Assembly (NCBI GenBank): GCA_022826385.1
Contig: JAJDUZ010000027.1
Span: 1-64,000, forward strand
DNA: 64,000 bases
Source of the DNA: Silicimonas sp.
Lineage (GTDB): Bacteria > Pseudomonadota > Alphaproteobacteria > Rhodobacterales > Rhodobacteraceae
Direction: 5' to 3'
The notes below the pieces were generated by a model, which was not told where the DNA came from, searched no databases, and saw nothing but the letters and a program-made list of their open reading frames with translations. Positions 1 through 64,000 of this stretch are shown piece by piece. The position numbers were made by a program, and so were the translations under genes. Position 1 is the first letter of the stretch; the number at the start of each line of letters is the position of its first letter.

Positions 1-460
1 CCCGCCTGAGTCGAAACGGCGGCTGGAAGCCTCCGCAATGCGCCAACGACAACCAGCCGGTGATGAAAATCGCGCTTGCGGCATGATTCGCGAAGAACAT
101 CAAAAATACAAAAAGTGAACCATACAAGAATCACGCCCGCGGGCAAAGCCGAAACGGGATCACGCAATCACTGCCGAAAAAGCCGAACCCGGTCCCGGAT
201 GACGTGCCGGCATGTCAAACACCGCGTCAAAACCCGCAGAGAAAAAATTAGCCGTGGCCGGATTTCCGACGAAAACCGGGGGATAAACTGTGAACAAAAG
301 GTTAACCGCACGAGCGCGGGTGTGGCAAGGTCTCTGTTTCCGTGCCTGTGAGGCGTGTGTTTTCTGCAAGGTGAACCAGCGCCAAGCGTGCTGCCGGCGC
401 CTACTTTTGCTGGTCTTCAGGCGCTGGCGCGCAGGGCCGGTTTGAGCCCAAAGTTACCAA

Positions 461-805
461 CTATTGTTCCGAATAGATCGCAATCGCCAACCAAATCGGA
501 TAGGCGATGAATGCAGCCAAACATACTTTCCTTGACCCCACATTGTACTCTGCGGTGATCACTATCAGCGAGCAAAACGCCCAGATGAGAATAATGATAA
601 ATGGGAACTCGAAACTTCCCAACATGCCGAGGAAGCCAGCCACTGAGACTAGAATTCCCGAAAATGCGACTGTCCTTATGCTATTTCGCCAAACCGGATG
701 CTTGGGCCTGTCTTCTGTGCCGTAAATCCAAATAGCAAAATAACTCAGAATAAGTTCAAGAAGCTCTGCCACGAATGATGTCCATGCGACAATAAGGCGC
801 GCCAA
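461..805 (-). CDS. hypothetical multi-pass membrane protein (114 aa)
   Basis: Intact ORF with several hydrophobic segments; locally more AT-rich than its surroundings. Confidence 0.55.
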   Translation of the reverse strand: MARLIVAWTSFVAELLELILSYFAIWIYGTEDRPKHPVWRNSIRTVAFSGILVSVAGFLGMLGSFEFPFIIILIWAFCSLIVITAEYNVGSRKVCLAAFIAYPIWLAIAIYSEQ

Positions 806-881
806 CCACTAGTGAGCTAGTGCGACGGAATTGAGGCGAAGCCGAAAGACCACTTTGTCCCGCCTAGCGGACATCCAAACG

Positions 882-908
882 AAAAAGGCCGGAGCAATCG
901 CCCCGGCC
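882..908 (-). terminator. Rho-independent terminator downstream of rplL
   Basis: Minus strand GGCCGGGGCGATTGCTCCGGCC followed by TTTTT. Confidence 0.8.
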
Positions 909-932
909 CTTCCTGACATCTGCGAAGGTCGA

Positions 933-1316
933 TTACTTGAGTTCGACTTCGGCGCCAGCTGCTTCCAGCTTGGCTTTGATTTCTTCGGCTTCTGCCTTCG
1001 GCGCGCCTTCCTTGACGGCCTTGCCACCGGCTTCGACCAGGTCCTTGGCTTCTTTCAGGCCAAGACCGGTGATGCCGCGCACTTCCTTGATCACGTTGAT
1101 CTTCTGAGCGCCAGCCGACTTGAGGATGACGTCGAACTCGTCCTTTTCCTCAGCCGCTGCACCGCCAGCGTCGCCGCCAGCCGGGCCAGCCATCATCACA
1201 GCGCCGCCAGCAGCGGGCTCGATGCCGTATTCATCCTTCAGGATGGTTTTCAGTTCCTGTGCTTCGAGAAGCGTGAGACCCACGATCTCTTCTGCAAGTT
1301 TCTTCAGATCAGCCAT
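933..1316 (-). CDS. rplL: 50S ribosomal protein L7/L12
   Basis: [34 protein letters not shown]...[24 protein letters not shown], characteristic L7/L12. Confidence 0.98.
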
Positions 1317-1373
1317 AGTTCTGTTCCGTTTCCAAATATGTGTTCCAACGCGTGAGCTTTACCCACACAGGTC

Positions 1374-1892
1374 TCAAGCGGCTTCCGCGCGCTCTTCGAC
1401 GGTCGAGAGAATGCTTGCGATGTTCGAAGCAGGGGCGCCAATCGCACCGGCGATGTTCGAACCAGGCGCACCAATGCAGCCCACGATCGAAGCAATAAGC
1501 TCCTCACGCGACGGCATCGAGGCGACGGCTTTCACACCGGCGGCATCAAGCGCCGTATCGCCCATCGAGCCACCAAGGATGACCAGCTTGTCATTGTCCT
1601 TGGCGTACTTGTCCATGACCCGCGCCGCAGCGGTCGGGTCTTCGGAATAGGCGAATACGGTCATACCCGACAGAAGGTCAGCCATATGTTCGTTCGGCTT
1701 CCCCTGAAGGGCGATCTTGGCGAGCCTGTTCTTGGCAACGCGGACGGAGCCTTCGGCTTCGCGCATCTGCGCCCGAAGGTCCTGCATCTCGGCAACCGTG
1801 AGACCTGCGTAATGGGCTACGACCACAACGCCAGAGCTTTCGAAGATCTGGCCGAGTTCCTCGACCACTTTTTCTTTCTGGGCTCTATCCAC
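1374..1892 (-). CDS. rplJ: 50S ribosomal protein L10 (GTG start preferred)
   Basis: [36 protein letters not shown]..., L10 family; adjacent to rplL. Confidence 0.95.
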
Positions 1893-2205
1893 AGTTTCAC
1901 TCCAAGTATGGGAGGGGGACCCTCCCGGCTCATTCACGGAGGGCGACATGCCCACCGAAGAGTCCTTACGGGTCCGTCGTGAATAGCGCCGCCGGAACCC
2001 AGCGGCCCCGGAACGAATTCGTCTGTTCCCGTCTCGGGCAGGGATTATTCAAGCGCGTGCTCGAACCCACCGTCTCGGACGAAATATCCCGGGGTGAGCC
2101 GGGACGTGGCGCGTATAGAGCGAGTCGCAGCGTTTGGGAAGGGGGAATTTGAAACGGTCGCCTTTGGTACAGAGGGCCGCGCCCACCTTGTAAGCGGGCC
2201 GGGTG
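1893..2205 (-). promoter_or_regulatory. rplJ 5' leader / intergenic region with strong hairpins
   Basis: About 310 nt non-coding before rplJ; 7-bp hairpin GGGAGGG/CCCTCCC at 1910-1926 and CCGGGTG/CACCCGG at 2199-2213. Confidence 0.45.
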
Positions 2206-3714
2206 TCACCCGGTTTGTCTTGGCGGCTCGACGCCTTCCTGGCGGGATCGGTCGAGGGTCGTCCATTCGTCCAGCCACGCCCGGCCGCCCAGCGCCTCGA
2301 TGAACGGCTCAAGCTGAGCTTCGTAACGCGTCCATTTCCCAAGGCCCTTGGTATTCACCTTCTCGCGGACCTGTTCCATCGACGCGGTGGTGACAGCGTC
2401 GCTTCGCTGTTCCGGGTGCAGGCAGCGTTCGTCCCATTCAAGATCGAGAAACTCGAGAACCCGTCTGATGTTCGCTTCATGCGCCGTCACAAGCCCCTCG
2501 TACGACTGCCAACGAAACGCCGCTCCCAGCTTTTCCTCGTAATCCAGCGCAGAGTTCAAAGTCGCCCGAACCGCCACCGCCATTGATGCCCAGTCCCTTG
2601 TGAAGGGAAGTGGCGCGGAAAAATTGGTCTTCATGTTCGAAAGGCCGACATCCAAGGGATTGCGCGACATATAGACGAACTTGGCCTTGGGGAAGATGAC
2701 CGACGCAAACCCACAGTTAAGGAGGTTCATCGGTGTCTTGTCCAAAAGCATGGTGGAGCCTGCTGTTTCATCCGTCAGGTTGAAACGCCTCAGATACTCG
2801 GCCCGCACGGCGTTGATATCTTCAGGACCAATGGCATCGACCCAGTCCCAAGACTTTTGCAACTGCTTTGAGTGACAAAAGCCGTCAAGGCAGCGTTGCA
2901 GCGCGTTGGACTCGCCAAGCGTTTGAACCTTCTCGTGACAAACCAGAACGCTCTCCAGCAATGTCGTACCGGTTCGGGGCAACCCGACCACGAATACGAT
3001 ATTTGGACCTTCATCTTGCGCCAATTCCGGCCGTGCGCCCTGAAACGTCTCTTTCTGCCGGGTAACAATTTCTTCCAGTTTCCGCGCGTCGAGTTCCTGC
3101 TCTCCGAACTCTTTCGAGCGTTCGAACAACATCATCGCTTGATCAAGGTCGCCGGCCCTTTCTTCGATCTTGGCCAACAGATTGTACGCTTCCGCAAATT
3201 CGTCGTTCGTCATGCGGCCTGTCTCGGCACGTTTGCGCAAAGCGACGATCTCTTTGGCACCTCTCTTGAACGGCTTTACACGATCCAGCATCGTCAGTGC
3301 TTGCAAGTCGTTTGGATCGTATTTCAGGCACTTCATCGCGCATTTGCGAACGGCATCCCGGTCACCGAATGACAACCACATGCTGGCAAGTTTGCGCCAT
3401 GCCAGCGGGTTGGTCTTCAGCGATGTGGCGATCGAGGTCATCAGCTCAAGCGCTTTCTTCTGGTCGCCCAACTGCCAATAACAGGTCGCCATGTCGTTCA
3501 CCAAATCAGGATCAGGCCCGAGACGCTCGCGAAGACGCAACAAGACTTGCAACGCAACGCTGAAGCTGCGGTGATTGAACATACGCCCGATTTCAGGCCG
3601 CGCCTGGGCATAGGTGGCGACGTTCAAGATGGCGCCGCTGACTGTCTGTTGTTTTGCAAGCATTCTTGGACAACCCGCCTGATTGCGTTGGGCCAAGATA
3701 TACAAACTGACCAC
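2206..3714 (-). CDS. TPR-containing sulfotransferase family protein
   Basis: N-terminal TPR-like repeats; sulfotransferase PAPS-binding signature VGLPRTGTTLLESVL and later SRNPLDVGLS. Confidence 0.85.
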   Translation of the reverse strand: MVSLYILAQRNQAGCPRMLAKQQTVSGAILNVATYAQARPEIGRMFNHRSFSVALQVLLRLRERLGPDPDLVNDMATCYWQLGDQKKALELMTSIATSLKTNPLAWRKLASMWLSFGDRDAVRKCAMKCLKYDPNDLQALTMLDRVKPFKRGAKEIVALRKRAETGRMTNDEFAEAYNLLAKIEERAGDLDQAMMLFERSKEFGEQELDARKLEEIVTRQKETFQGARPELAQDEGPNIVFVVGLPRTGTTLLESVLVCHEKVQTLGESNALQRCLDGFCHSKQLQKSWDWVDAIGPEDINAVRAEYLRRFNLTDETAGSTMLLDKTPMNLLNCGFASVIFPKAKFVYMSRNPLDVGLSNMKTNFSAPLPFTRDWASMAVAVRATLNSALDYEEKLGAAFRWQSYEGLVTAHEANIRRVLEFLDLEWDERCLHPEQRSDAVTTASMEQVREKVNTKGLGKWTRYEAQLEPFIEALGGRAWLDEWTTLDRSRQEGVEPPRQTG

Positions 3715-3842
3715 ATAATTGTCCCGTGGTTTTCCGAATTGAGATGGGTCGCAAAATATCCGAAGAATTGACCGTCAATGTGTTTAAGAACCAACAAGTC
3801 AGTTCCTATCTACAAAGCCAGTCACACCAGGAAGGATCACCC

Positions 3843-4223
3843 ATGAAGACTGCCAAAGATTTCCTTGAAGAAGCAAACGCCGTCGTCCCCAAGATCTCGG
3901 CCGAGGACGGGATCGCCAAACATGCCGCCGGCAACACCGTGTTCGTCGATGTCCGCGACGCCACCAGCATTGCCGAAAGTGGAACGATTGCAGGCGCTCA
4001 GCGCGTTCCGCGCGGCATGATCGAGTTCATGGCCGACCCTGCTTTCGAAGCGTTCTATAACCCCGCATTGCAGAAAGACGCCGACCTCGTGCTGATCTGC
4101 GGTGCCGGTGGTCAGGCCGCGCTTGCCGGGAAAACGCTGAAAGAGATGGGCTATCAGAACGTCTCGAATGTCGGCGGGTTCAGCGCGTGGAAGGACGCGG
4201 GCGGACCGACCGAAGCGGGTTAA
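3843..4223 (+). CDS. rhodanese-like domain protein
   Basis: MKTAKDFLEEANAVVPKISAEDGIAKHAAGNTVFVDVRDATSIAESGTIAGAQRVPRG...LICGAGGQAALAGKTL. Confidence 0.9.
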   Translation: MKTAKDFLEEANAVVPKISAEDGIAKHAAGNTVFVDVRDATSIAESGTIAGAQRVPRGMIEFMADPAFEAFYNPALQKDADLVLICGAGGQAALAGKTLKEMGYQNVSNVGGFSAWKDAGGPTEAG

Positions 4224-5482
4224 CGGAAACTCGCGTAAGGAATGTACCTGACAGGAGTGCCGGGCGTGACATGCAGTGCCCCGTCCGGCAACTCCACCAC
4301 CCCATCCGCCCACGCGAGGCCAGAGATACGGCCCGATCCTTCCGAGTGAAAAACCTTAACAGAGCCATCACTTAGCATTCGGGCGCGCAGGTACTCCCGC
4401 CGCCCGGGCTTCTTCTGCTTCTCGAACGCCGCCGGCACCATGAACCCCTGCGGCACATGCCAGCCCTCGCCGCCGAGGACGCCGAAAGCGGGGCGGGCAA
4501 AGATTAACGTGCAGATCAGCGCCGCGACCGGGTTGCCGGGCAGGCCGAACACCGGCACGCCCTCCCAAACGCCCAGCGCCAACGGCCGCCCCGGTTTCAA
4601 AGCAATCCGCCAATCCCCCCGCACCCCTGCCTCACCAAGCAAGGCCGAGACATGGTCTTCATCCCCCGCCGAAGCGCCGCCCGAGGTCAGGATCACGTCG
4701 CAGTTTTCGACGCCCTTGTTCAAACGCGCGCGCAAGACATCACGGTCGTCCGGCACGTGGCCGAGGTCGACAGGGGTCATCCTCCAGTCCTCGACCAACG
4801 AGAGCAGCATCGGGCGGTTGGCGTCATAGGTGCGGGTCGGATCCGTGGTTTCTTCCGGCGCGGCAAGCTCGTCCCCGGTCGACAGCACACCGATCCTCAG
4901 CCGCTGGAACGCCGAGACATGTGTCACGCCAGTCGCGCTGAGCAGGGCCAACTCGGCGGGGCCAAGACGCGTCCCGGCGGCGAGAGCGACGTCGCCAGCC
5001 TCTACATCCTCCCCGGCCTTGCGCGCGTTCGCGCCCTGCCGGATCGGACCTTCAAACGCAATCCGTTCACCGTCCGACGTGACGTCTTCTTCAAGCACCA
5101 CCGTGTCCACACCGGCAGGCAGCACAGCGCCGGTCAGAATGCGGATGGCGTGACCAGCGGGAACCGTGCTGTCAAATGGCGCACCTGCCGCCGCTCGGCC
5201 GTCGACCAAGGGCAACTCCTGGTCTCCGTCACCCGTCGAGGCATGGGCGAAGCCGTACCCGTCGACAGCCGAGTTGGCGGCTGGCGGGTTTGAGCGAACG
5301 GCAACGGCCTCGGTCGCCAAGACCCGACCCAACGCGCCGTGCACATGCACGTTGTCTCGACCGACGACACAGGTCAGCCGTTCCTTCAGCCGCGCCAACG
5401 CGTCGTCCACCGGGGTCCAGTCGACGCCCGGCGGCAAGGCAAAACAGTCGTTCTTCAGGCGAGGCGGTTTCAAGTCCGACAT
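4220..5482 (-). CDS. moeA: molybdopterin molybdotransferase MoeA
   Basis: VLSTGDEL, ILTSGGASAGDEDHV, GLPGNPVAAL motifs. Confidence 0.95.
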   Translation of the reverse strand: MSDLKPPRLKNDCFALPPGVDWTPVDDALARLKERLTCVVGRDNVHVHGALGRVLATEAVAVRSNPPAANSAVDGYGFAHASTGDGDQELPLVDGRAAAGAPFDSTVPAGHAIRILTGAVLPAGVDTVVLEEDVTSDGERIAFEGPIRQGANARKAGEDVEAGDVALAAGTRLGPAELALLSATGVTHVSAFQRLRIGVLSTGDELAAPEETTDPTRTYDANRPMLLSLVEDWRMTPVDLGHVPDDRDVLRARLNKGVENCDVILTSGGASAGDEDHVSALLGEAGVRGDWRIALKPGRPLALGVWEGVPVFGLPGNPVAALICTLIFARPAFGVLGGEGWHVPQGFMVPAAFEKQKKPGRREYLRARMLSDGSVKVFHSEGSGRISGLAWADGVVELPDGALHVTPGTPVRYIPYASFR

Positions 5483-6321
5483 GCGGCGTCCTGCAATTCT
5501 TGCTCGTAACCCAGCCCGAAGATCCATCCTTCTTCGGGTGCGTCAACCGCAAGCATCGCTGCCAGACGGTCTTCAGGCAAGCCCGCAAGAGCCCGCGTCA
5601 GCAGCCGCACTTGCGCCCGATCCCGGATCTCATCCTTTTGGTCGCGGACGATCCCGTCGATCAGTGTGGGCCAGATTTCGACAAGCAGCACCGGCGCTTC
5701 GTTTTGTTGAAAAGGCCACACTGCTACATCCTGAGGAAACTCCAAACGCAACGACTGCAGCGCCGCTATCCCCGTCATCACCTGACCGCCGACGGCGCCT
5801 GCCCCGCCCATCTGCCAGCAAGTGAAGGCCCCTTGGGCCCTCTGCTCGGCAACACGCCTTTCGGATTGACCGTGGTCCCGGCGGTCGAGACCCTTTCTTG
5901 GCAAATGGGGAATGTCGTGCTTAAGCGCGTTGAACCAGAATGGCCCAACGCCGGGAAAAAGCGCATTGATCTCGCCGGCCAGGGCAAAGCGGTTGTTGCT
6001 GTTGGGCATATCGATCAGGTGCTCGTGCAGATAGGCCCAAACTTCGAATGGGTCATCTGTGCCTGTCAGGCCGCGGGCAAATCCGGTTGGATAACCGAAC
6101 GGGAAATCGAATGCCGCCAACAGCCGGCGACCGGCCAAAATCTCGGACGCGAAGAGCTTGCGGAGCCAATCTACGGCCAGCGGACGGTTGCGGAAGTAGA
6201 GCGGTTCCTGCTCGACGCCATCCAGCACGGCCCCGGCCCAAATGGCATCCTTGCGTGGTCTCGGTCCTGTATCGTTGCCGGAAGACCAGTCGACGACCAC
6301 AAAACTATCGAACGGCTTCAC
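5470..6321 (-). CDS. uncharacterised protein in the molybdenum-cofactor operon (VVVDWS N-terminus)
   Basis: Intact 283-aa ORF overlapping moeA (13 nt) and mobB (4 nt). Confidence 0.8.
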   Translation of the reverse strand: MKPFDSFVVVDWSSGNDTGPRPRKDAIWAGAVLDGVEQEPLYFRNRPLAVDWLRKLFASEILAGRRLLAAFDFPFGYPTGFARGLTGTDDPFEVWAYLHEHLIDMPNSNNRFALAGEINALFPGVGPFWFNALKHDIPHLPRKGLDRRDHGQSERRVAEQRAQGAFTCWQMGGAGAVGGQVMTGIAALQSLRLEFPQDVAVWPFQQNEAPVLLVEIWPTLIDGIVRDQKDEIRDRAQVRLLTRALAGLPEDRLAAMLAVDAPEEGWIFGLGYEQELQDAACRT

Positions 6322-6812
6322 AGATTCAGCTCGCCCGCGATGAAATCAGCTATCGCCACAGTATCGTCCAAGTGAAACGTCGGCCTTCCCTCGACCGCAG
6401 CACCACTGTCCGAAGCGATTGCGCGAATGGATGTGTCATCCGGCGCAATCAACGGCGAGCCGGTTTCTGCCCGGTGTGCTTCGACTTTCGGATGGCGGTC
6501 CCGTTTGAAACCTTCGATCAGCACCAGGTCGACCGGCGCGAGTTTCGACAGCAATTCATCCAGTGTCGCCTCTTCGGTGTCGCGGTGCTCGTGCATCAGG
6601 GCCCACCGTTTGCGCGACGAAAGCAGTACCTGATGGGCGCCCGCTTCGCGGTGGCGATAGCTGTCCTTGCCCTTGTGATCGACGTCGAACACATGATGCG
6701 CGTGCTTGACGGTCGAGACGCGCAGACCCCGGGCCGTGAACTCGGCCACGAGCCGTTCCATCAGGCCAGTCTTGCCGGAGTTCTTCCAACCGGTGACACC
6801 CCAGACGTTCAT
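6318..6812 (-). CDS. mobB: molybdopterin-guanine dinucleotide biosynthesis protein B
   Basis: MNVWGVTGWKNSGKTGLMERL P-loop, STVKHAHH, LIEGFK motifs. Confidence 0.93.
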   Translation of the reverse strand: MNVWGVTGWKNSGKTGLMERLVAEFTARGLRVSTVKHAHHVFDVDHKGKDSYRHREAGAHQVLLSSRKRWALMHEHRDTEEATLDELLSKLAPVDLVLIEGFKRDRHPKVEAHRAETGSPLIAPDDTSIRAIASDSGAAVEGRPTFHLDDTVAIADFIAGELNL

Positions 6813-7411
6813 GCCTGCTCCATCAGTCTTTGCGCCTCGGCCAGGTCTTCGGGCGTGTTCACGTTGAAGAACGGATCGAACCCCACAACCGGGAAGGACG
6901 CCATCGCCGTGCCATGGCTGTCGGTCCATTGCACGACTTTGCGCACACCATCGGTCAGCGCGTGGCGCAGATCACCGCGCAAGGCCGTCGGCCAAAGGCC
7001 GAAGGTCGGGTGCCGGCCATTCTCGGTTTTCGCCAAGGCGATTGGCTTGCCTTGGGTTTCAGCGGCGAGTTGCAGGCAGGGCACGAGGTCTGACGGGAAG
7101 AACGGCGTATCGGCAGCGGCCGTGACGATGTGCGATGCGCCTTGTTCCGCGGCCCAATCAAGACCGGCGAGGACACCGGCCAGTGGCCCTGCAAAGCCTT
7201 CAATGCTGTCAGCCAATACGGGCAGCCCTAGGGCATCAAAGCGCGCGGGGTCGCCATTGGCGTTCAGTGCCAAACCTTCGACCTGAGGCGACAAGCGGTC
7301 GATCACCAAATCAAGGAGTGTCCGATCCCCCAGCCGTAGCAAGCCCTTGTCGCCGCCGCCCATCCGGGTGGCCTGCCCGCCCGCAAGGATTACACCAAGA
7401 GGGGCCGTCAT
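6809..7411 (-). CDS. mobA: molybdenum cofactor guanylyltransferase MobA
   Basis: MTAPLGVILAGGQATRMGGGDKGLLRLG nucleotidyltransferase motif; 4-nt overlap with mobB. Confidence 0.93.
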   Translation of the reverse strand: MTAPLGVILAGGQATRMGGGDKGLLRLGDRTLLDLVIDRLSPQVEGLALNANGDPARFDALGLPVLADSIEGFAGPLAGVLAGLDWAAEQGASHIVTAAADTPFFPSDLVPCLQLAAETQGKPIALAKTENGRHPTFGLWPTALRGDLRHALTDGVRKVVQWTDSHGTAMASFPVVGFDPFFNVNTPEDLAEAQRLMEQA

Positions 7412-7554
7412 GCTGTCCACCGATATTTGGCTGCATCGCCGGTCCTGCCATCCGGGAAAACGGCATCCGGCGCGACCGCCACAACCCGGCACCCAAACGC
7501 ACAGTCATAGATGATGCCGACGCGAGTGGCCGAAAGTGCTCCGTCGTCTCTCAC
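7408..7554 (-). CDS. small 48-aa ORF (GTG start) between fdhD and mobA, absent from supplied ORF track
   Basis: VRDDGALSATRVGIIYDCAFGCRVVAVAPDAVFPDGRTGDAAKYRWTA*; GTGA overlap with fdhD stop and ATGA overlap with mobA start. Confidence 0.6.
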   Translation of the reverse strand: MRDDGALSATRVGIIYDCAFGCRVVAVAPDAVFPDGRTGDAAKYRWTA

Positions 7555-8432
7555 GCATCCGCCCCTTTGCGCCGATGCTTCCGGTCTTCGCTGGCGACAT
7601 GGGCGGGGTCGACGTCGCGCACCAACCTCTCTTCCCCGGCAAGGCAGGTGAAGCGCTGGCCGCGCATGCGCCCGATCACCGTCAGTCCAACCTCGCGCGC
7701 GATGTCAACGCCCCAAGCCGTGAAGCCCGAGCGGCTAGCAAGGACGGGGATGCCCATATGTGCACACTTGATCACCATCTCCGAGGTCAGCCGCCCCGTG
7801 GTGTAAAGGATCTTATCGTCGCCCGAGACCCCTTCCGACAGCATCCAACCCGCGATCTTGTCGACGGCGTTGTGACGCCCGACATCCTCCATGTAGACCA
7901 GTGGCCGGTCCTGATGGCACAGCACCGTTCCATGGATCGCACCAGCTTCCAGATAGAGCGAAGGCGTCTTGTTGATCGTTGCGGCCAGCGCATACAGCCA
8001 CGATGTGCGAACAGATGTCTGGGGCAGCGTCAGACCGTCCAACCCCTCCATCATGTCCCCGAACACTGTGCCGACGGCGCATCCACTGGTGCGCGTTTTC
8101 TTCTTCAGCTTCTCTTCGTAAACGGTTTCGCCATCGGTTCGGACCACAACTGTTTCAAGATCGTCGTCATAGTCGACGCCCTTGATTGTCTCGTCGTCCG
8201 ACAGCATCCCCTGATTCTTCAGGAACCCCAGCGCCAGATACTCGGGGTAATCGCCAATCGTCATTGCCGTGACAATTTCCTGGCCGTTCAGGAAAATCGT
8301 CAGCGGGCGTTCCTCGACCACCGAGATCGTCTGTTCGGCGCCGGTTTCGTCAAACCCCGTGACAGATCGCGTCAGTCGACCCGCCTTGGGGTCGGGTGCA
8401 ATCAGATAGTGATCGGTGTCATCACGCGACAT
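7551..8432 (-). CDS. fdhD: formate dehydrogenase accessory sulfurtransferase FdhD
   Basis: EERPLTIFLNGQEIVTAMTIGDYPEYLALGFL...EDVGRHNAVDKI...LTSEMVIKCAHMGIPVLASRS. Confidence 0.93.
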   Translation of the reverse strand: MSRDDTDHYLIAPDPKAGRLTRSVTGFDETGAEQTISVVEERPLTIFLNGQEIVTAMTIGDYPEYLALGFLKNQGMLSDDETIKGVDYDDDLETVVVRTDGETVYEEKLKKKTRTSGCAVGTVFGDMMEGLDGLTLPQTSVRTSWLYALAATINKTPSLYLEAGAIHGTVLCHQDRPLVYMEDVGRHNAVDKIAGWMLSEGVSGDDKILYTTGRLTSEMVIKCAHMGIPVLASRSGFTAWGVDIAREVGLTVIGRMRGQRFTCLAGEERLVRDVDPAHVASEDRKHRRKGADA

Positions 8433-8489
8433 GATTTGTATCCCTGAACGGCCTGCGCTAGGCGTCACTCAAGAGACTAGGGCGAGCCA

Positions 8490-9188
8490 ATGGCCTCCAC
8501 CACCCGAAATTCCGCTTTTCGCCAGGGCGTTCTGGCGGGCCTGCCGTTCCTGCTGATCGGCGTGCCCTTCGCTGTTCTCTTTGGGGTGGTCGCGACAGAA
8601 GCCGGTTTGAACGTGGCACAGACCATCGGGTTCTCGCTGTTGGTCATCGCGGGCGCCTCGCAGTTCACGGCGATCCAGTTGATGACCGAGAACGCCCCGG
8701 TGCTGATCGTGATCACAGCGGCCTTGGCGGTGAACCTGCGTATGGCAATGTATTCGGCCAGCCTGCAGCCGCATCTGGGAGAAGCGAGCTTCGGGCAACG
8801 CGCTTTGGCGGCTTACCTGAATGTCGATGCCAGCTATGCGCTTGGCATCCAGAAGTTCGAAGAAGAACCGGATTGGCCCGTGATCGACAAGCTGATGTAT
8901 TTCTGCGGTACGATGCTGTTCATGTTCCCGCTTTGGGTCATCGGGACATGGGTCGGCGCACTGACCGGAGACGCTTTACCGGAAAGCCTGGACCTGGATT
9001 TTGCCATGCCGATCATGTTCCTTGCGCTGACCGCGCCCATGATCAAGACGCTGGCCCATCTAGCGGCCGCCATCACATCGGTGATCGGGGCGTTGCTGCT
9101 GTCGTTTCTGCCCTCGGGCATCGGCCTGTTGATCGCGGCGATGATCGCGATGGCCGTTGGCGCCGAGATCGAACGGAGGCGCGCGTGA
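8490..9188 (+). CDS. azlC: AzlC family branched-chain amino acid exporter subunit
   Basis: FRQGVLAGLPFLLIGVPFAVLFGVVATEAGL...GASQFTAIQL; paired with AzlD-like gene. Confidence 0.88.
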   Translation: MASTTRNSAFRQGVLAGLPFLLIGVPFAVLFGVVATEAGLNVAQTIGFSLLVIAGASQFTAIQLMTENAPVLIVITAALAVNLRMAMYSASLQPHLGEASFGQRALAAYLNVDASYALGIQKFEEEPDWPVIDKLMYFCGTMLFMFPLWVIGTWVGALTGDALPESLDLDFAMPIMFLALTAPMIKTLAHLAAAITSVIGALLLSFLPSGIGLLIAAMIAMAVGAEIERRRA

Positions 9189-9520
9189 CCTACTCTGCCA
9201 CGACACTCTGGACCATCGTGCTGATCCTTGGGGTCGGCACCTATTTGATCCGCTTTTCGTTCCTTGGCTTGGTCGGAAATCGAAAGATGCCCGATTGGGT
9301 CTTGCGACACCTGCGCTATACACCCGTGGCGATTCTGCCCGGTCTTGTCGCGCCGCTGGTCATGTGGCCGGAAGCAACGGGCGGAGAGCCGGATGCCATC
9401 CGTTTCGCAGCCGCAGCCGTTACCTTGATCGTTGCATGGTGGTGGAAGAACATGTTGGCCGGCGCCGGTGCGGGCGCCGTGACACTAACAATTCTTGTGT
9501 GGCTTGCCGGCGCAACGTGA
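9185..9520 (+). CDS. azlD: AzlD domain-containing protein (GTG start)
   Basis: VTYSATTLWTIVLILGVGTYLIRFSFLGLVGNRKMPDWVLRHLRYTPVAILPGLVAPLV; 4-nt GTGA overlap with azlC. Confidence 0.85.
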   Translation: MTYSATTLWTIVLILGVGTYLIRFSFLGLVGNRKMPDWVLRHLRYTPVAILPGLVAPLVMWPEATGGEPDAIRFAAAAVTLIVAWWWKNMLAGAGAGAVTLTILVWLAGAT

Positions 9521-9543
9521 TGCGTCGAGGCCGTCCCGCGCTC

Positions 9544-9678
9544 TTACGAGTTGAAGATCGCGAGGAAGATCAGGATACCAATGCTGAAAATGGCCACGTT
9601 CTTGGACCAGGTCATAAAGCCCGCAAAGGTCTTTTCCTGAACCGAGATATCCATTTCGCCGTGCTTGTGATCGGACAT
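9544..9678 (-). CDS. aa3-type cytochrome c oxidase subunit IV-like small membrane protein (44 aa)
   Basis: MSDHKHGEMDISVQEKTFAGFMTWSKNVAIFSIGILIFLAIFNS; not in ORF track because of size. Confidence 0.8.
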   Translation of the reverse strand: MSDHKHGEMDISVQEKTFAGFMTWSKNVAIFSIGILIFLAIFNS

Positions 9679-9765
9679 GTGAGCAACTCCGAATGCGTTT
9701 CGAAGGGTGATTAGCCGATCCGCGCGCCCATGTCACGAGGACAAAGGCGCGCGATCTGCCGCAGG

Positions 9766-11964
9766 TCAGGCTGCGTCGGCTTGGGCCGCGAAGCGTTGAT
9801 AGAAGCTGGCGTCGCCTGCCGCCATCTCGGCCAGCAGTTTCGGCGTTGCGAAACGGGGGCCGTGGGGCGCAAGGCCTTCGCAAATCTCGACCGCGCGACC
9901 TGCCCCGATCATGTCAAGCCACGAGAACGGGCCGCCGGACCACGGTGCAAAGCCCCAGCCAAGGATCGCGCCGACATCGCCTTCGCGGATGTCTTCCAGC
10001 ACGCCTTCTTCCAGCGCGCGCACGGCTTCCAGGACTTGCGCCATCATCAGGCGATTCTGTACCTCGCTGAGCTCGGGCTGGTCATCGGTGACCGGGTATT
10101 GATCCCCAAGACCGGCCCACAGACCGGTGCGCTTGCCCTTCTCGTCATAGTCATAGAAGCCGGCGCTGGCCTTGCGGCCCATGCGGCCTTGCTCGGCCAT
10201 CCAGAAGATCACGTCGTCCACGGCCCCATCCGGATAAGCCTCGCCCATCGCGGCCTTGGTGGCCTTGGCGATCTTCACACCCAGTTCAACGCTGGTCTCG
10301 TCAACCAGTTGAAGCGGTCCCACCGGGAAGCCCAGAAGCTGCGCCGCGTTTTCGATCAGTGCGGGGTTCACCCCCTCGCCGACCATGCGGATGCCTTCGT
10401 TGATGTAAGGGATGATACAGCGGTTGGCATAGAAGAAGCGCGCGTCGTTGACGACGATCGGCGTCTTCCGGATCTGGCGCACGAAATCCAGCGCCTTGGC
10501 AACGGCGCGGTCGCCCGTTTCCTTGCCTTTGATAATCTCGACCAGCAGCATCTTGTCGACCGGCGAGAAGAAGTGAATCCCGATGAATTGCTCGGGCCGG
10601 ACACTGGCCTTGGCCAGTTCTGTGATCGGCAGGGTCGAGGTGTTGGTGGCGAAGATGCAATCCTCGCCCACGATGGCTTCGACCTTCTGCGTCATCTCTG
10701 CCTTCACGCTGGGGTCTTCGAATACGGCTTCGACGATCAGATCACAGCCGTCCAGCGCGCTCAGATCGGTGGTCGCGTTGATCCGGCCAAGGACCGTCTC
10801 TTTCTTCTCGGGCGTGACTTTCTTCCGGCTGATCCCCTTGTCGAGGATACCTTCGGAATAGGCCTTGCCGCGATCCGCAGCCTCTTGCGCCTGATCGATC
10901 AGAACCACCTCGATCCCCGCATTGGCCGAGACATAGGCAATGCCTGCACCCATCATGCCAGCCCCCAGAATACCCACTTTCATGACTTTCTGATCGTCGA
11001 CGGCTGGCCGGTTGGCACCCTTTTCCAACGCTTCCTTGTTCAGGAAGAGCGAGCGGATCATCGCGGCGCTGGTCGGGTTGTTGAGGATTTGCGTGAAGTA
11101 CCGGGCCTCGACCTTGAGGGCCGTGTCAAACGGCACCAAAGCGCCTTCATAGGCCGCCGACAACAGAGCCTTGGCCGCCGGATAGACGCCCTTGGTCTTG
11201 CCGTTGATCATCGCGCTGGCGCCAACGAAGGTCATGAAACCTTGCGGGTGATAGGGCGCACCGCCTGGCATCTTCCAGCCCTTCTGGTCCCACGGCTTCA
11301 CGATATCGGCGTCGGTGGCATTCAACACCCATTCCTTGGCGCGCGCCATCAACTGTTCCGGCGCAACAACTTCGTTGACCAGCTGAGCGCCCTTGGCCTT
11401 GGCAGGCTCAAGCATCTTGCCTTCCAACAGAACTGGTGCCGAGGCCATCAGGCCGACCATACGCGAATACCGCGTGGTGCCGCCCGCACCCGGAAACATG
11501 CCCAACAGGATCTCGGGCAAGCCGATCCGGCCTTTCGGCGTATCGGCCATGACGCGATAGTGGCAGGCCAGAGCAATCTCTGTGCCGATTCCGGCGCAGA
11601 GGCCCGGAATGGCACACGCGATGGGCTTACCGCCCTTGTTGGTCTTGGGGTCCAAACCAGCCCGCTCGATCTTACGCAGGATGCGGTGCCCGTTCATGAT
11701 GAACTCGAACAAGGCGGGGGCGGGATTATCGCCTGACTGCGCACGGATGTTGCCTAGCACGTTCAGGTCCATTCCCCCGGCAAAGGTCTCTTTGCCCGAG
11801 GTGATGACCACGCCCTTCACGGCATCGTCGGCCAATGCCTGATCAATGAAACCTTCGACCAGTTCAAATGCTTCGCGGGTCAGCACGTTCATCGACTTGC
11901 CGGGAACATCCCAGGTGATGACGGCAACGCCGTCATCATGCAGCGCATAAGTGAAATCAGTCAT
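9766..11964 (-). CDS. fadJ: 3-hydroxyacyl-CoA dehydrogenase / enoyl-CoA hydratase (FadJ/FadB-like)
   Basis: Crotonase N-terminus, VGILGAGMMGAGIAYVSANAG Rossmann motif, NTSTLPITELA, HFFSPVDKM. Confidence 0.93.
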   Translation of the reverse strand: MTDFTYALHDDGVAVITWDVPGKSMNVLTREAFELVEGFIDQALADDAVKGVVITSGKETFAGGMDLNVLGNIRAQSGDNPAPALFEFIMNGHRILRKIERAGLDPKTNKGGKPIACAIPGLCAGIGTEIALACHYRVMADTPKGRIGLPEILLGMFPGAGGTTRYSRMVGLMASAPVLLEGKMLEPAKAKGAQLVNEVVAPEQLMARAKEWVLNATDADIVKPWDQKGWKMPGGAPYHPQGFMTFVGASAMINGKTKGVYPAAKALLSAAYEGALVPFDTALKVEARYFTQILNNPTSAAMIRSLFLNKEALEKGANRPAVDDQKVMKVGILGAGMMGAGIAYVSANAGIEVVLIDQAQEAADRGKAYSEGILDKGISRKKVTPEKKETVLGRINATTDLSALDGCDLIVEAVFEDPSVKAEMTQKVEAIVGEDCIFATNTSTLPITELAKASVRPEQFIGIHFFSPVDKMLLVEIIKGKETGDRAVAKALDFVRQIRKTPIVVNDARFFYANRCIIPYINEGIRMVGEGVNPALIENAAQLLGFPVGPLQLVDETSVELGVKIAKATKAAMGEAYPDGAVDDVIFWMAEQGRMGRKASAGFYDYDEKGKRTGLWAGLGDQYPVTDDQPELSEVQNRLMMAQVLEAVRALEEGVLEDIREGDVGAILGWGFAPWSGGPFSWLDMIGAGRAVEICEGLAPHGPRFATPKLLAEMAAGDASFYQRFAAQADAA

Positions 11965-12069
11965 GACAGGATCCTTTCGCAGGGCGCGGATGTTTCAGCA
12001 CACATGTAGGGAAACCCGCGCCGGACGAGACCTCGCGGGCGAATGTTGGAAATCGGGCGGGGCGCGGCG

Positions 12070-12537
12070 TCAGTGAACGATGCGCACAACCTCTTCGATC
12101 GGCAACGGCATCTCGAGATACTCCAGCATCTCGATTTTGTAGCTTCCGTCCTTCTCGACAAGAAAATACCGGATCAGACTGCCGGTCACCGGTTGTCCGT
12201 CTTCCGCAAAATCGGTGAACCGCACCGTCGCCCGAAGCCGACGGTTGACAGGCAAGTCGCGATGCTCGACCTGAAACAAGGTCGAGGTCACCTCGAGCGC
12301 GCTGATGGCAGCACGGTACTGTTCGGTCATCGAAAGCAGTTGAACTTCGTCCCGAATGACAGCCACACCCGCAGCCGAATAGATCACCAACGGAAGCGAG
12401 AAAAACTTCGAAATCTCTTTTATTTGCACTTCCCGATAGGCGCCCTGAAGGGCTTCGAGAAATGCCGTTAAATTGTCGTCTGACAAGCGGCCTCCTTCGC
12501 GACGAATAATGTCCGTCGCACTGGGCCCGCCGCTCAA
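12070..12537 (-). CDS. hypothetical protein between fadA and fadJ (possible NTF2/SnoaL-like fold)
   Basis: Intact 155-aa ORF in the fad block; fold assignment is inference only. Confidence 0.6.
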   Translation of the reverse strand: MSGGPSATDIIRREGGRLSDDNLTAFLEALQGAYREVQIKEISKFFSLPLVIYSAAGVAVIRDEVQLLSMTEQYRAAISALEVTSTLFQVEHRDLPVNRRLRATVRFTDFAEDGQPVTGSLIRYFLVEKDGSYKIEMLEYLEMPLPIEEVVRIVH

Positions 12538-12586
12538 TGGGCCGAGAAAACAGTATCGCAGTTGTACCCATGGTCAACGAAATACT

Positions 12587-13798
12587 TCAGACGCGCTCGA
12601 TGATTGTCGCGGCGCCCATTCCGCTGGCGACGCAAAGCGTGGCAAGGCCGGTTTCCTTGTCCTGACGCTCCATCTCGTCCAGCAGGATGCCGATGATGAT
12701 TGCGCCGGACGCACCCAGCGGGTGGCCCATCGCGATTGCACCGCCATTCACATTGAGCTTGCCGTGATCGACATCGAACGCCTGCATGAAGCGCAGAACC
12801 ACCGACGAGAAGGCTTCGTTCACTTCGAACAGGTCGATGTCGTTGATCGACATGCCACTGTCGTCGAGGATCTTCTGCGTGGCCGGCACGGGCCCCGTCA
12901 GCATGATCGTCGGATCCGTACCGATCTTCGCCGTAGCGCGAATGCGCGCCCGGGGCTTGAGACCCGCCGCTTCACCGAACTCCTTCGAGCCGATCAGGAT
13001 CGCGGCAGAGCCGTCGACAATGCCCGACGAGTTGCCGGCATGGTGGATGTGATTGATCTTTTCGAGATGCGGATATTTCAGCATGGCCACCGCATCGAAG
13101 CCCGGCATGACCTCGCCCTGATCCTTGAAAGCTGGCTTCAAGGCGCCCAGCGCCTGCATGTCGGTTCCGGGGCGCATGTATTCATCGTTTGCCAAAATCG
13201 AGAGACCGTTCTGATCCTTGATCTCGACAACAGACTTCTCAAACCGGTTCTCCGACCAAGCCGCCGCCGCACGCGCCTGACTGGCCATGGCGAACGCGTC
13301 AGCGTCGTCGCGGGAAATGCCGTACTCGGTCGCGATGATGTCGGCCGAAATGCCTTGCGGCACGAAATAGGTCTTCATGGCAACCGATGGGTCGGCCGCA
13401 ATTGCCGCGCCATCCGACCCCATGGGCACCCGGCTCATGCATTCGACGCCACCGGCGATGTAAGCTTCACCGGCCCCACCCTTGACCTGGTTTGCGGCCA
13501 GGTTGACCGCTTCCATGCCACTGGCGCAGAACCGGTTGATCGAAAGACCCGGCACACGTTCGTTCAGATCCGAGGCAAGAACGGCTGTACGGGCAAGGCA
13601 CCCGCCCTGCTCTTTCACCTGGGTGGCGTTGCCCCAGATCACGTCTTCTATCTCGTCACCGGCCAGACCGTTCCGCGACTTGAGCGCGTTCAGCATATCT
13701 GCCGACAGCTTGACCGGCGTCACTTCGTGAAGCGAGCCGTCGCTCCGGCCCTTGCCGCGCGGGGAACGGACAGAGTCGTAAATGTAAGCGTCACGCAT
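12587..13798 (-). CDS. fadA: acetyl-CoA C-acyltransferase (thiolase)
   Basis: INRFCASGMEAVNLAANQV, NGGAIAMGHPLGASGA, ATLCVASGMGAA thiolase motifs. Confidence 0.95.
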   Translation of the reverse strand: MRDAYIYDSVRSPRGKGRSDGSLHEVTPVKLSADMLNALKSRNGLAGDEIEDVIWGNATQVKEQGGCLARTAVLASDLNERVPGLSINRFCASGMEAVNLAANQVKGGAGEAYIAGGVECMSRVPMGSDGAAIAADPSVAMKTYFVPQGISADIIATEYGISRDDADAFAMASQARAAAAWSENRFEKSVVEIKDQNGLSILANDEYMRPGTDMQALGALKPAFKDQGEVMPGFDAVAMLKYPHLEKINHIHHAGNSSGIVDGSAAILIGSKEFGEAAGLKPRARIRATAKIGTDPTIMLTGPVPATQKILDDSGMSINDIDLFEVNEAFSSVVLRFMQAFDVDHGKLNVNGGAIAMGHPLGASGAIIIGILLDEMERQDKETGLATLCVASGMGAATIIERV

Positions 13799-13814
13799 GG
13801 AAGGTCTCCTTGGC

Positions 13815-14453
13815 TCAGGCCTTGTCGGGATACGCCGGGCGCATCAGGTCGTATGGGTGCTTCCATCCGGGCAGGTCGGCGATCCGGTTCAACCAGCGAT
13901 CAATGGCTGGCCAATCGGCTCGCGTGAACCCGAACGGTTCTTCGTAGAAGAGGTAGCCACAGCAGGTCAGATCCGCATTCGTGACGCTGCGTCCGACCAT
14001 CCAGTCACGCTGCGTCAGATGGGTTTCGAGGATCTGAAGCGCGGCTTTCTGACGACCGGTGAGAAACGCGATGACGTCGTCCGAACGGTGCTGTGGCGAC
14101 AGGAAGTTCATCATGAACCGCAGGACGCCCGTATTGCTGGAGAGCTTGTGATTGTCCCAGAGAATCCAGCGCAGGATCTCGCGATCTTCTTCTGGCGTCT
14201 CGCCGCCGAACTTGCCGGTCTTCTCAGTCAGATAGGACTGGATCACACCCGACTGGCTGATATGTGTCTCGCCATCGACAAGAACAGGCGCTTCCCCCAT
14301 TTCGTTCACGCCGGATCGGAATTCAGCGCTGCGGGCAACACCATTGAAAAAGTCGACATGAACTGGCTCCCAGTCCAGCGGCCCGAGCTCCAAGGTAAGC
14401 GCGGCCTTGTAGCTGTGGCCGCTTTCGCCAAAGCAATGAAGTTTGAGTGTCAT
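13815..14453 (-). CDS. glutathione S-transferase family protein
   Basis: MTLKLHCFGESGHSYKAALTLELGPLDWEPVHVD...VDGETHISQSGVIQSYL. Confidence 0.88.
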   Translation of the reverse strand: MTLKLHCFGESGHSYKAALTLELGPLDWEPVHVDFFNGVARSAEFRSGVNEMGEAPVLVDGETHISQSGVIQSYLTEKTGKFGGETPEEDREILRWILWDNHKLSSNTGVLRFMMNFLSPQHRSDDVIAFLTGRQKAALQILETHLTQRDWMVGRSVTNADLTCCGYLFYEEPFGFTRADWPAIDRWLNRIADLPGWKHPYDLMRPAYPDKA

Positions 14454-14494
14454 CTTATCCTCCCGACGGTGCACGGCGTTGAGCCGTTGCGATT

Positions 14495-14516
14495 GCGTAT
14501 TTTTGAAGAGATGAAG
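14495..14516 (+). repeat. 22-nt repeat copy 1 GCGTATTTTTGAAGAGATGAAG
   Basis: Matches copies at 14638-14659 (inverted) and 23431-23452 at 19/22 shared positions. Confidence 0.7.
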
Positions 14517-14637
14517 TTAGGGGCGCATTAACTTTGAACTGTCATCAAATTGGGGCGGTACAGGCTGGCGAGCCGATGACCGCAAGAGGTGAAGTCCTGC
14601 CCTGCACGTCACGTTTGAACCTCTGTGGGGCAGGCAT

Positions 14638-14659
14638 CTTCATCTCTTTGAAAATACGC
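14638..14659 (-). repeat. 22-nt repeat copy 2 GCGTATTTTCAAAGAGATGAAG
   Basis: Inverted relative to copy 1 with a 121-nt spacer. Confidence 0.7.
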
Positions 14660-14669
14660 TGACCCCACC

Positions 14670-14882
14670 TTACCGCTTCCGCGCATCCAGTTCGGAATTG
14701 AAGAGCCGAAGGCGCGTCGCGAGATTCTCGTGGTTCATGACCGAGTTGAAGTTCTCGAACAGGAACGAGAGCGCCTCGCCTTCATCCAGACCCGCCTCGG
14801 CCGCGAACGACTTCAGGCGGCGATAGCCATCTTCGGTCATGGCGACAGGAAAGCGGCGGGTCAGACGAAGGCGTTTCGGCAT
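14670..14882 (-). CDS. small 70-aa protein, possibly ribbon-helix-helix-like
   Basis: MPKRLRLTRRFPVAMTEDGYRRLKSFAAEAGLDEGEALSFLFENFNSVMNHENLATRLRLFNSELDARKR; location within fad block. Confidence 0.55.
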   Translation of the reverse strand: MPKRLRLTRRFPVAMTEDGYRRLKSFAAEAGLDEGEALSFLFENFNSVMNHENLATRLRLFNSELDARKR

Positions 14883-14917
14883 TCCAAGCTCCGTAAGGCG
14901 GGGATTTCCCCGCCACC

Positions 14918-16696
14918 TTAGAAGTTTGCCGCGTCCAGCGCCATCACGGGTTCGGCCCCGGATTGGATGCGAGCCAGATGCGTTCCGGTCATCGGCAATT
15001 GCCGCGCCATGTAATAGCGCCCGGTGGCGATCTTGGTCTCGTAGAACTTACGGTCCGACGCGCCGTTTTCCAGTGCTTCCATTGCGGCCTTGCCCATTTG
15101 GGCCCACATCAGGCCAACCACCGTGTGGCCGAAGAGATGCATGAAGTCATAGCTTCCGGACAGCGCGTTCAGGGGGTTCTTCATGCCTTCCTGCATGAAA
15201 TACATGCCTGCCGCCTGCAGGTCCTTCGACGCTGCCTTCAGCGGGTCAAGGAACCCGGCTTTCAGGTCTGCGTTGTCTTCGTTTTCCTTGATGAAGCTTT
15301 TCACCATGTCGAAGAAGGCCATGATCGCCTTGCCGCCATTGGCCGGCAGTTTGCGCCCCACAAGGTCAAGCGACTGGATGCCGTTGGTGCCTTCATAGAT
15401 CATCGCGATGCGGGCATCACGGACGAACTGTTCAAGGCCCCATTCCTTGGTGAAGCCCGAGCCGCCGAGGGTCTGCTGGGCCAAAACCGTGGTTTCAAAC
15501 CCCTTGTCGGTCAGGAAGCCTTTCATAACCGGGATGAGAAGCGAGATCATCGCGTCAGCCTCCGCATCGTTCATCCGGTGCGCCCGGTCGATCATCTGGG
15601 CGCCCCAGTAAACCAGCGCGCGCCCGCCTTCGGTCATCGATTTCTGGTCCATCAGGTTCCGGCGCACGTCAGGGTGCACGATGATCGGATCCGCAGGGCC
15701 GTCTGGGTTCTTGACGCCCGTGACGTCGCGACCCTGCAGGCGGTCGCGGGCAAACCCGAGGGCGTTTTGGTAGGCGATCTCACCTTGGGTATAGCCTTGC
15801 AGCGCCACCGAAAGGCGGGCTTCGTTCATCATGGTGAACATCGCGCGCATGCCCTTGTGGAGGTCGCCGACCAGCCAGCCGGTTGCGCCGTCATAGTTCA
15901 TCACGCAGGTCGCGTTGCCGTGGATGCCCATTTTCTCTTCAAGGCCGCCACAGGACAGGCTGTTGCGTTCCCCCAATGAACCATCCGCGTTCACAAGGAA
16001 CTTGGGCACGACGAAGAGGCTGACACCCTTGATGCCGTCCGGTGCGTCGGGCGTTTTGGCCAGAACGAGATGGACGATGTTCTCGACCAGATCGTTTTCG
16101 CCCCCCGAGATCCAGATTTTCTGACCGGTGATCTTGTAGCTGCCGTCGTCCTGCGGTTCCGCCTTGGTGCGCATCAGGCCCAGATCGGTGCCGCAATGCG
16201 GCTCGGTCAGGTTCATCGTGCCGGACCAGCGGCCTTCGTAGATCGGGGGAAGATAGGTCTGTTTCTGGTCATCCGTCCCGTGTGTGGCCAGTGCCGATGC
16301 AGCCCCGTGCGACAGGCCGACATACATCTGGAACGCCATGTTGGCCGACGAGAAAAGCTCGCCCGTTGCCGTGTTGACCAGATGCGGCATGCCCTGACCG
16401 CCATAGTCAGGCGATGCGTCCAGACCCATCCAACCGCCTTGAGCCATTTCGTCCCAAGCGCCTTTGAAACCGGTTGGCGTGCGAACGACCCCGTTTTCCA
16501 GCTTGCAGCCTTCCGTGTCGCCCACCGTGTTCAGCGGGTTCAACACGTTAGCCGCAATCTTGCCGGCCTCTTCCAGGATGGCGGCCGTGAAGTCGCGATC
16601 AAGCTCGTCGTAGCCGGGAATGTCGCTTTCGCTGATTTTCAGAACGTCATGCAGAAGGAACTGCTGGTCTTTTACGGGAGGCGTATAGGTGGGCAT
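14918..16696 (-). CDS. acyl-CoA dehydrogenase
   Basis: [21 protein letters not shown]...[42 protein letters not shown]...[13 protein letters not shown]. Confidence 0.94.
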
Positions 16697-16718
16697 CGGT
16701 GTCTCCTGTCGATCTTTT

Positions 16719-17114
16719 TTACTCGGCCGCCGTCTTCTGGGAATCGGCCAGCAATTTGGCGCCCCAGTCGAGATTGGCCTTGAGGTCGTTGATGATGTCT
16801 TCGAGTTCTTTGCGGCGGTCTTCGAGATCGGCGAGACGTTCCTTGCCAAGCGCGAAGGCCTTTTCCATTTGCGGGATGTTGTTCTGGTCCGGGTTATAGA
16901 GGTCCAGAAGCTGTCGGATATCTTCAAGACTGAAGCCAAAGCGCTTGCCGCGCAGGATCAGCTTCAGGCGGGCGCGGTCGCGCCGGGTGAACAAACGCTT
17001 TGTGCCACGCCGTTCCGGGAACAGCAGTTCTTTGGCTTCGTAAAAACGCAGAGTGCGTGGCGTCACGTCGAACGCATCGCACATCTCGCGGATCGTCATA
17101 TACGACTCGGTCAT
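16719..17114 (-). CDS. MerR family transcriptional regulator (start uncertain)
   Basis: [40 protein letters not shown]-MerR. Confidence 0.88.
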
Positions 17115-17187
17115 GTGAAATTGCTCCGTTTCATCAAGCGAGGGGTACATGTGAAGCCTTGTGGTTCTGTTCAATTGGCATTTACGT

Positions 17188-17201
17188 TTACGTTAACGTA
17201 A
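17188..17201. promoter_or_regulatory. perfect 14-bp palindrome TTACGTTAACGTAA, candidate MerR-family operator
   Basis: Palindrome in the gap between the two MerR genes, upstream of the first MerR/acyl-CoA dehydrogenase unit. Confidence 0.5.
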
Positions 17202-17283
17202 CGCGGCGTCAAAGTAGCTGTCCCGCAATATTCGACCTCGCAACGCGACGTCACAGGTCACATTTCGTCAGTCTGGCTGGGAT

Positions 17284-17658
17284 TCAGGCGCTGCCGAGGC
17301 CCTTCGCAACGCCATCCCGCATCTTCGAGAGATCCTCGATCGTCTCGTCGAGTTGGGCGCGTTCCTTGGCCAAGGCTTCCAATTGGCGGTCGGCAAGGCG
17401 CAAAAACTCGCGATATTGCGGTTCGGTGCCTTCTTTTTCGTAGATTTCCAACCATTGCCGAATTTCTTCGAGAGAGAACCCCCAACGCCTGCCGCGCAGG
17501 ATCAGCGTCATGCGTGCGATCTCGCTGGGTTTATAGAACCGCGAACGGCCGTCCTTCTCGGGAAAGAGAAGCTCGATATATTCGTAATATCGCAACGTCC
17601 GCGGGGTCACGTCGAACCGCGCGCACATTTCCTTGAATGTCAAACGCTCTTCAGACAT
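17284..17658 (-). CDS. MerR family transcriptional regulator (second copy)
   Basis: [42 protein letters not shown]; paralogous to preceding MerR. Confidence 0.88.
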   Translation of the reverse strand: MSEERLTFKEMCARFDVTPRTLRYYEYIELLFPEKDGRSRFYKPSEIARMTLILRGRRWGFSLEEIRQWLEIYEKEGTEPQYREFLRLADRQLEALAKERAQLDETIEDLSKMRDGVAKGLGSA

Positions 17659-17735
17659 CCCGGCCTCCCTGTCGTGAATCCTAGTCCTTGGCGCAGTGAG
17701 GATCAATCGCCTTGCGCGACGGTTGTGAGTAGGGA

Positions 17736-18185
17736 ATGAAGACAGCCATGAGCACCACATCACCCAGTCGCCGGGATCAGGCCCGCCAGTTCATTGAAGC
17801 TTTGCCGCATTGCCAAGCGCTGGCCATGACGGTTGATGCCGTGGGTGACGGCGAAGCCGTGATGTCGATGCCTTACAGCGAAAACCTGATCGGCGATCCG
17901 AAAACCGGGGTAATCCATGGTGGAGCGGTCTCGGCGTTGATGGACACCTGCGGCGGAACGGCTGTCATGGCGCATCCCAGCGGGCCGGCGATGACGGCAA
18001 CGCTTGATTTGCGCATCGACTATATGCGGGCGGCTAAGCCGGGAAATGCCGTGACCGCAAAGGCCGTCTGCTATCACATGACCCGCAGTGTCGCCTTTGT
18101 GCGTGCCGTGGCCCATGACGGCGATGAAACCGACCCTGTCGCCACGGCGACTGGCGCGTTCACGGTTCAGGGGGCACGCAAATGA
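17736..18185 (+). CDS. PaaI family hotdog thioesterase
   Basis: VIHGGAVSALMDTCGGTAVMAHPSGPAMTATLDLRIDYMRAAKPG. Confidence 0.88.
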   Translation: MKTAMSTTSPSRRDQARQFIEALPHCQALAMTVDAVGDGEAVMSMPYSENLIGDPKTGVIHGGAVSALMDTCGGTAVMAHPSGPAMTATLDLRIDYMRAAKPGNAVTAKAVCYHMTRSVAFVRAVAHDGDETDPVATATGAFTVQGARK

Positions 18186-18688
18186 ACCGCCAACGCCCCG
18201 AACCCGTTCAAGTGGTCAAGCACCGCCGCGATGCTGCTCTGAAGGCACTCGTCGAGGGCATCCCCTATGCCCGGTTTCTTGGGATCAGTTTCGAGCGTCA
18301 TGGCGACGAATTGACCTCGATCCTGAACTACCACGACGCGCTAATCGGCAACCCCGCCCTCCCCGCTCTGCATGGCGGTGTAACGGCTGCATTCCTTGAA
18401 ACGGCTGCACTGATCGAGTTGGAGTGGCAGCTTCTCTGGTCGGAAGTGGAAAGCGGGCGCATCGATGCCGACGCGCTTTCAACCGAAACAATGCCGCGCA
18501 TGCCGAAGACCATTGATTTCACGGTCGACTATCTGCGCACCGGCCTGCCGCGCGACGCCTATGCCCGGGCAAAGGTCAATCGGTCGGGACGCCGCTATGC
18601 CTCGGTCCACGTCGAAGCATGGCAGGACAATCGCAGTCGCCCCTTCGCGCAGGGCACCGGGCACTTCCTGATGCCCTCAACCGAGTGA
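18182..18688 (+). CDS. PaaI family hotdog thioesterase (second)
   Basis: ALHGGVTAAFLETAALIELEW...TIDFTVDYLRTGLPRDAYARAKV; 4-nt overlap with previous gene. Confidence 0.85.
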   Translation: MNRQRPEPVQVVKHRRDAALKALVEGIPYARFLGISFERHGDELTSILNYHDALIGNPALPALHGGVTAAFLETAALIELEWQLLWSEVESGRIDADALSTETMPRMPKTIDFTVDYLRTGLPRDAYARAKVNRSGRRYASVHVEAWQDNRSRPFAQGTGHFLMPSTE

Positions 18689-19998
18689 ACCGCCCGCGCG
18701 AGATCACGCATAAACGTGTTCTGGGCATTGCCCTGCCCATCGTGCTGTCGAACGCAACCGTGCCGTTGCTGGGGTTGGTCGACACCGCCGTTGTCGGGCA
18801 ACTGGGGGATCCGGTGCCCATCGGCGCGGTGGCGATCGGCGCGATCATCCTTTCAGCGATCTACTGGCTCTTTGGTTTCCTTCGGATGGGCACGACGGGC
18901 CTGACCAGTCAGGCATTGGGAGCCGAGGATCAGGGCGAGGCGGATGCGCTTCTGTCTCGCGCCCTGATCATCGGCGTGACCGGCGGCGTGCTGATGGTCG
19001 CCTTGCAATGGGGGCTTTTCCCGCTGGCATTCGCCGTGTCGCCTGCCTCGCCCGAGGTCGAGGCGATGGCGCGCACGTATATGAGCATTCGCATCTGGTC
19101 TGCCCCGGCCGCCATAGCCCTGTTCGGAATAACCGGCTGGCTGATCGCGGCCGAGCGGACGCGTGCCGTTCTGGTTTTGCAGATCTGGATGAACGGTCTG
19201 AACATGGTGCTGGATGTCGTTTTCGTCCTTGGTCTGGGCTGGGGCGTGGCCGGTGTCGCCGTCGCCTCGTTCTTCGCCGAGTGGAGCGGTCTGGCGCTGG
19301 GTCTTTGGTTCTGCCGCGATGCCTTTGCCCGCCCCTTTTGGCGTGAACGCGCACGAATCCTGAACAAGGCGCGTCTCTGGCACATGGCGTCGGTCAACCG
19401 GGACATCCTGCTGCGATCCTTGTTTATCGAGGCCATGTTCGTGTCCTTCATGTTCTTCGGCGCCCGCGCGGGTGATGTGCCCTTGGCCGCCAACCAGGTG
19501 TTGCTGCAATTCTTGCATGTCACCGCTTACGCACTCGACGGCTTCGCCTTTGCCGCCGAAACACTGGTCGGCAATGCGATGGGCGCGCGGAATAGGGCCC
19601 GGCTAAGACGTGCTGCCATATTCTCAACCGTGTGGAGCGCTGGCGTCGTGGTTCTCTTTTCGCTCGGCATCGCACTGGCAGGCGGCGCAGTCATCGACCT
19701 GATGACTACGTCCGAGGAGGTGCGCGAGGCCGCACGCGCCTATTTGCCCTGGATGGTGTTGGCACCGCTGCTTGGCCTTGGTGCATGGATGCTTGACGGC
19801 ATTTTCATCGGCGCCACCCGCACCGCCGACATGCGCAACATGATGGCGCTGTCTTGTATCATCTATTTCATTGCGGTCTGGGCCCTGACGCCAAGCCTTG
19901 GCAATCATGGGCTTTGGGCGGCTCTGATGATCTCGTTCATTGCGCGCACCGTCACGCTTGGCGCGCGGTATCCCGCGTTGGAACGTGCGGCTGACTAA
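18685..19998 (+). CDS. MATE family efflux transporter (GTG start)
   Basis: ITHKRVLGIALPIVLSNATVPLLGLVDTAVVGQLGDPVPIGAVAIGAI, MATE/DinF signature. Confidence 0.9.
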   Translation: MNRPREITHKRVLGIALPIVLSNATVPLLGLVDTAVVGQLGDPVPIGAVAIGAIILSAIYWLFGFLRMGTTGLTSQALGAEDQGEADALLSRALIIGVTGGVLMVALQWGLFPLAFAVSPASPEVEAMARTYMSIRIWSAPAAIALFGITGWLIAAERTRAVLVLQIWMNGLNMVLDVVFVLGLGWGVAGVAVASFFAEWSGLALGLWFCRDAFARPFWRERARILNKARLWHMASVNRDILLRSLFIEAMFVSFMFFGARAGDVPLAANQVLLQFLHVTAYALDGFAFAAETLVGNAMGARNRARLRRAAIFSTVWSAGVVVLFSLGIALAGGAVIDLMTTSEEVREAARAYLPWMVLAPLLGLGAWMLDGIFIGATRTADMRNMMALSCIIYFIAVWALTPSLGNHGLWAALMISFIARTVTLGARYPALERAAD

Positions 19999-20345
19999 AG
20001 GATGTCTAGCACGGCCTCCGGAGGCCGACCGATCCGGGCAGAGCCATTGGCAAAAACAATCGGGCGCTCGATCAGTTTGGGATGCGCGACCATGGCCTTC
20101 AGCACGTTGGCCTCGCTGCTGTCGCGCGTCAGGCCGAACGCCTTAAACTCGGCTTCGCCGCGACGGACGAGGTCTTGTGCCGATATGCCAAGCATCCCAA
20201 GCACAGCCTCCAACTCGTCTTTGGTCGGCGCGTCCTGAAGATAAAGACGGATGTCCGGCGAAAGACCACGTTCTTCCAGCAGCGCCAAGGTCGCCCGCGA
20301 TTTCGAGCATCTCGGATTGTGCCAGATCGTGACGGTCACAGCCAA
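19995..20345 (-). CDS. arsC: arsenate reductase (ArsC family, glutaredoxin-type)
   Basis: [23 protein letters not shown]...[23 protein letters not shown]. Confidence 0.92.
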
Positions 20346-21370
20346 TCCTCCACACCCGTTCCGACAGCTTCGCTGACATTGGCAAACCCGTCATGCGAGA
20401 GCATTTCATCCAGACCACGGGCAATGCGATAGGCCAGCGAAAGACCATTGAAGACCATTGCCGTGTAAAGTTGAACAACCGAGGCACCCGCCTTGATCTT
20501 GGTATAGGCGTCGGCTGCCGACGCGACCCCGCCCACACCGATCAGCGGCAGGTCGCCCCCAGTTTCCCGATAGAGCCGGGCCAGAACACGGGTCGACGGC
20601 ACGAACAGGGGTCGGCCAGACAGACCACCCGTCTCGCCCCTTGCGCGACTGGTCAGGCCATCCCGGCTGAGCGTCGTGTTGGTGGCGATGATCCCCGCAA
20701 CACCGGTTTCCTTGGCAACACCCGCGATTTCGGCAATCTCGGCGTCCGACAGATCAGGCGCGATCTTGAGGAATACGGGCACTTTGCCGCTTTCCGCCAG
20801 AACCCCTGTCAGCAGCGCCCGCAACGCGTCGGCCCCCTGCAGGTCCCGCAGTTTTTCCGTGTTGGGCGACGACACGTTGACCGTAGCAAAGTCAACCAAG
20901 GTGCGCGACACCTGCATGACCTTGGCAAAGTCGGCGGCGCGGTCGGCACTGTCCTTGTTGGCGCCAATATTCAGACCAACGGGAACGCCCTCGGGCCGGT
21001 TGGCCAGACGGTCGGCAATGGCCTCGATCCCGTCATTGTTGAACCCGAAACGATTGATTGCGGCCCGGTCACGGACCAGCCGGAACAGTCTTGGCTTGGG
21101 ATTGCCGGGTTGCGGCAGGGGCGTCGCCGCACCGACCTCGAGGAAGCCGAAGCCCGCTTGCATCAACGGGGAAAGGGCCGTGGCGTTCTTGTCGAAGCCC
21201 GCGGCCAAACCCACCGGGTTTGGCATCTCGATGCCCGCAAGATTGGTCGCAAGCCGGGGCGATTGAACCGGACCGGGCAAAGGGGCAAACGGCAAGGCGC
21301 GCAGGGCCAGGCCGTGGGCGCGCTCGGGGTCGAGGACACGAAGTCCTGTCAGCGCGAGACGTTCGATCAC
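20336..21370 (-). CDS. pyrD: quinone-dependent dihydroorotate dehydrogenase
   Basis: [18 protein letters not shown]...[18 protein letters not shown]...[30 protein letters not shown]. Confidence 0.95.
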
Positions 21371-21708
21371 GTCAGAAGCCCCTCAAAGTCGTGTGCGCCT
21401 TCCTTCAACGGCAAGTCATGCGCAATAGCGACATCTTCGCTGCGCAACACGCGATAGAGATGCGGAAAGAGCGCACCGCCACGGGACACTTCCCACTTGA
21501 GCGCGTCCCCCAGATCGTCGGCTTCCAGCCCAAGCAGCATCAGACCCGTTTCGCCTGCGAAATGCTTGGCAGCCGTCTCTTGCACCTGTTCGCGGCTTGA
21601 GAGGTGGATATAGCCGTCCGACAGATCAATCGGCGCGCCACGCGTTTCACCAGCGCTTACGAATTCAGCGTATTCCGCGGCGCGGAAGATCTTATAGATG
21701 ATCGCCAT
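21367..21708 (-). CDS. DUF952 domain-containing protein
   Basis: [48 protein letters not shown]. Confidence 0.82.
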
Positions 21709-21800
21709 TGAGTTGTCCGAGCGGTTCCTTCGACCCTTTTGACACCTCCCACGGATAGGGGCAATCTGAACTCAGAGAATCCGACAGGGGGATCACGAAG

Positions 21801-23363
21801 ATGATCAAAAAACTGCTTCTAAGCGGCGCAGCGCTGGCCATATCGGCACCAATGGCACTGGCCGACTATTCCATTACAATTCTTCACACAAATGACTTCC
21901 ACGATCGCTTCGAGCCCATCAACCGCTTCGATTCCGGGTGTTCGGAGGAGGACAATACCGAGGGCAAATGCTTCGGCGGTATGGCCCGGATCGTGACGGC
22001 TGTGGAAGCCGCCAAGGCCCGCCATGACAACTATCTGCTGCTGGACGCCGGCGACATGTTCCAGGGCACGCTGTTCTATCAATTCTATCGCGGCGATATC
22101 GCGGCCGAGATGATGAACAAGCTGGGTTATGACGCCATGGCCGTTGGCAACCACGAGTTCAACCACGGGCCCGAAAGCCTTGCCTCTTTCGTCGAGAAGG
22201 CCGAGTTCCCGGTTCTGATGTCGAACGCCGACCTCTCGTCCGAGCCTGCCTTGAAGGACCTTGTTCTGAAATCGACCGTGATCGAGAAAGCTGGAGAGAA
22301 GATCGGCCTTGTCGGTGTGACGCCTCGAAATAATGACGAATTGTCCTCGCCGGGTGCAAACATCGTGTTCACCGACCCGTCGCCCGCCATCCAGGCCGAG
22401 GTCGACGCGATGACGGCAGACGGCATCAACAAGATCATTGTCCTCAGCCACTCGGGCTATCCGACGGACCTTGCGATTGCCATGAACACTTCGAATGTCG
22501 ACCTGATCGTGGGCGGTCACTCGAACACGTTCCTGTCGAACACGGACGAGGACGCGGATGGTCCTTACCCGGATGTCGCGAACGGCGTGCCGATTGTTCA
22601 GGCCTATGCCTATGGCAAGTATCTGGGCGAATTGGAGATGGTGTTCGACGACGCAGGCAATCTGGTTTCGGCCGAAGGCGAGCCGATCCTGCTGGACGCA
22701 AGCGTTGCCGAGGACGAAGCGACCAAGGCGCGTATTGCCGAACTGGCAGGTCCGCTGGACGAGATCCGGAACGAGGTTGTGGCGGAAGCCGCCGATGCGA
22801 TCGAAGGTGACCGCAGCGTCTGCCGCGCAATGGAATGCCCGATGGGCAACATCATCGCGGACGCCATGCTGGACCGGGTGAAGGATCAGGGTATCGAGAT
22901 CGCACTTCAGAATGGCGGCGGCATTCGCGCGTCAATCGATGCGGGACCGATCACCAAGGGTGAAGTGCTGACGGTGCTGCCGTTTCAGAACACCCTGTCG
23001 ACCTTCCAGGTCAGTGGCGCAACCATCGTCGAGGCCCTCGAGAATGGCGTGAGCCAGCTTGAAGATGGCGCGGGCCGGTTCCCGCAAGTGGCGGGCATGA
23101 GCTATGCCTTCGACCCGAAAGCCGAACCCGGCAGCCGGATCAGCGACGTCATGGTCGGCGGCGCCCCGATTGATGCCGCAAAGATGTATGGTGTCGTGTC
23201 GAACAACTACATCCGGAACGGCGGCGACGGCTATTCGATGTTTGTCGATGCCGAGAACGCTTATGACTTCGGACCGGACCTGGCAGACGTGACAGCCGAG
23301 TACATGGCGGCGCAAGGGCCGGTCGAACCCTTCACCGACGGCCGGATCATGATGAAGGAGTGA
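21801..23363 (+). CDS. secreted bifunctional metallophosphatase/5'-nucleotidase
   Basis: Signal peptide then ITILHTNDFHDRFEPI, AVGNHEFNHG, IALQNGGGIRASI. Confidence 0.93.
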   Translation: MIKKLLLSGAALAISAPMALADYSITILHTNDFHDRFEPINRFDSGCSEEDNTEGKCFGGMARIVTAVEAAKARHDNYLLLDAGDMFQGTLFYQFYRGDIAAEMMNKLGYDAMAVGNHEFNHGPESLASFVEKAEFPVLMSNADLSSEPALKDLVLKSTVIEKAGEKIGLVGVTPRNNDELSSPGANIVFTDPSPAIQAEVDAMTADGINKIIVLSHSGYPTDLAIAMNTSNVDLIVGGHSNTFLSNTDEDADGPYPDVANGVPIVQAYAYGKYLGELEMVFDDAGNLVSAEGEPILLDASVAEDEATKARIAELAGPLDEIRNEVVAEAADAIEGDRSVCRAMECPMGNIIADAMLDRVKDQGIEIALQNGGGIRASIDAGPITKGEVLTVLPFQNTLSTFQVSGATIVEALENGVSQLEDGAGRFPQVAGMSYAFDPKAEPGSRISDVMVGGAPIDAAKMYGVVSNNYIRNGGDGYSMFVDAENAYDFGPDLADVTAEYMAAQGPVEPFTDGRIMMKE

Positions 23364-23402
23364 TCCCGTAAAGGTTTTGCGCCGGGCTTCGCCCGTCGCG
23401 AG

Positions 23403-23430
23403 GGGCCGCTGCTGACGCAGCGGCCCTTTT
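23403..23430 (+). terminator. Rho-independent terminator after 5'-nucleotidase
   Basis: GGGCCGCTGC-TGAC-GCAGCGGCCC-TTTT. Confidence 0.85.
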
Positions 23431-23452
23431 GCGTATTTAGAAAGAGATGAAG
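23431..23452 (+). repeat. 22-nt repeat copy 3 GCGTATTTAGAAAGAGATGAAG
   Basis: Directly abuts the terminator T-run; 19/22 positions shared by all three copies. Confidence 0.7.
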
Positions 23453-23453
23453 G

Positions 23454-24023
23454 TCAGGCGCGTCCAGCCGTCGAGGAAAGTGTCAGCGGATCGACCCCGA
23501 GCGTGCGCAGGGCAGCTTCCCACTTGCTCTCGTCATCTCCGCCGAAGACCAGCGCTTCGTCGGCATCGCAGGTCAGCCAGCCGTTCTGGAGGATCTCGTC
23601 CTCCAGCTGTCCCGGTCCCCAGCCCGAATAGCCCAGCGCCAGAAGCGCGGAGGACGGTCCGTCTCCCTTAGCGATGTCTTCCAGAACGTCCAGCGTCGCG
23701 GTCATGGCAAACCGATCACTGACCTGCAGGGTCGCGGCCTCGGAGTTGTAATCTCCGCTGTGAAGGACGAAGCCGCGTTCGTTCTCGACAGGTCCGCCAA
23801 AATGCACACGGATGTCTCTTTTGGGCGATCCCAAGTCCAGATCGAGCTGCTCCAGCAGGTTTCCGAACCGAATCTCTCGCGACGGTTTGTTGACGATCAG
23901 CCCAAGTGCGCCGTCCTCGGAATGCGCGCACAAGAAAACAACGCTTCTCTCGAAGCGCGGATCGCCCATGCCCGGCATGGCAATCAGCAGTTTTCCGTCA
24001 AGTGAGGTGCTTGTTTCGTCCAT
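23454..24023 (-). CDS. YqgE/AlgH family protein
   Basis: LDGKLLIAMPGMGDPRFERSVVFLCAHSEDGALGLIVNKP. Confidence 0.93.
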   Translation of the reverse strand: MDETSTSLDGKLLIAMPGMGDPRFERSVVFLCAHSEDGALGLIVNKPSREIRFGNLLEQLDLDLGSPKRDIRVHFGGPVENERGFVLHSGDYNSEAATLQVSDRFAMTATLDVLEDIAKGDGPSSALLALGYSGWGPGQLEDEILQNGWLTCDADEALVFGGDDESKWEAALRTLGVDPLTLSSTAGRA

Positions 24024-24137
24024 GTTTTATCAGATTGGGCCAATCCGCGACGACATCAAGGGAGATCCTGCCACAATCACGAACCATTACCGGATTGTGA
24101 TTTCCATGAGAGCCCGAACCAAGGATACTTGGGCGCT

Positions 24138-24911
24138 ATGTTCAGATCGCTGATATCCTCCGCTTTTGTGGCCTTTGCCTCGCTTGCCCATGCGCAATCC
24201 TCGGGATTGCCGGTCGAGGGTGAGATTCTCCCCGGTTGGCGCGAAGCCGATGGGCGTCACATGGCTGGTCTGTCTTTGGACATGGCGCCCGGTTGGAAAA
24301 CGTACTGGCGCACGCCGGGCGCGGGTGGCATCCCCCCGCGCTTCAATTGGTCGGGATCGAAGAACGTTGCCGCGATTGACGTGCGCTATCCGGTGCCGAA
24401 GGTCATGTGGCAGAACGGCTTGCAATCGATCGGGTATGATCAAGACGTCGTCTTCCCACTGATTGTGACCGCAAAGAACCCGAACCAGACCGTCGAATTG
24501 CAGGCCGAGGTCGAGATCGGCGTGTGCGAGGAAGTTTGCATCCCGATGACCTTGCGGCTTGAGGGCACCCTTCCGCCCGCCGGGACCTATGACCGGAACA
24601 TCGGAGACAGTCTGGACAATCAGCCCACAGTGGCTGGCGGGTTCGATTGCCAGATCAACCCGATTTCTGACGGATTGGCCTTGCGCGCCTCAACGGGCCA
24701 AGCGCGGTTCGAGGCAGAGATCGTGGTGATCGAGGTGACGACACCGGGTGTATGGGTGTCGCCTTCATCGACCGTACAGAACGGCGCAACCGTCGTGGCA
24801 GATGTTGAAATGGTCCCGCCCAACGCCAAACCTTTCGCGCTGGCGCGAAGCGAGGTGCGCATGACGATGATCGGCGGGGGTCGAGCGTTGGAGATGCGCG
24901 GCTGCCGCTAG
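24138..24911 (+). CDS. stand-alone DsbD N-terminal-domain-like periplasmic protein
   Basis: Signal peptide; PGWKTYWRTPGAGGIPPRFNWSGS...EVEIGVCEEVCIPM; no transmembrane DsbD region follows. Confidence 0.75.
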   Translation: MFRSLISSAFVAFASLAHAQSSGLPVEGEILPGWREADGRHMAGLSLDMAPGWKTYWRTPGAGGIPPRFNWSGSKNVAAIDVRYPVPKVMWQNGLQSIGYDQDVVFPLIVTAKNPNQTVELQAEVEIGVCEEVCIPMTLRLEGTLPPAGTYDRNIGDSLDNQPTVAGGFDCQINPISDGLALRASTGQARFEAEIVVIEVTTPGVWVSPSSTVQNGATVVADVEMVPPNAKPFALARSEVRMTMIGGGRALEMRGCR

Positions 24912-27900
24912 GCGCGCGATGCAATCGCAAAGCGCAAGCTGGCCAGCATCCACAAGAGCAACGTCCAAACCGCCGCACCTGAGACGAACAGGCCAAGCGC
25001 CATCGGCAGCGACGTACCAGCCCCCAAGACTGCAGGCATGGCGCCGGTGAACATGACGGACCCCAGCGTCGCGGCGAACAAGCCGACCAAACCGATGACC
25101 CCGAAACTCAGCAGGGCTGGAAGACCCACCGCCCGTCCGCCGGGTGCCAGGCCACGGCGGAAGGCACGGGCATTGCGCCCGATATCGTGTCCGATCGCCA
25201 ACAAGGCGGGCACGACAAGCAGAACAAGGACAAGGCCGAAGCCAAGACCATAGGTCAGTGTGATGACGGTCGGACGCAGGAACTGCGCTTGCTGCGACGT
25301 TTCATATAGCAGCGGCGCCAAGCCCAGAACGGTTGTTGCGGTCGTCAGGAATACTGGGCGCAGTCGGTCGGCCGCGCCGTCGATGATGGCGGGGAACAGG
25401 CCTCGCTCTTCGGCGTATTCGTCGACGGTTGTCACCAGAACGATGCTGTCATTGATGATGATGCCCACCATACCAATCAGGCCAACGACCGAGAACATCG
25501 AAAGCGGAACGTCCCAGATATAGTGGCCCCAGATCGCGCCCACCAAACCAAACGGGATGATGGCCATGACGACGAAGGGTCGGGCCCAGCTTGCGAAAAC
25601 CCAGGAGAGCGTCAGATAGATGCCCGCAAGGCAGAGAACCAGTCCGGTCATGGCGTCCGACAGGAAGTCACGCTCCTGCTCGGCCAAGCCGGCTGTATAG
25701 GTCGAAATGCCGAAATCTTCTTCAAGCAGCGGCAGAATCGTTGTGGTGAGTTCTTCCTGTATCGCGGTCGCACGATCTGCGTTGTCTTCCGAGATGTCGC
25801 CAGTGACGGAAATCACCTGCACCCCGTTCTCGCGCCGGATCACCGAGAAGCCCGTTTGCCGTTCGACCGTCACGATGTCGGCAAGCGGCACGAATGTGCC
25901 CTCGCCGGTGGCCGAGGGGCCGGTGCGGATCAGCAGCCGGTCAAGGAAGTCTGCTGTTAGTTCGCTCGACGGAAGCTCGACCCGGATCGAGGCCGTGCGC
26001 GGCCCGTCGGGATAGGTGGCCGCTTCGATCCCGTTCAGGCGCGAGCGCAGCGTGCTGCCGAGATCATCGATGGTCAGTCCAAGCGCCTTGCCTTGCGGGG
26101 TCAACTGCAGAATCAGCTCTTCCTTGTCATACGAGAGCGAGTCCTCAATCGCCGAGATCTCGCTATAGCGGGCAAGTTGCGCTTTCAGGTTTTCCGCCGC
26201 CTCTTTCAACGTTTCAGCTGAGGCACCGGACAGTTCGACATCGATCGCATCACCACCCGGCCCCGAGCGCCAGCCACGGAAACTGACGGTTTCCAGCAAC
26301 GGGTGTCTTGGCACGGCATCCTGCAGTTCCGCCACGAAGGCGAAGCTGGAATAGGGGCGCAGATCGGCATCGATCAATTCGATCGCAATCGACCCCAGTT
26401 GATAGCTTTCCTTGGTTTCCTGCCCCGACAGACCGCGCCCGGACGTGCCGCCGATCTCGGCCAAAGCGAACTTGATCGGGTTGGTGCCGTGTTCGTCTTC
26501 GTACTTGGTGCCAAGGTCTTCAACCGTTTTCTGCAGTGTCCGCATGAAGGCATAGGTGTCTTCGCGCGTGGCCCCCGGCACCATTGCGAAGTTGCCGGTG
26601 ACCGAACTGCGCTCGGGCGCATTGAAGAACCGCCATTGCACGTCGCCCCGGATGAACAGCGACACCTGGCTGGCCAGCACGACAAAGACCAGCGCAATCA
26701 CGGGGTAACGCGCCCAGATCACGCCAGCGATAAACGGGCGGAACAGGGTCTCGCGCACCCAGCGGAAGCCCTTGTTGACCTGTCGCGACGGCCAGTCATA
26801 CCAATGCTCTTTCGCGGTATGGGTCAGCGCGTGCTTCATGTGATGCGGTAGGATCAGGAAGCACTCGACCAGCGAAGCGATCAGCACGACGATCACGGTG
26901 AAGGGGATATCGACGATCAGGTCGCCGAAACGGCCCCCGATGGCGACCAGACCGAAGAACGCGATGATCGTGGTGATCGTCGCCGAGAAGACCGGGGTGA
27001 ACATCCGCCGTGCCGCGTTTTCGGCGGCAGTCGCCGGGTCTTCGCCCAACCGTCGCGCGCGGAAATCGGCATGTTCGCCCACGACGATGGCGTCATCGAC
27101 CACGATGCCAAGCGTGATGATCAGCGCGAAAAGCGAGATCATGTTGATCGTCAGACCGGCCAGAAACATCATCGCGATGGCCGCTGTCATCGCGACGGGA
27201 ATACCGGCGGCAACCCAGAACGCAGTGCGGGCGTTCAGGAACAGGAACAGCAGGATCACCACAAGGCCAAGGCCCATGGCGCCGTTGTCCAGAAGGATGT
27301 TCAAACGGCTGGTGATGGATTCCGCCAGCGTCCGGATCAGCGCAATCTCGACCCCTTGCGGCAGGCTGAGCTCCATCTCTGCTGCCACTTCTTCCACGAC
27401 CCGTTGCATCCGGATCGCGTCACCACTGGCCGAGCGATCAACCCGAATGGAAATCGCCGGGTCCGGGCCAACGAAATAGGCGCGGTCGCGGTCGACACCC
27501 TCGACGCGCACGCGGGCGACGTCCCCGATCCGAAGCTGGGTGCCGGCATCGGTTGTGCGCAGAACGATATCCGCAATCTGGTCGGCCGAGCGTTTGGCCA
27601 CGCCCGTGCGCACCCGCTGCGCGCCCGAGACATCACCAGCGGGGCTCGCTTCGGCCTCGCCTGCGATGGCGCTGGCGATCTGTTGCATGGTCAAATCGTG
27701 GCGGATCAGGTCAAGCGACGTGACTTCGACAATCGTCTCGGGTGCCGCCAAACCACGAATTGTGGTCCGCGTGATCCCTTCTGCGAAGAGCCGCGAGACG
27801 AACTCGTCCGAGAAATTGGCCAGTTGATCGACCCCCACCGGCCCGCGGATCACGACATCGGTCACCCGGTCCGACCAGCGTCCGCGTTCAATCTCGGGGT

Positions 27901-28297
27901 CTTCCGCATCGGTCGGCAGATTGTTCACGGCATCTAGGGCCGCCTGCACATCTTCCTGCGCCTGCGCCATGTCCCAGCCGGGCTCGAACTCCAGCGTGAC
28001 ATAGGCCGTTCCTTCGCGCGACGTCGCCGAGGTTTCGGTCACGCCATCGACACTTTGCAGTTCGGGCTCCAGCACCTGAATGATCGAGGCATCGACATCC
28101 TCGGCCCCGGCTCCGTCCCACTTCACCACGACGTCGATGTCGTCGACGATCACGTCCGGGAAGAACTGCGCCCGCATCTGCGGCGCGGCATAGAGACCAG
28201 CCAGAACCAGCAGCAACAACAAGAGGTTGGCTGCTGTCGCGTGGCGTACGAAATAGGAAAGGACGCCGCCTGCTGCCTTGCTCAGATCACGTGCCAT
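24908..28297 (-). CDS. RND efflux transporter permease subunit (AcrB/HAE-like)
   Basis: 1129-aa multi-TM protein; PFTVIVVLIASLVECFLILPHHM, GIVVDDAIVVGE motifs. Confidence 0.92.
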   Translation of the reverse strand: MARDLSKAAGGVLSYFVRHATAANLLLLLLVLAGLYAAPQMRAQFFPDVIVDDIDVVVKWDGAGAEDVDASIIQVLEPELQSVDGVTETSATSREGTAYVTLEFEPGWDMAQAQEDVQAALDAVNNLPTDAEDPEIERGRWSDRVTDVVIRGPVGVDQLANFSDEFVSRLFAEGITRTTIRGLAAPETIVEVTSLDLIRHDLTMQQIASAIAGEAEASPAGDVSGAQRVRTGVAKRSADQIADIVLRTTDAGTQLRIGDVARVRVEGVDRDRAYFVGPDPAISIRVDRSASGDAIRMQRVVEEVAAEMELSLPQGVEIALIRTLAESITSRLNILLDNGAMGLGLVVILLFLFLNARTAFWVAAGIPVAMTAAIAMMFLAGLTINMISLFALIITLGIVVDDAIVVGEHADFRARRLGEDPATAAENAARRMFTPVFSATITTIIAFFGLVAIGGRFGDLIVDIPFTVIVVLIASLVECFLILPHHMKHALTHTAKEHWYDWPSRQVNKGFRWVRETLFRPFIAGVIWARYPVIALVFVVLASQVSLFIRGDVQWRFFNAPERSSVTGNFAMVPGATREDTYAFMRTLQKTVEDLGTKYEDEHGTNPIKFALAEIGGTSGRGLSGQETKESYQLGSIAIELIDADLRPYSSFAFVAELQDAVPRHPLLETVSFRGWRSGPGGDAIDVELSGASAETLKEAAENLKAQLARYSEISAIEDSLSYDKEELILQLTPQGKALGLTIDDLGSTLRSRLNGIEAATYPDGPRTASIRVELPSSELTADFLDRLLIRTGPSATGEGTFVPLADIVTVERQTGFSVIRRENGVQVISVTGDISEDNADRATAIQEELTTTILPLLEEDFGISTYTAGLAEQERDFLSDAMTGLVLCLAGIYLTLSWVFASWARPFVVMAIIPFGLVGAIWGHYIWDVPLSMFSVVGLIGMVGIIINDSIVLVTTVDEYAEERGLFPAIIDGAADRLRPVFLTTATTVLGLAPLLYETSQQAQFLRPTVITLTYGLGFGLVLVLLVVPALLAIGHDIGRNARAFRRGLAPGGRAVGLPALLSFGVIGLVGLFAATLGSVMFTGAMPAVLGAGTSLPMALGLFVSGAAVWTLLLWMLASLRFAIASRA

Positions 28298-28321
28298 GGG
28301 TCACTCCCGATCCGGGTTGGG

Positions 28322-29776
28322 TCAATTCATCCGGCTTTCGATGCGCTCGATCATGCGCGCCGGAACCTTGTCTTCCTTGAGCTGCGCCAAAACCCGGGCC
28401 TTGGCTTCGGCTGGCATGAACTGGTTGCCTTCAATGAACGAAACCAGACGCGCGCGGCGCTCGGGGTCGAGTTCCACGAACTCTTCCTGTACGGGTTCGC
28501 TCGCCTGATCCGGGCGAACCGGACGCACGCGGATACCTGCGCCCAGAAGCGGTGACCGCTCGGCAATGATCTCGCGGCCGGCAAGGCCACGCGCGCGGAT
28601 CAGCACGTCGTCGGCTTCCCGGCGCAGCACTTGCACCTCGGCGACCTCCAGGCGGTCCTCTTCGCCAACAACCAGAACCGTGCCAGCGGCATCAACGGCG
28701 CTGGCGGGCACGCGGGCCACACGTTCCAGCGGCGGCTCGCTGATCTTGACGGTCACGAAGTCACCCGGACGAAAGCCTGGGGCCGCGTCGAGACGCGCAA
28801 ACAACAGACGCCCGGTCTGACCTTCTGCGACGGCTGCGCTTTCGCGACTGATCCGACCTTTTGCTTCAAGGTTCACGCCAAGAATGTCGATTGTCGCAGT
28901 GACATCCGCACCGACCAGCTTGCCGCTGTCCGACACGAAACGCGCGTATTGCGGGGTCGACAGGCGGAAGGAAACTTCCAAGGCCGCTGGATCGATCAAC
29001 TCGGCCAACGTTTCATTGGCACTGACAAGCCCGCCTTCGACGATCCCGACATTGTTCAGAACACCGGAAAACTCGGCATGCACTTCGGTTTCGGCCAAGC
29101 GACGCTCGGCCTCGCCCAAGGCGATCTCGCGGCGTTGAAGGGCCGTCTTGGCCTGATCGATGCGAGCCTCGGTCGCCGCGGCGGCGCGGCGTTGCGAGAG
29201 AAGCGCCTGGTTGGCGGAGGACAGAGCCAATTCAGCAGTTTCGACCGCGGCCTGCGAGCCGACACCACGGGCCAGCAGATCCTGCTGTCGTGTCAAAGCG
29301 CTCGCACGGAGGCGCGCCTGATCTTCGGCTGCGAGGATCTCGTCTTGCGTCAGCGCCAAGGTCCGTTCGGCATCGCGCAGATCCGCTTCGGCCTCGGCCT
29401 TGTCGGCACGCGCGGTATCCAGCGCGGACTGAGCCTCGGCGGGATCGATGCGCAACAACAGATCGCCCGAAGTGACCGTCCCGCCCTCTTCGAAGTCTTC
29501 CGACAGCCAAACCACCTCGCCACCGCTGGCGGCCCGCAATTGCAGGGAACGGCGCGAGCGAACTTCACCAAATGTCGTCAGAACGGGGGCAATCGTTTCG
29601 GGTGCAATTGTCGTCACGTTGGCGGCAAAGACTCGTTCGCGCGCAGGTCGGCTTCGTGTTTCCTCGTTCCACTGGCTTTGCAGCGCCTGCCAGACCGAAT
29701 TGCCGGCATAGCTCATCAGACCGAAGGTCACGGCCAACAGGAAAAGGCCTATCAGGGATCGACGAATGAAACGCAC
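28322..29776 (-). CDS. RND efflux periplasmic adaptor subunit (HlyD/AcrA-like)
   Basis: Single N-terminal TM, lipoyl/coiled-coil region, adjacent to RND permease. Confidence 0.9.
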   Translation of the reverse strand: MRFIRRSLIGLFLLAVTFGLMSYAGNSVWQALQSQWNEETRSRPARERVFAANVTTIAPETIAPVLTTFGEVRSRRSLQLRAASGGEVVWLSEDFEEGGTVTSGDLLLRIDPAEAQSALDTARADKAEAEADLRDAERTLALTQDEILAAEDQARLRASALTRQQDLLARGVGSQAAVETAELALSSANQALLSQRRAAAATEARIDQAKTALQRREIALGEAERRLAETEVHAEFSGVLNNVGIVEGGLVSANETLAELIDPAALEVSFRLSTPQYARFVSDSGKLVGADVTATIDILGVNLEAKGRISRESAAVAEGQTGRLLFARLDAAPGFRPGDFVTVKISEPPLERVARVPASAVDAAGTVLVVGEEDRLEVAEVQVLRREADDVLIRARGLAGREIIAERSPLLGAGIRVRPVRPDQASEPVQEEFVELDPERRARLVSFIEGNQFMPAEAKARVLAQLKEDKVPARMIERIESRMN

Positions 29777-29816
29777 CGGCAGGGATCCTTGCTTGAAACG
29801 ACCACACAGAATGTAA

Positions 29817-29841
29817 GGCTTTGCCGCGTCTTGGCAAAGCC
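29817..29841. promoter_or_regulatory. perfect 9-bp inverted repeat GGCTTTGCC-N7-GGCAAAGCC
   Basis: In the intergenic region between moaB end and RND adaptor start. Confidence 0.5.
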
Positions 29842-29866
29842 ATCACAGTTCAAACGCGCGTGGGTG

Positions 29867-30409
29867 TTACTTCCGTCGCAAATGTTCGTCGAGACGGGGC
29901 ATTATCTCGACAAAATTGCAGGGGCGGTGCCTATAGTCGAATTGAAGCGACAAAATCTCATCCCATGCGTCCTTGCAGGCGCCCGGAGATCCCGGCAGCG
30001 CAAAGAGAAACGTGCCATTGGCAACCCCGCCACAGGCGCGCGATTGCACTGCCGACGTGCCGATCTTGGCCATGGAAACATGGGTGAAAACTGTGCCGAA
30101 CGCGTCGATTTCCTTCTCGTAGACGTCCCGGTGCGCCTCGACGGTGACATCTCGACCCGTCAGGCCGGTTCCCCCGGTCGACAAAACCACGTCGATCTCG
30201 GGATCGGCGCACCACGTGCGCAACCGATCTGCGATCAAATCACGTTCGTCCGGCAAAAGGTCGCGGTCTGCCAGATCGTGCCCGGCAGCCTTGATCCGAT
30301 CACACAGGGTGTCACCTGATTTGTCTTCCTCGACAGAACGGGTGTCGCTGACCGTCAGGACCGCAAAGCGGACCGGCACGAATTCCTTGCTTTCATCGAT
30401 ACGGCTCAT
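29867..30409 (-). CDS. moaB: molybdenum cofactor biosynthesis protein B
   Basis: AVLTVSDTRSVEEDKSGDTL...VVLSTGGTGLTGRDVT. Confidence 0.92.
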   Translation of the reverse strand: MSRIDESKEFVPVRFAVLTVSDTRSVEEDKSGDTLCDRIKAAGHDLADRDLLPDERDLIADRLRTWCADPEIDVVLSTGGTGLTGRDVTVEAHRDVYEKEIDAFGTVFTHVSMAKIGTSAVQSRACGGVANGTFLFALPGSPGACKDAWDEILSLQFDYRHRPCNFVEIMPRLDEHLRRK

Positions 30410-31203
30410 GTCCCCTGCCCCAGCTTCGACTTCAGTGACAAAAGATCAGCCCAGGCCTCGCGCTTCGCTTCGGGCGTTCGCAGCAGATAGGCCGGGTGGA
30501 ACATGGGCAAAACCGGTCGACCCATCGCCTCTGCCCAGTTGCCGCGCAGCCGGGTGATCCCGCGTTTGCCCAGCAAGGCCTGGCAGGCGTGGTTTCCCAT
30601 CGCCACGATGATATCCGGATCAATTAGCTCGATGTGACGCCGCAGAAACGGAAGCATCATGGCCATCTCTTCGGGCTTGGGATCGCGGTTCTGCGGCGGG
30701 CGCCATGGCAACACGTTCGTGATGTAGAGCGCGGCACCCGGATCAGGCGTCTCGCGCGACAGGCCGATATGACTGAACATCAGGTCCAGAAGCTGACCCG
30801 CACGTCCGACGAATGGCTTGCCCTGCATATCCTCGTCACGCCCGGGCGCTTCACCCACGATCATCACGCGCGCGCCGGGCTGCCCGTCTGCGAAGACCAA
30901 TTGCTTGGCACCCAGCTTCAACTCGCAGAGGTCATAGCCTTCCATCGCCGCGCGCAACGCGTCCAAACTCGCCGCCGCGGCAGCAAGGCCTTCGGCAACA
31001 GCCACACCGTCAACACTTGGTTCCAGAGCCGGTTCAGCCGGAGCGATAACCGGGTCAGGGGTTTTTTCAGGCACGATTGTCCGGTCGATGGGCGCATCAA
31101 GGATCGCCTCGTCGACGCCCATGTCCACCTGCCACGCCAAGGCGGCTTGCATCTCCCAATACCCCATGGAGGCAAGGCTAGCCGCGACGTCGGAGGACAT
31201 CAA
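30406..31203 (-). CDS. uracil-DNA glycosylase, family-4-like
   Basis: [66 protein letters not shown]. Confidence 0.9.
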
Positions 31204-31466
31204 TCCGCGACCACGTTCAAAACAAAGTGTATCACTTTCTCGGCTGGCATCTCGCAGGGCTTGAGCAGGCTCTCACCGCTTGCGAGGCGATAGAGGTTGA
31301 AACTGATATAGTCATTGCCGCCCAGTTCTTCGGCCTCCAGCTTTTGCGACCGCCCCGTGGCCATAACGGTCTTGGTGATCCGGTACCGTTTGCCGTCATA
31401 GCTTCCACCATAGCCGCCCTCGGGCAGAAGATCGAACGCGGCGACAAAGGTGTCGATGTCACTCAT
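31200..31466 (-). CDS. hypothetical protein (88 aa)
   Basis: MSDIDTFVAAFDLLPEGGYGGSYDGKRYRITKTVMATGRSQKLEAEELGGNDYISFNLYRL; overlaps both neighbours by 4 nt. Confidence 0.7.
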   Translation of the reverse strand: MSDIDTFVAAFDLLPEGGYGGSYDGKRYRITKTVMATGRSQKLEAEELGGNDYISFNLYRLASGESLLKPCEMPAEKVIHFVLNVVAD

Positions 31467-32074
31467 CCGCTTTTCGCCCCAACCTTGCTTTCTGTTCCAG
31501 CCCGCAGCCGCCCAATGTTCTCGCGGTGACGCCAGATCAGCACCGCGGTCATCAAGACAAGGGTCAGAACCATTGCCGACTTGTCCATCAAAAGCGCCAC
31601 CACGGGCGTCGCGGCCGCCGCGACAAGTGCGGACAGCGACGAGTAGCGTGTGACCACGCAGGTGACCAACCAAATGAGACAAGCGGCGGCGCCCAGCACA
31701 AACGCCAGACCGAAAAGTGCGCCAAGGAATGTTGCGACCCCCTTGCCACCTTTCAGGCCCAGAAACACCGAGTAACAGTGCCCAAGAAAGGCGAACAGCG
31801 CGGCCACCTGTGCGGCGTCTTCGCCCACCAGCGCGCGGGCAAGCAGCACCGCGACCAATCCCTTGGCGCCATCCAACAGAACAGTGGCCAATGCAGCCGC
31901 CTTGGATCCCGTGCGCAGAACGTTGGTTGCCCCGATATTCCCCGACCCGATCGTTCGTGGATCCGGAAGACCCAGAACCCGTGCAACGACCAGCCCGAAT
32001 GGCACAGATCCCAAAAGGAACGCCGCGATCGCAACGATGAGAAGTATGGCAATCGAAGCCTCGAATGCAGGCAT
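31463..32074 (-). CDS. plsY: glycerol-3-phosphate acyltransferase PlsY
   Basis: GSVPFGLVVARVLGLPDPRTIGSGNIGATNVLRTG, GHCYSVFLGLKGGKGVATFLG. Confidence 0.96.
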   Translation of the reverse strand: MPAFEASIAILLIVAIAAFLLGSVPFGLVVARVLGLPDPRTIGSGNIGATNVLRTGSKAAALATVLLDGAKGLVAVLLARALVGEDAAQVAALFAFLGHCYSVFLGLKGGKGVATFLGALFGLAFVLGAAACLIWLVTCVVTRYSSLSALVAAAATPVVALLMDKSAMVLTLVLMTAVLIWRHRENIGRLRAGTESKVGAKSG

Positions 32075-32151
32075 GTCCCGGTTCCCTGTCTGGGCGTCTC
32101 GGGTTGTCTTAGCGCGATTTCCAGCGGTCGGGAATCGTGAAGTGGCTGCCG

Positions 32152-33420
32152 TCAGTGTGCGCCGTGAACGCGCTGACCCGAAACCCACGTTCCCAAGACT
32201 CGCCCTTGCATTCGCGCTTCGTCGAAGGGCGTGTTCTTCGATTTCGACGCCAGTGTGAAACGGTCCAGCACGAACGGTGCGTCAGGATCGAACAGCACAA
32301 GGTCCGCGGGCGCACCGGGGTTGAGACGGCCCGCCTCCAACCCCAGACGTTTCGCAGGGTTCAGGGACAGAGCCCGCCAAAGTGTCGGCAAGTCGAGATG
32401 TTCGGCATGCACCAACCGCATCAGCGCAGGCAGCATGGTTTCCAATCCGATGGCACCTGACGCCGCTTCTTCGAAGGGCAGACGTTTCGATTCCTCATCT
32501 TGCGGTGTGTGCATCGACGAAATCACATCGATTAGCCCGGACGCGACCGCTTCGACGGTCGACAGCCGGTCATCCTCGGACCGAAGTGGCGGCTTGACCT
32601 TGAAAAAGGTCCGGTAGTCGCCAACGTCGAGTTCGTTCAGCGTCAGGTGATGGATCGAGACACCGGCGGTCAGATCAAGGTCCATTTCCTTGGCGCGTTC
32701 CAGCCGCCGCAGGGCGCGCGCGGTTGTGATCTGATCGGCGTGATAGCGTGCGCCGGTCATCTCGACGACGGCAATGTCGCGGTCCAAACCCATACGCTCG
32801 GCCATCGGAGACACCGCTGGCAATCCCTTGAGCGCGGCAAACTTGCCGCTGGTGGCGGCGGCGCCTTGCGAAAGAACTGGCTCTTGCGGATGTGCGACGA
32901 CGAGAGCGCCAAGTGACGCAGCATAGGTCAGACAACGGCTGAACACCTTGGTGTTTGACACCACGTTGTCGCAATCCGTGAAGGCCACCGCGCCCGCGTC
33001 CAAAAGGAACCCGATCTCGGCCATCTCGCGGCCTTCGCGGCCACGGGTCAGTGCCGCCATCGGCAACACGTTGACCGGCGCGGCTTCATTGGCGCGACGG
33101 CGCACGAACTCCAGCACTTCCGGCGTGTCGATCGCGGGCAAAGTATCGGGACGGGTCACAATCGTGGTCACACCGCCACGCGCCGCGGCTTCGCCAGCGC
33201 TTCGGAAGCTTTCCTTGTGACGTTCACCGGGTTCCGACACCTTCACGCCGATATCAACGATCCCGGGCGCCAGACACTTGCCCGCGCAGTCGATGACCGT
33301 GGCCCCGTCAAGGCCCATGGCCCCGGCGATCCGACCCTCGGCCACGGCAAGCGTGCCAACCGTGTCGGTCCCCTTCTCGGGGTCGATCAGGCGGGCGTTC
33401 TTGAAGAGAAGCGGCGTCAT
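32152..33420 (-). CDS. pyrC: dihydroorotase homolog, probably non-catalytic (PyrC'/PyrX-like)
   Basis: Dihydroorotase fold sequence but VDIGVKVSEPG replaces the DxHVHxREPG metal motif, and ISSMHTPQDEESK replaces the TDHAPH-type motif. Confidence 0.85.
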   Translation of the reverse strand: MTPLLFKNARLIDPEKGTDTVGTLAVAEGRIAGAMGLDGATVIDCAGKCLAPGIVDIGVKVSEPGERHKESFRSAGEAAARGGVTTIVTRPDTLPAIDTPEVLEFVRRRANEAAPVNVLPMAALTRGREGREMAEIGFLLDAGAVAFTDCDNVVSNTKVFSRCLTYAASLGALVVAHPQEPVLSQGAAATSGKFAALKGLPAVSPMAERMGLDRDIAVVEMTGARYHADQITTARALRRLERAKEMDLDLTAGVSIHHLTLNELDVGDYRTFFKVKPPLRSEDDRLSTVEAVASGLIDVISSMHTPQDEESKRLPFEEAASGAIGLETMLPALMRLVHAEHLDLPTLWRALSLNPAKRLGLEAGRLNPGAPADLVLFDPDAPFVLDRFTLASKSKNTPFDEARMQGRVLGTWVSGQRVHGAH

Positions 33421-33432
33421 GGGCTTGAGGTG

Positions 33433-33963
33433 TCAGAGTACGAGGAAAAGCACAAGGCCCGCCGCAACCAGCAGCGCAAGCAACGCCAAAGGCCAGGTGT
33501 TGCCGGACTTCGTATGAAGCGGTGCAGATTGGCCCTGTGGGCTCAGCGTCCCTTCCGAGGTTTCGGGGACGGCCATTGTGGTTGGCGGGGCGGCGGACGG
33601 TTCAGCAAATGCGCCGACGAACCGAAGTCCGGGTTTGGGATCAAGTGTCGCGGATTGGCCCTGAAACGCGGATGACGCGACCAGAATGACAAGGCCTTTC
33701 ATGGCATCCAGCGCCGCTGCCTGCCCGCTGAGATCCTCCTTGGGGATGCCGTAGCCTTCCTGAAGGTAGGCACTGAGGCCCATCGCCTCGAGAACAGTGG
33801 ATGGAAAGACTTCGACACGGCTGACATCAAGGGTCAGCTCGTCGCCCAGCAACTTGTGAACATTCTCGGGCGTGATGGCCGCGCTGCCTTCCGCATCGAC
33901 ATCCGTCGTGAAGACACGAACAACCCCACGTTCGGATGCTTTTACTGTGAACGGGTCTGTCAT
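33433..33963 (-). CDS. hypothetical protein with C-terminal transmembrane anchor
   Basis: 176-aa ORF ending TWPLALLALLVAAGLVLFLVL; starts 2 nt from the pyrB stop codon. Confidence 0.7.
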   Translation of the reverse strand: MTDPFTVKASERGVVRVFTTDVDAEGSAAITPENVHKLLGDELTLDVSRVEVFPSTVLEAMGLSAYLQEGYGIPKEDLSGQAAALDAMKGLVILVASSAFQGQSATLDPKPGLRFVGAFAEPSAAPPTTMAVPETSEGTLSPQGQSAPLHTKSGNTWPLALLALLVAAGLVLFLVL

Positions 33964-33964
33964 T

Positions 33965-34921
33965 TCAGACGAGAACTCCCTCCTCGGCCTTGGCAGCCTT
34001 CAGATTGCGCGCCAGCAAATCCATTGCCGCCATGCGCACGGCCACCCCCATCTCGACCTGATCCTGAATCACCGAGCGATTGATGTCATCGGCAATGGTT
34101 CCGTCGATTTCTACACCGCGATTCATCGGGCCGGGATGCATGACGATCGCGTCGGGTTTGGCATGGCCCAGCTTCTCGGCATCAAGGCCGAAGCGGTGGA
34201 AATATTCACGCTCGGACGGAATAAAGGCCCCGTCCATGCGCTCTTTCTGAAGGCGGAGCATCATGACGACATCCGCGTCCTTTAGCCCTTCAACCATGTC
34301 GGTATAGACCTCGACACCCCATTCGGCCGCTTGCGACGGCAGAAGGGTCGGCGGCCCGACAAGGCGCACGCGGTTTTCCATCTTGCCCAGAAGGTGGATG
34401 TTCGACCGCGCCACGCGGCTGTGGGCGATGTCGCCGCAAATTGCGACGGTCAGCCGGTGCAGCCGACCTTTTGCACGGCGTATGGTCAGCGCGTCCAGAA
34501 GCGCCTGCGTCGGATGTTCGTGCCGACCGTCGCCCGCGTTCAACACGGCGCAATTCACTTTCTGGGACAACAGGCTGACGGCACCGGAGTGCGGGTGACG
34601 CACCACAAGCAAATCGGGATGCATGGCGTTCAGGGTCAGCGCTGTATCGATCAGCGTTTCACCCTTTTTGAGCGATGTCGCCTGCATATGCATGTTCATC
34701 ACGTCGGCGCCCAGCCTTTTGCCGGCCAATTCGAAACTGGCCTGCGTGCGGGTCGAAGCCTCGAAGAACATGTTGATCTGCGTCAGGCCCGCCAAGGCAT
34801 CACTGTGCTTGCTGTCACTTCGGTTCAGTGCAGCATAGCTGTCGGCAAGATCGAGAAGCGTGGTGATTTCATCGGGGGCAAGATGTTCGATGCCCAAGAG
34901 ATGACGTGCGCGAAAACTCAT
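33965..34921 (-). CDS. pyrB: aspartate carbamoyltransferase catalytic subunit
   Basis: [61 protein letters not shown]. Confidence 0.97.
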
Positions 34922-35206
34922 GCCCGCTCTATAATCAACGGAAGCCGGTCTTGGAATAGCCCAACGGTCACCAAGTGCGCACAACCGGGGACGCCCACCC
35001 AATAACTTTCACCCAAAAACACACTCGAGAAGACGTCACACTCACACCGACATCCCCAGTTGCAGCACCCTCACAATGCTGCACATGCGAAACGACCGCA
35101 ATCGGGCCAAACAACAATATCAGGCGTGTTGCGTGCCAATCACAACCATATGATGTGTGAGTGTTTCCAAGGGTTTCTGCGGCTGCGCGCAAAGGAGATT
35201 GCAAGT
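34922..35206. promoter_or_regulatory. long intergenic region between gshA and pyrB with inverted repeats
   Basis: TGCAGCA/TGCTGCA hairpin 35061-35083 and ACACTCACAC (35038-35047) / GTGTGAGTGT (35155-35164) inverted repeat. Confidence 0.4.
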
Positions 35207-36577
35207 TCAGTAGCTGTATTCGCCGAAAACCCGCGTAACGTCGCCGCCCCAATCGTCGTGGTACCGCCGGATCAGTTCATCGGCCGGGGACTCGCCGGTC
35301 TCAAGCGTTTCCTTCAGGGCGTTCAGGAAATGCGTCTCGTCCGGCAACATGCCGCCGGCACCCTCGCGCGCGCGTGCAGCGAGGCCCGCTTCGGCAATGT
35401 CGACAACCCGCTTTGAAAGGTCGGCCATCGAAAGGCCGTTCACATTTGCCGCCAACCCATCGACTGACGCCGCAACACGCAGCGCATCGCGGGTCTCGGC
35501 ATCCCAGTCCTTTACAAGATCCCAGGCAGCATCCAAGGCCGTCTGGTCATACATCAGCCCGACCCAGAACGCCGGCAAAGCGCAGAGCCGCCGCCAAGGG
35601 CCACCATCCGCGCCCCGCATCTCGATGAACTTCTTGATCCGCGCTTCGGGAAACAGGGTTGTCAGGTGATCGGCCCAGTCCGAAATCATCGGCTTCTCGC
35701 CGGGCAATGCCGGAAGCTCGCCCTTGAGGAAATCGCGGAAGGACATGCCCAGCGCATCGATATAGACCCCGTCGCGATAGACAAAATACATAGGCACATC
35801 GAGCGCGTACTGCACCCAGGCCTCGAAGCCGAAGCCGTCCTCGAAGACGAATGGCAGCATGCCGGTGCGGTCCGGATCGAGATCGCGCCAGATGCGCGAC
35901 CGCCAGCTTTTGTGACCATTCAGTTTGCCTTCGGTAAAGGGCGAATTCGAGAACAGGGCCGTCGCAACAGGTTGCAAGGCCAGCGAGACGCGCAGCTTCT
36001 GAACCATGTCGGCTTCCGACGCGAAATCCAGATTGACCTGCACGGTGCAAGTCCGCCGCATCATCGACGTACCCAGCGTGCCGACCTTTTCCATATAGCC
36101 GTTCATCAATTTATAACGGCCCTTGGGCATTAGCGGCATGTCGTCATGCGTCCAATGCGGGGCGGACCCAAGGCCAATGAAACGAGCACCGATCTTGTCG
36201 GCCACCGTTTGAACTTCGCGCAGGTGCTCGTTCACCTCGTCGCAGGTCTGATGGATGGTCTCCAGCGGCGCACCGGACAGCTCCAGTTGCCCGCCCGGTT
36301 CCAGAGACACATTGGCCCCGTCCTTGACGAGACCAATGATGTTGCCGCCTTCCTCGAGTGGCGACCAGCCAAAGCCGTCGCGCAATCCTTCCAGCACCGC
36401 CCTGATCGACCGTTCTCCGTCATAGGGCAGAGGCTTCAGCGTATCCTTGCAATAGCCGAACTTCTCGTGCTCGGTTCCGATCCGCCAGTCTTCCTTGGGC
36501 TTGCAGCCCGAGGCGAGATATTCAGCCAATTGCTCATGCCGTTCTATCGGGCCGCCGCCGGACTGGGGAATGGACAT
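35207..36577 (-). CDS. gshA: glutamate--cysteine ligase
   Basis: EDWRIGTEHEKFGY...VSLEPGGQLELSGAPLETIHQTCDEV; plant/alphaproteobacterial-type GCL. Confidence 0.93.
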   Translation of the reverse strand: MSIPQSGGGPIERHEQLAEYLASGCKPKEDWRIGTEHEKFGYCKDTLKPLPYDGERSIRAVLEGLRDGFGWSPLEEGGNIIGLVKDGANVSLEPGGQLELSGAPLETIHQTCDEVNEHLREVQTVADKIGARFIGLGSAPHWTHDDMPLMPKGRYKLMNGYMEKVGTLGTSMMRRTCTVQVNLDFASEADMVQKLRVSLALQPVATALFSNSPFTEGKLNGHKSWRSRIWRDLDPDRTGMLPFVFEDGFGFEAWVQYALDVPMYFVYRDGVYIDALGMSFRDFLKGELPALPGEKPMISDWADHLTTLFPEARIKKFIEMRGADGGPWRRLCALPAFWVGLMYDQTALDAAWDLVKDWDAETRDALRVAASVDGLAANVNGLSMADLSKRVVDIAEAGLAARAREGAGGMLPDETHFLNALKETLETGESPADELIRRYHDDWGGDVTRVFGEYSY

Positions 36578-36628
36578 GGGCTTGCTCGTTTCTGCTGGTA
36601 CGGAGTTGTCTGAGTTGCGCGAATTGGC

Positions 36629-37162
36629 TCAGGTGTCAATGCGAGGGGTCTCTGTGCGTTCCCACACAAGAAAATCCTCGATATCCGTCGACCCTGATGC
36701 CTTTATGACCGCTTCGTAGTCTGCGCCGGGCAAAGCGGTCAAAGCATCGAAGAGCGCAGGCGCGTTTTCGGCGTCGCCCGGTATGGTCAGGCGCTGGCCT
36801 TCGCGGTCAGTGAACTCCCAGTAGAAATCCGAGGCGGCGGGGCCAAGGTCTGTCGTCCGCACCTTGACCCGCGCCAGTTCGTTGATCGACAGCGCGCCAC
36901 CGCCATGCGGACCCAGATAGGTGATCCGTCGTTCGTCGACCTCGACGACCCCGACACCCCCCGATTTGTCGGGCAATCGCGCCCGCCTGACGCCTTCAAT
37001 GAAAAGCGCGGCCCCGATCAACGCCGTGACCCACGCCAAGCCATTGACCAACCCGGTCGTGGCAGACGCCGCTTGCAGAGACCCCATGAGGATGACGCCT
37101 GCAATTATGGCTTCGCGCCATCGTTTGAGCGCGGCGGCTGCCTCGGGGCGTATGAAGCTCAT
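36629..37162 (-). CDS. hypothetical membrane-associated protein (177 aa)
   Basis: Intact ORF with two N-terminal hydrophobic segments; 4-nt overlap with GNAT gene. Confidence 0.65.
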   Translation of the reverse strand: MSFIRPEAAAALKRWREAIIAGVILMGSLQAASATTGLVNGLAWVTALIGAALFIEGVRRARLPDKSGGVGVVEVDERRITYLGPHGGGALSINELARVKVRTTDLGPAASDFYWEFTDREGQRLTIPGDAENAPALFDALTALPGADYEAVIKASGSTDIEDFLVWERTETPRIDT

Positions 37163-38022
37163 GAGGGGCCTCCCACAAGATACGGTTCGGTCAAAAGCGC
37201 CAGACGATACGTGCCGACCGGTCGAAAGCCAATGGCGAGATAGGCCTGTTCGGCCGCGGGACTGGCCGCGAAGAGCAGCGCCTGAGACGCGCCCGTTTCG
37301 CGCGCTTCGTAAAGCAAGGCGGCGGTGACCTGTCGGCCGAACCCCCGCCGTCTGAGGGAACGTGGCACAAAGACGCTGCCAACCTGTACGACATCCGACA
37401 CCGACGCGTTTATGCCGGCCATCGCGACGGGTCGGCCTTGGTCGTCCAGGGCAAGTCGCAGCGTGGTGTCTGAAGAAAGCGCCACTGACAGTCTGTTTTC
37501 AATCTGCGCATGCGCCTGCGCTTCCGTTTCGGACAACCCGGTGTCGAGCTCATAGTGCGTCATCCACTCGGACAGAAGCGAACGATCCGACGCACCGGGC
37601 CGCCTCAACTTGAGCTTGGGTGCGGGCAACATCGCCAAATCAAGGTGCAGAAGTGGCTCGTCGCGAAACAGCCGATAGGACGCATTCTCCAGACCAAGCG
37701 CGCTTAACGTACCGGCAACCGAATGCCTTTCACCTGTCATGCCCAGAATGGTTTGGCCGGAAAGACAGTTCGCGAAAGCCCGGAACGCGTCACGACCGGC
37801 CCCAGACGCCTCGGCCATGAGGAAGCCGGATCTGGCTATTCCGAAGACCGCCACCACGTCGCCATTCTCTTCAAAGACGAAGTACCTTGTCGAATGCGCG
37901 GTATCGCTCCAACCGACGCCGTGTTTTGCTAGGTTGCTGCGCAGGAACATTGTCGTTGCCGAGTGTTGCGAGAGATAGGCCTCGAGCATCGCTGCATCGC
38001 CCGACACCGCCTCGCGGATCAT
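37159..38022 (-). CDS. GNAT family N-acetyltransferase
   Basis: C-terminal VQVGSVFVPRSLRRRGFGRQVTAALLYEARETGASQALLFA. Confidence 0.85.
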   Translation of the reverse strand: MIREAVSGDAAMLEAYLSQHSATTMFLRSNLAKHGVGWSDTAHSTRYFVFEENGDVVAVFGIARSGFLMAEASGAGRDAFRAFANCLSGQTILGMTGERHSVAGTLSALGLENASYRLFRDEPLLHLDLAMLPAPKLKLRRPGASDRSLLSEWMTHYELDTGLSETEAQAHAQIENRLSVALSSDTTLRLALDDQGRPVAMAGINASVSDVVQVGSVFVPRSLRRRGFGRQVTAALLYEARETGASQALLFAASPAAEQAYLAIGFRPVGTYRLALLTEPYLVGGPS

Positions 38023-38756
38023 GCCCAGTCTCCGAACCGGCTCTGCCACAGGGTCAGCGCCGCCACGGCTGCCGTGTCGGCCCGCAGAATGCGGGGACCG
38101 AGCGAGATGGTTTTTGCGATGTCGCGCAGTCGCGCCCGCTCCGCCTCGGAGAACCCGCCTTCGGGTCCGATCAGCAACGCCGCTTTTTGTGGCAACGTTC
38201 GGTTTGCGGATTTTTCAAGCGATGAAGCTGCGGGGTCGTCGACAGTAGCCTCGTCGCAGAAGAACAACTCGCGGTCGTTCGGCCAGTCCTCAAGCAACTC
38301 GGGCAGCTTCCGAATGTCGGCGACCGGAGGCACAAACGTGCCACCGCATTGCTCGGCCGCTTCGACGGCATGGGCTTGCAACCGGTCGCGGCGGATCCGT
38401 TCGGAGTTGGTGAACTCGGTCTGAACCGGTTGGATGCGGGATGCGCCCAGTTCCGTGGCCTTTTCCACAATGAAGTCGGTTCGGGCTTTCTTGATTGGCG
38501 CGAACAGAAGCCAGAGATCGGGCGGATTTTGCTGAGGTGCGGTTTGCTTGGTGCAGATCAGAGTGCCACCACGCTTGCCCGCCTCGGCAGTCTCGGCCCG
38601 CCATTCGCCTTGGGTTCCATTGAACAGCAGAACGGCATCGCCAATGCGCAGCCGCATGACCCCAAAGAGATAATGCGCCTGCTCCCGCGACAGAGCGACG
38701 GATTGCCCCTGCCCCAGCGGGTGATCTACATAGAGCCTGACTTTTGCGCCTTTCAT
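38019..38756 (-). CDS. rsmE: 16S rRNA (uracil(1498)-N(3))-methyltransferase
   Basis: VEKATELGASRIQPVQTEFTN, LLIGPEGGFSEAERARL. Confidence 0.94.
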   Translation of the reverse strand: MKGAKVRLYVDHPLGQGQSVALSREQAHYLFGVMRLRIGDAVLLFNGTQGEWRAETAEAGKRGGTLICTKQTAPQQNPPDLWLLFAPIKKARTDFIVEKATELGASRIQPVQTEFTNSERIRRDRLQAHAVEAAEQCGGTFVPPVADIRKLPELLEDWPNDRELFFCDEATVDDPAASSLEKSANRTLPQKAALLIGPEGGFSEAERARLRDIAKTISLGPRILRADTAAVAALTLWQSRFGDWA

Positions 38757-38766
38757 GGGAGGTCAT

Positions 38767-39723
38767 ATGACCGACGCCGAGACCCAAGGACAAGTGGCGG
38801 ATGCCGTCGCGGGCAACTGGGTTGATCGTTATGCCCCGGATTGGTCGCGGCCTTATCTGCGTCTGAGCCGGGCGGATCGGCCCATTGGGACATGGTTGCT
38901 GTTGATCCCCTGCTGGTGGGGATTGGGGGCCGCAGCGCTGTCAGACGGCGTCTTCACGCTTCACCATCTTTGGATTGCCATAGGGTGCGCGCTTGGCGCA
39001 TGGCTGATGCGCGGCGCCGGGTGCACGTGGAACGACATCACCGACCGCGACTTCGACGGGGCCGTCGAACGCACGCGGTCGCGGCCCATCCCGTCGGGAC
39101 AGGTCACTGTGCGGAACGCGGTGATCTGGATGGTCCTGCAGTCGCTGATCGCATTTTGCATCCTTCTGACATTCAACATGAATGCCATTGCCTTGGGCGT
39201 CGCGTCTCTGGCCATCGTGTGTGTCTATCCGTTTGCCAAACGCTTCACGTGGTGGCCTCAGGTCTTTCTTGGACTTGCGTTCAACTGGGGCGCACTGCTG
39301 GCGTGGACTGCCGCGACGGGAACACTTGGGTGGCCTCCGGTGCTTCTCTATGCCGCCGGGATCGCGTGGACGCTGTTTTATGACACGATCTATGCGCATC
39401 AGGACAAGGAAGACGATGCCTTGATCGGGGTGCGGTCCACTGCACGGCTCTTTGGCGAGGACACGCCGCGCTGGTTGAAGTGGTTTCTGATCGCAACCGT
39501 CACGCTGATGTTGGCCGGCCTTGTTGCCGCCGTGGCGCCCTCCTCAAATCCGCTACAATTGACGATCGCGCTCTGCGGTGTTTGGGCCTTTGGCTGGCAT
39601 CTTGCTTGGCAGTTGCGGCGGTTGGATATCGACGACGCAGAACGCTGCCTTTCATTGTTCCGATCGAACCGAGACGCTGGTATGATCACTGTGCTGTTTC
39701 TCGCCATCGCCCTGTTCCTGTGA
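38767..39723 (+). CDS. ubiA: 4-hydroxybenzoate octaprenyltransferase
   Basis: LSRADRPIGTWLLLIPCWWGLG, RGAGCTWNDITDRDFDGAVERTRSRPIPSG, YDTIYAHQDKEDD. Confidence 0.95.
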   Translation: MTDAETQGQVADAVAGNWVDRYAPDWSRPYLRLSRADRPIGTWLLLIPCWWGLGAAALSDGVFTLHHLWIAIGCALGAWLMRGAGCTWNDITDRDFDGAVERTRSRPIPSGQVTVRNAVIWMVLQSLIAFCILLTFNMNAIALGVASLAIVCVYPFAKRFTWWPQVFLGLAFNWGALLAWTAATGTLGWPPVLLYAAGIAWTLFYDTIYAHQDKEDDALIGVRSTARLFGEDTPRWLKWFLIATVTLMLAGLVAAVAPSSNPLQLTIALCGVWAFGWHLAWQLRRLDIDDAERCLSLFRSNRDAGMITVLFLAIALFL

Positions 39724-39759
39724 TTGCGTGCATTGACGAGGACGACTAACTAGAGCGCC

Positions 39760-41667
39760 ATGAGTTCGACCCGTTTGTCTCTTCTGACCGGTTTCCTTCC
39801 ACACCTCCTTGCGATTGCCGTCGCGGCGGCTGGGTGCTTTGGGGCTGCCTTTTGGGCGAAGGACCAAATTGAAACGGCAGCGCTAACCGATCTGGATCTT
39901 GCCCTTGGACAGTCGGGGCATGGCTGGACGGATGTGACAGTCGACGGTCTGCTTGTCGAGCTTACCGGAATCGCGCCGGACGAAGCGACACGGTTTGCCG
40001 CCTTGTCGGCCGCCGGGTCAGTCGTAGACGCCTCGCGGATTGTGGACCGAATGGACGTTGTCGCGGCTGCCGCGATCGAAGCGCCTGATTTTGCAATTGA
40101 AATCCTGAAAAACGAGGACGGCGTTTCCCTGATCGGTTTGGTGCCTTTGGTGTCGGACCCTGAAACGATCGTCGCCAGCGTCCAAGCCGTTTCCGGCGAC
40201 GCGCAGGTCTCGGATCTTCTGGAGGTGGCAGATTTCCCGCTGCCCGAAGGCTGGGAGCCAGCATTGGCCTATGGCATCGAAGTGCTGGATTCTCTACCAC
40301 GGTCGAAACTGACGGTTAATCCGGGGGCTCTGGCCATCAAGGCCGCTGCGGAAAGCGCCGATGACAAGCAACGGCTTGAACGGAGATTGCGCCGCGGGGC
40401 TCCGAAAGGGGTGACGTTGTCGCTAACGATTACCGCGCCGCGTCCCGTTGTGACACCTTTCATGTTGCGCGCTGTCCTTGATGAGAATGGCGGACGTTTC
40501 GACGCATGCACTGCCGACAGCGAACTGGCCATGGAGCGTATTCTGGACGCGGCCGAGGCGGCTGGAATTCGTGGCGGTGCGACCTGTATCCTTGGGCTCG
40601 GCACGCCGTCCACCAATTGGGCGCAGGCCGCTGTATCGGTGATCGAGGCGCTGCAGAAAGTCGGTGGTGGCACGGCGACGATCTCGAACGCAGATGTTTC
40701 GCTGGTGGCGCTGGAAGGCACAGCGCGCGGCCTGTTCGATCAAACGGCGGGCGAGTTGGAATCTGCGTTGCCGCCGGTGTTTTCGCTTTCCACCTTCCTG
40801 CCGGTTGCCGAGGAAGAGCCGGTCGATGGCGCCAAGCCGCCAGCCGAGTTCATCGCGACGCGCTCGCCCGAGGGACAAGTGCAGTTGCGGGGCCGTCTCA
40901 GTGACGAGACCATGCGCGATGCAGTGGTCAGTTTTGCCGCCGCACAGTTTGGCGTCGATAACATCTCGCCGGCCACACGGCTTGACCCTGATGTCCCGGC
41001 TGGTTGGCCTAAACGCGTCATGGCGGCTCTTTCGGCACTTGGTAAGCTGCACAACGGTATGGCCTCGGTGACCGAGGATCAGATCGAGGTGCGCGGCGTG
41101 ACGGGCGATCAGAACGCGCAAGGCGAGATCGCGGGGTTGTTGTCTGCCGCCCTGGGTGGCGCTGCAGCATATAATCTGGATGTAACGTATCGGGAAACAC
41201 TGGATCCGCTGGCCAACATTCCGACACCCGAGGAGTGCATTGCGCAGCTGAACGCAACGGTGGCAGCCCGAAAGATCACCTTTGCGCCATCGTCTTCGGA
41301 CATCGATGACGACGCCCAAACGACAATCGACAACATCGCAGATATCCTGAAACTTTGTCAGAGCGCCCGGATCGAGATTGGCGGGCACACCGACAGTCAG
41401 GGGCGCGAGATCATGAACGAGCAACTCAGTCAGGCTCGCGCAGACGCTGTTCTGAACGCGATTATGGGACGACGTGTTCTGGTCTCGAACTTGTCGGCGA
41501 AAGGATATGGCGAGAGCCAGCCGGTCGCCGACAACGAGACGGAAGAGGGCCGAGAGGCGAACCGTCGCATCGAGTTTCGCTTGGTATCAAGTGGCGGGGC
41601 GCCAGAGGAAGGCGCCGAGGACGATGGCGGGGACACGACTGAAGACGGCGAGGAGACGACCGAATGA
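39760..41667 (+). CDS. OmpA family protein with N-terminal TM and BON-like repeats
   Basis: C-terminal OmpA peptidoglycan-binding domain: ARIEIGGHTDSQGREIMNEQLSQARADAVLNAI...GYGESQPVADNETEEGREANRRIEFRLV. Confidence 0.88.
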   Translation: MSSTRLSLLTGFLPHLLAIAVAAAGCFGAAFWAKDQIETAALTDLDLALGQSGHGWTDVTVDGLLVELTGIAPDEATRFAALSAAGSVVDASRIVDRMDVVAAAAIEAPDFAIEILKNEDGVSLIGLVPLVSDPETIVASVQAVSGDAQVSDLLEVADFPLPEGWEPALAYGIEVLDSLPRSKLTVNPGALAIKAAAESADDKQRLERRLRRGAPKGVTLSLTITAPRPVVTPFMLRAVLDENGGRFDACTADSELAMERILDAAEAAGIRGGATCILGLGTPSTNWAQAAVSVIEALQKVGGGTATISNADVSLVALEGTARGLFDQTAGELESALPPVFSLSTFLPVAEEEPVDGAKPPAEFIATRSPEGQVQLRGRLSDETMRDAVVSFAAAQFGVDNISPATRLDPDVPAGWPKRVMAALSALGKLHNGMASVTEDQIEVRGVTGDQNAQGEIAGLLSAALGGAAAYNLDVTYRETLDPLANIPTPEECIAQLNATVAARKITFAPSSSDIDDDAQTTIDNIADILKLCQSARIEIGGHTDSQGREIMNEQLSQARADAVLNAIMGRRVLVSNLSAKGYGESQPVADNETEEGREANRRIEFRLVSSGGAPEEGAEDDGGDTTEDGEETTE

Positions 41668-41993
41668 ACGGAGCCGAGTTTATCGCAGCAACAGCGGCGA
41701 TCCTGTTTATGGCCTTCCTCGCAGGGTGGTTCACGCATTGGCTCATTTCAAGGATCACGCGTGTCACCCGTTCGGATATGGATGACCTCGACAAGATGGC
41801 CCAGGAATTGAACCAGGCAGAAGAGGCGCACGAAGAAGCCACGGCGTATTTCCAGCAACGAGAAGCCGAGCTGACCAACAAACTTCGCGAGACCGAGGCC
41901 GAGCTTGACGCCGCCATGGACGGCCTTAGGACGGCGCGAACCGAAGCGGAAGAGCTTCGCTCGTATGTCGAGCGATCAAAGCAGATGCCGTGA
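41664..41993 (+). CDS. single-TM coiled-coil hypothetical protein
   Basis: N-terminal TM then charged heptad-rich region; 4-nt overlap with OmpA-family gene. Confidence 0.75.
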   Translation: MNGAEFIAATAAILFMAFLAGWFTHWLISRITRVTRSDMDDLDKMAQELNQAEEAHEEATAYFQQREAELTNKLRETEAELDAAMDGLRTARTEAEELRSYVERSKQMP

Positions 41994-42123
41994 CGCGGCA
42001 TTCCTAATTTACCATTACTTTTAGATACTTCCTGCCCTTTCGCGCTCAGCTGTGAGCTAAGCGTTAAGGCTTTGCTTGTACTTACCGCCCAGCACATGCG
42101 CGACTTCGAAGGAGGGTTCGACA

Positions 42124-42594
42124 ATGATGGGTATTCAAGGGGCCATGCCGCCGGTTGGGTTCGGCGCGACAGGGTCCCAAAGCTTGAATGACACCGAGAA
42201 GCAGAAACTTTCGGACCTGCTTGCCAACTATGACACCGAAGACCTGTCTGATGAGCAGGCAAAGGAAATTGTCGACGGAATCAAGGAACTGGACATCGCA
42301 CCGGGTCGCGGTTTGGCCGAAGCCTTGGGAACCGCCGGAATCGATGCACGCGCCTTGGCTGAACAGGCCGGTCTTGGGGCTCCGGGCGGCCGGGGTGGGC
42401 CCGGCGGCCCGAGTGGTGGCGGACCAAAAGGGCCAGACAGTTCGGCCGTCGAAACACTTCGATCCGTTGTCGAAGAGTTGCTGGAAGCAACATCCGACGA
42501 GGAAGACAGTTCAACCTTCAGCACGCTTCTAAGTGAAGCCCTTGAAGCTGCCGGCGTTGATACATCTTCCCCTGTGCTTGACTACAAAGCGTGA
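42124..42594 (+). CDS. hypothetical acidic protein with Gly/Pro-rich linker
   Basis: Intact ORF; AGLGAPGGRGGPGGPSGGGPKGPDSS between two acidic helical segments. Confidence 0.65.
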   Translation: MMGIQGAMPPVGFGATGSQSLNDTEKQKLSDLLANYDTEDLSDEQAKEIVDGIKELDIAPGRGLAEALGTAGIDARALAEQAGLGAPGGRGGPGGPSGGGPKGPDSSAVETLRSVVEELLEATSDEEDSSTFSTLLSEALEAAGVDTSSPVLDYKA

Positions 42595-42636
42595 CCGCTT
42601 TTCGCGGCAGGCCATAACTACACAACGGACGCAACG

Positions 42637-45228
<2,592 letters not shown>

Positions 45229-45230
45229 TC

Positions 45231-45581
45231 ATGAGACACGCTTTCCTGACACTTCTCTTTTTCCCCTGCACCGCTTTTGCAGATGATGCGGTGATCGAAG
45301 CGGCCGAAGCCCGCGCGACCGGATCTGGGTGGTCGTTCTCGGTTACGCTGTCACACGGTGATACCGGTTGGGACGACTATGCCGATGGCTGGAGGGTCGT
45401 GGACGCGGACGGCGCTGAACTTGGGCTGCGCGTTTTGTACCACCCCCATGTGGACGAACAGCCCTTCACCCGGTCTCTTGGCGGCGTCTCGATCCCTGAG
45501 GGAACCGAAACCGTGTTCATCGAAGCCCGGACCAATACCGATGGGTGGGGCGCAGCCCGGTTTCCTGTCTCGCTGAAATAG
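45231..45581 (+). CDS. small secreted hypothetical protein
   Basis: Signal peptide MRHAFLTLLFFPCTAFA; intact 116-aa ORF. Confidence 0.7.
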   Translation: MRHAFLTLLFFPCTAFADDAVIEAAEARATGSGWSFSVTLSHGDTGWDDYADGWRVVDADGAELGLRVLYHPHVDEQPFTRSLGGVSIPEGTETVFIEARTNTDGWGAARFPVSLK

Positions 45582-45647
45582 CACATCCGGCACGAAATCA
45601 GCGACAGGGCTCTGGGCAGAGAGCGCCCTGTGGTCTAGTCAGACTGC

Positions 45648-46085
45648 ATGAGCAAGACGATCCTCATCCTGAATGGCCCGAACCTGAACCTTCTGGGCAA
45701 ACGCCAGCCTGAAATTTATGGCGCGGCGACCCTGAACGACGTTGCCAAGCTGTGCGCAACGGCCGCCAGCGCCTTTGATGCAGGTGTGCTGATGCGACAG
45801 TCCAATCACGAAGGTGAGCTTGTCGACTGGATTCACGAGGCCCGTGAAAGTGCGGACGGAGTTGTCATCAATCCGGGCGCCTATTCGCACACATCGATTG
45901 CAATTCTCGACGCGTTGAACACCTATGACGGGCCAGTGATCGAGGTGCATATCTCGAACATCCATGCGCGCGAGGCGTTCCGGCACCATTCCTATGTGTC
46001 GCACAGGGCCAACGGCGTGATCGCGGGATGTGGCATTGACGGCTATGTCTTCGCCGTACAGCGCCTGGGCACTTTGCTGGGTTGA
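45648..46085 (+). CDS. aroQ: type II 3-dehydroquinate dehydratase
   Basis: [62 protein letters not shown]-type motif. Confidence 0.97.
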
Positions 46086-46657
46086 ACCGCGTGCGGATCG
46101 CAATCACTGACTTTGCGCTCAGGAACTGGCAGGACGGCGCCAGCACGAAAATCGAAGGGCTGAGCCCGGACGATCTGGTCGATCTTTGCAATGCCTCGGG
46201 TGGCCCATTAGTCGACGGTTACGCCCCTTTTTGCAAACACCTCTTCCTACGCAACGCCAGTCCGACATGTGCCGCGTTCGCGCCAATCACGGACGAAACC
46301 CGTCCCTATCTTCGCTCGGGCTATCAGGCCCGACGCGAGGGCGAGCGCGCGGTACTGGAGCGCTGGTTCGAAGGCATGGAGGCCCCGCACGCCAATTGGC
46401 TGGACGTCATCCTTTATAGCCACGAACAACTGCTGGCCGAGGCACGCGATTATCCAGACGAACAGCCCGTCCCGGATTGCGACTGGGGCATTGTCTCGAT
46501 CATTGGTGTGCTTGAACCGGTCGAGCCCCCGATGCCACCGATCACCCAGATGCGGAATGCGCTCGGGCGTGCAGAAGGTGGCTCGGGCGTTCCGATTGAC
46601 ATAGACGCCTATGACCGGGCCGTCGCGTTTTGGGACGCTCACGCCGCGGTCCGCTGA
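46082..46657 (+). CDS. DUF3228-like protein
   Basis: [15 protein letters not shown]...[23 protein letters not shown]; 4-nt overlap with aroQ. Confidence 0.75.
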
Positions 46658-46690
46658 GGCAAGCCAGACATCGGGGGAAACGGTTGTGGG

Positions 46691-47593
46691 CTATCCCCCC
46701 AGATGCGCCTCGCCGCGCGCTTTGGCCAAGCCAATTTGCTTCTGACGTTCGCGGAACCGCGCGCGGTCGTCGTCTGAGAACTCGGTGATGCAGCGGTGGC
46801 ACGAGACGCCTTCTTCAAAGTCAGAACTTTTCCGGTCTTCCTCCGAGATAGGGCGGCGGCAGGCATAGCAGAGACCATAGGGGCCTTCCTCCAGCCCGTG
46901 CCCGACCGACACGCGGCCATCGAAAACAAAGCACTCGCCGTGCCATTGGCTGTCTTCTTGCGGAACATCCTCCAGATACTTCAGGATTCCACCCTTCAAG
47001 TGGAAGACGTCTTCGACCCCCTGCCCCAACAGATAGTTTGACGCTTTCTCGCACCGAATGCCGCCGGTGCAGAACATGGCCACCTTCTTGCCCGCAAACC
47101 TTTCGGCATTCTCGGACCACCATTCCGGGAATTCCCCGAAGCTCTTGGTCTGAGGATCAATCGCGCCGTCGAAAGTCCCGATCTCGACCTCGTAGTCGTT
47201 GCGGGTGTCGATCGTGACCACGTCGTCGCGCGCAATCAGCGCGTTCCAGTCCGCGGGCGCGACATAAGTTCCAACCGAGCGTGTCGGGTCGACGTCCGGT
47301 TGACCCATCGTCACGATCTCGCGCTTCAGGCGCACCTTGAGCCGTTGAAACGGCATCTCGGAGGCAGTGCTTTCCTTCCACTCCAGATCTGCACATCCCG
47401 GCAAAGTCCGAATATGCGCAATCACGGCATCAATCCCGTCGCGCGGTCCGGCGATGGTTCCGTTGATCCCTTCCCGTGCCAGCAGCAGCGTGCCTTTCAC
47501 ACCACCGGAACACGCAACTTTTGCAAGCCCGGGTTTCAATGCCTCGGGCGCGTCGAATGCGGTGAACTTATAGAGGGCGGCGACGGTAAACAT
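46691..47593 (-). CDS. trhO: tRNA uridine-5-oxyacetic/hydroxylation rhodanese TrhO
   Basis: LLAREGINGTIAG, VVTIDTRNDYEVEIGTFDGAIDP, VAMFCTGGIRCEKASNYLL, C-terminal Cys-rich region. Confidence 0.93.
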   Translation of the reverse strand: MFTVAALYKFTAFDAPEALKPGLAKVACSGGVKGTLLLAREGINGTIAGPRDGIDAVIAHIRTLPGCADLEWKESTASEMPFQRLKVRLKREIVTMGQPDVDPTRSVGTYVAPADWNALIARDDVVTIDTRNDYEVEIGTFDGAIDPQTKSFGEFPEWWSENAERFAGKKVAMFCTGGIRCEKASNYLLGQGVEDVFHLKGGILKYLEDVPQEDSQWHGECFVFDGRVSVGHGLEEGPYGLCYACRRPISEEDRKSSDFEEGVSCHRCITEFSDDDRARFRERQKQIGLAKARGEAHLGG

Positions 47594-47687
47594 GCGCGTT
47601 CCTACAAAGCGGACCGGGCCAGTTGCAAGAGGGCGCGACTTCTGCGCAAAAATTCAGGCAAGCCATATTCTCTGCGCCCGGAGGCCC

Positions 47688-48293
47688 ATGATGCGACCCG
47701 CGAACGAAGCTATCCTTGTCATCGATGTCCAGAACGACTTTTGCCCCGGCGGAGCGCTGGCCGTGTCAGGCGGCGACGAGATCGTGGCGCCAATCAATGC
47801 CATATTGCCCGAATTTCCCGTTCGCGTCCTGACGCAAGACTGGCACCCGTCGGACCATCTGAGTTTTGCCTCGCAGCACGACGCCGCCCCGATGACAACG
47901 ACCGAGATGCCGTATGGCACGCAAGTCCTGTGGCCAGATCACTGCATCATCGGGTCGGACGGCGCGGCATTTCACCCGAAACTGGATACCCGCCCGGCTG
48001 ATCTGGTCATTCGAAAGGGCTTCCGTCGTGAGATCGACAGCTATTCGGCCTTCTTCGAGAACGACCGGACAACGCCCACGGGTCTTGATGGCTATTTGAA
48101 GAACAGGGGGGTCGATACTGTCACCTTGGTCGGCCTGGCGACGGACTTCTGCGTCAATTACTCGGCCGTGGATGCGGCGCGGCTTGGCTTCAAGGTGACT
48201 GTTATCGAAAGCCTGTGCAGGGCAATCGACTTCGACGGGTCACTCGCGGCCGCGAAGGCCGCGATGACCGAGGCTGGCGTCACGCTGAGCTAG
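47688..48293 (+). CDS. pncA: nicotinamidase / pyrazinamidase
   Basis: AILVIDVQNDFCPGGALAVSGGDEIVAPINAIL, VTLVGLATDFCVNYSAVDAARLG. Confidence 0.94.
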   Translation: MMRPANEAILVIDVQNDFCPGGALAVSGGDEIVAPINAILPEFPVRVLTQDWHPSDHLSFASQHDAAPMTTTEMPYGTQVLWPDHCIIGSDGAAFHPKLDTRPADLVIRKGFRREIDSYSAFFENDRTTPTGLDGYLKNRGVDTVTLVGLATDFCVNYSAVDAARLGFKVTVIESLCRAIDFDGSLAAAKAAMTEAGVTLS

Positions 48294-48296
48294 GGG

Positions 48297-48797
48297 TCAG
48301 TAGCTCGGCGCAGGTGTCGAGACCGGTCGAGACGTCGCGCGCGTGCGCACCCGATCGCTGGGGGCCAGCCGCATGGGTGGCAAGACCGCGTGGCGGACCT
48401 CGTCAAAACGGCGGCGGCGCGGATCGGCGACCGTTGCAATACCGGCTGCGTCGAAGAAGGCCTCGATGTCGAAGCCGTTCCATTGCGCGTCGGCAGGCAC
48501 TGAAGCCAGATTCGCCTGCAGGCGTTCAAGAACCTCGGTACGCTCGTCTTCGTCAGCCGCATGAAACCGACCGTTGCCAATGCCGGAATCAAAGCCGTTC
48601 AGCGCAAAACCACTTGCCACAAAGCAATCGCGAACCGCTTCGGACGCTCCGGCGAGGGCGCGAACTGTATTGGGATCCCGGAACATCGCGAGTTTCTGCC
48701 GCGCCATGTCCGTCATCCCGAAACGGGTGAGGGTTTGAGCATATTTGGTCTGGATGTCCTTCGGTGTGACCGAAAGCATGTCGAAATCGTAATTCAC
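48297..48797 (-). CDS. hypothetical protein (166 aa; GTG start)
   Basis: Intact ORF filling the gap between convergent pncA and divergent icd. Confidence 0.6.
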   Translation of the reverse strand: MNYDFDMLSVTPKDIQTKYAQTLTRFGMTDMARQKLAMFRDPNTVRALAGASEAVRDCFVASGFALNGFDSGIGNGRFHAADEDERTEVLERLQANLASVPADAQWNGFDIEAFFDAAGIATVADPRRRRFDEVRHAVLPPMRLAPSDRVRTRATSRPVSTPAPSY

Positions 48798-48969
48798 CGT
48801 TCAAATCCTAGAAATAATTGCACTTTGAACCGAATACCCAATGTTGTGGTCAATTTTGGGGCGACAGTGGGGCTTTGGCACATCAGATTGGTATACTGTT
48901 GCATACCTTCTTTCTTTGTTAACGAAGCTGCGCTATCAGTCGCCCCGCGCATCATCAGGAGTTGCCCAG

Positions 48970-50181
48970 ATGTCGAAGATCAAAGTCGAGAATCCCATTG
49001 TAGATATGGACGGGGACGAGATGACCCGGATCATCTGGGACTTCATCAAGGAGAAGTTGATTCTCCCGTATCTGGACGTTGACCTGCTCTATTACGACCT
49101 TGGGATCGAAGAACGCGATCGGACCGAGGATCAGATCACGATCGATGCGGCCGAGAAGACCAAGGAAGTCGGCGTCGCGGTTAAATACGCGACGATCACA
49201 CCGGACGAAGCCCGGGTCGAGGAGTTTGGCCTGAAGAAGATGTGGCGCAGCCCCAATGGCACAATCCGCAACATTCTTGGGGGCGTCATCTTCCGGCAAC
49301 CGATTATCTGCAAGAACGTACCGCGTCTTGTGCCCGGCTGGACCCAACCGATCGTCGTCGGCCGTCACGCCTACGGCGACCAGTATCGCGCGACCGACTT
49401 CACGTTCCCGGGCCCCGGCAAGCTGACGCTCAAGTTCGAAGGCGCAGATGGCAAGGTGATCGAACGCGAAGTCTTTGATGCCCCCGACGCCGGCGTGGCC
49501 ATGGCGATGTATAACCTCGACAAGTCGATTTACGACTTCGCGCGCGCCTCGTTCAACTATGGCCTGAACCTTGGCTGGCCGGTTTACCTGTCGACCAAGA
49601 ACACGATCCTCAAGGTTTATGACGGGCGCTTCAAGGACATCTTCGCCGAGGTGTACGAGACCGAGTTCAAGGACCAGTTCGAAGAGAAGAAGATCTGGTA
49701 CGAGCATCGGTTGATCGACGACATGGTTGCATCGTCCCTGAAATGGTCCGGTGGCTATGTCTGGGCCTGCAAGAACTATGACGGTGACGTCCAGTCAGAC
49801 ACGGTCGCTCAAGGCTTTGGCTCGCTTGGCCTGATGGCCTCGCAGCTGATGACGCCCGACGGCAAGATCGTGGAATCCGAGGCCGCACATGGCACGGTCA
49901 CGCGCCACTATCGCCAGCACCAGAAAGGCGAGGCCACGTCGACCAACTCGACGGCTTCGATCTTTGCATGGACGGGCGGACTGCGTCACCGGGCAAAGCT
50001 TGACGACAACCAGGCGCTGATGGGCTTTGCCGAGACCTTGGAAAAGGTCGTCGTCGACACGATTGAAAGCGGCCACATGACCAAGGACCTTGCGCTGCTG
50101 GTGGGACCGGATCAGGGCTGGCTGACGACCACTGGTTTCCTCGACAAAATCGACGAGAATCTGGCGAAGGCGCTGTCCTAG
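48970..50181 (+). CDS. icd: NADP-dependent isocitrate dehydrogenase
   Basis: [44 protein letters not shown]...[17 protein letters not shown]. Confidence 0.97.
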
Positions 50182-51035
50182 GCGGCGCCCGACGACAAGA
50201 GAGACGACAAGCCAGGATGCGGGATGTCTCGCTTCTTGGTGACGGCATAGAACGGCTCGGAAATGTCCAGCGGGAACGGCGCGGTTGCCAGGCGTCCGCT
50301 GGCAATTTCGTCGGCAAAGACAACAGCGGGTGCAACGGCGACACCCGCATTCTCGCGCGCCAAAAGCCGGATCATCGCCATATCGTCAACCTCGGCAGCG
50401 ATTGACGGGGTTACATTCAAGCGCGCCAGAAGCCCGTCGAACATTGGACGAATGGCACGGTCGGTTGGGACGATCAACGGCTCGGACGACAACAATTCCT
50501 TGAGTGTGTCATGTCGCAATCGGTCGGGGACCGCATGCAGCCCGACACTTTGAGTCGCGATCGGGTGCGCATTGAACGCAGCCGGAGGCAGTTCGGTCGA
50601 AAGCACGACATCAAGTGACAGGTCCTCAAGCGCGGACAGAAGCTTTTCAATATCGCCAGACCGAAGCGTCACATTGCGACCTTCCGCCAGTACTGGCTTG
50701 AGAAAGGACAATTGGAAGTTCCTCGACAAGGTGGACAAGGCCCCAACACGCAGCGGCGCATCTGGGTCGCCTGCCCGTGCTAATGTGGCCTGTAGCTCGG
50801 CCCCGGCCCCAAAGATCCGTGCGGCGTAACCGTAGGCGATCCGACCAACTTCTGTGGGTTCAAGCTGTCGACCGCTTCGGTCGAACAACTGGTGGCCAAT
50901 TCGATCTTCCAAGGTGCGAATCTGAATCGACAGCGCAGATTGAGAGACGTTCAACCGCTCGGCCGTGCGCCCCAAATGCCCTTCGCGGGCAACTTCGTAA
51001 AAGTAACGCAAGTGCCGATAGTTGAGATCATTCAT
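50178..51035 (-). CDS. LysR family transcriptional regulator
   Basis: [56 protein letters not shown]. Confidence 0.93.
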
Positions 51036-51038
51036 ATT

Positions 51039-51059
51039 CTATTCTTTAGAACATAATAG
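51039..51059. promoter_or_regulatory. candidate LysR-type operator CTATT-N11-AATAG
   Basis: Dyad with T-N11-A geometry in the divergent AT-rich intergenic region. Confidence 0.45.
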
Positions 51060-51130
51060 CGTATAAAGATATATTTTATTATCACATCTCGCTCCGTTAG
51101 GTCGCCTTCAAAGATCAACGGAGGCCAGAG

Positions 51131-52186
51131 ATGGACCAGATTTTCGGAATTGCCGCGACGATCGCAGCGCAGTTTCAATCACCGACGCTTGCCTTCCTGA
51201 TCGGCGGCATGGCTCTGGGTGCGCTAGGCAGTAAATTCTCGGTGCCCGATCAGGTCTACAAGTTCATCGTGCTGGTCCTGCTTCTGAAAGTCGGGCTTGG
51301 CGCCGGGATGTCCGTCCGGGAAGCGGATCTCGCGGATCTCGCCATTCCTGCCGCAGGTGCTGTGGTTCTGGGCGTTCTGATCGTGCTGGGCGGCAGTTGG
51401 GGCCTGAGACAATTCCGAGGCATCTCGATGATCGATGCCTATGCCACTGCGGGGCTCTTCGGCGCGGTGTCGGCCTCGACCCTTGCTGCTGGCATGGCCA
51501 TGCTGAACGAACATGCCATCGCATATGAAGGCTTCATAGGCGCGCTCTATCCGTTCATGGATATCGCGGCGCTGGTCACGGCAATCTCGCTGGCCAAACT
51601 CGCGGAAGCCAAGCGCCAGGTTCACGCTCAGGTCAGTGGCAATGCGGCGATTGCGGGCGGCCCATCCATTCGGAACAGCCTGCCAGAGGGGCTTTTTGCA
51701 ACGATCCTGACCGACACATTGAGAAGCCCAGCGATATCGGCGCTTTTGCTGGGGCTGTCGCTGGGCATCCTTGCCGAGCCAAAGTCCGTCTATGAGAGCT
51801 TCTATGAACCGCTTTTCCGGGGGCTTCTGTCCATCCTCATGCTTGTCATGGGCCTTGAAGCCTGGGCGCGGCTCTCAGAAATGCGGAAGGTGGCACACGC
51901 CTACTTGCTGTTTGGCCTGACCGCACCACTGCTGAACGGGGCACTGGGCTTCGCCATCGGACTGCTCGCGCATGAACTGACCGGGTTCTCAGCAGGCGGC
52001 GTCATTCTTCTGGCGGTTCTGGCGTCCTCAAGCTCGGACATCTCGGGACCACCAACGATGCGGGCGGCGTTGCCCGAGGCCAACCCGTCGGCCTATGTCG
52101 GCACGTCCACCGGTATCGGAACCCCGATTGCCATTCTCTCGATCCCGCTGTGGATCCTGCTGGCTGACCGGTTCATCGGGCTCTGA
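51131..52186 (+). CDS. SbtA-like sodium-dependent bicarbonate transport family permease
   Basis: AFLIGGMALGALGSKFSVPDQVYKFIVLVLLLKVGLGAGMSVREADL...ASSSSDISGPPTMRAALPEANPS. Confidence 0.8.
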   Translation: MDQIFGIAATIAAQFQSPTLAFLIGGMALGALGSKFSVPDQVYKFIVLVLLLKVGLGAGMSVREADLADLAIPAAGAVVLGVLIVLGGSWGLRQFRGISMIDAYATAGLFGAVSASTLAAGMAMLNEHAIAYEGFIGALYPFMDIAALVTAISLAKLAEAKRQVHAQVSGNAAIAGGPSIRNSLPEGLFATILTDTLRSPAISALLLGLSLGILAEPKSVYESFYEPLFRGLLSILMLVMGLEAWARLSEMRKVAHAYLLFGLTAPLLNGALGFAIGLLAHELTGFSAGGVILLAVLASSSSDISGPPTMRAALPEANPSAYVGTSTGIGTPIAILSIPLWILLADRFIGL

Positions 52187-52293
52187 CCAACGTTTCGCTT
52201 TCGTCACAAAGTGCAAGTTCATGTGACCACGGCGTGACTTCTCTTGTTCTTAAAGCGTTCCATGGCAATCTTGGAGGCGAAAGGAATCCCTCG

Positions 52294-53508
52294 ATGTCCA
52301 TTGAACGCTTCACATTCCCGGGCCACGCGGGCGACGATCTGGCCGCACGGCTGGATATGCCCGATGGCCCGCACCTTGCGACGGCGCTGTTCGCGCATTG
52401 CTTTACATGCGGCAAGGACATCACGGCAGCCCGGCGCATCGCGGCGCGACTGTCGGCCATGGGCATCGCTGTTTTGCGGTTTGACTTCACCGGCCTTGGC
52501 CATTCGGGCGGCGAGTTCGGCAACACGACATTCACGTCGAATGTCGACGATCTGGTGCAAGCCGTTGCACATCTCGCCGACCGCGGGATGGCGCCCAGTT
52601 TGATGATCGGCCACTCGCTTGGCGGGGCTGCCGTTCTGAAAGCGGCGGGCCAGATTGACAGTGTGAAGGCCGTGGTCACGATCGGTGCGCCGTTCGACCC
52701 CGAGCATGTGACGCACAACTTTGGCGACGCACTGGATCAGATTGCGGCCGAGGGCAAGGCCAGCGTCGATCTTGCAGGTCGCCCGTTCACCATTGGAAAG
52801 GCCTTCGTTGATGACGTGGCTGCTGCCGCATTGGAGCCGGCAATCGGGAAATTGCACAAGGCGCTTCTGGTCATGCACGCGCCCCGCGACACGACCGTGG
52901 GCGTCGAGAATGCGACGCGCATTTTCCTGGCGGCCAAGCACCCGAAGAGCTTTGTGACCCTTGATGACGCAGACCACCTTGTCTCGCGCCCCGAAGATGC
53001 CGAATACGCGGCCGAGGTGATTTCGGCCTGGGCGGGTCGTTATCTTGACCTGCGCCCCCCGGCGCCCCCACCCGGTGCGCCCGAGGGGATCGTGCGGGTC
53101 AGCGAGGCGGATGCGAACGGCTTTCTGCAGGATGTGAACGCGGGTCCCTTCCACCACACGGTTGCGGATGAACCCTTGGCCTATGGTGGCACCAATCAAG
53201 GCATGTCGCCCTATGGCTTCCTGTCCGCTGGTCTAGGCGCCTGCACCTCGATGACGATCCGCATGTATGCCCGCCGCAAGGGATGGCCGCTGGACCACGT
53301 GTCTGTCGATGTGAGCCATGACAAGGTTCACGCGCAGGACGCGGAAACGTCAAAGGCCGTTCGGATCGACAGTTTCCGGCGGGAAATCCGGCTTGAGGGG
53401 TCGCTTGACGCCGAGCAGCGGCAACGCCTGCTGGAGATTGCCGATAAGTGCCCGGTGCACCGGACGTTGGAAACCGGCGCCCGCGTCGAGACCATTCTGG
53501 TGGATTGA
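52294..53508 (+). CDS. bifunctional alpha/beta hydrolase - OsmC family fusion protein
   Basis: N-terminal hydrolase MIGHSLGGAAVLKAAG (GHSLGG nucleophile elbow); C-terminal OsmC-like GLGACTSMTIRMYARRKGWPLDHVSVDVSH. Confidence 0.9.
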   Translation: MSIERFTFPGHAGDDLAARLDMPDGPHLATALFAHCFTCGKDITAARRIAARLSAMGIAVLRFDFTGLGHSGGEFGNTTFTSNVDDLVQAVAHLADRGMAPSLMIGHSLGGAAVLKAAGQIDSVKAVVTIGAPFDPEHVTHNFGDALDQIAAEGKASVDLAGRPFTIGKAFVDDVAAAALEPAIGKLHKALLVMHAPRDTTVGVENATRIFLAAKHPKSFVTLDDADHLVSRPEDAEYAAEVISAWAGRYLDLRPPAPPPGAPEGIVRVSEADANGFLQDVNAGPFHHTVADEPLAYGGTNQGMSPYGFLSAGLGACTSMTIRMYARRKGWPLDHVSVDVSHDKVHAQDAETSKAVRIDSFRREIRLEGSLDAEQRQRLLEIADKCPVHRTLETGARVETILVD

Positions 53509-53540
53509 AGTGGCGTGCCTGTCGTGCGAGTTTCGCCGGC

Positions 53541-54533
53541 ATGGAGAAAACCGCAGAAACCCTGAGGACCGCGCAGCTGCCGCAGGTGCAGGAACCGCGT
53601 AACGCGGGCATGCCGCTGGACCTTGATCTGGTGCGTGCCTTGCAGGCCAACACCAGCGCGATCGAACGGCGTGCCGCCACGTTGCCGGGCCGTCGGTCCG
53701 TGAAGAAAGCCTATCAAGCGGCGTGGTTGGCGCGGGCGGTCACCATGATCGACCTGACGACCTTGTCGGGCGACGACACAGCCGGTCGCGTGCGTCGGCT
53801 GTGTGCGAAGGCCCGCCAACCGGTTCGGGCCGACCTGTTGGAAGCCATCGGTTTGCCCGGACTGACTGTCGGGGCGGTCTGCGTTTACCACGATATGATC
53901 GAAACTGCCGTCGATGCTCTGGCTGGCACGGGCATCCCAGTGGCTGCCGTCTCGACCGGTTTTCCGGCGGGGCTCTCGCCGTTTCATCTGCGAGTCACCG
54001 AAATTGGGGAAAGCGTGTCGGCCGGCGCGAAGGAGATCGACATCGTGATCTCGCGCCGTCACGTGCTGACGGGCAATTGGCAAGCCCTTTACGACGAGAT
54101 GAGGACCTTCCGCGAGGCCTGTGGCGATGCGCATGTGAAGGCCATTCTCGCGACCGGCGAACTGGGGTCGCTGCGCAACGTGGCGCGCGCAAGCTGGGTT
54201 TGCATGATGGCAGGCGCGGATTTCATCAAGACCTCGACCGGGAAGGAAAGCGTGAACGCCACTTTGCCGGTGTCGCTGGTGATGATGCGAGCCATCCGCG
54301 GCTATCACGAATTGACGGGCTACCGGGTCGGTTACAAACCGGCTGGCGGCATCTCGAAGGCCAAGGATGCCGTCACCTATCTGACGCTGGTGAAGGACGA
54401 GCTTGGAGACCGCTGGCTGCAAAACGATCTATTCCGCTTCGGGGCCTCATCGCTTTTGGGTGACATTGAACGCCAATTGGAACATCACGTGACGGGCCGC
54501 TATTCCGCCGGTCACCGGCACCCGCTGGGCTAG
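53541..54533 (+). CDS. deoC: deoxyribose-phosphate aldolase
   Basis: IDLTTLSGDDT, EIDIVISRRHVLTG, VKAILATGELGSLRNV, ADFIKTSTGKESVNAT, GYKPAGGISKAKDA. Confidence 0.94.
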   Translation: MEKTAETLRTAQLPQVQEPRNAGMPLDLDLVRALQANTSAIERRAATLPGRRSVKKAYQAAWLARAVTMIDLTTLSGDDTAGRVRRLCAKARQPVRADLLEAIGLPGLTVGAVCVYHDMIETAVDALAGTGIPVAAVSTGFPAGLSPFHLRVTEIGESVSAGAKEIDIVISRRHVLTGNWQALYDEMRTFREACGDAHVKAILATGELGSLRNVARASWVCMMAGADFIKTSTGKESVNATLPVSLVMMRAIRGYHELTGYRVGYKPAGGISKAKDAVTYLTLVKDELGDRWLQNDLFRFGASSLLGDIERQLEHHVTGRYSAGHRHPLG

Positions 54534-54546
54534 GGAGATATTGGGA

Positions 54547-56880
54547 ATGAACGTATCCGAGATCTTCGAAAGCATGGACTATGGCCCGGCGCCCGAGGAC
54601 GCGTCCGAGGCCAAGGCGTGGTTGGCCGAGCACAAGTCGCTTGGTCTGTTCATCAATGGCCGCTTTACCAAGCCGGGCACGACCTTCGCATCGAAAAACC
54701 CGGCCACGGGAAAGACGCTTGCCAAGGTCAGCCAAGCGACCCAGCGCGATGTCAACGCAGCGGTCAAGGCGGCCCGCGCGGCGCAAGCGGCATGGGCGGC
54801 GGATGCCAAGGCACGGGCGCGGGTGCTCTATGCATTGGCGCGGCTGGTGCAGAAGCAATCCCGGCTCTTTGCCGTGCTCGAGACGCTGGACAACGGTAAA
54901 CCGATCCGCGAAAGCCGCGACATCGACGTGCCGCTGGTGGCCCGGCATTTCTACTATCACGCGGGCATGGCCCAGTTGATGGACGACGAGTTGCCTGGGC
55001 GCGAACCGCTAGGCGTCTGCGGGCAGATCATTCCTTGGAACTTCCCCTTGCTGATGCTGGCGTGGAAGGTCGCGCCTGCCCTGGCCATGGGAAACACCGT
55101 TGTTCTGAAGCCCGCTGAATATACCTCGCTGACCGCACTTCTGTTCGCGGAACTGTCTTTGGAGGCCGGGGTGCCGCCCGGTGTCTTGAACATCGTGACA
55201 GGTGACGGCGCAGTGGGCGAGATGATCGTCGGCCACAAGGACATCGACAAGATCGCCTTTACAGGCTCGACCGAGGTCGGACGCCGCATCCGCCGTGCTA
55301 CCGCAGGCACCGGCAAAGCGCTGACCTTGGAGCTTGGCGGCAAGTCGCCTTACATCGTGTTTGACGACGCTGACATCGACAGTGCGATTGAAGGGCTGGT
55401 CGACGCGATCTGGTTTAATCAGGGTCAAGTGTGCTGCGCCGGTTCGCGCCTGTTGGTGCAGGAAGGCATTGCCGGCGATTTCACCCGGCGACTGAAAGCG
55501 CGGATGGACAAGCTGCGGATCGGGGATCCGCTGGACAAGTGCATTGATGTCGGTGCCGTTGTTGATCCAGCACAGCTGAAGACAATCCGGGCGCTGGTCG
55601 ATGGCTCGGCCGGAGAGGTTTATCACGCGTCTGCGGACCTTCCCGAGAAAGGGTGTTTCTATCCGCCGACGCTGATCTCGAACCTGTCGGTTGCGGACCC
55701 GCTGATGCAGGAAGAGATCTTTGGGCCGGTTCTGGTCTCGACCACGTTCCGCACACCGGCCGAGGCGGTGGAACTGGCGAACAACACACGTTACGGGCTG
55801 GCCGCGACCGTCTGGACCGAGAACGTGAACCTTGCGCTGGACATTGCGCCTAAGCTGGCCGCCGGGGTGGTCTGGGTGAACGCGACCAACCTGTTCGATG
55901 CAGCCGCAGGTTTTGGCGGTGTCCGCGAAAGCGGGTTCGGGCGCGAAGGCGGTTGGGAAGGTTTGCGGGCCTATACGAAACCCACATCTGACGCGCCTGC
56001 GCTATCGCCTGTGAAAGCTATTGCCCCGCCGAAGGTTCCATCGACCGACGGCATCGATCGCACTGCCAAACTTTACATTGGCGGCAAGCAGGCAAGACCG
56101 GATGGCGGGTATTCGAACGCCGTGTGGTCGCCCGACGGCACGTTGCTGGGCCATGTCGGGCTTGCGAACCGGAAAGACCTGCGCAACGCGGTCGAAGCGA
56201 TGAACACCGCCAAAAGCTGGTCGAAAACCACCGGGCATTTGCGTGCGCAGATCCTCTACTTCTTGGCCGAGAACCTCTCGGCTCGCGCGGAAGAGTTTGC
56301 CAATCGGATCGACGCAATGACCGGCCGGAAGGATGGCGCCACGGAAGTCGAGCGTTCGATTGACCGGTTGTTCAGCTGGGCCGCATGGGCCGACAAGTTC
56401 GACGGTCGCGCCAAGGGTGTGCCGATGCGCGGCGTGGCGCTGGCGATGAATGAACCCGTCGGTCGCATTGGCGCCTTCGCGCCGGACAACGCGGCCTTTC
56501 TTGGCTTGGTGTCAATTGTCGGCGCGTCGATGGCGATGGGGAACCGTTTGACCATCGTGGCCTCGGAACCGTTTCCGCTGGCGGCAACGGATTTCTATCA
56601 GGTGCTTGAGACTTCGGATGTGCCGGCCGGTGTCGTCAACATCCTGACGGGGTCGCACACCGAACTCGCCGCGCAGATGGCGGGGCATATGGACCTTGAC
56701 GCGGTTTGGTCCTTCTCGTCGTCAGACATCTCGGCCACCATCGAGGAAGAAGCAGCTGGCAACCTTAAGCGGACCTGGGTCAATCATGGCAAGGATCGCG
56801 ACTGGTGCAGGACGGACGCCGATGCATTCCTGGATGCCGCAACCGAGACCAAAACCGTCTGGGTGCCCTACGGCGAGTGA
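54547..56880 (+). CDS. two-domain aldehyde dehydrogenase (ALDH16-like architecture)
   Basis: N-terminal complete ALDH (GQIIPWNFPLLMLAWKVAPALAMGNTVVLKP, LELGGKSPYIVFDDADID, NQGQVCCAGSRL) plus second degenerate ALDH domain. Confidence 0.9.
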   Translation: MNVSEIFESMDYGPAPEDASEAKAWLAEHKSLGLFINGRFTKPGTTFASKNPATGKTLAKVSQATQRDVNAAVKAARAAQAAWAADAKARARVLYALARLVQKQSRLFAVLETLDNGKPIRESRDIDVPLVARHFYYHAGMAQLMDDELPGREPLGVCGQIIPWNFPLLMLAWKVAPALAMGNTVVLKPAEYTSLTALLFAELSLEAGVPPGVLNIVTGDGAVGEMIVGHKDIDKIAFTGSTEVGRRIRRATAGTGKALTLELGGKSPYIVFDDADIDSAIEGLVDAIWFNQGQVCCAGSRLLVQEGIAGDFTRRLKARMDKLRIGDPLDKCIDVGAVVDPAQLKTIRALVDGSAGEVYHASADLPEKGCFYPPTLISNLSVADPLMQEEIFGPVLVSTTFRTPAEAVELANNTRYGLAATVWTENVNLALDIAPKLAAGVVWVNATNLFDAAAGFGGVRESGFGREGGWEGLRAYTKPTSDAPALSPVKAIAPPKVPSTDGIDRTAKLYIGGKQARPDGGYSNAVWSPDGTLLGHVGLANRKDLRNAVEAMNTAKSWSKTTGHLRAQILYFLAENLSARAEEFANRIDAMTGRKDGATEVERSIDRLFSWAAWADKFDGRAKGVPMRGVALAMNEPVGRIGAFAPDNAAFLGLVSIVGASMAMGNRLTIVASEPFPLAATDFYQVLETSDVPAGVVNILTGSHTELAAQMAGHMDLDAVWSFSSSDISATIEEEAAGNLKRTWVNHGKDRDWCRTDADAFLDAATETKTVWVPYGE

Positions 56881-57369
56881 CTATTGGTCATCCGGAGTTT
56901 CGTCCGAGGTGAACCAGCCTTTGGCGGTTTGCACCCATCCGCTGGTCGTCACTTTAGTGGCTTCAGTCGCACTTTCCGTCATGGCAACCGCGCGTTCGGT
57001 CAGAGTTGGCTTGGCTGCCGCTTCGCGCAGCTTTTCGGTGCTGATATAGCCAAGCCCGCCTATAACCGCTGCCGCACCCGCGACGCTCATGACCACGCGG
57101 GCGATGACGGAACTGCGCCAGAGATAGCGCAAAGTGTATCCCAGAACGCTGCTCTTTCTGAGGCTCAGCGGTCCGACATCCGTATAGGTTTCGGCGCTGA
57201 ACCAAAGCATGAAGACAGCCCAGATGACGGGCAGAACAAGCAACACGATCCCAAGGATGGGCGACTGCGCCAGTACCACAAGCGAGATCGCCAGATAGAT
57301 CAGGAACGCGATCAGGCGAACCTTCATTCCGCCGGTCATGCCGGACCAGTAGCCTTGCGTTTGGCTCAT
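56881..57369 (-). CDS. hypothetical membrane protein
   Basis: MSQTQGYWSGMTGGMKVRLIAFLIYLAISLVVLAQSPILGIVLLVLPVIWAVFMLWF, hydrophobic segments. Confidence 0.7.
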   Translation of the reverse strand: MSQTQGYWSGMTGGMKVRLIAFLIYLAISLVVLAQSPILGIVLLVLPVIWAVFMLWFSAETYTDVGPLSLRKSSVLGYTLRYLWRSSVIARVVMSVAGAAAVIGGLGYISTEKLREAAAKPTLTERAVAMTESATEATKVTTSGWVQTAKGWFTSDETPDDQ

Positions 57370-57460
57370 CGTCACTCCTCGCCCCAAGGAAGAGGTCATG
57401 ACTCAAACGGCCTAATTCAAGGCGAGGTCGCAAGATCAGCAAACGCCGTTGCAAAAACGC

Positions 57461-57490
57461 AAAAAACCCGCGCAGCGGCAGCTACGCGGG
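57461..57490 (-). terminator. Rho-independent terminator after hsp20
   Basis: Minus strand CCCGCG...CGCGGG stem followed by TTTTTT. Confidence 0.8.
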
Positions 57491-57513
57491 CTTCGAACTG
57501 GATCGAGCGCCGA

Positions 57514-57972
57514 TCAGGAGGCTTCGACAGCCTTTGCGTCGACCGTCTCGCCGTTCAAAATCTCGATGCGGCGGGGCTTCAGCGCTTCGGGCACTTCGCG
57601 CAGCAGATCGACATGCAGCATGCCGTTCACGTGGCTGGCGCCGGTCACACGAACATGGTCGGCAAGCGTGAAGCGACGTTCGAAGGCGCGGTTGGCGATC
57701 CCGCGATGAAGATACGTCCGCTCGTCAGTGTCCTCGGACTTCCGGGCAGACACGACAAGGGCGTTCTCGCGAACTTCAACCGACAGGTCTTCTTCGCCAA
57801 AACCGGCCACGGCGATGGAAATACGCCAGGCGTCGTCAGCGGTTTTTTCGATGTTATAGGGCGGATAGGACGGGGTCTGGGCCGTGTCGGCCAGAATGCG
57901 GTCCATCATGTCGGCGATTTGATCGAAACCGACGGTTGCACGATGCAAAGGTGCAAGGTCAAACCTTCTCAT
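57514..57972 (-). CDS. Hsp20/alpha-crystallin family small heat shock protein
   Basis: MRRFDLAPLHRATVGFDQIADMMDRI...YPPYNIEKTADDAWRISIAVAGFGEEDLSVEVRENALVVSARK. Confidence 0.94.
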   Translation of the reverse strand: MRRFDLAPLHRATVGFDQIADMMDRILADTAQTPSYPPYNIEKTADDAWRISIAVAGFGEEDLSVEVRENALVVSARKSEDTDERTYLHRGIANRAFERRFTLADHVRVTGASHVNGMLHVDLLREVPEALKPRRIEILNGETVDAKAVEAS

Positions 57973-57973
57973 A

Positions 57974-58024
57974 AGGTCATCCTCCATTGAGCGATACCAG
58001 ATCAGCCTTCCCATTGGGCAAGGC
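57974..58024 (-). promoter_or_regulatory. candidate ROSE-like RNA thermometer in hsp20 5' UTR
   Basis: mRNA GCCUUGCCCAAUGGGAAGGC hairpin, then GGUAUCGCUCAAUGGAGGAUGACC hairpin sequestering GGAGGA; UCGCU motif opposite AGGA. Confidence 0.6.
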
Positions 58025-58091
58025 ACTTTTCAGTCGCCGGACCCGTCATTGGCGCCCGACAAAATCGAGATAGGAACATCGAATTCGGGGT

Positions 58092-58748
58092 TCAAGAGGG
58101 GTCGTTCAACATGTCGAGCAGCGGCTGTATCCGCGAGCGCGCATTCGCGGCCACCGCGACGGACCGGCCGCCCTGTTGTGCCCTGCTGTTGATGACGGCG
58201 ACCAGTTCGACGCCGTCCTCTTTCAAACGCAGGACGGGTCCGCCGCTTTCGCCACCTTGGACGATGCAGCCCAGCGTCACGACAACTGGTATCGCACCGT
58301 CGATCACAACGCATCTACGGGTTCTCGGTCGCGTGCGCGACATGCCGCGCCAACTGGCCAGAAAAAGCCCTTCACCCGCCTCAGCTTCCGGACCGATGTC
58401 GAACGGCACGGCGGTGGCTGGATCAACTGGTGTCGCAAGTTGCGCAACGGCTATGTCGAACCGCAGCCGCAGCAGGCGCTGATTTTGGAAGCTGGTGTAA
58501 TGGGGATGAACCACCACGCGTTGCACCCGTATCGGATCGGCATCTACATCGCTGCCAAGTCGGAATGTGTATCCAACCCCGTCATCTTCCTTGACGCAGT
58601 GCGCAGCCGTCACGATGACGTCGGGCCGCACGAGCGACGCAGAACAGCCGCCGCCGCTTTCGTTTTCAATCCTGCCTGCGGCCTTGAACGGATCTGCAGT
58701 GGCAGGAACGGCAAGGCAGCAAAAGAACCAGGCAAGAGCGAAGCGCAT
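58092..58748 (-). CDS. secreted trypsin-like serine protease
   Basis: Signal peptide; VTAAHC, FDIAVAQL, GESGGPVL catalytic triad. Confidence 0.9.
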   Translation of the reverse strand: MRFALAWFFCCLAVPATADPFKAAGRIENESGGGCSASLVRPDVIVTAAHCVKEDDGVGYTFRLGSDVDADPIRVQRVVVHPHYTSFQNQRLLRLRFDIAVAQLATPVDPATAVPFDIGPEAEAGEGLFLASWRGMSRTRPRTRRCVVIDGAIPVVVTLGCIVQGGESGGPVLRLKEDGVELVAVINSRAQQGGRSVAVAANARSRIQPLLDMLNDPS

Positions 58749-58783
58749 TCTTGCATCCTGCAAGTCGTTCAGACCGGGTCAAG

Positions 58784-59611
58784 TCACGGTCGCAGGAATT
58801 TGGCCCCATCCCGGCCAGACAAGCGGCGCTTCTCATCGGGACGAATGATGTTGACCTTGGGTGCGGCCGCAACGGCACCGGTCCCGCTGTTCAAGAGGGC
58901 CATCATCTCGGACAGTGGCTTTTCGAGGTTTGTTCCAAGCGCCACCTTGCGCCCGCGCACCTCGGCTTTGGCGGAGACGACCGAAACGATCCGTGGTTGT
59001 CCGTTCTCTTCCGCAAAAATGGGTGCTCCAGACGACCCGAAGTCGACATTGCAAGAAAGAACAAGCGATCCGCGCTGGCGGGCCAGCACGTGGCACACTT
59101 CCTGGATCGAAGGTGAATCCGCGCGATCATGTGCATATGAGACAACGCCCACCTGCTGCCCCTTGCGCGGACGTTTGGCCGTCTGGAAGGGCGCAACGCT
59201 GGGCAAACGGATGTCGCTGACCAGCTCGAACAAGGCCAGATCATTGGCCACGTTGCCTGCAGCTTCGGTGCCCGTGAACACGTAGTCCGGGTGGATGACG
59301 ATGCGACCGACCTTGCGCGAGGCAGTGGCGTGCCCATTGCGGAAGCCCGCGTGGAACACGATGTCTCTTGCTTCGATCAGATCGCCGGAATGAGCATCGA
59401 ATGCGCAATGCGCTGCAGTGAGAACGATGCGAGGCGAGATCATGGCGCCGGTGCACATGCCGCCCCAACCGATGTTCAAACGGCCAACGGCCTCCCAGCC
59501 GCGCGCGTCATAGGCTGTCATGATCTTCATCAGCTCCGACGGCTGATTGTCCTGACTGGCGGCCGTGGTGGCGCAAAATGCCGCGAAAACTGCGGCAAGC
59601 ACACGTCGCAT
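58784..59611 (-). CDS. secreted trypsin-like serine protease (second)
   Basis: Signal peptide; LTAAHC, NDLALFEL, GSSGAPIF triad. Confidence 0.9.
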   Translation of the reverse strand: MRRVLAAVFAAFCATTAASQDNQPSELMKIMTAYDARGWEAVGRLNIGWGGMCTGAMISPRIVLTAAHCAFDAHSGDLIEARDIVFHAGFRNGHATASRKVGRIVIHPDYVFTGTEAAGNVANDLALFELVSDIRLPSVAPFQTAKRPRKGQQVGVVSYAHDRADSPSIQEVCHVLARQRGSLVLSCNVDFGSSGAPIFAEENGQPRIVSVVSAKAEVRGRKVALGTNLEKPLSEMMALLNSGTGAVAAAPKVNIIRPDEKRRLSGRDGAKFLRP

Positions 59612-59683
59612 ACCGAACCTCTTCCCTCTTCGGGGTCCGACGTTACTGATGCCTTGCGGCAAGAATATGTCGACCCGGAAGAA

Positions 59684-60955
59684 TTACCCCAATGCGCGCG
59701 GGCGAGGACCGCCCGTAGCCCAGTCCAGAAGTTCGACCGTATGCACAATCGGGACGCCGGAGGCCGAGCCGATTTGCATCATGCATCCAATATTGCCGGC
59801 AGCAATAACATCCGGATCTTTTGCTTCAAGCGTTGCGACTTTTCTGGCCTTCAGTTGCGCAGAAATCTCCGGCTGCATCAGGTTATAAGTGCCCGCCGAT
59901 CCACAGCAAAGATGCGGATCTTTCGGCTCGACCACTTCAAAACCTGCGTTTTTCAGCAGTGTTTTCGGTGCGGCCTTGATCTGCTGACCATGCTGCAGCG
60001 AACAGGCGGCATGATAGGCAATTCTCAGGTCTTCAGGCGCTTCGGCTTGAAGATCGAGCTTCTCGAGCAACTCCGAGATATCCATGGTTTTGGCGCTGAT
60101 ATCGGCAGCGGAATCGGCCAAAGGATCATTGCGGAACATGTGCCCGTAATCCTTCACCGTGGTGCCGCAACCGCTGGTGTTGATGACAATCGCGTCGACC
60201 TCGCTGGCGGACCACGCTTTGATATTGGTCTCGGCGAAGCGGTGGCTTTCGTCCTCGCGCCCCATATGGTGCACAAGTGCGCCACAGCATCCAGCACCAT
60301 CGGCCACGACGACCTCGCAGCCGAGGCGAGTCAGCAGCCGGATCGTTGCGTCGTTGATGTCCGTATTAAGCGCCTTTTGCGCGCAGCCCGTCATCAAGGC
60401 GACCCGCATCTTGGCCTGACCTTTTGGTGCGAAGGTCTGGGGGTCATCATTGCGGCTCACCGGCGGTATCCGCTTCGGTGCCATCTCCAGCATAGCGCGC
60501 AAGCGGGCATCGGGCATCAGCGATTTGAACGGACGTCCGATCTTGGCCGCCAGAAGCGCAAGTCGGAACCGACCGGGGTAAGGCAGGATCCGGGCCAATG
60601 TGTTGCGCAGAATGCGCTCGAACAGCGGGCGCTTATACGTCTTTTCGATATGCGCGCGCGCGTGATCGACAAGATGCATATAGTGAACGCCCGAGGGGCA
60701 TGTGGACATGCAGGCAAGGCAGGACAGACACCGATCGATATGCTTGACCGTCTTTGCATCCGCCGGACGATCATTTTCCAGCATGTCCTTCATCAGATAG
60801 ATGCGCCCGCGTGGGCTGTCCAACTCGTCACCCAGCACCTGGTACGTCGGACACGTCGCCGTGCAGAACCCGCAATGCACGCACGAACGCAGAATCTCGT
60901 TTGCCCGCTTGGTGCCGGGGTCTTTCAACTGTTCTTCGGTGAAGTTCGTCTGCAT
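59684..60955 (-). CDS. glcF: glycolate oxidase iron-sulfur subunit
   Basis: ILRSCVHCGFCTATCPTYQVLGDELDSPRGRIYLMKDML, CLSCLACMSTCPSGVHY, CCGSAGTYNL. Confidence 0.96.
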   Translation of the reverse strand: MQTNFTEEQLKDPGTKRANEILRSCVHCGFCTATCPTYQVLGDELDSPRGRIYLMKDMLENDRPADAKTVKHIDRCLSCLACMSTCPSGVHYMHLVDHARAHIEKTYKRPLFERILRNTLARILPYPGRFRLALLAAKIGRPFKSLMPDARLRAMLEMAPKRIPPVSRNDDPQTFAPKGQAKMRVALMTGCAQKALNTDINDATIRLLTRLGCEVVVADGAGCCGALVHHMGREDESHRFAETNIKAWSASEVDAIVINTSGCGTTVKDYGHMFRNDPLADSAADISAKTMDISELLEKLDLQAEAPEDLRIAYHAACSLQHGQQIKAAPKTLLKNAGFEVVEPKDPHLCCGSAGTYNLMQPEISAQLKARKVATLEAKDPDVIAAGNIGCMMQIGSASGVPIVHTVELLDWATGGPRPRALG

Positions 60956-62091
60956 CAGCCCATCAGTCCCGGATTGAGAATGCCTTTCGGATCGTACCTG
61001 GCCCGCAAGGCTTTCGCCATTTGCGCCAGCGGCACTGGTTCCGGATGGAAGCGCGGCACGTCTGCAGACCCACGCACCAGCGTCGCGTGACCTTCGAAAG
61101 CGCCCAGCGTCGCGCGGACATCCGTGCCTGGTGCGACGGCAGCCCATGCCAAACCGCCGGCCCAATCAAGCACGATCTCGTCTTCCGCGCCCAGAGCGGA
61201 CAGAATGGAGAGGTCTGTCAATTTCAGCGAAATGCGCCAGATGTCCTTGGTGGGGTCTGCAAGCGCATGAACATCCCGCACAGATGTCCAAATCTCGGTG
61301 TTTCTGGTGTTGTTCGATGCCACGACCTCGGTCGGTCCCGCGACGACGCCTTCCAAACGTTTGGCCAACTGGTCCGTTCGATACGCAACCGAGGCTTCGA
61401 AGCCGCTCAACCTGATAAGCGCCGCGTTTGCGTCGTCAAAAAACGCACCAGCAGGAAGTCTCGCCGCACCAGAGACTTCGAACGGCGACGACATCGCCGA
61501 GGCAAAGAGCGCCGCGGTTTGCTGCCAATCGAGATCGCGATAGACCAAGGTCGCCGTGGCTTCGGGTGCAGGCAGCACTTTGAACCCGACCTCACTCAGA
61601 ACACCCAACGTGCCATGCGCCCCGCACATCATGCGGGCAAGATCATAGCCGGTGACGTTCTTCATCACACGGCCCCCGTTTTTGGTGATCGTGCCGGTTC
61701 CATCGACGAACCGGACACCCAGCAGATAATCCCGGCAGGCCCCGGCCTGAACACGGCGCGGCCCTGATGTGTTTGTCGCCACGACCCCGCCAATGGTCGG
61801 CGTGCCATCCGTTCCCAACAATACGCGGTGGTCCATCGGTTCGAAGGCCAGCATCTGGTTTTCTGCGGCGAGCGCGTCTTCGATCTCGGCGAGCGGTGTG
61901 CCAGCCTTGGCGAGCAGCGTCAGCGCCCCGGGTTCATAAAGCGTGATCCCGGACAGTTCCGCCGTCGAAAGGACGGTTCCTTCCCGAGCGACACCACGCG
62001 TTCCCCCACCACGAAGGCTCAGCGGTCCGTCGGCCGAAGCAATGGCGTCTGAAAGTTCTTCTTCAGATCTTGGCGTCAGCATCCCGGTCAC
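60955..62091 (-). CDS. glcE: glycolate oxidase subunit GlcE (FAD-binding; GTG start)
   Basis: LSLRGGGTRG, GGVVATNTSGPRRVQAGACRDYLLGVRFVDGTG, RMMCGAHGTLGVLSEVGFKVLP; GTGA overlap with glcD. Confidence 0.94.
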   Translation of the reverse strand: MTGMLTPRSEEELSDAIASADGPLSLRGGGTRGVAREGTVLSTAELSGITLYEPGALTLLAKAGTPLAEIEDALAAENQMLAFEPMDHRVLLGTDGTPTIGGVVATNTSGPRRVQAGACRDYLLGVRFVDGTGTITKNGGRVMKNVTGYDLARMMCGAHGTLGVLSEVGFKVLPAPEATATLVYRDLDWQQTAALFASAMSSPFEVSGAARLPAGAFFDDANAALIRLSGFEASVAYRTDQLAKRLEGVVAGPTEVVASNNTRNTEIWTSVRDVHALADPTKDIWRISLKLTDLSILSALGAEDEIVLDWAGGLAWAAVAPGTDVRATLGAFEGHATLVRGSADVPRFHPEPVPLAQMAKALRARYDPKGILNPGLMG

Positions 62092-63551
62092 GCAGCCGTT
62101 TCGATTGCCGCGCGCCGCGCGGCAGACGCGTCCAGCGGAAAGACCTTGGCGGGGTTCAGAAGCCACGCCGGATCAAAAACATCCTTCACACGCATCTGGG
62201 CTTCCATATCCTCAGGCGTGAACTGCACGTTCATCAAGTCGCGCTTCTCGATCCCGACACCGTGTTCTCCGGTCAGGCAGCCTCCGACCTCGACACAAAG
62301 CTTAAGGATCTCGGCCCCAAGTGCTTCGCAGGTCTCAAGGTCGCCTGGCTTGTTGGCATCGAACAGGATCAACGGGTGCATGTTGCCGTCGCCCGCATGG
62401 AACACATTGCCCACGCCCAGTCCGTACTCCTTCGACAGCTCGCCAATGCGCTTCAGAACGAACGGCAGCTCCGAGACCGGGATCGTCCCATCCAGGCACA
62501 TGTAATCGTTGATTTGGCCCATGGCACCGAAGGCGCTTTTGCGGCCCAGCCAAATCCGCGCCGCTTCGTCGGCATCGCCGGCTTCGCGCAGTTCCACCGG
62601 GTCGTGTCGTCGGGCGATTTGCTTGATGATGCCAAGTTGTTCGTCAATCTCGGCCGGGGAGCCTTCAACTTCGACGATCAGCAGCGCTTCACAGTCCGGA
62701 TAACCAGCCTTGGCGTGATCCTCGACAACCTCGATGACCTTCTTGTCCATATATTCGATGGCCACCGGCAACACGCCCGCCTTGATGATGTCCGAGACAC
62801 AAGCGCCGGCCACTTCGGCGGAGCGATAGCCAATCAGCACCGGACGCGCGCCTTCGGGTTTCGGAAGAATGCGCAGCGTGGCCTCGGTCACGACCCCCAA
62901 CTGGCCTTCCGAGCCGCAAATGAGGCCCAGCCAGTCATAGCCTGCGGCATCCATATGCGCGCCGCCGATGTCGACGATGGTGCCGTCCATCAGAACCATC
63001 TTCACGCCCAGAAGGTTGTTGGTTGTCACACCGTATTTCAGGCAATGCGCGCCGCCCGAATTCATGGCGATGTTCCCTGCAATCGCACAAGCCAATTGCG
63101 ACGACGGGTCCGGCGCATAGAAGAACCCGTCATCTTCGATCGCACCGGTCACCGAAAGGTTTGTGCGGCCGGTCTGCACACGGATCACGCGGTCTTCATA
63201 GCTGACATCCAGAACGTCGTTCATGCGCGCCACGCCAAGGATCACCGAATCCGCAGTGGGCAATGCCCCGCCAGCCAGCGAAGTACCAGAACCGCGCGGG
63301 ACCACCGGCACCCCCTCGGCATGGCAAATCTTCAGGACATCCGAGACTTCCTGCGTCGTCGATGGAAGAACAACGCAAAGCGGCGGGCACGTGTAAGCCG
63401 TCAATCCATCACATTCATACGCACGGGTTTCAGCTTCGTGTGAAATGACAGCATCTGCCGGCAGCGCATCCGATAGGCGCGCCACGATCCGCGACTTTCG
63501 CGCGATAATGTCGGGCGATGGTGTTGGCATTTCCATTTCAGAATCTCCCAA
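62088..63551 (-). CDS. glcD: glycolate oxidase subunit GlcD
   Basis: VVLPSTTQEVSDVLKICHAEGVPVVPRGSGTSLAGGALPT, GVGNVFHAGDGNMHPLILFD, GGCLTGEHGVGIEKRDLM. Confidence 0.96.
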   Translation of the reverse strand: MGDSEMEMPTPSPDIIARKSRIVARLSDALPADAVISHEAETRAYECDGLTAYTCPPLCVVLPSTTQEVSDVLKICHAEGVPVVPRGSGTSLAGGALPTADSVILGVARMNDVLDVSYEDRVIRVQTGRTNLSVTGAIEDDGFFYAPDPSSQLACAIAGNIAMNSGGAHCLKYGVTTNNLLGVKMVLMDGTIVDIGGAHMDAAGYDWLGLICGSEGQLGVVTEATLRILPKPEGARPVLIGYRSAEVAGACVSDIIKAGVLPVAIEYMDKKVIEVVEDHAKAGYPDCEALLIVEVEGSPAEIDEQLGIIKQIARRHDPVELREAGDADEAARIWLGRKSAFGAMGQINDYMCLDGTIPVSELPFVLKRIGELSKEYGLGVGNVFHAGDGNMHPLILFDANKPGDLETCEALGAEILKLCVEVGGCLTGEHGVGIEKRDLMNVQFTPEDMEAQMRVKDVFDPAWLLNPAKVFPLDASAARRAAIETAA

Positions 63552-63589
63552 TTGGTAAGATCAAGTGACCAATTCTGAACTACATAGCG

Positions 63590-64000
63590 CTAAGTGAACG
63601 GTATGACCAGCCCGACAACGATCAGCAGCACCCCTGCCACGAAGTTGGTGCGGGACAAGGCACGTTGTGACTTTATCAGACGTCGGGCGCGATCGACAAA
63701 AACCGAAAGGATCAGGTTCCCAATCAGAGGGACGATCATGGACAGGAAACAAATCGCCGCAATGTCATTCCACGTCAGTTGGTCCAGATCAAAGAAACCC
63801 GGCAACACGCCCATATAGAACAGGATGGCCTTGGGGTTGCCAAGGATGACGGCCAGACCAGCCAAGAAACCGGCCCACATGCCCGGACGCGTCAGCCGAC
63901 TGTCCGATGCAATCGTCTTGTCGCGGTGCTTGATCACCAGCCAGCCCATGACAAGGAACGTGATGCAGGCGACCCACCTTAGAACCAACATGAAGTCAGA
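63590..64000 (-). CDS. LysE family translocator (N-terminus truncated by window end)
   Basis: WAGFLAGLAVILGNPKAILFYMGVLPGFFDL, LysE/RhtB family. Confidence 0.85.
   Translation of the reverse strand, partial: SDFMLVLRWVACITFLVMGWLVIKHRDKTIASDSRLTRPGMWAGFLAGLAVILGNPKAILFYMGVLPGFFDLDQLTWNDIAAICFLSMIVPLIGNLILSVFVDRARRLIKSQRALSRTNFVAGVLLIVVGLVIPFT

Follow-up and report, generated by a model that had tools for sequence, protein, structure and literature searches.

The ibpA locus and its leader

The window, a stretch of 64,000 nucleotides of Silicimonas sp. DNA, carries on its minus strand a small heat-shock gene (57514–57972) that encodes an IbpA-like protein of 152 amino acids and matches PF00011 with an E-value of 1.2e-18. 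The best NCBIfam match of the protein is IbpA, at a score below the cut-off of that model, and the protein is 48% identical to E. coli IbpA in an alignment that begins at Met1, which bears out the ATG at 57972 as the start codon. The reading frame stays open upstream of this ATG as far as a GTG at 58026, and a previous sequence-only reading of this DNA had pointed to an in-frame ATG at 57987-57985 from which translation might start instead. That ATG is not conserved and sits in the loop of a hairpin (hairpin 3, described below): among 86 relatives, 12 have the CAATGGAGG form and 19 have an upstream ATG in an open frame. Given the Met1 alignment and the non-conserved ATG, the upstream ATG and GTG were rejected as probable translation starts.

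Two adjacent genes for trypsin-like serine proteases (58095-58763 and 58787-59662, minus strand) lie directly 5' of ibpA on the same strand; the gene closer to ibpA ends at the -35 box of its promoter. Downstream of ibpA, a pattern scan picked up a weak terminator-like hairpin with a T-run (57463–57494, minus strand), a single site compared with 0.9 expected in shuffles. Beyond it, again on the minus strand, lies a gene for a small membrane-like protein (56881-57399) that has no Pfam or NCBIfam match.

Upstream of ibpA, we found a putative RpoH-type (heat-shock sigma) promoter on the minus strand at 58068–58096, with the -35 box CTTGAAC (58096-58090) and the -10 box CCTATCT (58074-58068). As a consensus match only, it resembles the sigma-32 consensus NNCTTGAA-N13-18-CNCCATAT (PMC3669281). 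A pattern for it, written after viewing the alignment, occurs in 78 of 86 family relatives compared with 1.9 in shuffles. A sigma-70 promoter scan gave no match, as expected for an RpoH promoter. Judging by the promoter, the transcript would begin near 58064-58059, upstream of all hairpins; a start inside a hairpin is what the sequence-only reading had named as a refutation. Hairpin 1 follows directly 3' of the heat-shock-sigma-like promoter, which implies that the leader is some 90 nt long and comprises three hairpins. From 5' to 3', the order is promoter, hairpin 1, hairpin 2, hairpin 3, and the ATG at 57972.

The minus-strand leader is as quoted in the sequence-only reading, and the two hairpins proposed there (58024-58005 and 57998-57975) are real and fold as described. 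Its statement that the element comprises only two hairpins was wrong. Hairpin 1 (58035–58061, minus strand) lies further upstream and is part of the element: a full-length match to the Rfam model RF00435 extends into it, folding recovers it, and it covaries in relatives. Hairpin 2 (58005–58024, minus strand) has the form GCCUU[G]CCC AAU GGGAAGGC, and the Shine-Dalgarno (SD)-masking hairpin 3 (57975–57998, minus strand) reads GGUAUC[G]CUC AAUG GAG GAU[G]ACC; both are supported by folding and by pairing across the family sequences. The SD sequence GGAGGA (57980–57985, minus strand), assigned from the sequence and the folds, has five of its six bases paired in hairpin 3. In the predicted structure, the 5' strand of each hairpin has a bulged G immediately beneath a short upper stem, at 58053 (below a CC/GG pair) in hairpin 1, at 58019 in hairpin 2, and at 57992 in hairpin 3. 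RNA folding of the single window sequence yields all three hairpins, with energy z-scores of -1.1 for two hairpins and -2.1 for three.

Conservation, covariation, and a second element

Genomes used for comparison were those labelled as belonging to the same family (the nearest named relatives being Rhodobacteraceae), class, or phylum. Unguided RNAalifold analysis of 21 sequences (alignment A1), out of 110 ibpA upstream regions of relatives, returned the same three hairpins, with changes on both sides in 10 of 22 pairs. A covariance model, R1, was built from 21 relatives, all of the same family. R1 detects the window site with an E-value of 8e-17, whereas the next-best site in the same genome reaches 3.85. 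Of 150 family genomes searched with the model, 136 have the element, and about 119 of these had not contributed to its training; a search of 190 genomes from across the class gave matches in 46. R1 also matches 85 of the 86 supplied family ibpA upstream regions.

Among 85 family sequences (alignment A2), 94.0% of cells pair compared with 80.1% after shuffling, 20 of 25 pairs show changes on both sides (14.0 shuffled), and 305 cells are doubly changed (79.9 shuffled). None of 500 shuffles came up to the real alignment in any of five measures, and the signal vanished when the strands were shifted against each other by one to three columns. A2 was fitted to the model structure and therefore favours it, whereas A1 with unguided RNAalifold was not so fitted. 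Pairing is found in 97.2% of cells in hairpin 1 and 95.8% in hairpin 2, with both-side changes in 8 of 9 and 6 of 7 pairs, respectively. The core of hairpin 3 is paired in 99% of cells and nearly invariant, and its outer three pairs in 67%. Hairpin patterns, likewise written after viewing the alignment, occur in 79 (hairpin 1), 81 (hairpin 2), and 86 (hairpin 3) of 86 family members, compared with 0.9-2.1 in shuffles, the promoter pattern included. The comparative evidence for an RNA structure is decisive, whereas the energy of the single sequence is weak evidence.

In hairpins 1 and 3, all 85 family sequences have the bulged G. In hairpin 2 it occupies the same column in 66 of 85; the window and its closest relatives have it one place further 3' (GCCUU[G]CCC compared with GCCU[G]UCC). 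By motif count, UCGCU or UUGCU is present in 83 of 86 family members and UCGCU in 80 of 86, while other sampled alphaproteobacteria are mixed, with 13 UUGCU and 10 UCGCU.

Weak R1 matches (E-values of 0.003-0.08) were also seen in genomes G018, G020, and G546. In G018 and G546, UCGCU-SD look-alikes stand before genes other than hsp20; the G020 match shows no evident SD hairpin before a start codon. Weak R1 matches in two family genomes have a UCGCU/SD-like hairpin (AUCGCUC..GGAGGAU) immediately 5' of genes whose products resemble a sugar-binding protein and the ATPase of an ABC transporter. ABC transporter genes preceded by ROSE-like elements have been described (PMC11342760).

The other hsp20 gene of the same genome has a short two-hairpin ROSE-like leader (contig C72, 30499-30559, plus strand). 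We rejected the view that this gene is without an element: the short element is evident with the start codon further downstream. The gene and 27 relatives share a promoter ending in CATAT, followed by two hairpins ahead of the start codon, one with a bulged G (GGUY[G]CC..GG..) and the other masking the SD sequence (GUC[G]CUU..AAGGAC). A covariance model for the short form, R2, gave matches in 134 of 150 family genomes, the genome of the window among them (2.6e-10), and more than 100 of these genomes had not been used for training; the search threshold was E 0.1, so the weakest matches will include chance ones. Covariation in the short element is limited because its stems hardly vary, and an Rfam scan of this leader listed no ROSE family at E <= 10. 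In one Roseobacter-clade strain, Nautella sp. R11, ibpA and hspD are already reported to be preceded by ROSE motifs (PMC3230580). The likeness lies in ROSE-like motifs 5' of two small heat-shock genes, although the main text of that paper gives them one sentence, without sequence or structure.

Relation to known ROSE elements

The sequence-only reading had suggested a search with the Rfam ROSE models. This gave a full-length match to RF00435 (58059-57966, model positions 1-94; E 0.024 in 501 bases), which at 28.5 bits stays below the gathering cutoff of 45 bits, a bookkeeping threshold of the library rather than a biological feature. Accordingly, an Rfam scan of the window at the gathering threshold returned nothing, and the match appears in the permissive scan only. 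Across the 3.4-Mb genome it is the sole RF00435 match at E <= 10 (E 0.039), with nothing at E <= 0.001. The top RF00435 match of many other family genomes is the ortholog at the same place 5' of ibpA. Model RF01832 (ROSE_2) gave no match at the window site at E <= 10.

Only one RF00435 match in 150 family genomes exceeds the cutoff (genome G163, C1:527325), and it is separate from the R1 element of that genome (C1:4213709). At its current cutoff, RF00435 thus misses nearly all ibpA elements of the Rhodobacteraceae family. The alignment to the model suggests that the low score is likely due to a different hairpin 2 and to UCGCU in place of UUGCU. The G163 element at C1:527325 (examined region C1:527200-527700) has the canonical UUGCU and lies 5' of a different Hsp20-like gene. 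This genome therefore carries an extra UUGCU ROSE besides its ibpA element and a short-form match, possibly through horizontal acquisition.

With RF00435, the window leader shares a 5' hairpin with a bulged G and CC/GG, UYGCU opposite AGGA in the SD hairpin, and a small heat-shock gene. It differs in the hairpin 2 stretch, which is unaligned to the middle of the model (28 model positions, 24 bases), and in having UCGCU where the model consensus has UUGCU. With RF01832, represented by E. coli ibpA, it has in common the ibpA gene, an almost identical hairpin 2 core (gCCUGUCC..GGAAGGc), and an SD hairpin with a bulged G (CUCGCUG..CAGGAG in E. coli); the E. coli SD hairpin is, however, shorter and predicted to be less stable than that of the window (-4.6 compared with -7.5 kcal/mol). 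The short ROSE of Pseudomonas ibpA has a U(U/C)GCU SD hairpin and a sigma-32 promoter as well, but consists of two hairpins in about 62 nt (PMC3669281), whereas the window leader has three in about 90 nt.

R1 also matches E. coli ibpA, a validated ROSE gene that scores 100.4 bits with RF01832. The R1 match (27.7 bits, E 7e-6 in 6.5 kb) ends 5 nt past the ATG. In E. coli, hairpin 1 (AGGACGC[G]CC UGAU GGGUGUUCU, 3514-3490 of the examined locus L119) has the same bulged-G CC/GG layout and lies 5' of the RF01832 boundary; hairpin 2 reads GACCU[G]UCC AUUGU GGAAGGUC and hairpin 3 CUC[G]CUG AUUU CAGGAG. As predicted by these folds, the three-hairpin, bulged-G layout is common to the window leader and E. 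coli ibpA. Of 14 non-alphaproteobacterial sequences, 10 match the pattern for hairpin 1, 12 that for hairpin 2, and all 14 that for hairpin 3, compared with 0.0-0.3 in shuffles; these sequences were hand-chosen and the patterns written after viewing the data, so the counts illustrate rather than test the layout.

Typical of ROSE elements are three or four hairpins and the motif U(U/C)GCU (PMC3669281). Held against the descriptions in PMC3669281 and PMC11342760, the window element adjoins the ATG at 57972 in the 5' UTR of an IbpA-like Hsp20 gene, its U(U/C)GCU motif pairs imperfectly with the SD sequence in the 3'-most hairpin and includes a bulged G, and it has three covarying hairpins, where two to four are described. 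Its promoter matches the heat-shock sigma consensus, a usual but not strictly defining feature. The ROSE interpretation made in the sequence-only reading agrees with the position of the element, the SD-paired U(U/C)GCU, the number of hairpins, the gene, the type of promoter, and the covariation across the family. We are highly confident that the leader is a ROSE-class RNA thermometer in the ibpA 5' UTR; the element is an ordinary member of this class.

Proposed thermosensing and alternative readings

The sequence-only reading described UCGCU as having a G.G opposition and an extra C. The simplest predicted pairing of the SD hairpin is AUC-[G]-CUC/GAG-GAU, in which the G at 57992 is the single bulged base and no C is unpaired, so that the extra C falls away. 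A G.G opposition is possible and lies beyond what secondary-structure prediction covers. In the NMR structure of the B. japonicum ROSE, the bulged G forms a non-canonical pair with a G on the SD side (reviewed in PMC8346122 and PMC9450479), and the opposition may therefore hold in three dimensions. Deleting an unpaired C as a test thus finds no support, and the residue to delete is G57992. Deletion of this G is an established test of ROSE elements, as in P. aeruginosa delta-G39 (PMC3669281) and P. stuartii delta-G44 (PMC11342760), with a weaker effect in P. putida alone (PMC3669281). In silico, removing G57992 changes hairpin 3 from -6.3 to -10.1 kcal/mol, i.e., makes it 3.8 kcal/mol more stable, and removing either neighbouring C (C57993 or C57991) exposes the SD sequence.

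We propose that transcription from a heat-shock sigma promoter would yield an mRNA whose leader, about 90 nt long, forms three hairpins. The first two, both GC-rich, probably remain closed throughout. In hairpin 3, the anti-SD strand AUC[G]CUC would pair with GAGGAU and conceal the ribosome-binding site as long as the cell is at growth temperature. This hairpin is predicted to be weakened by its bulged G and would open on heat shock, allowing IbpA to be translated.

An alternative would be a fixed structure that masks the SD sequence at all temperatures, with heat induction through the promoter only. Nearest-neighbour folding with ViennaRNA shows little opening up to 57°C, the mean unpaired probability of the SD sequence being 0.18 at 25°C, 0.21 at 42°C, and 0.29 at 57°C, but the same software leaves the validated E. 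coli ibpA thermometer closed too. Moreover, a bulged G that is invariant in all 85 family sequences and destabilizes hairpin 3 by a predicted 3.8 kcal/mol would be odd in a static lock, and we regard this alternative as very improbable. It is harder still to credit that the leader holds no RNA element, i.e., that the hairpins arose by chance or reflect constraint at the DNA or coding level, such as translation from the upstream ATG or GTG. The frame open to the GTG at 58026 and the modest single-sequence z-scores would fit such a view, which is in the main refuted by covariation, with compensatory changes far above the controls. It also conflicts with the alignment of IbpA Met1 at 57972 and with the lack of conservation of the upstream ATG.

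The thermometer reading may be extended by chaperone feedback. IbpA proteins of E. coli, Cedecea, and Vibrio repress their own translation via the 5' UTR and need R93 to do so; in E. coli IbpA, Y34 and basic residues at 97/98 are also required, with K98R tolerated, and alphaproteobacterial proteins are noted to conserve R93 and Y34 (PMC10474464). By alignment, the corresponding residues of the window protein are Y36, R95, R99, and R100, whereas E. coli IbpB is without the full set of self-repression residues. Given that the window IbpA keeps these residues, added feedback is possible. The ROSE thermometer might also bind IbpA through hairpins 1 and 2 and stay off until heat and IbpA-titrating clients both relieve it. 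This proposal is tentative, and the assignment of hairpins 1 and 2 as an IbpA binding site is a conjecture. The residues essential for self-repression in E. coli IbpA speak for it, as does the fact that hairpins 1 and 2, which are not needed for SD masking, keep a bulged G and a CC/GG core from Rhodobacteraceae to E. coli. On the other hand, conservation of these hairpins could serve folding, since disruption of hairpin I causes derepression in Pseudomonas (PMC3669281). It is a rather doubtful but conceivable generalization that the ibpA ROSE leaders of alpha- and gammaproteobacteria are one homologous three-hairpin RNA with a G bulged below each upper stem. Their upstream pair of hairpins would then be a conserved putative docking site for IbpA, the whole would act as a combined sensor of temperature and chaperone availability, and the version at the second hsp20 gene would lack one upstream hairpin.

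The value of these findings is modest and lies mainly in showing what the database misses, in the layout of three hairpins shared with E. coli, and in the leader of the second hsp20 gene. In the family, the R1 element in 136 and the short form in 134 of 150 genomes stand against one RF00435 match above the cutoff. The models R1 and R2 and the shared three-hairpin layout provide a concrete basis for revising the Rfam ROSE families. The conserved non-sensing hairpins, together with the conserved RNA-binding arginine, make the role of the upstream ROSE hairpins directly testable.
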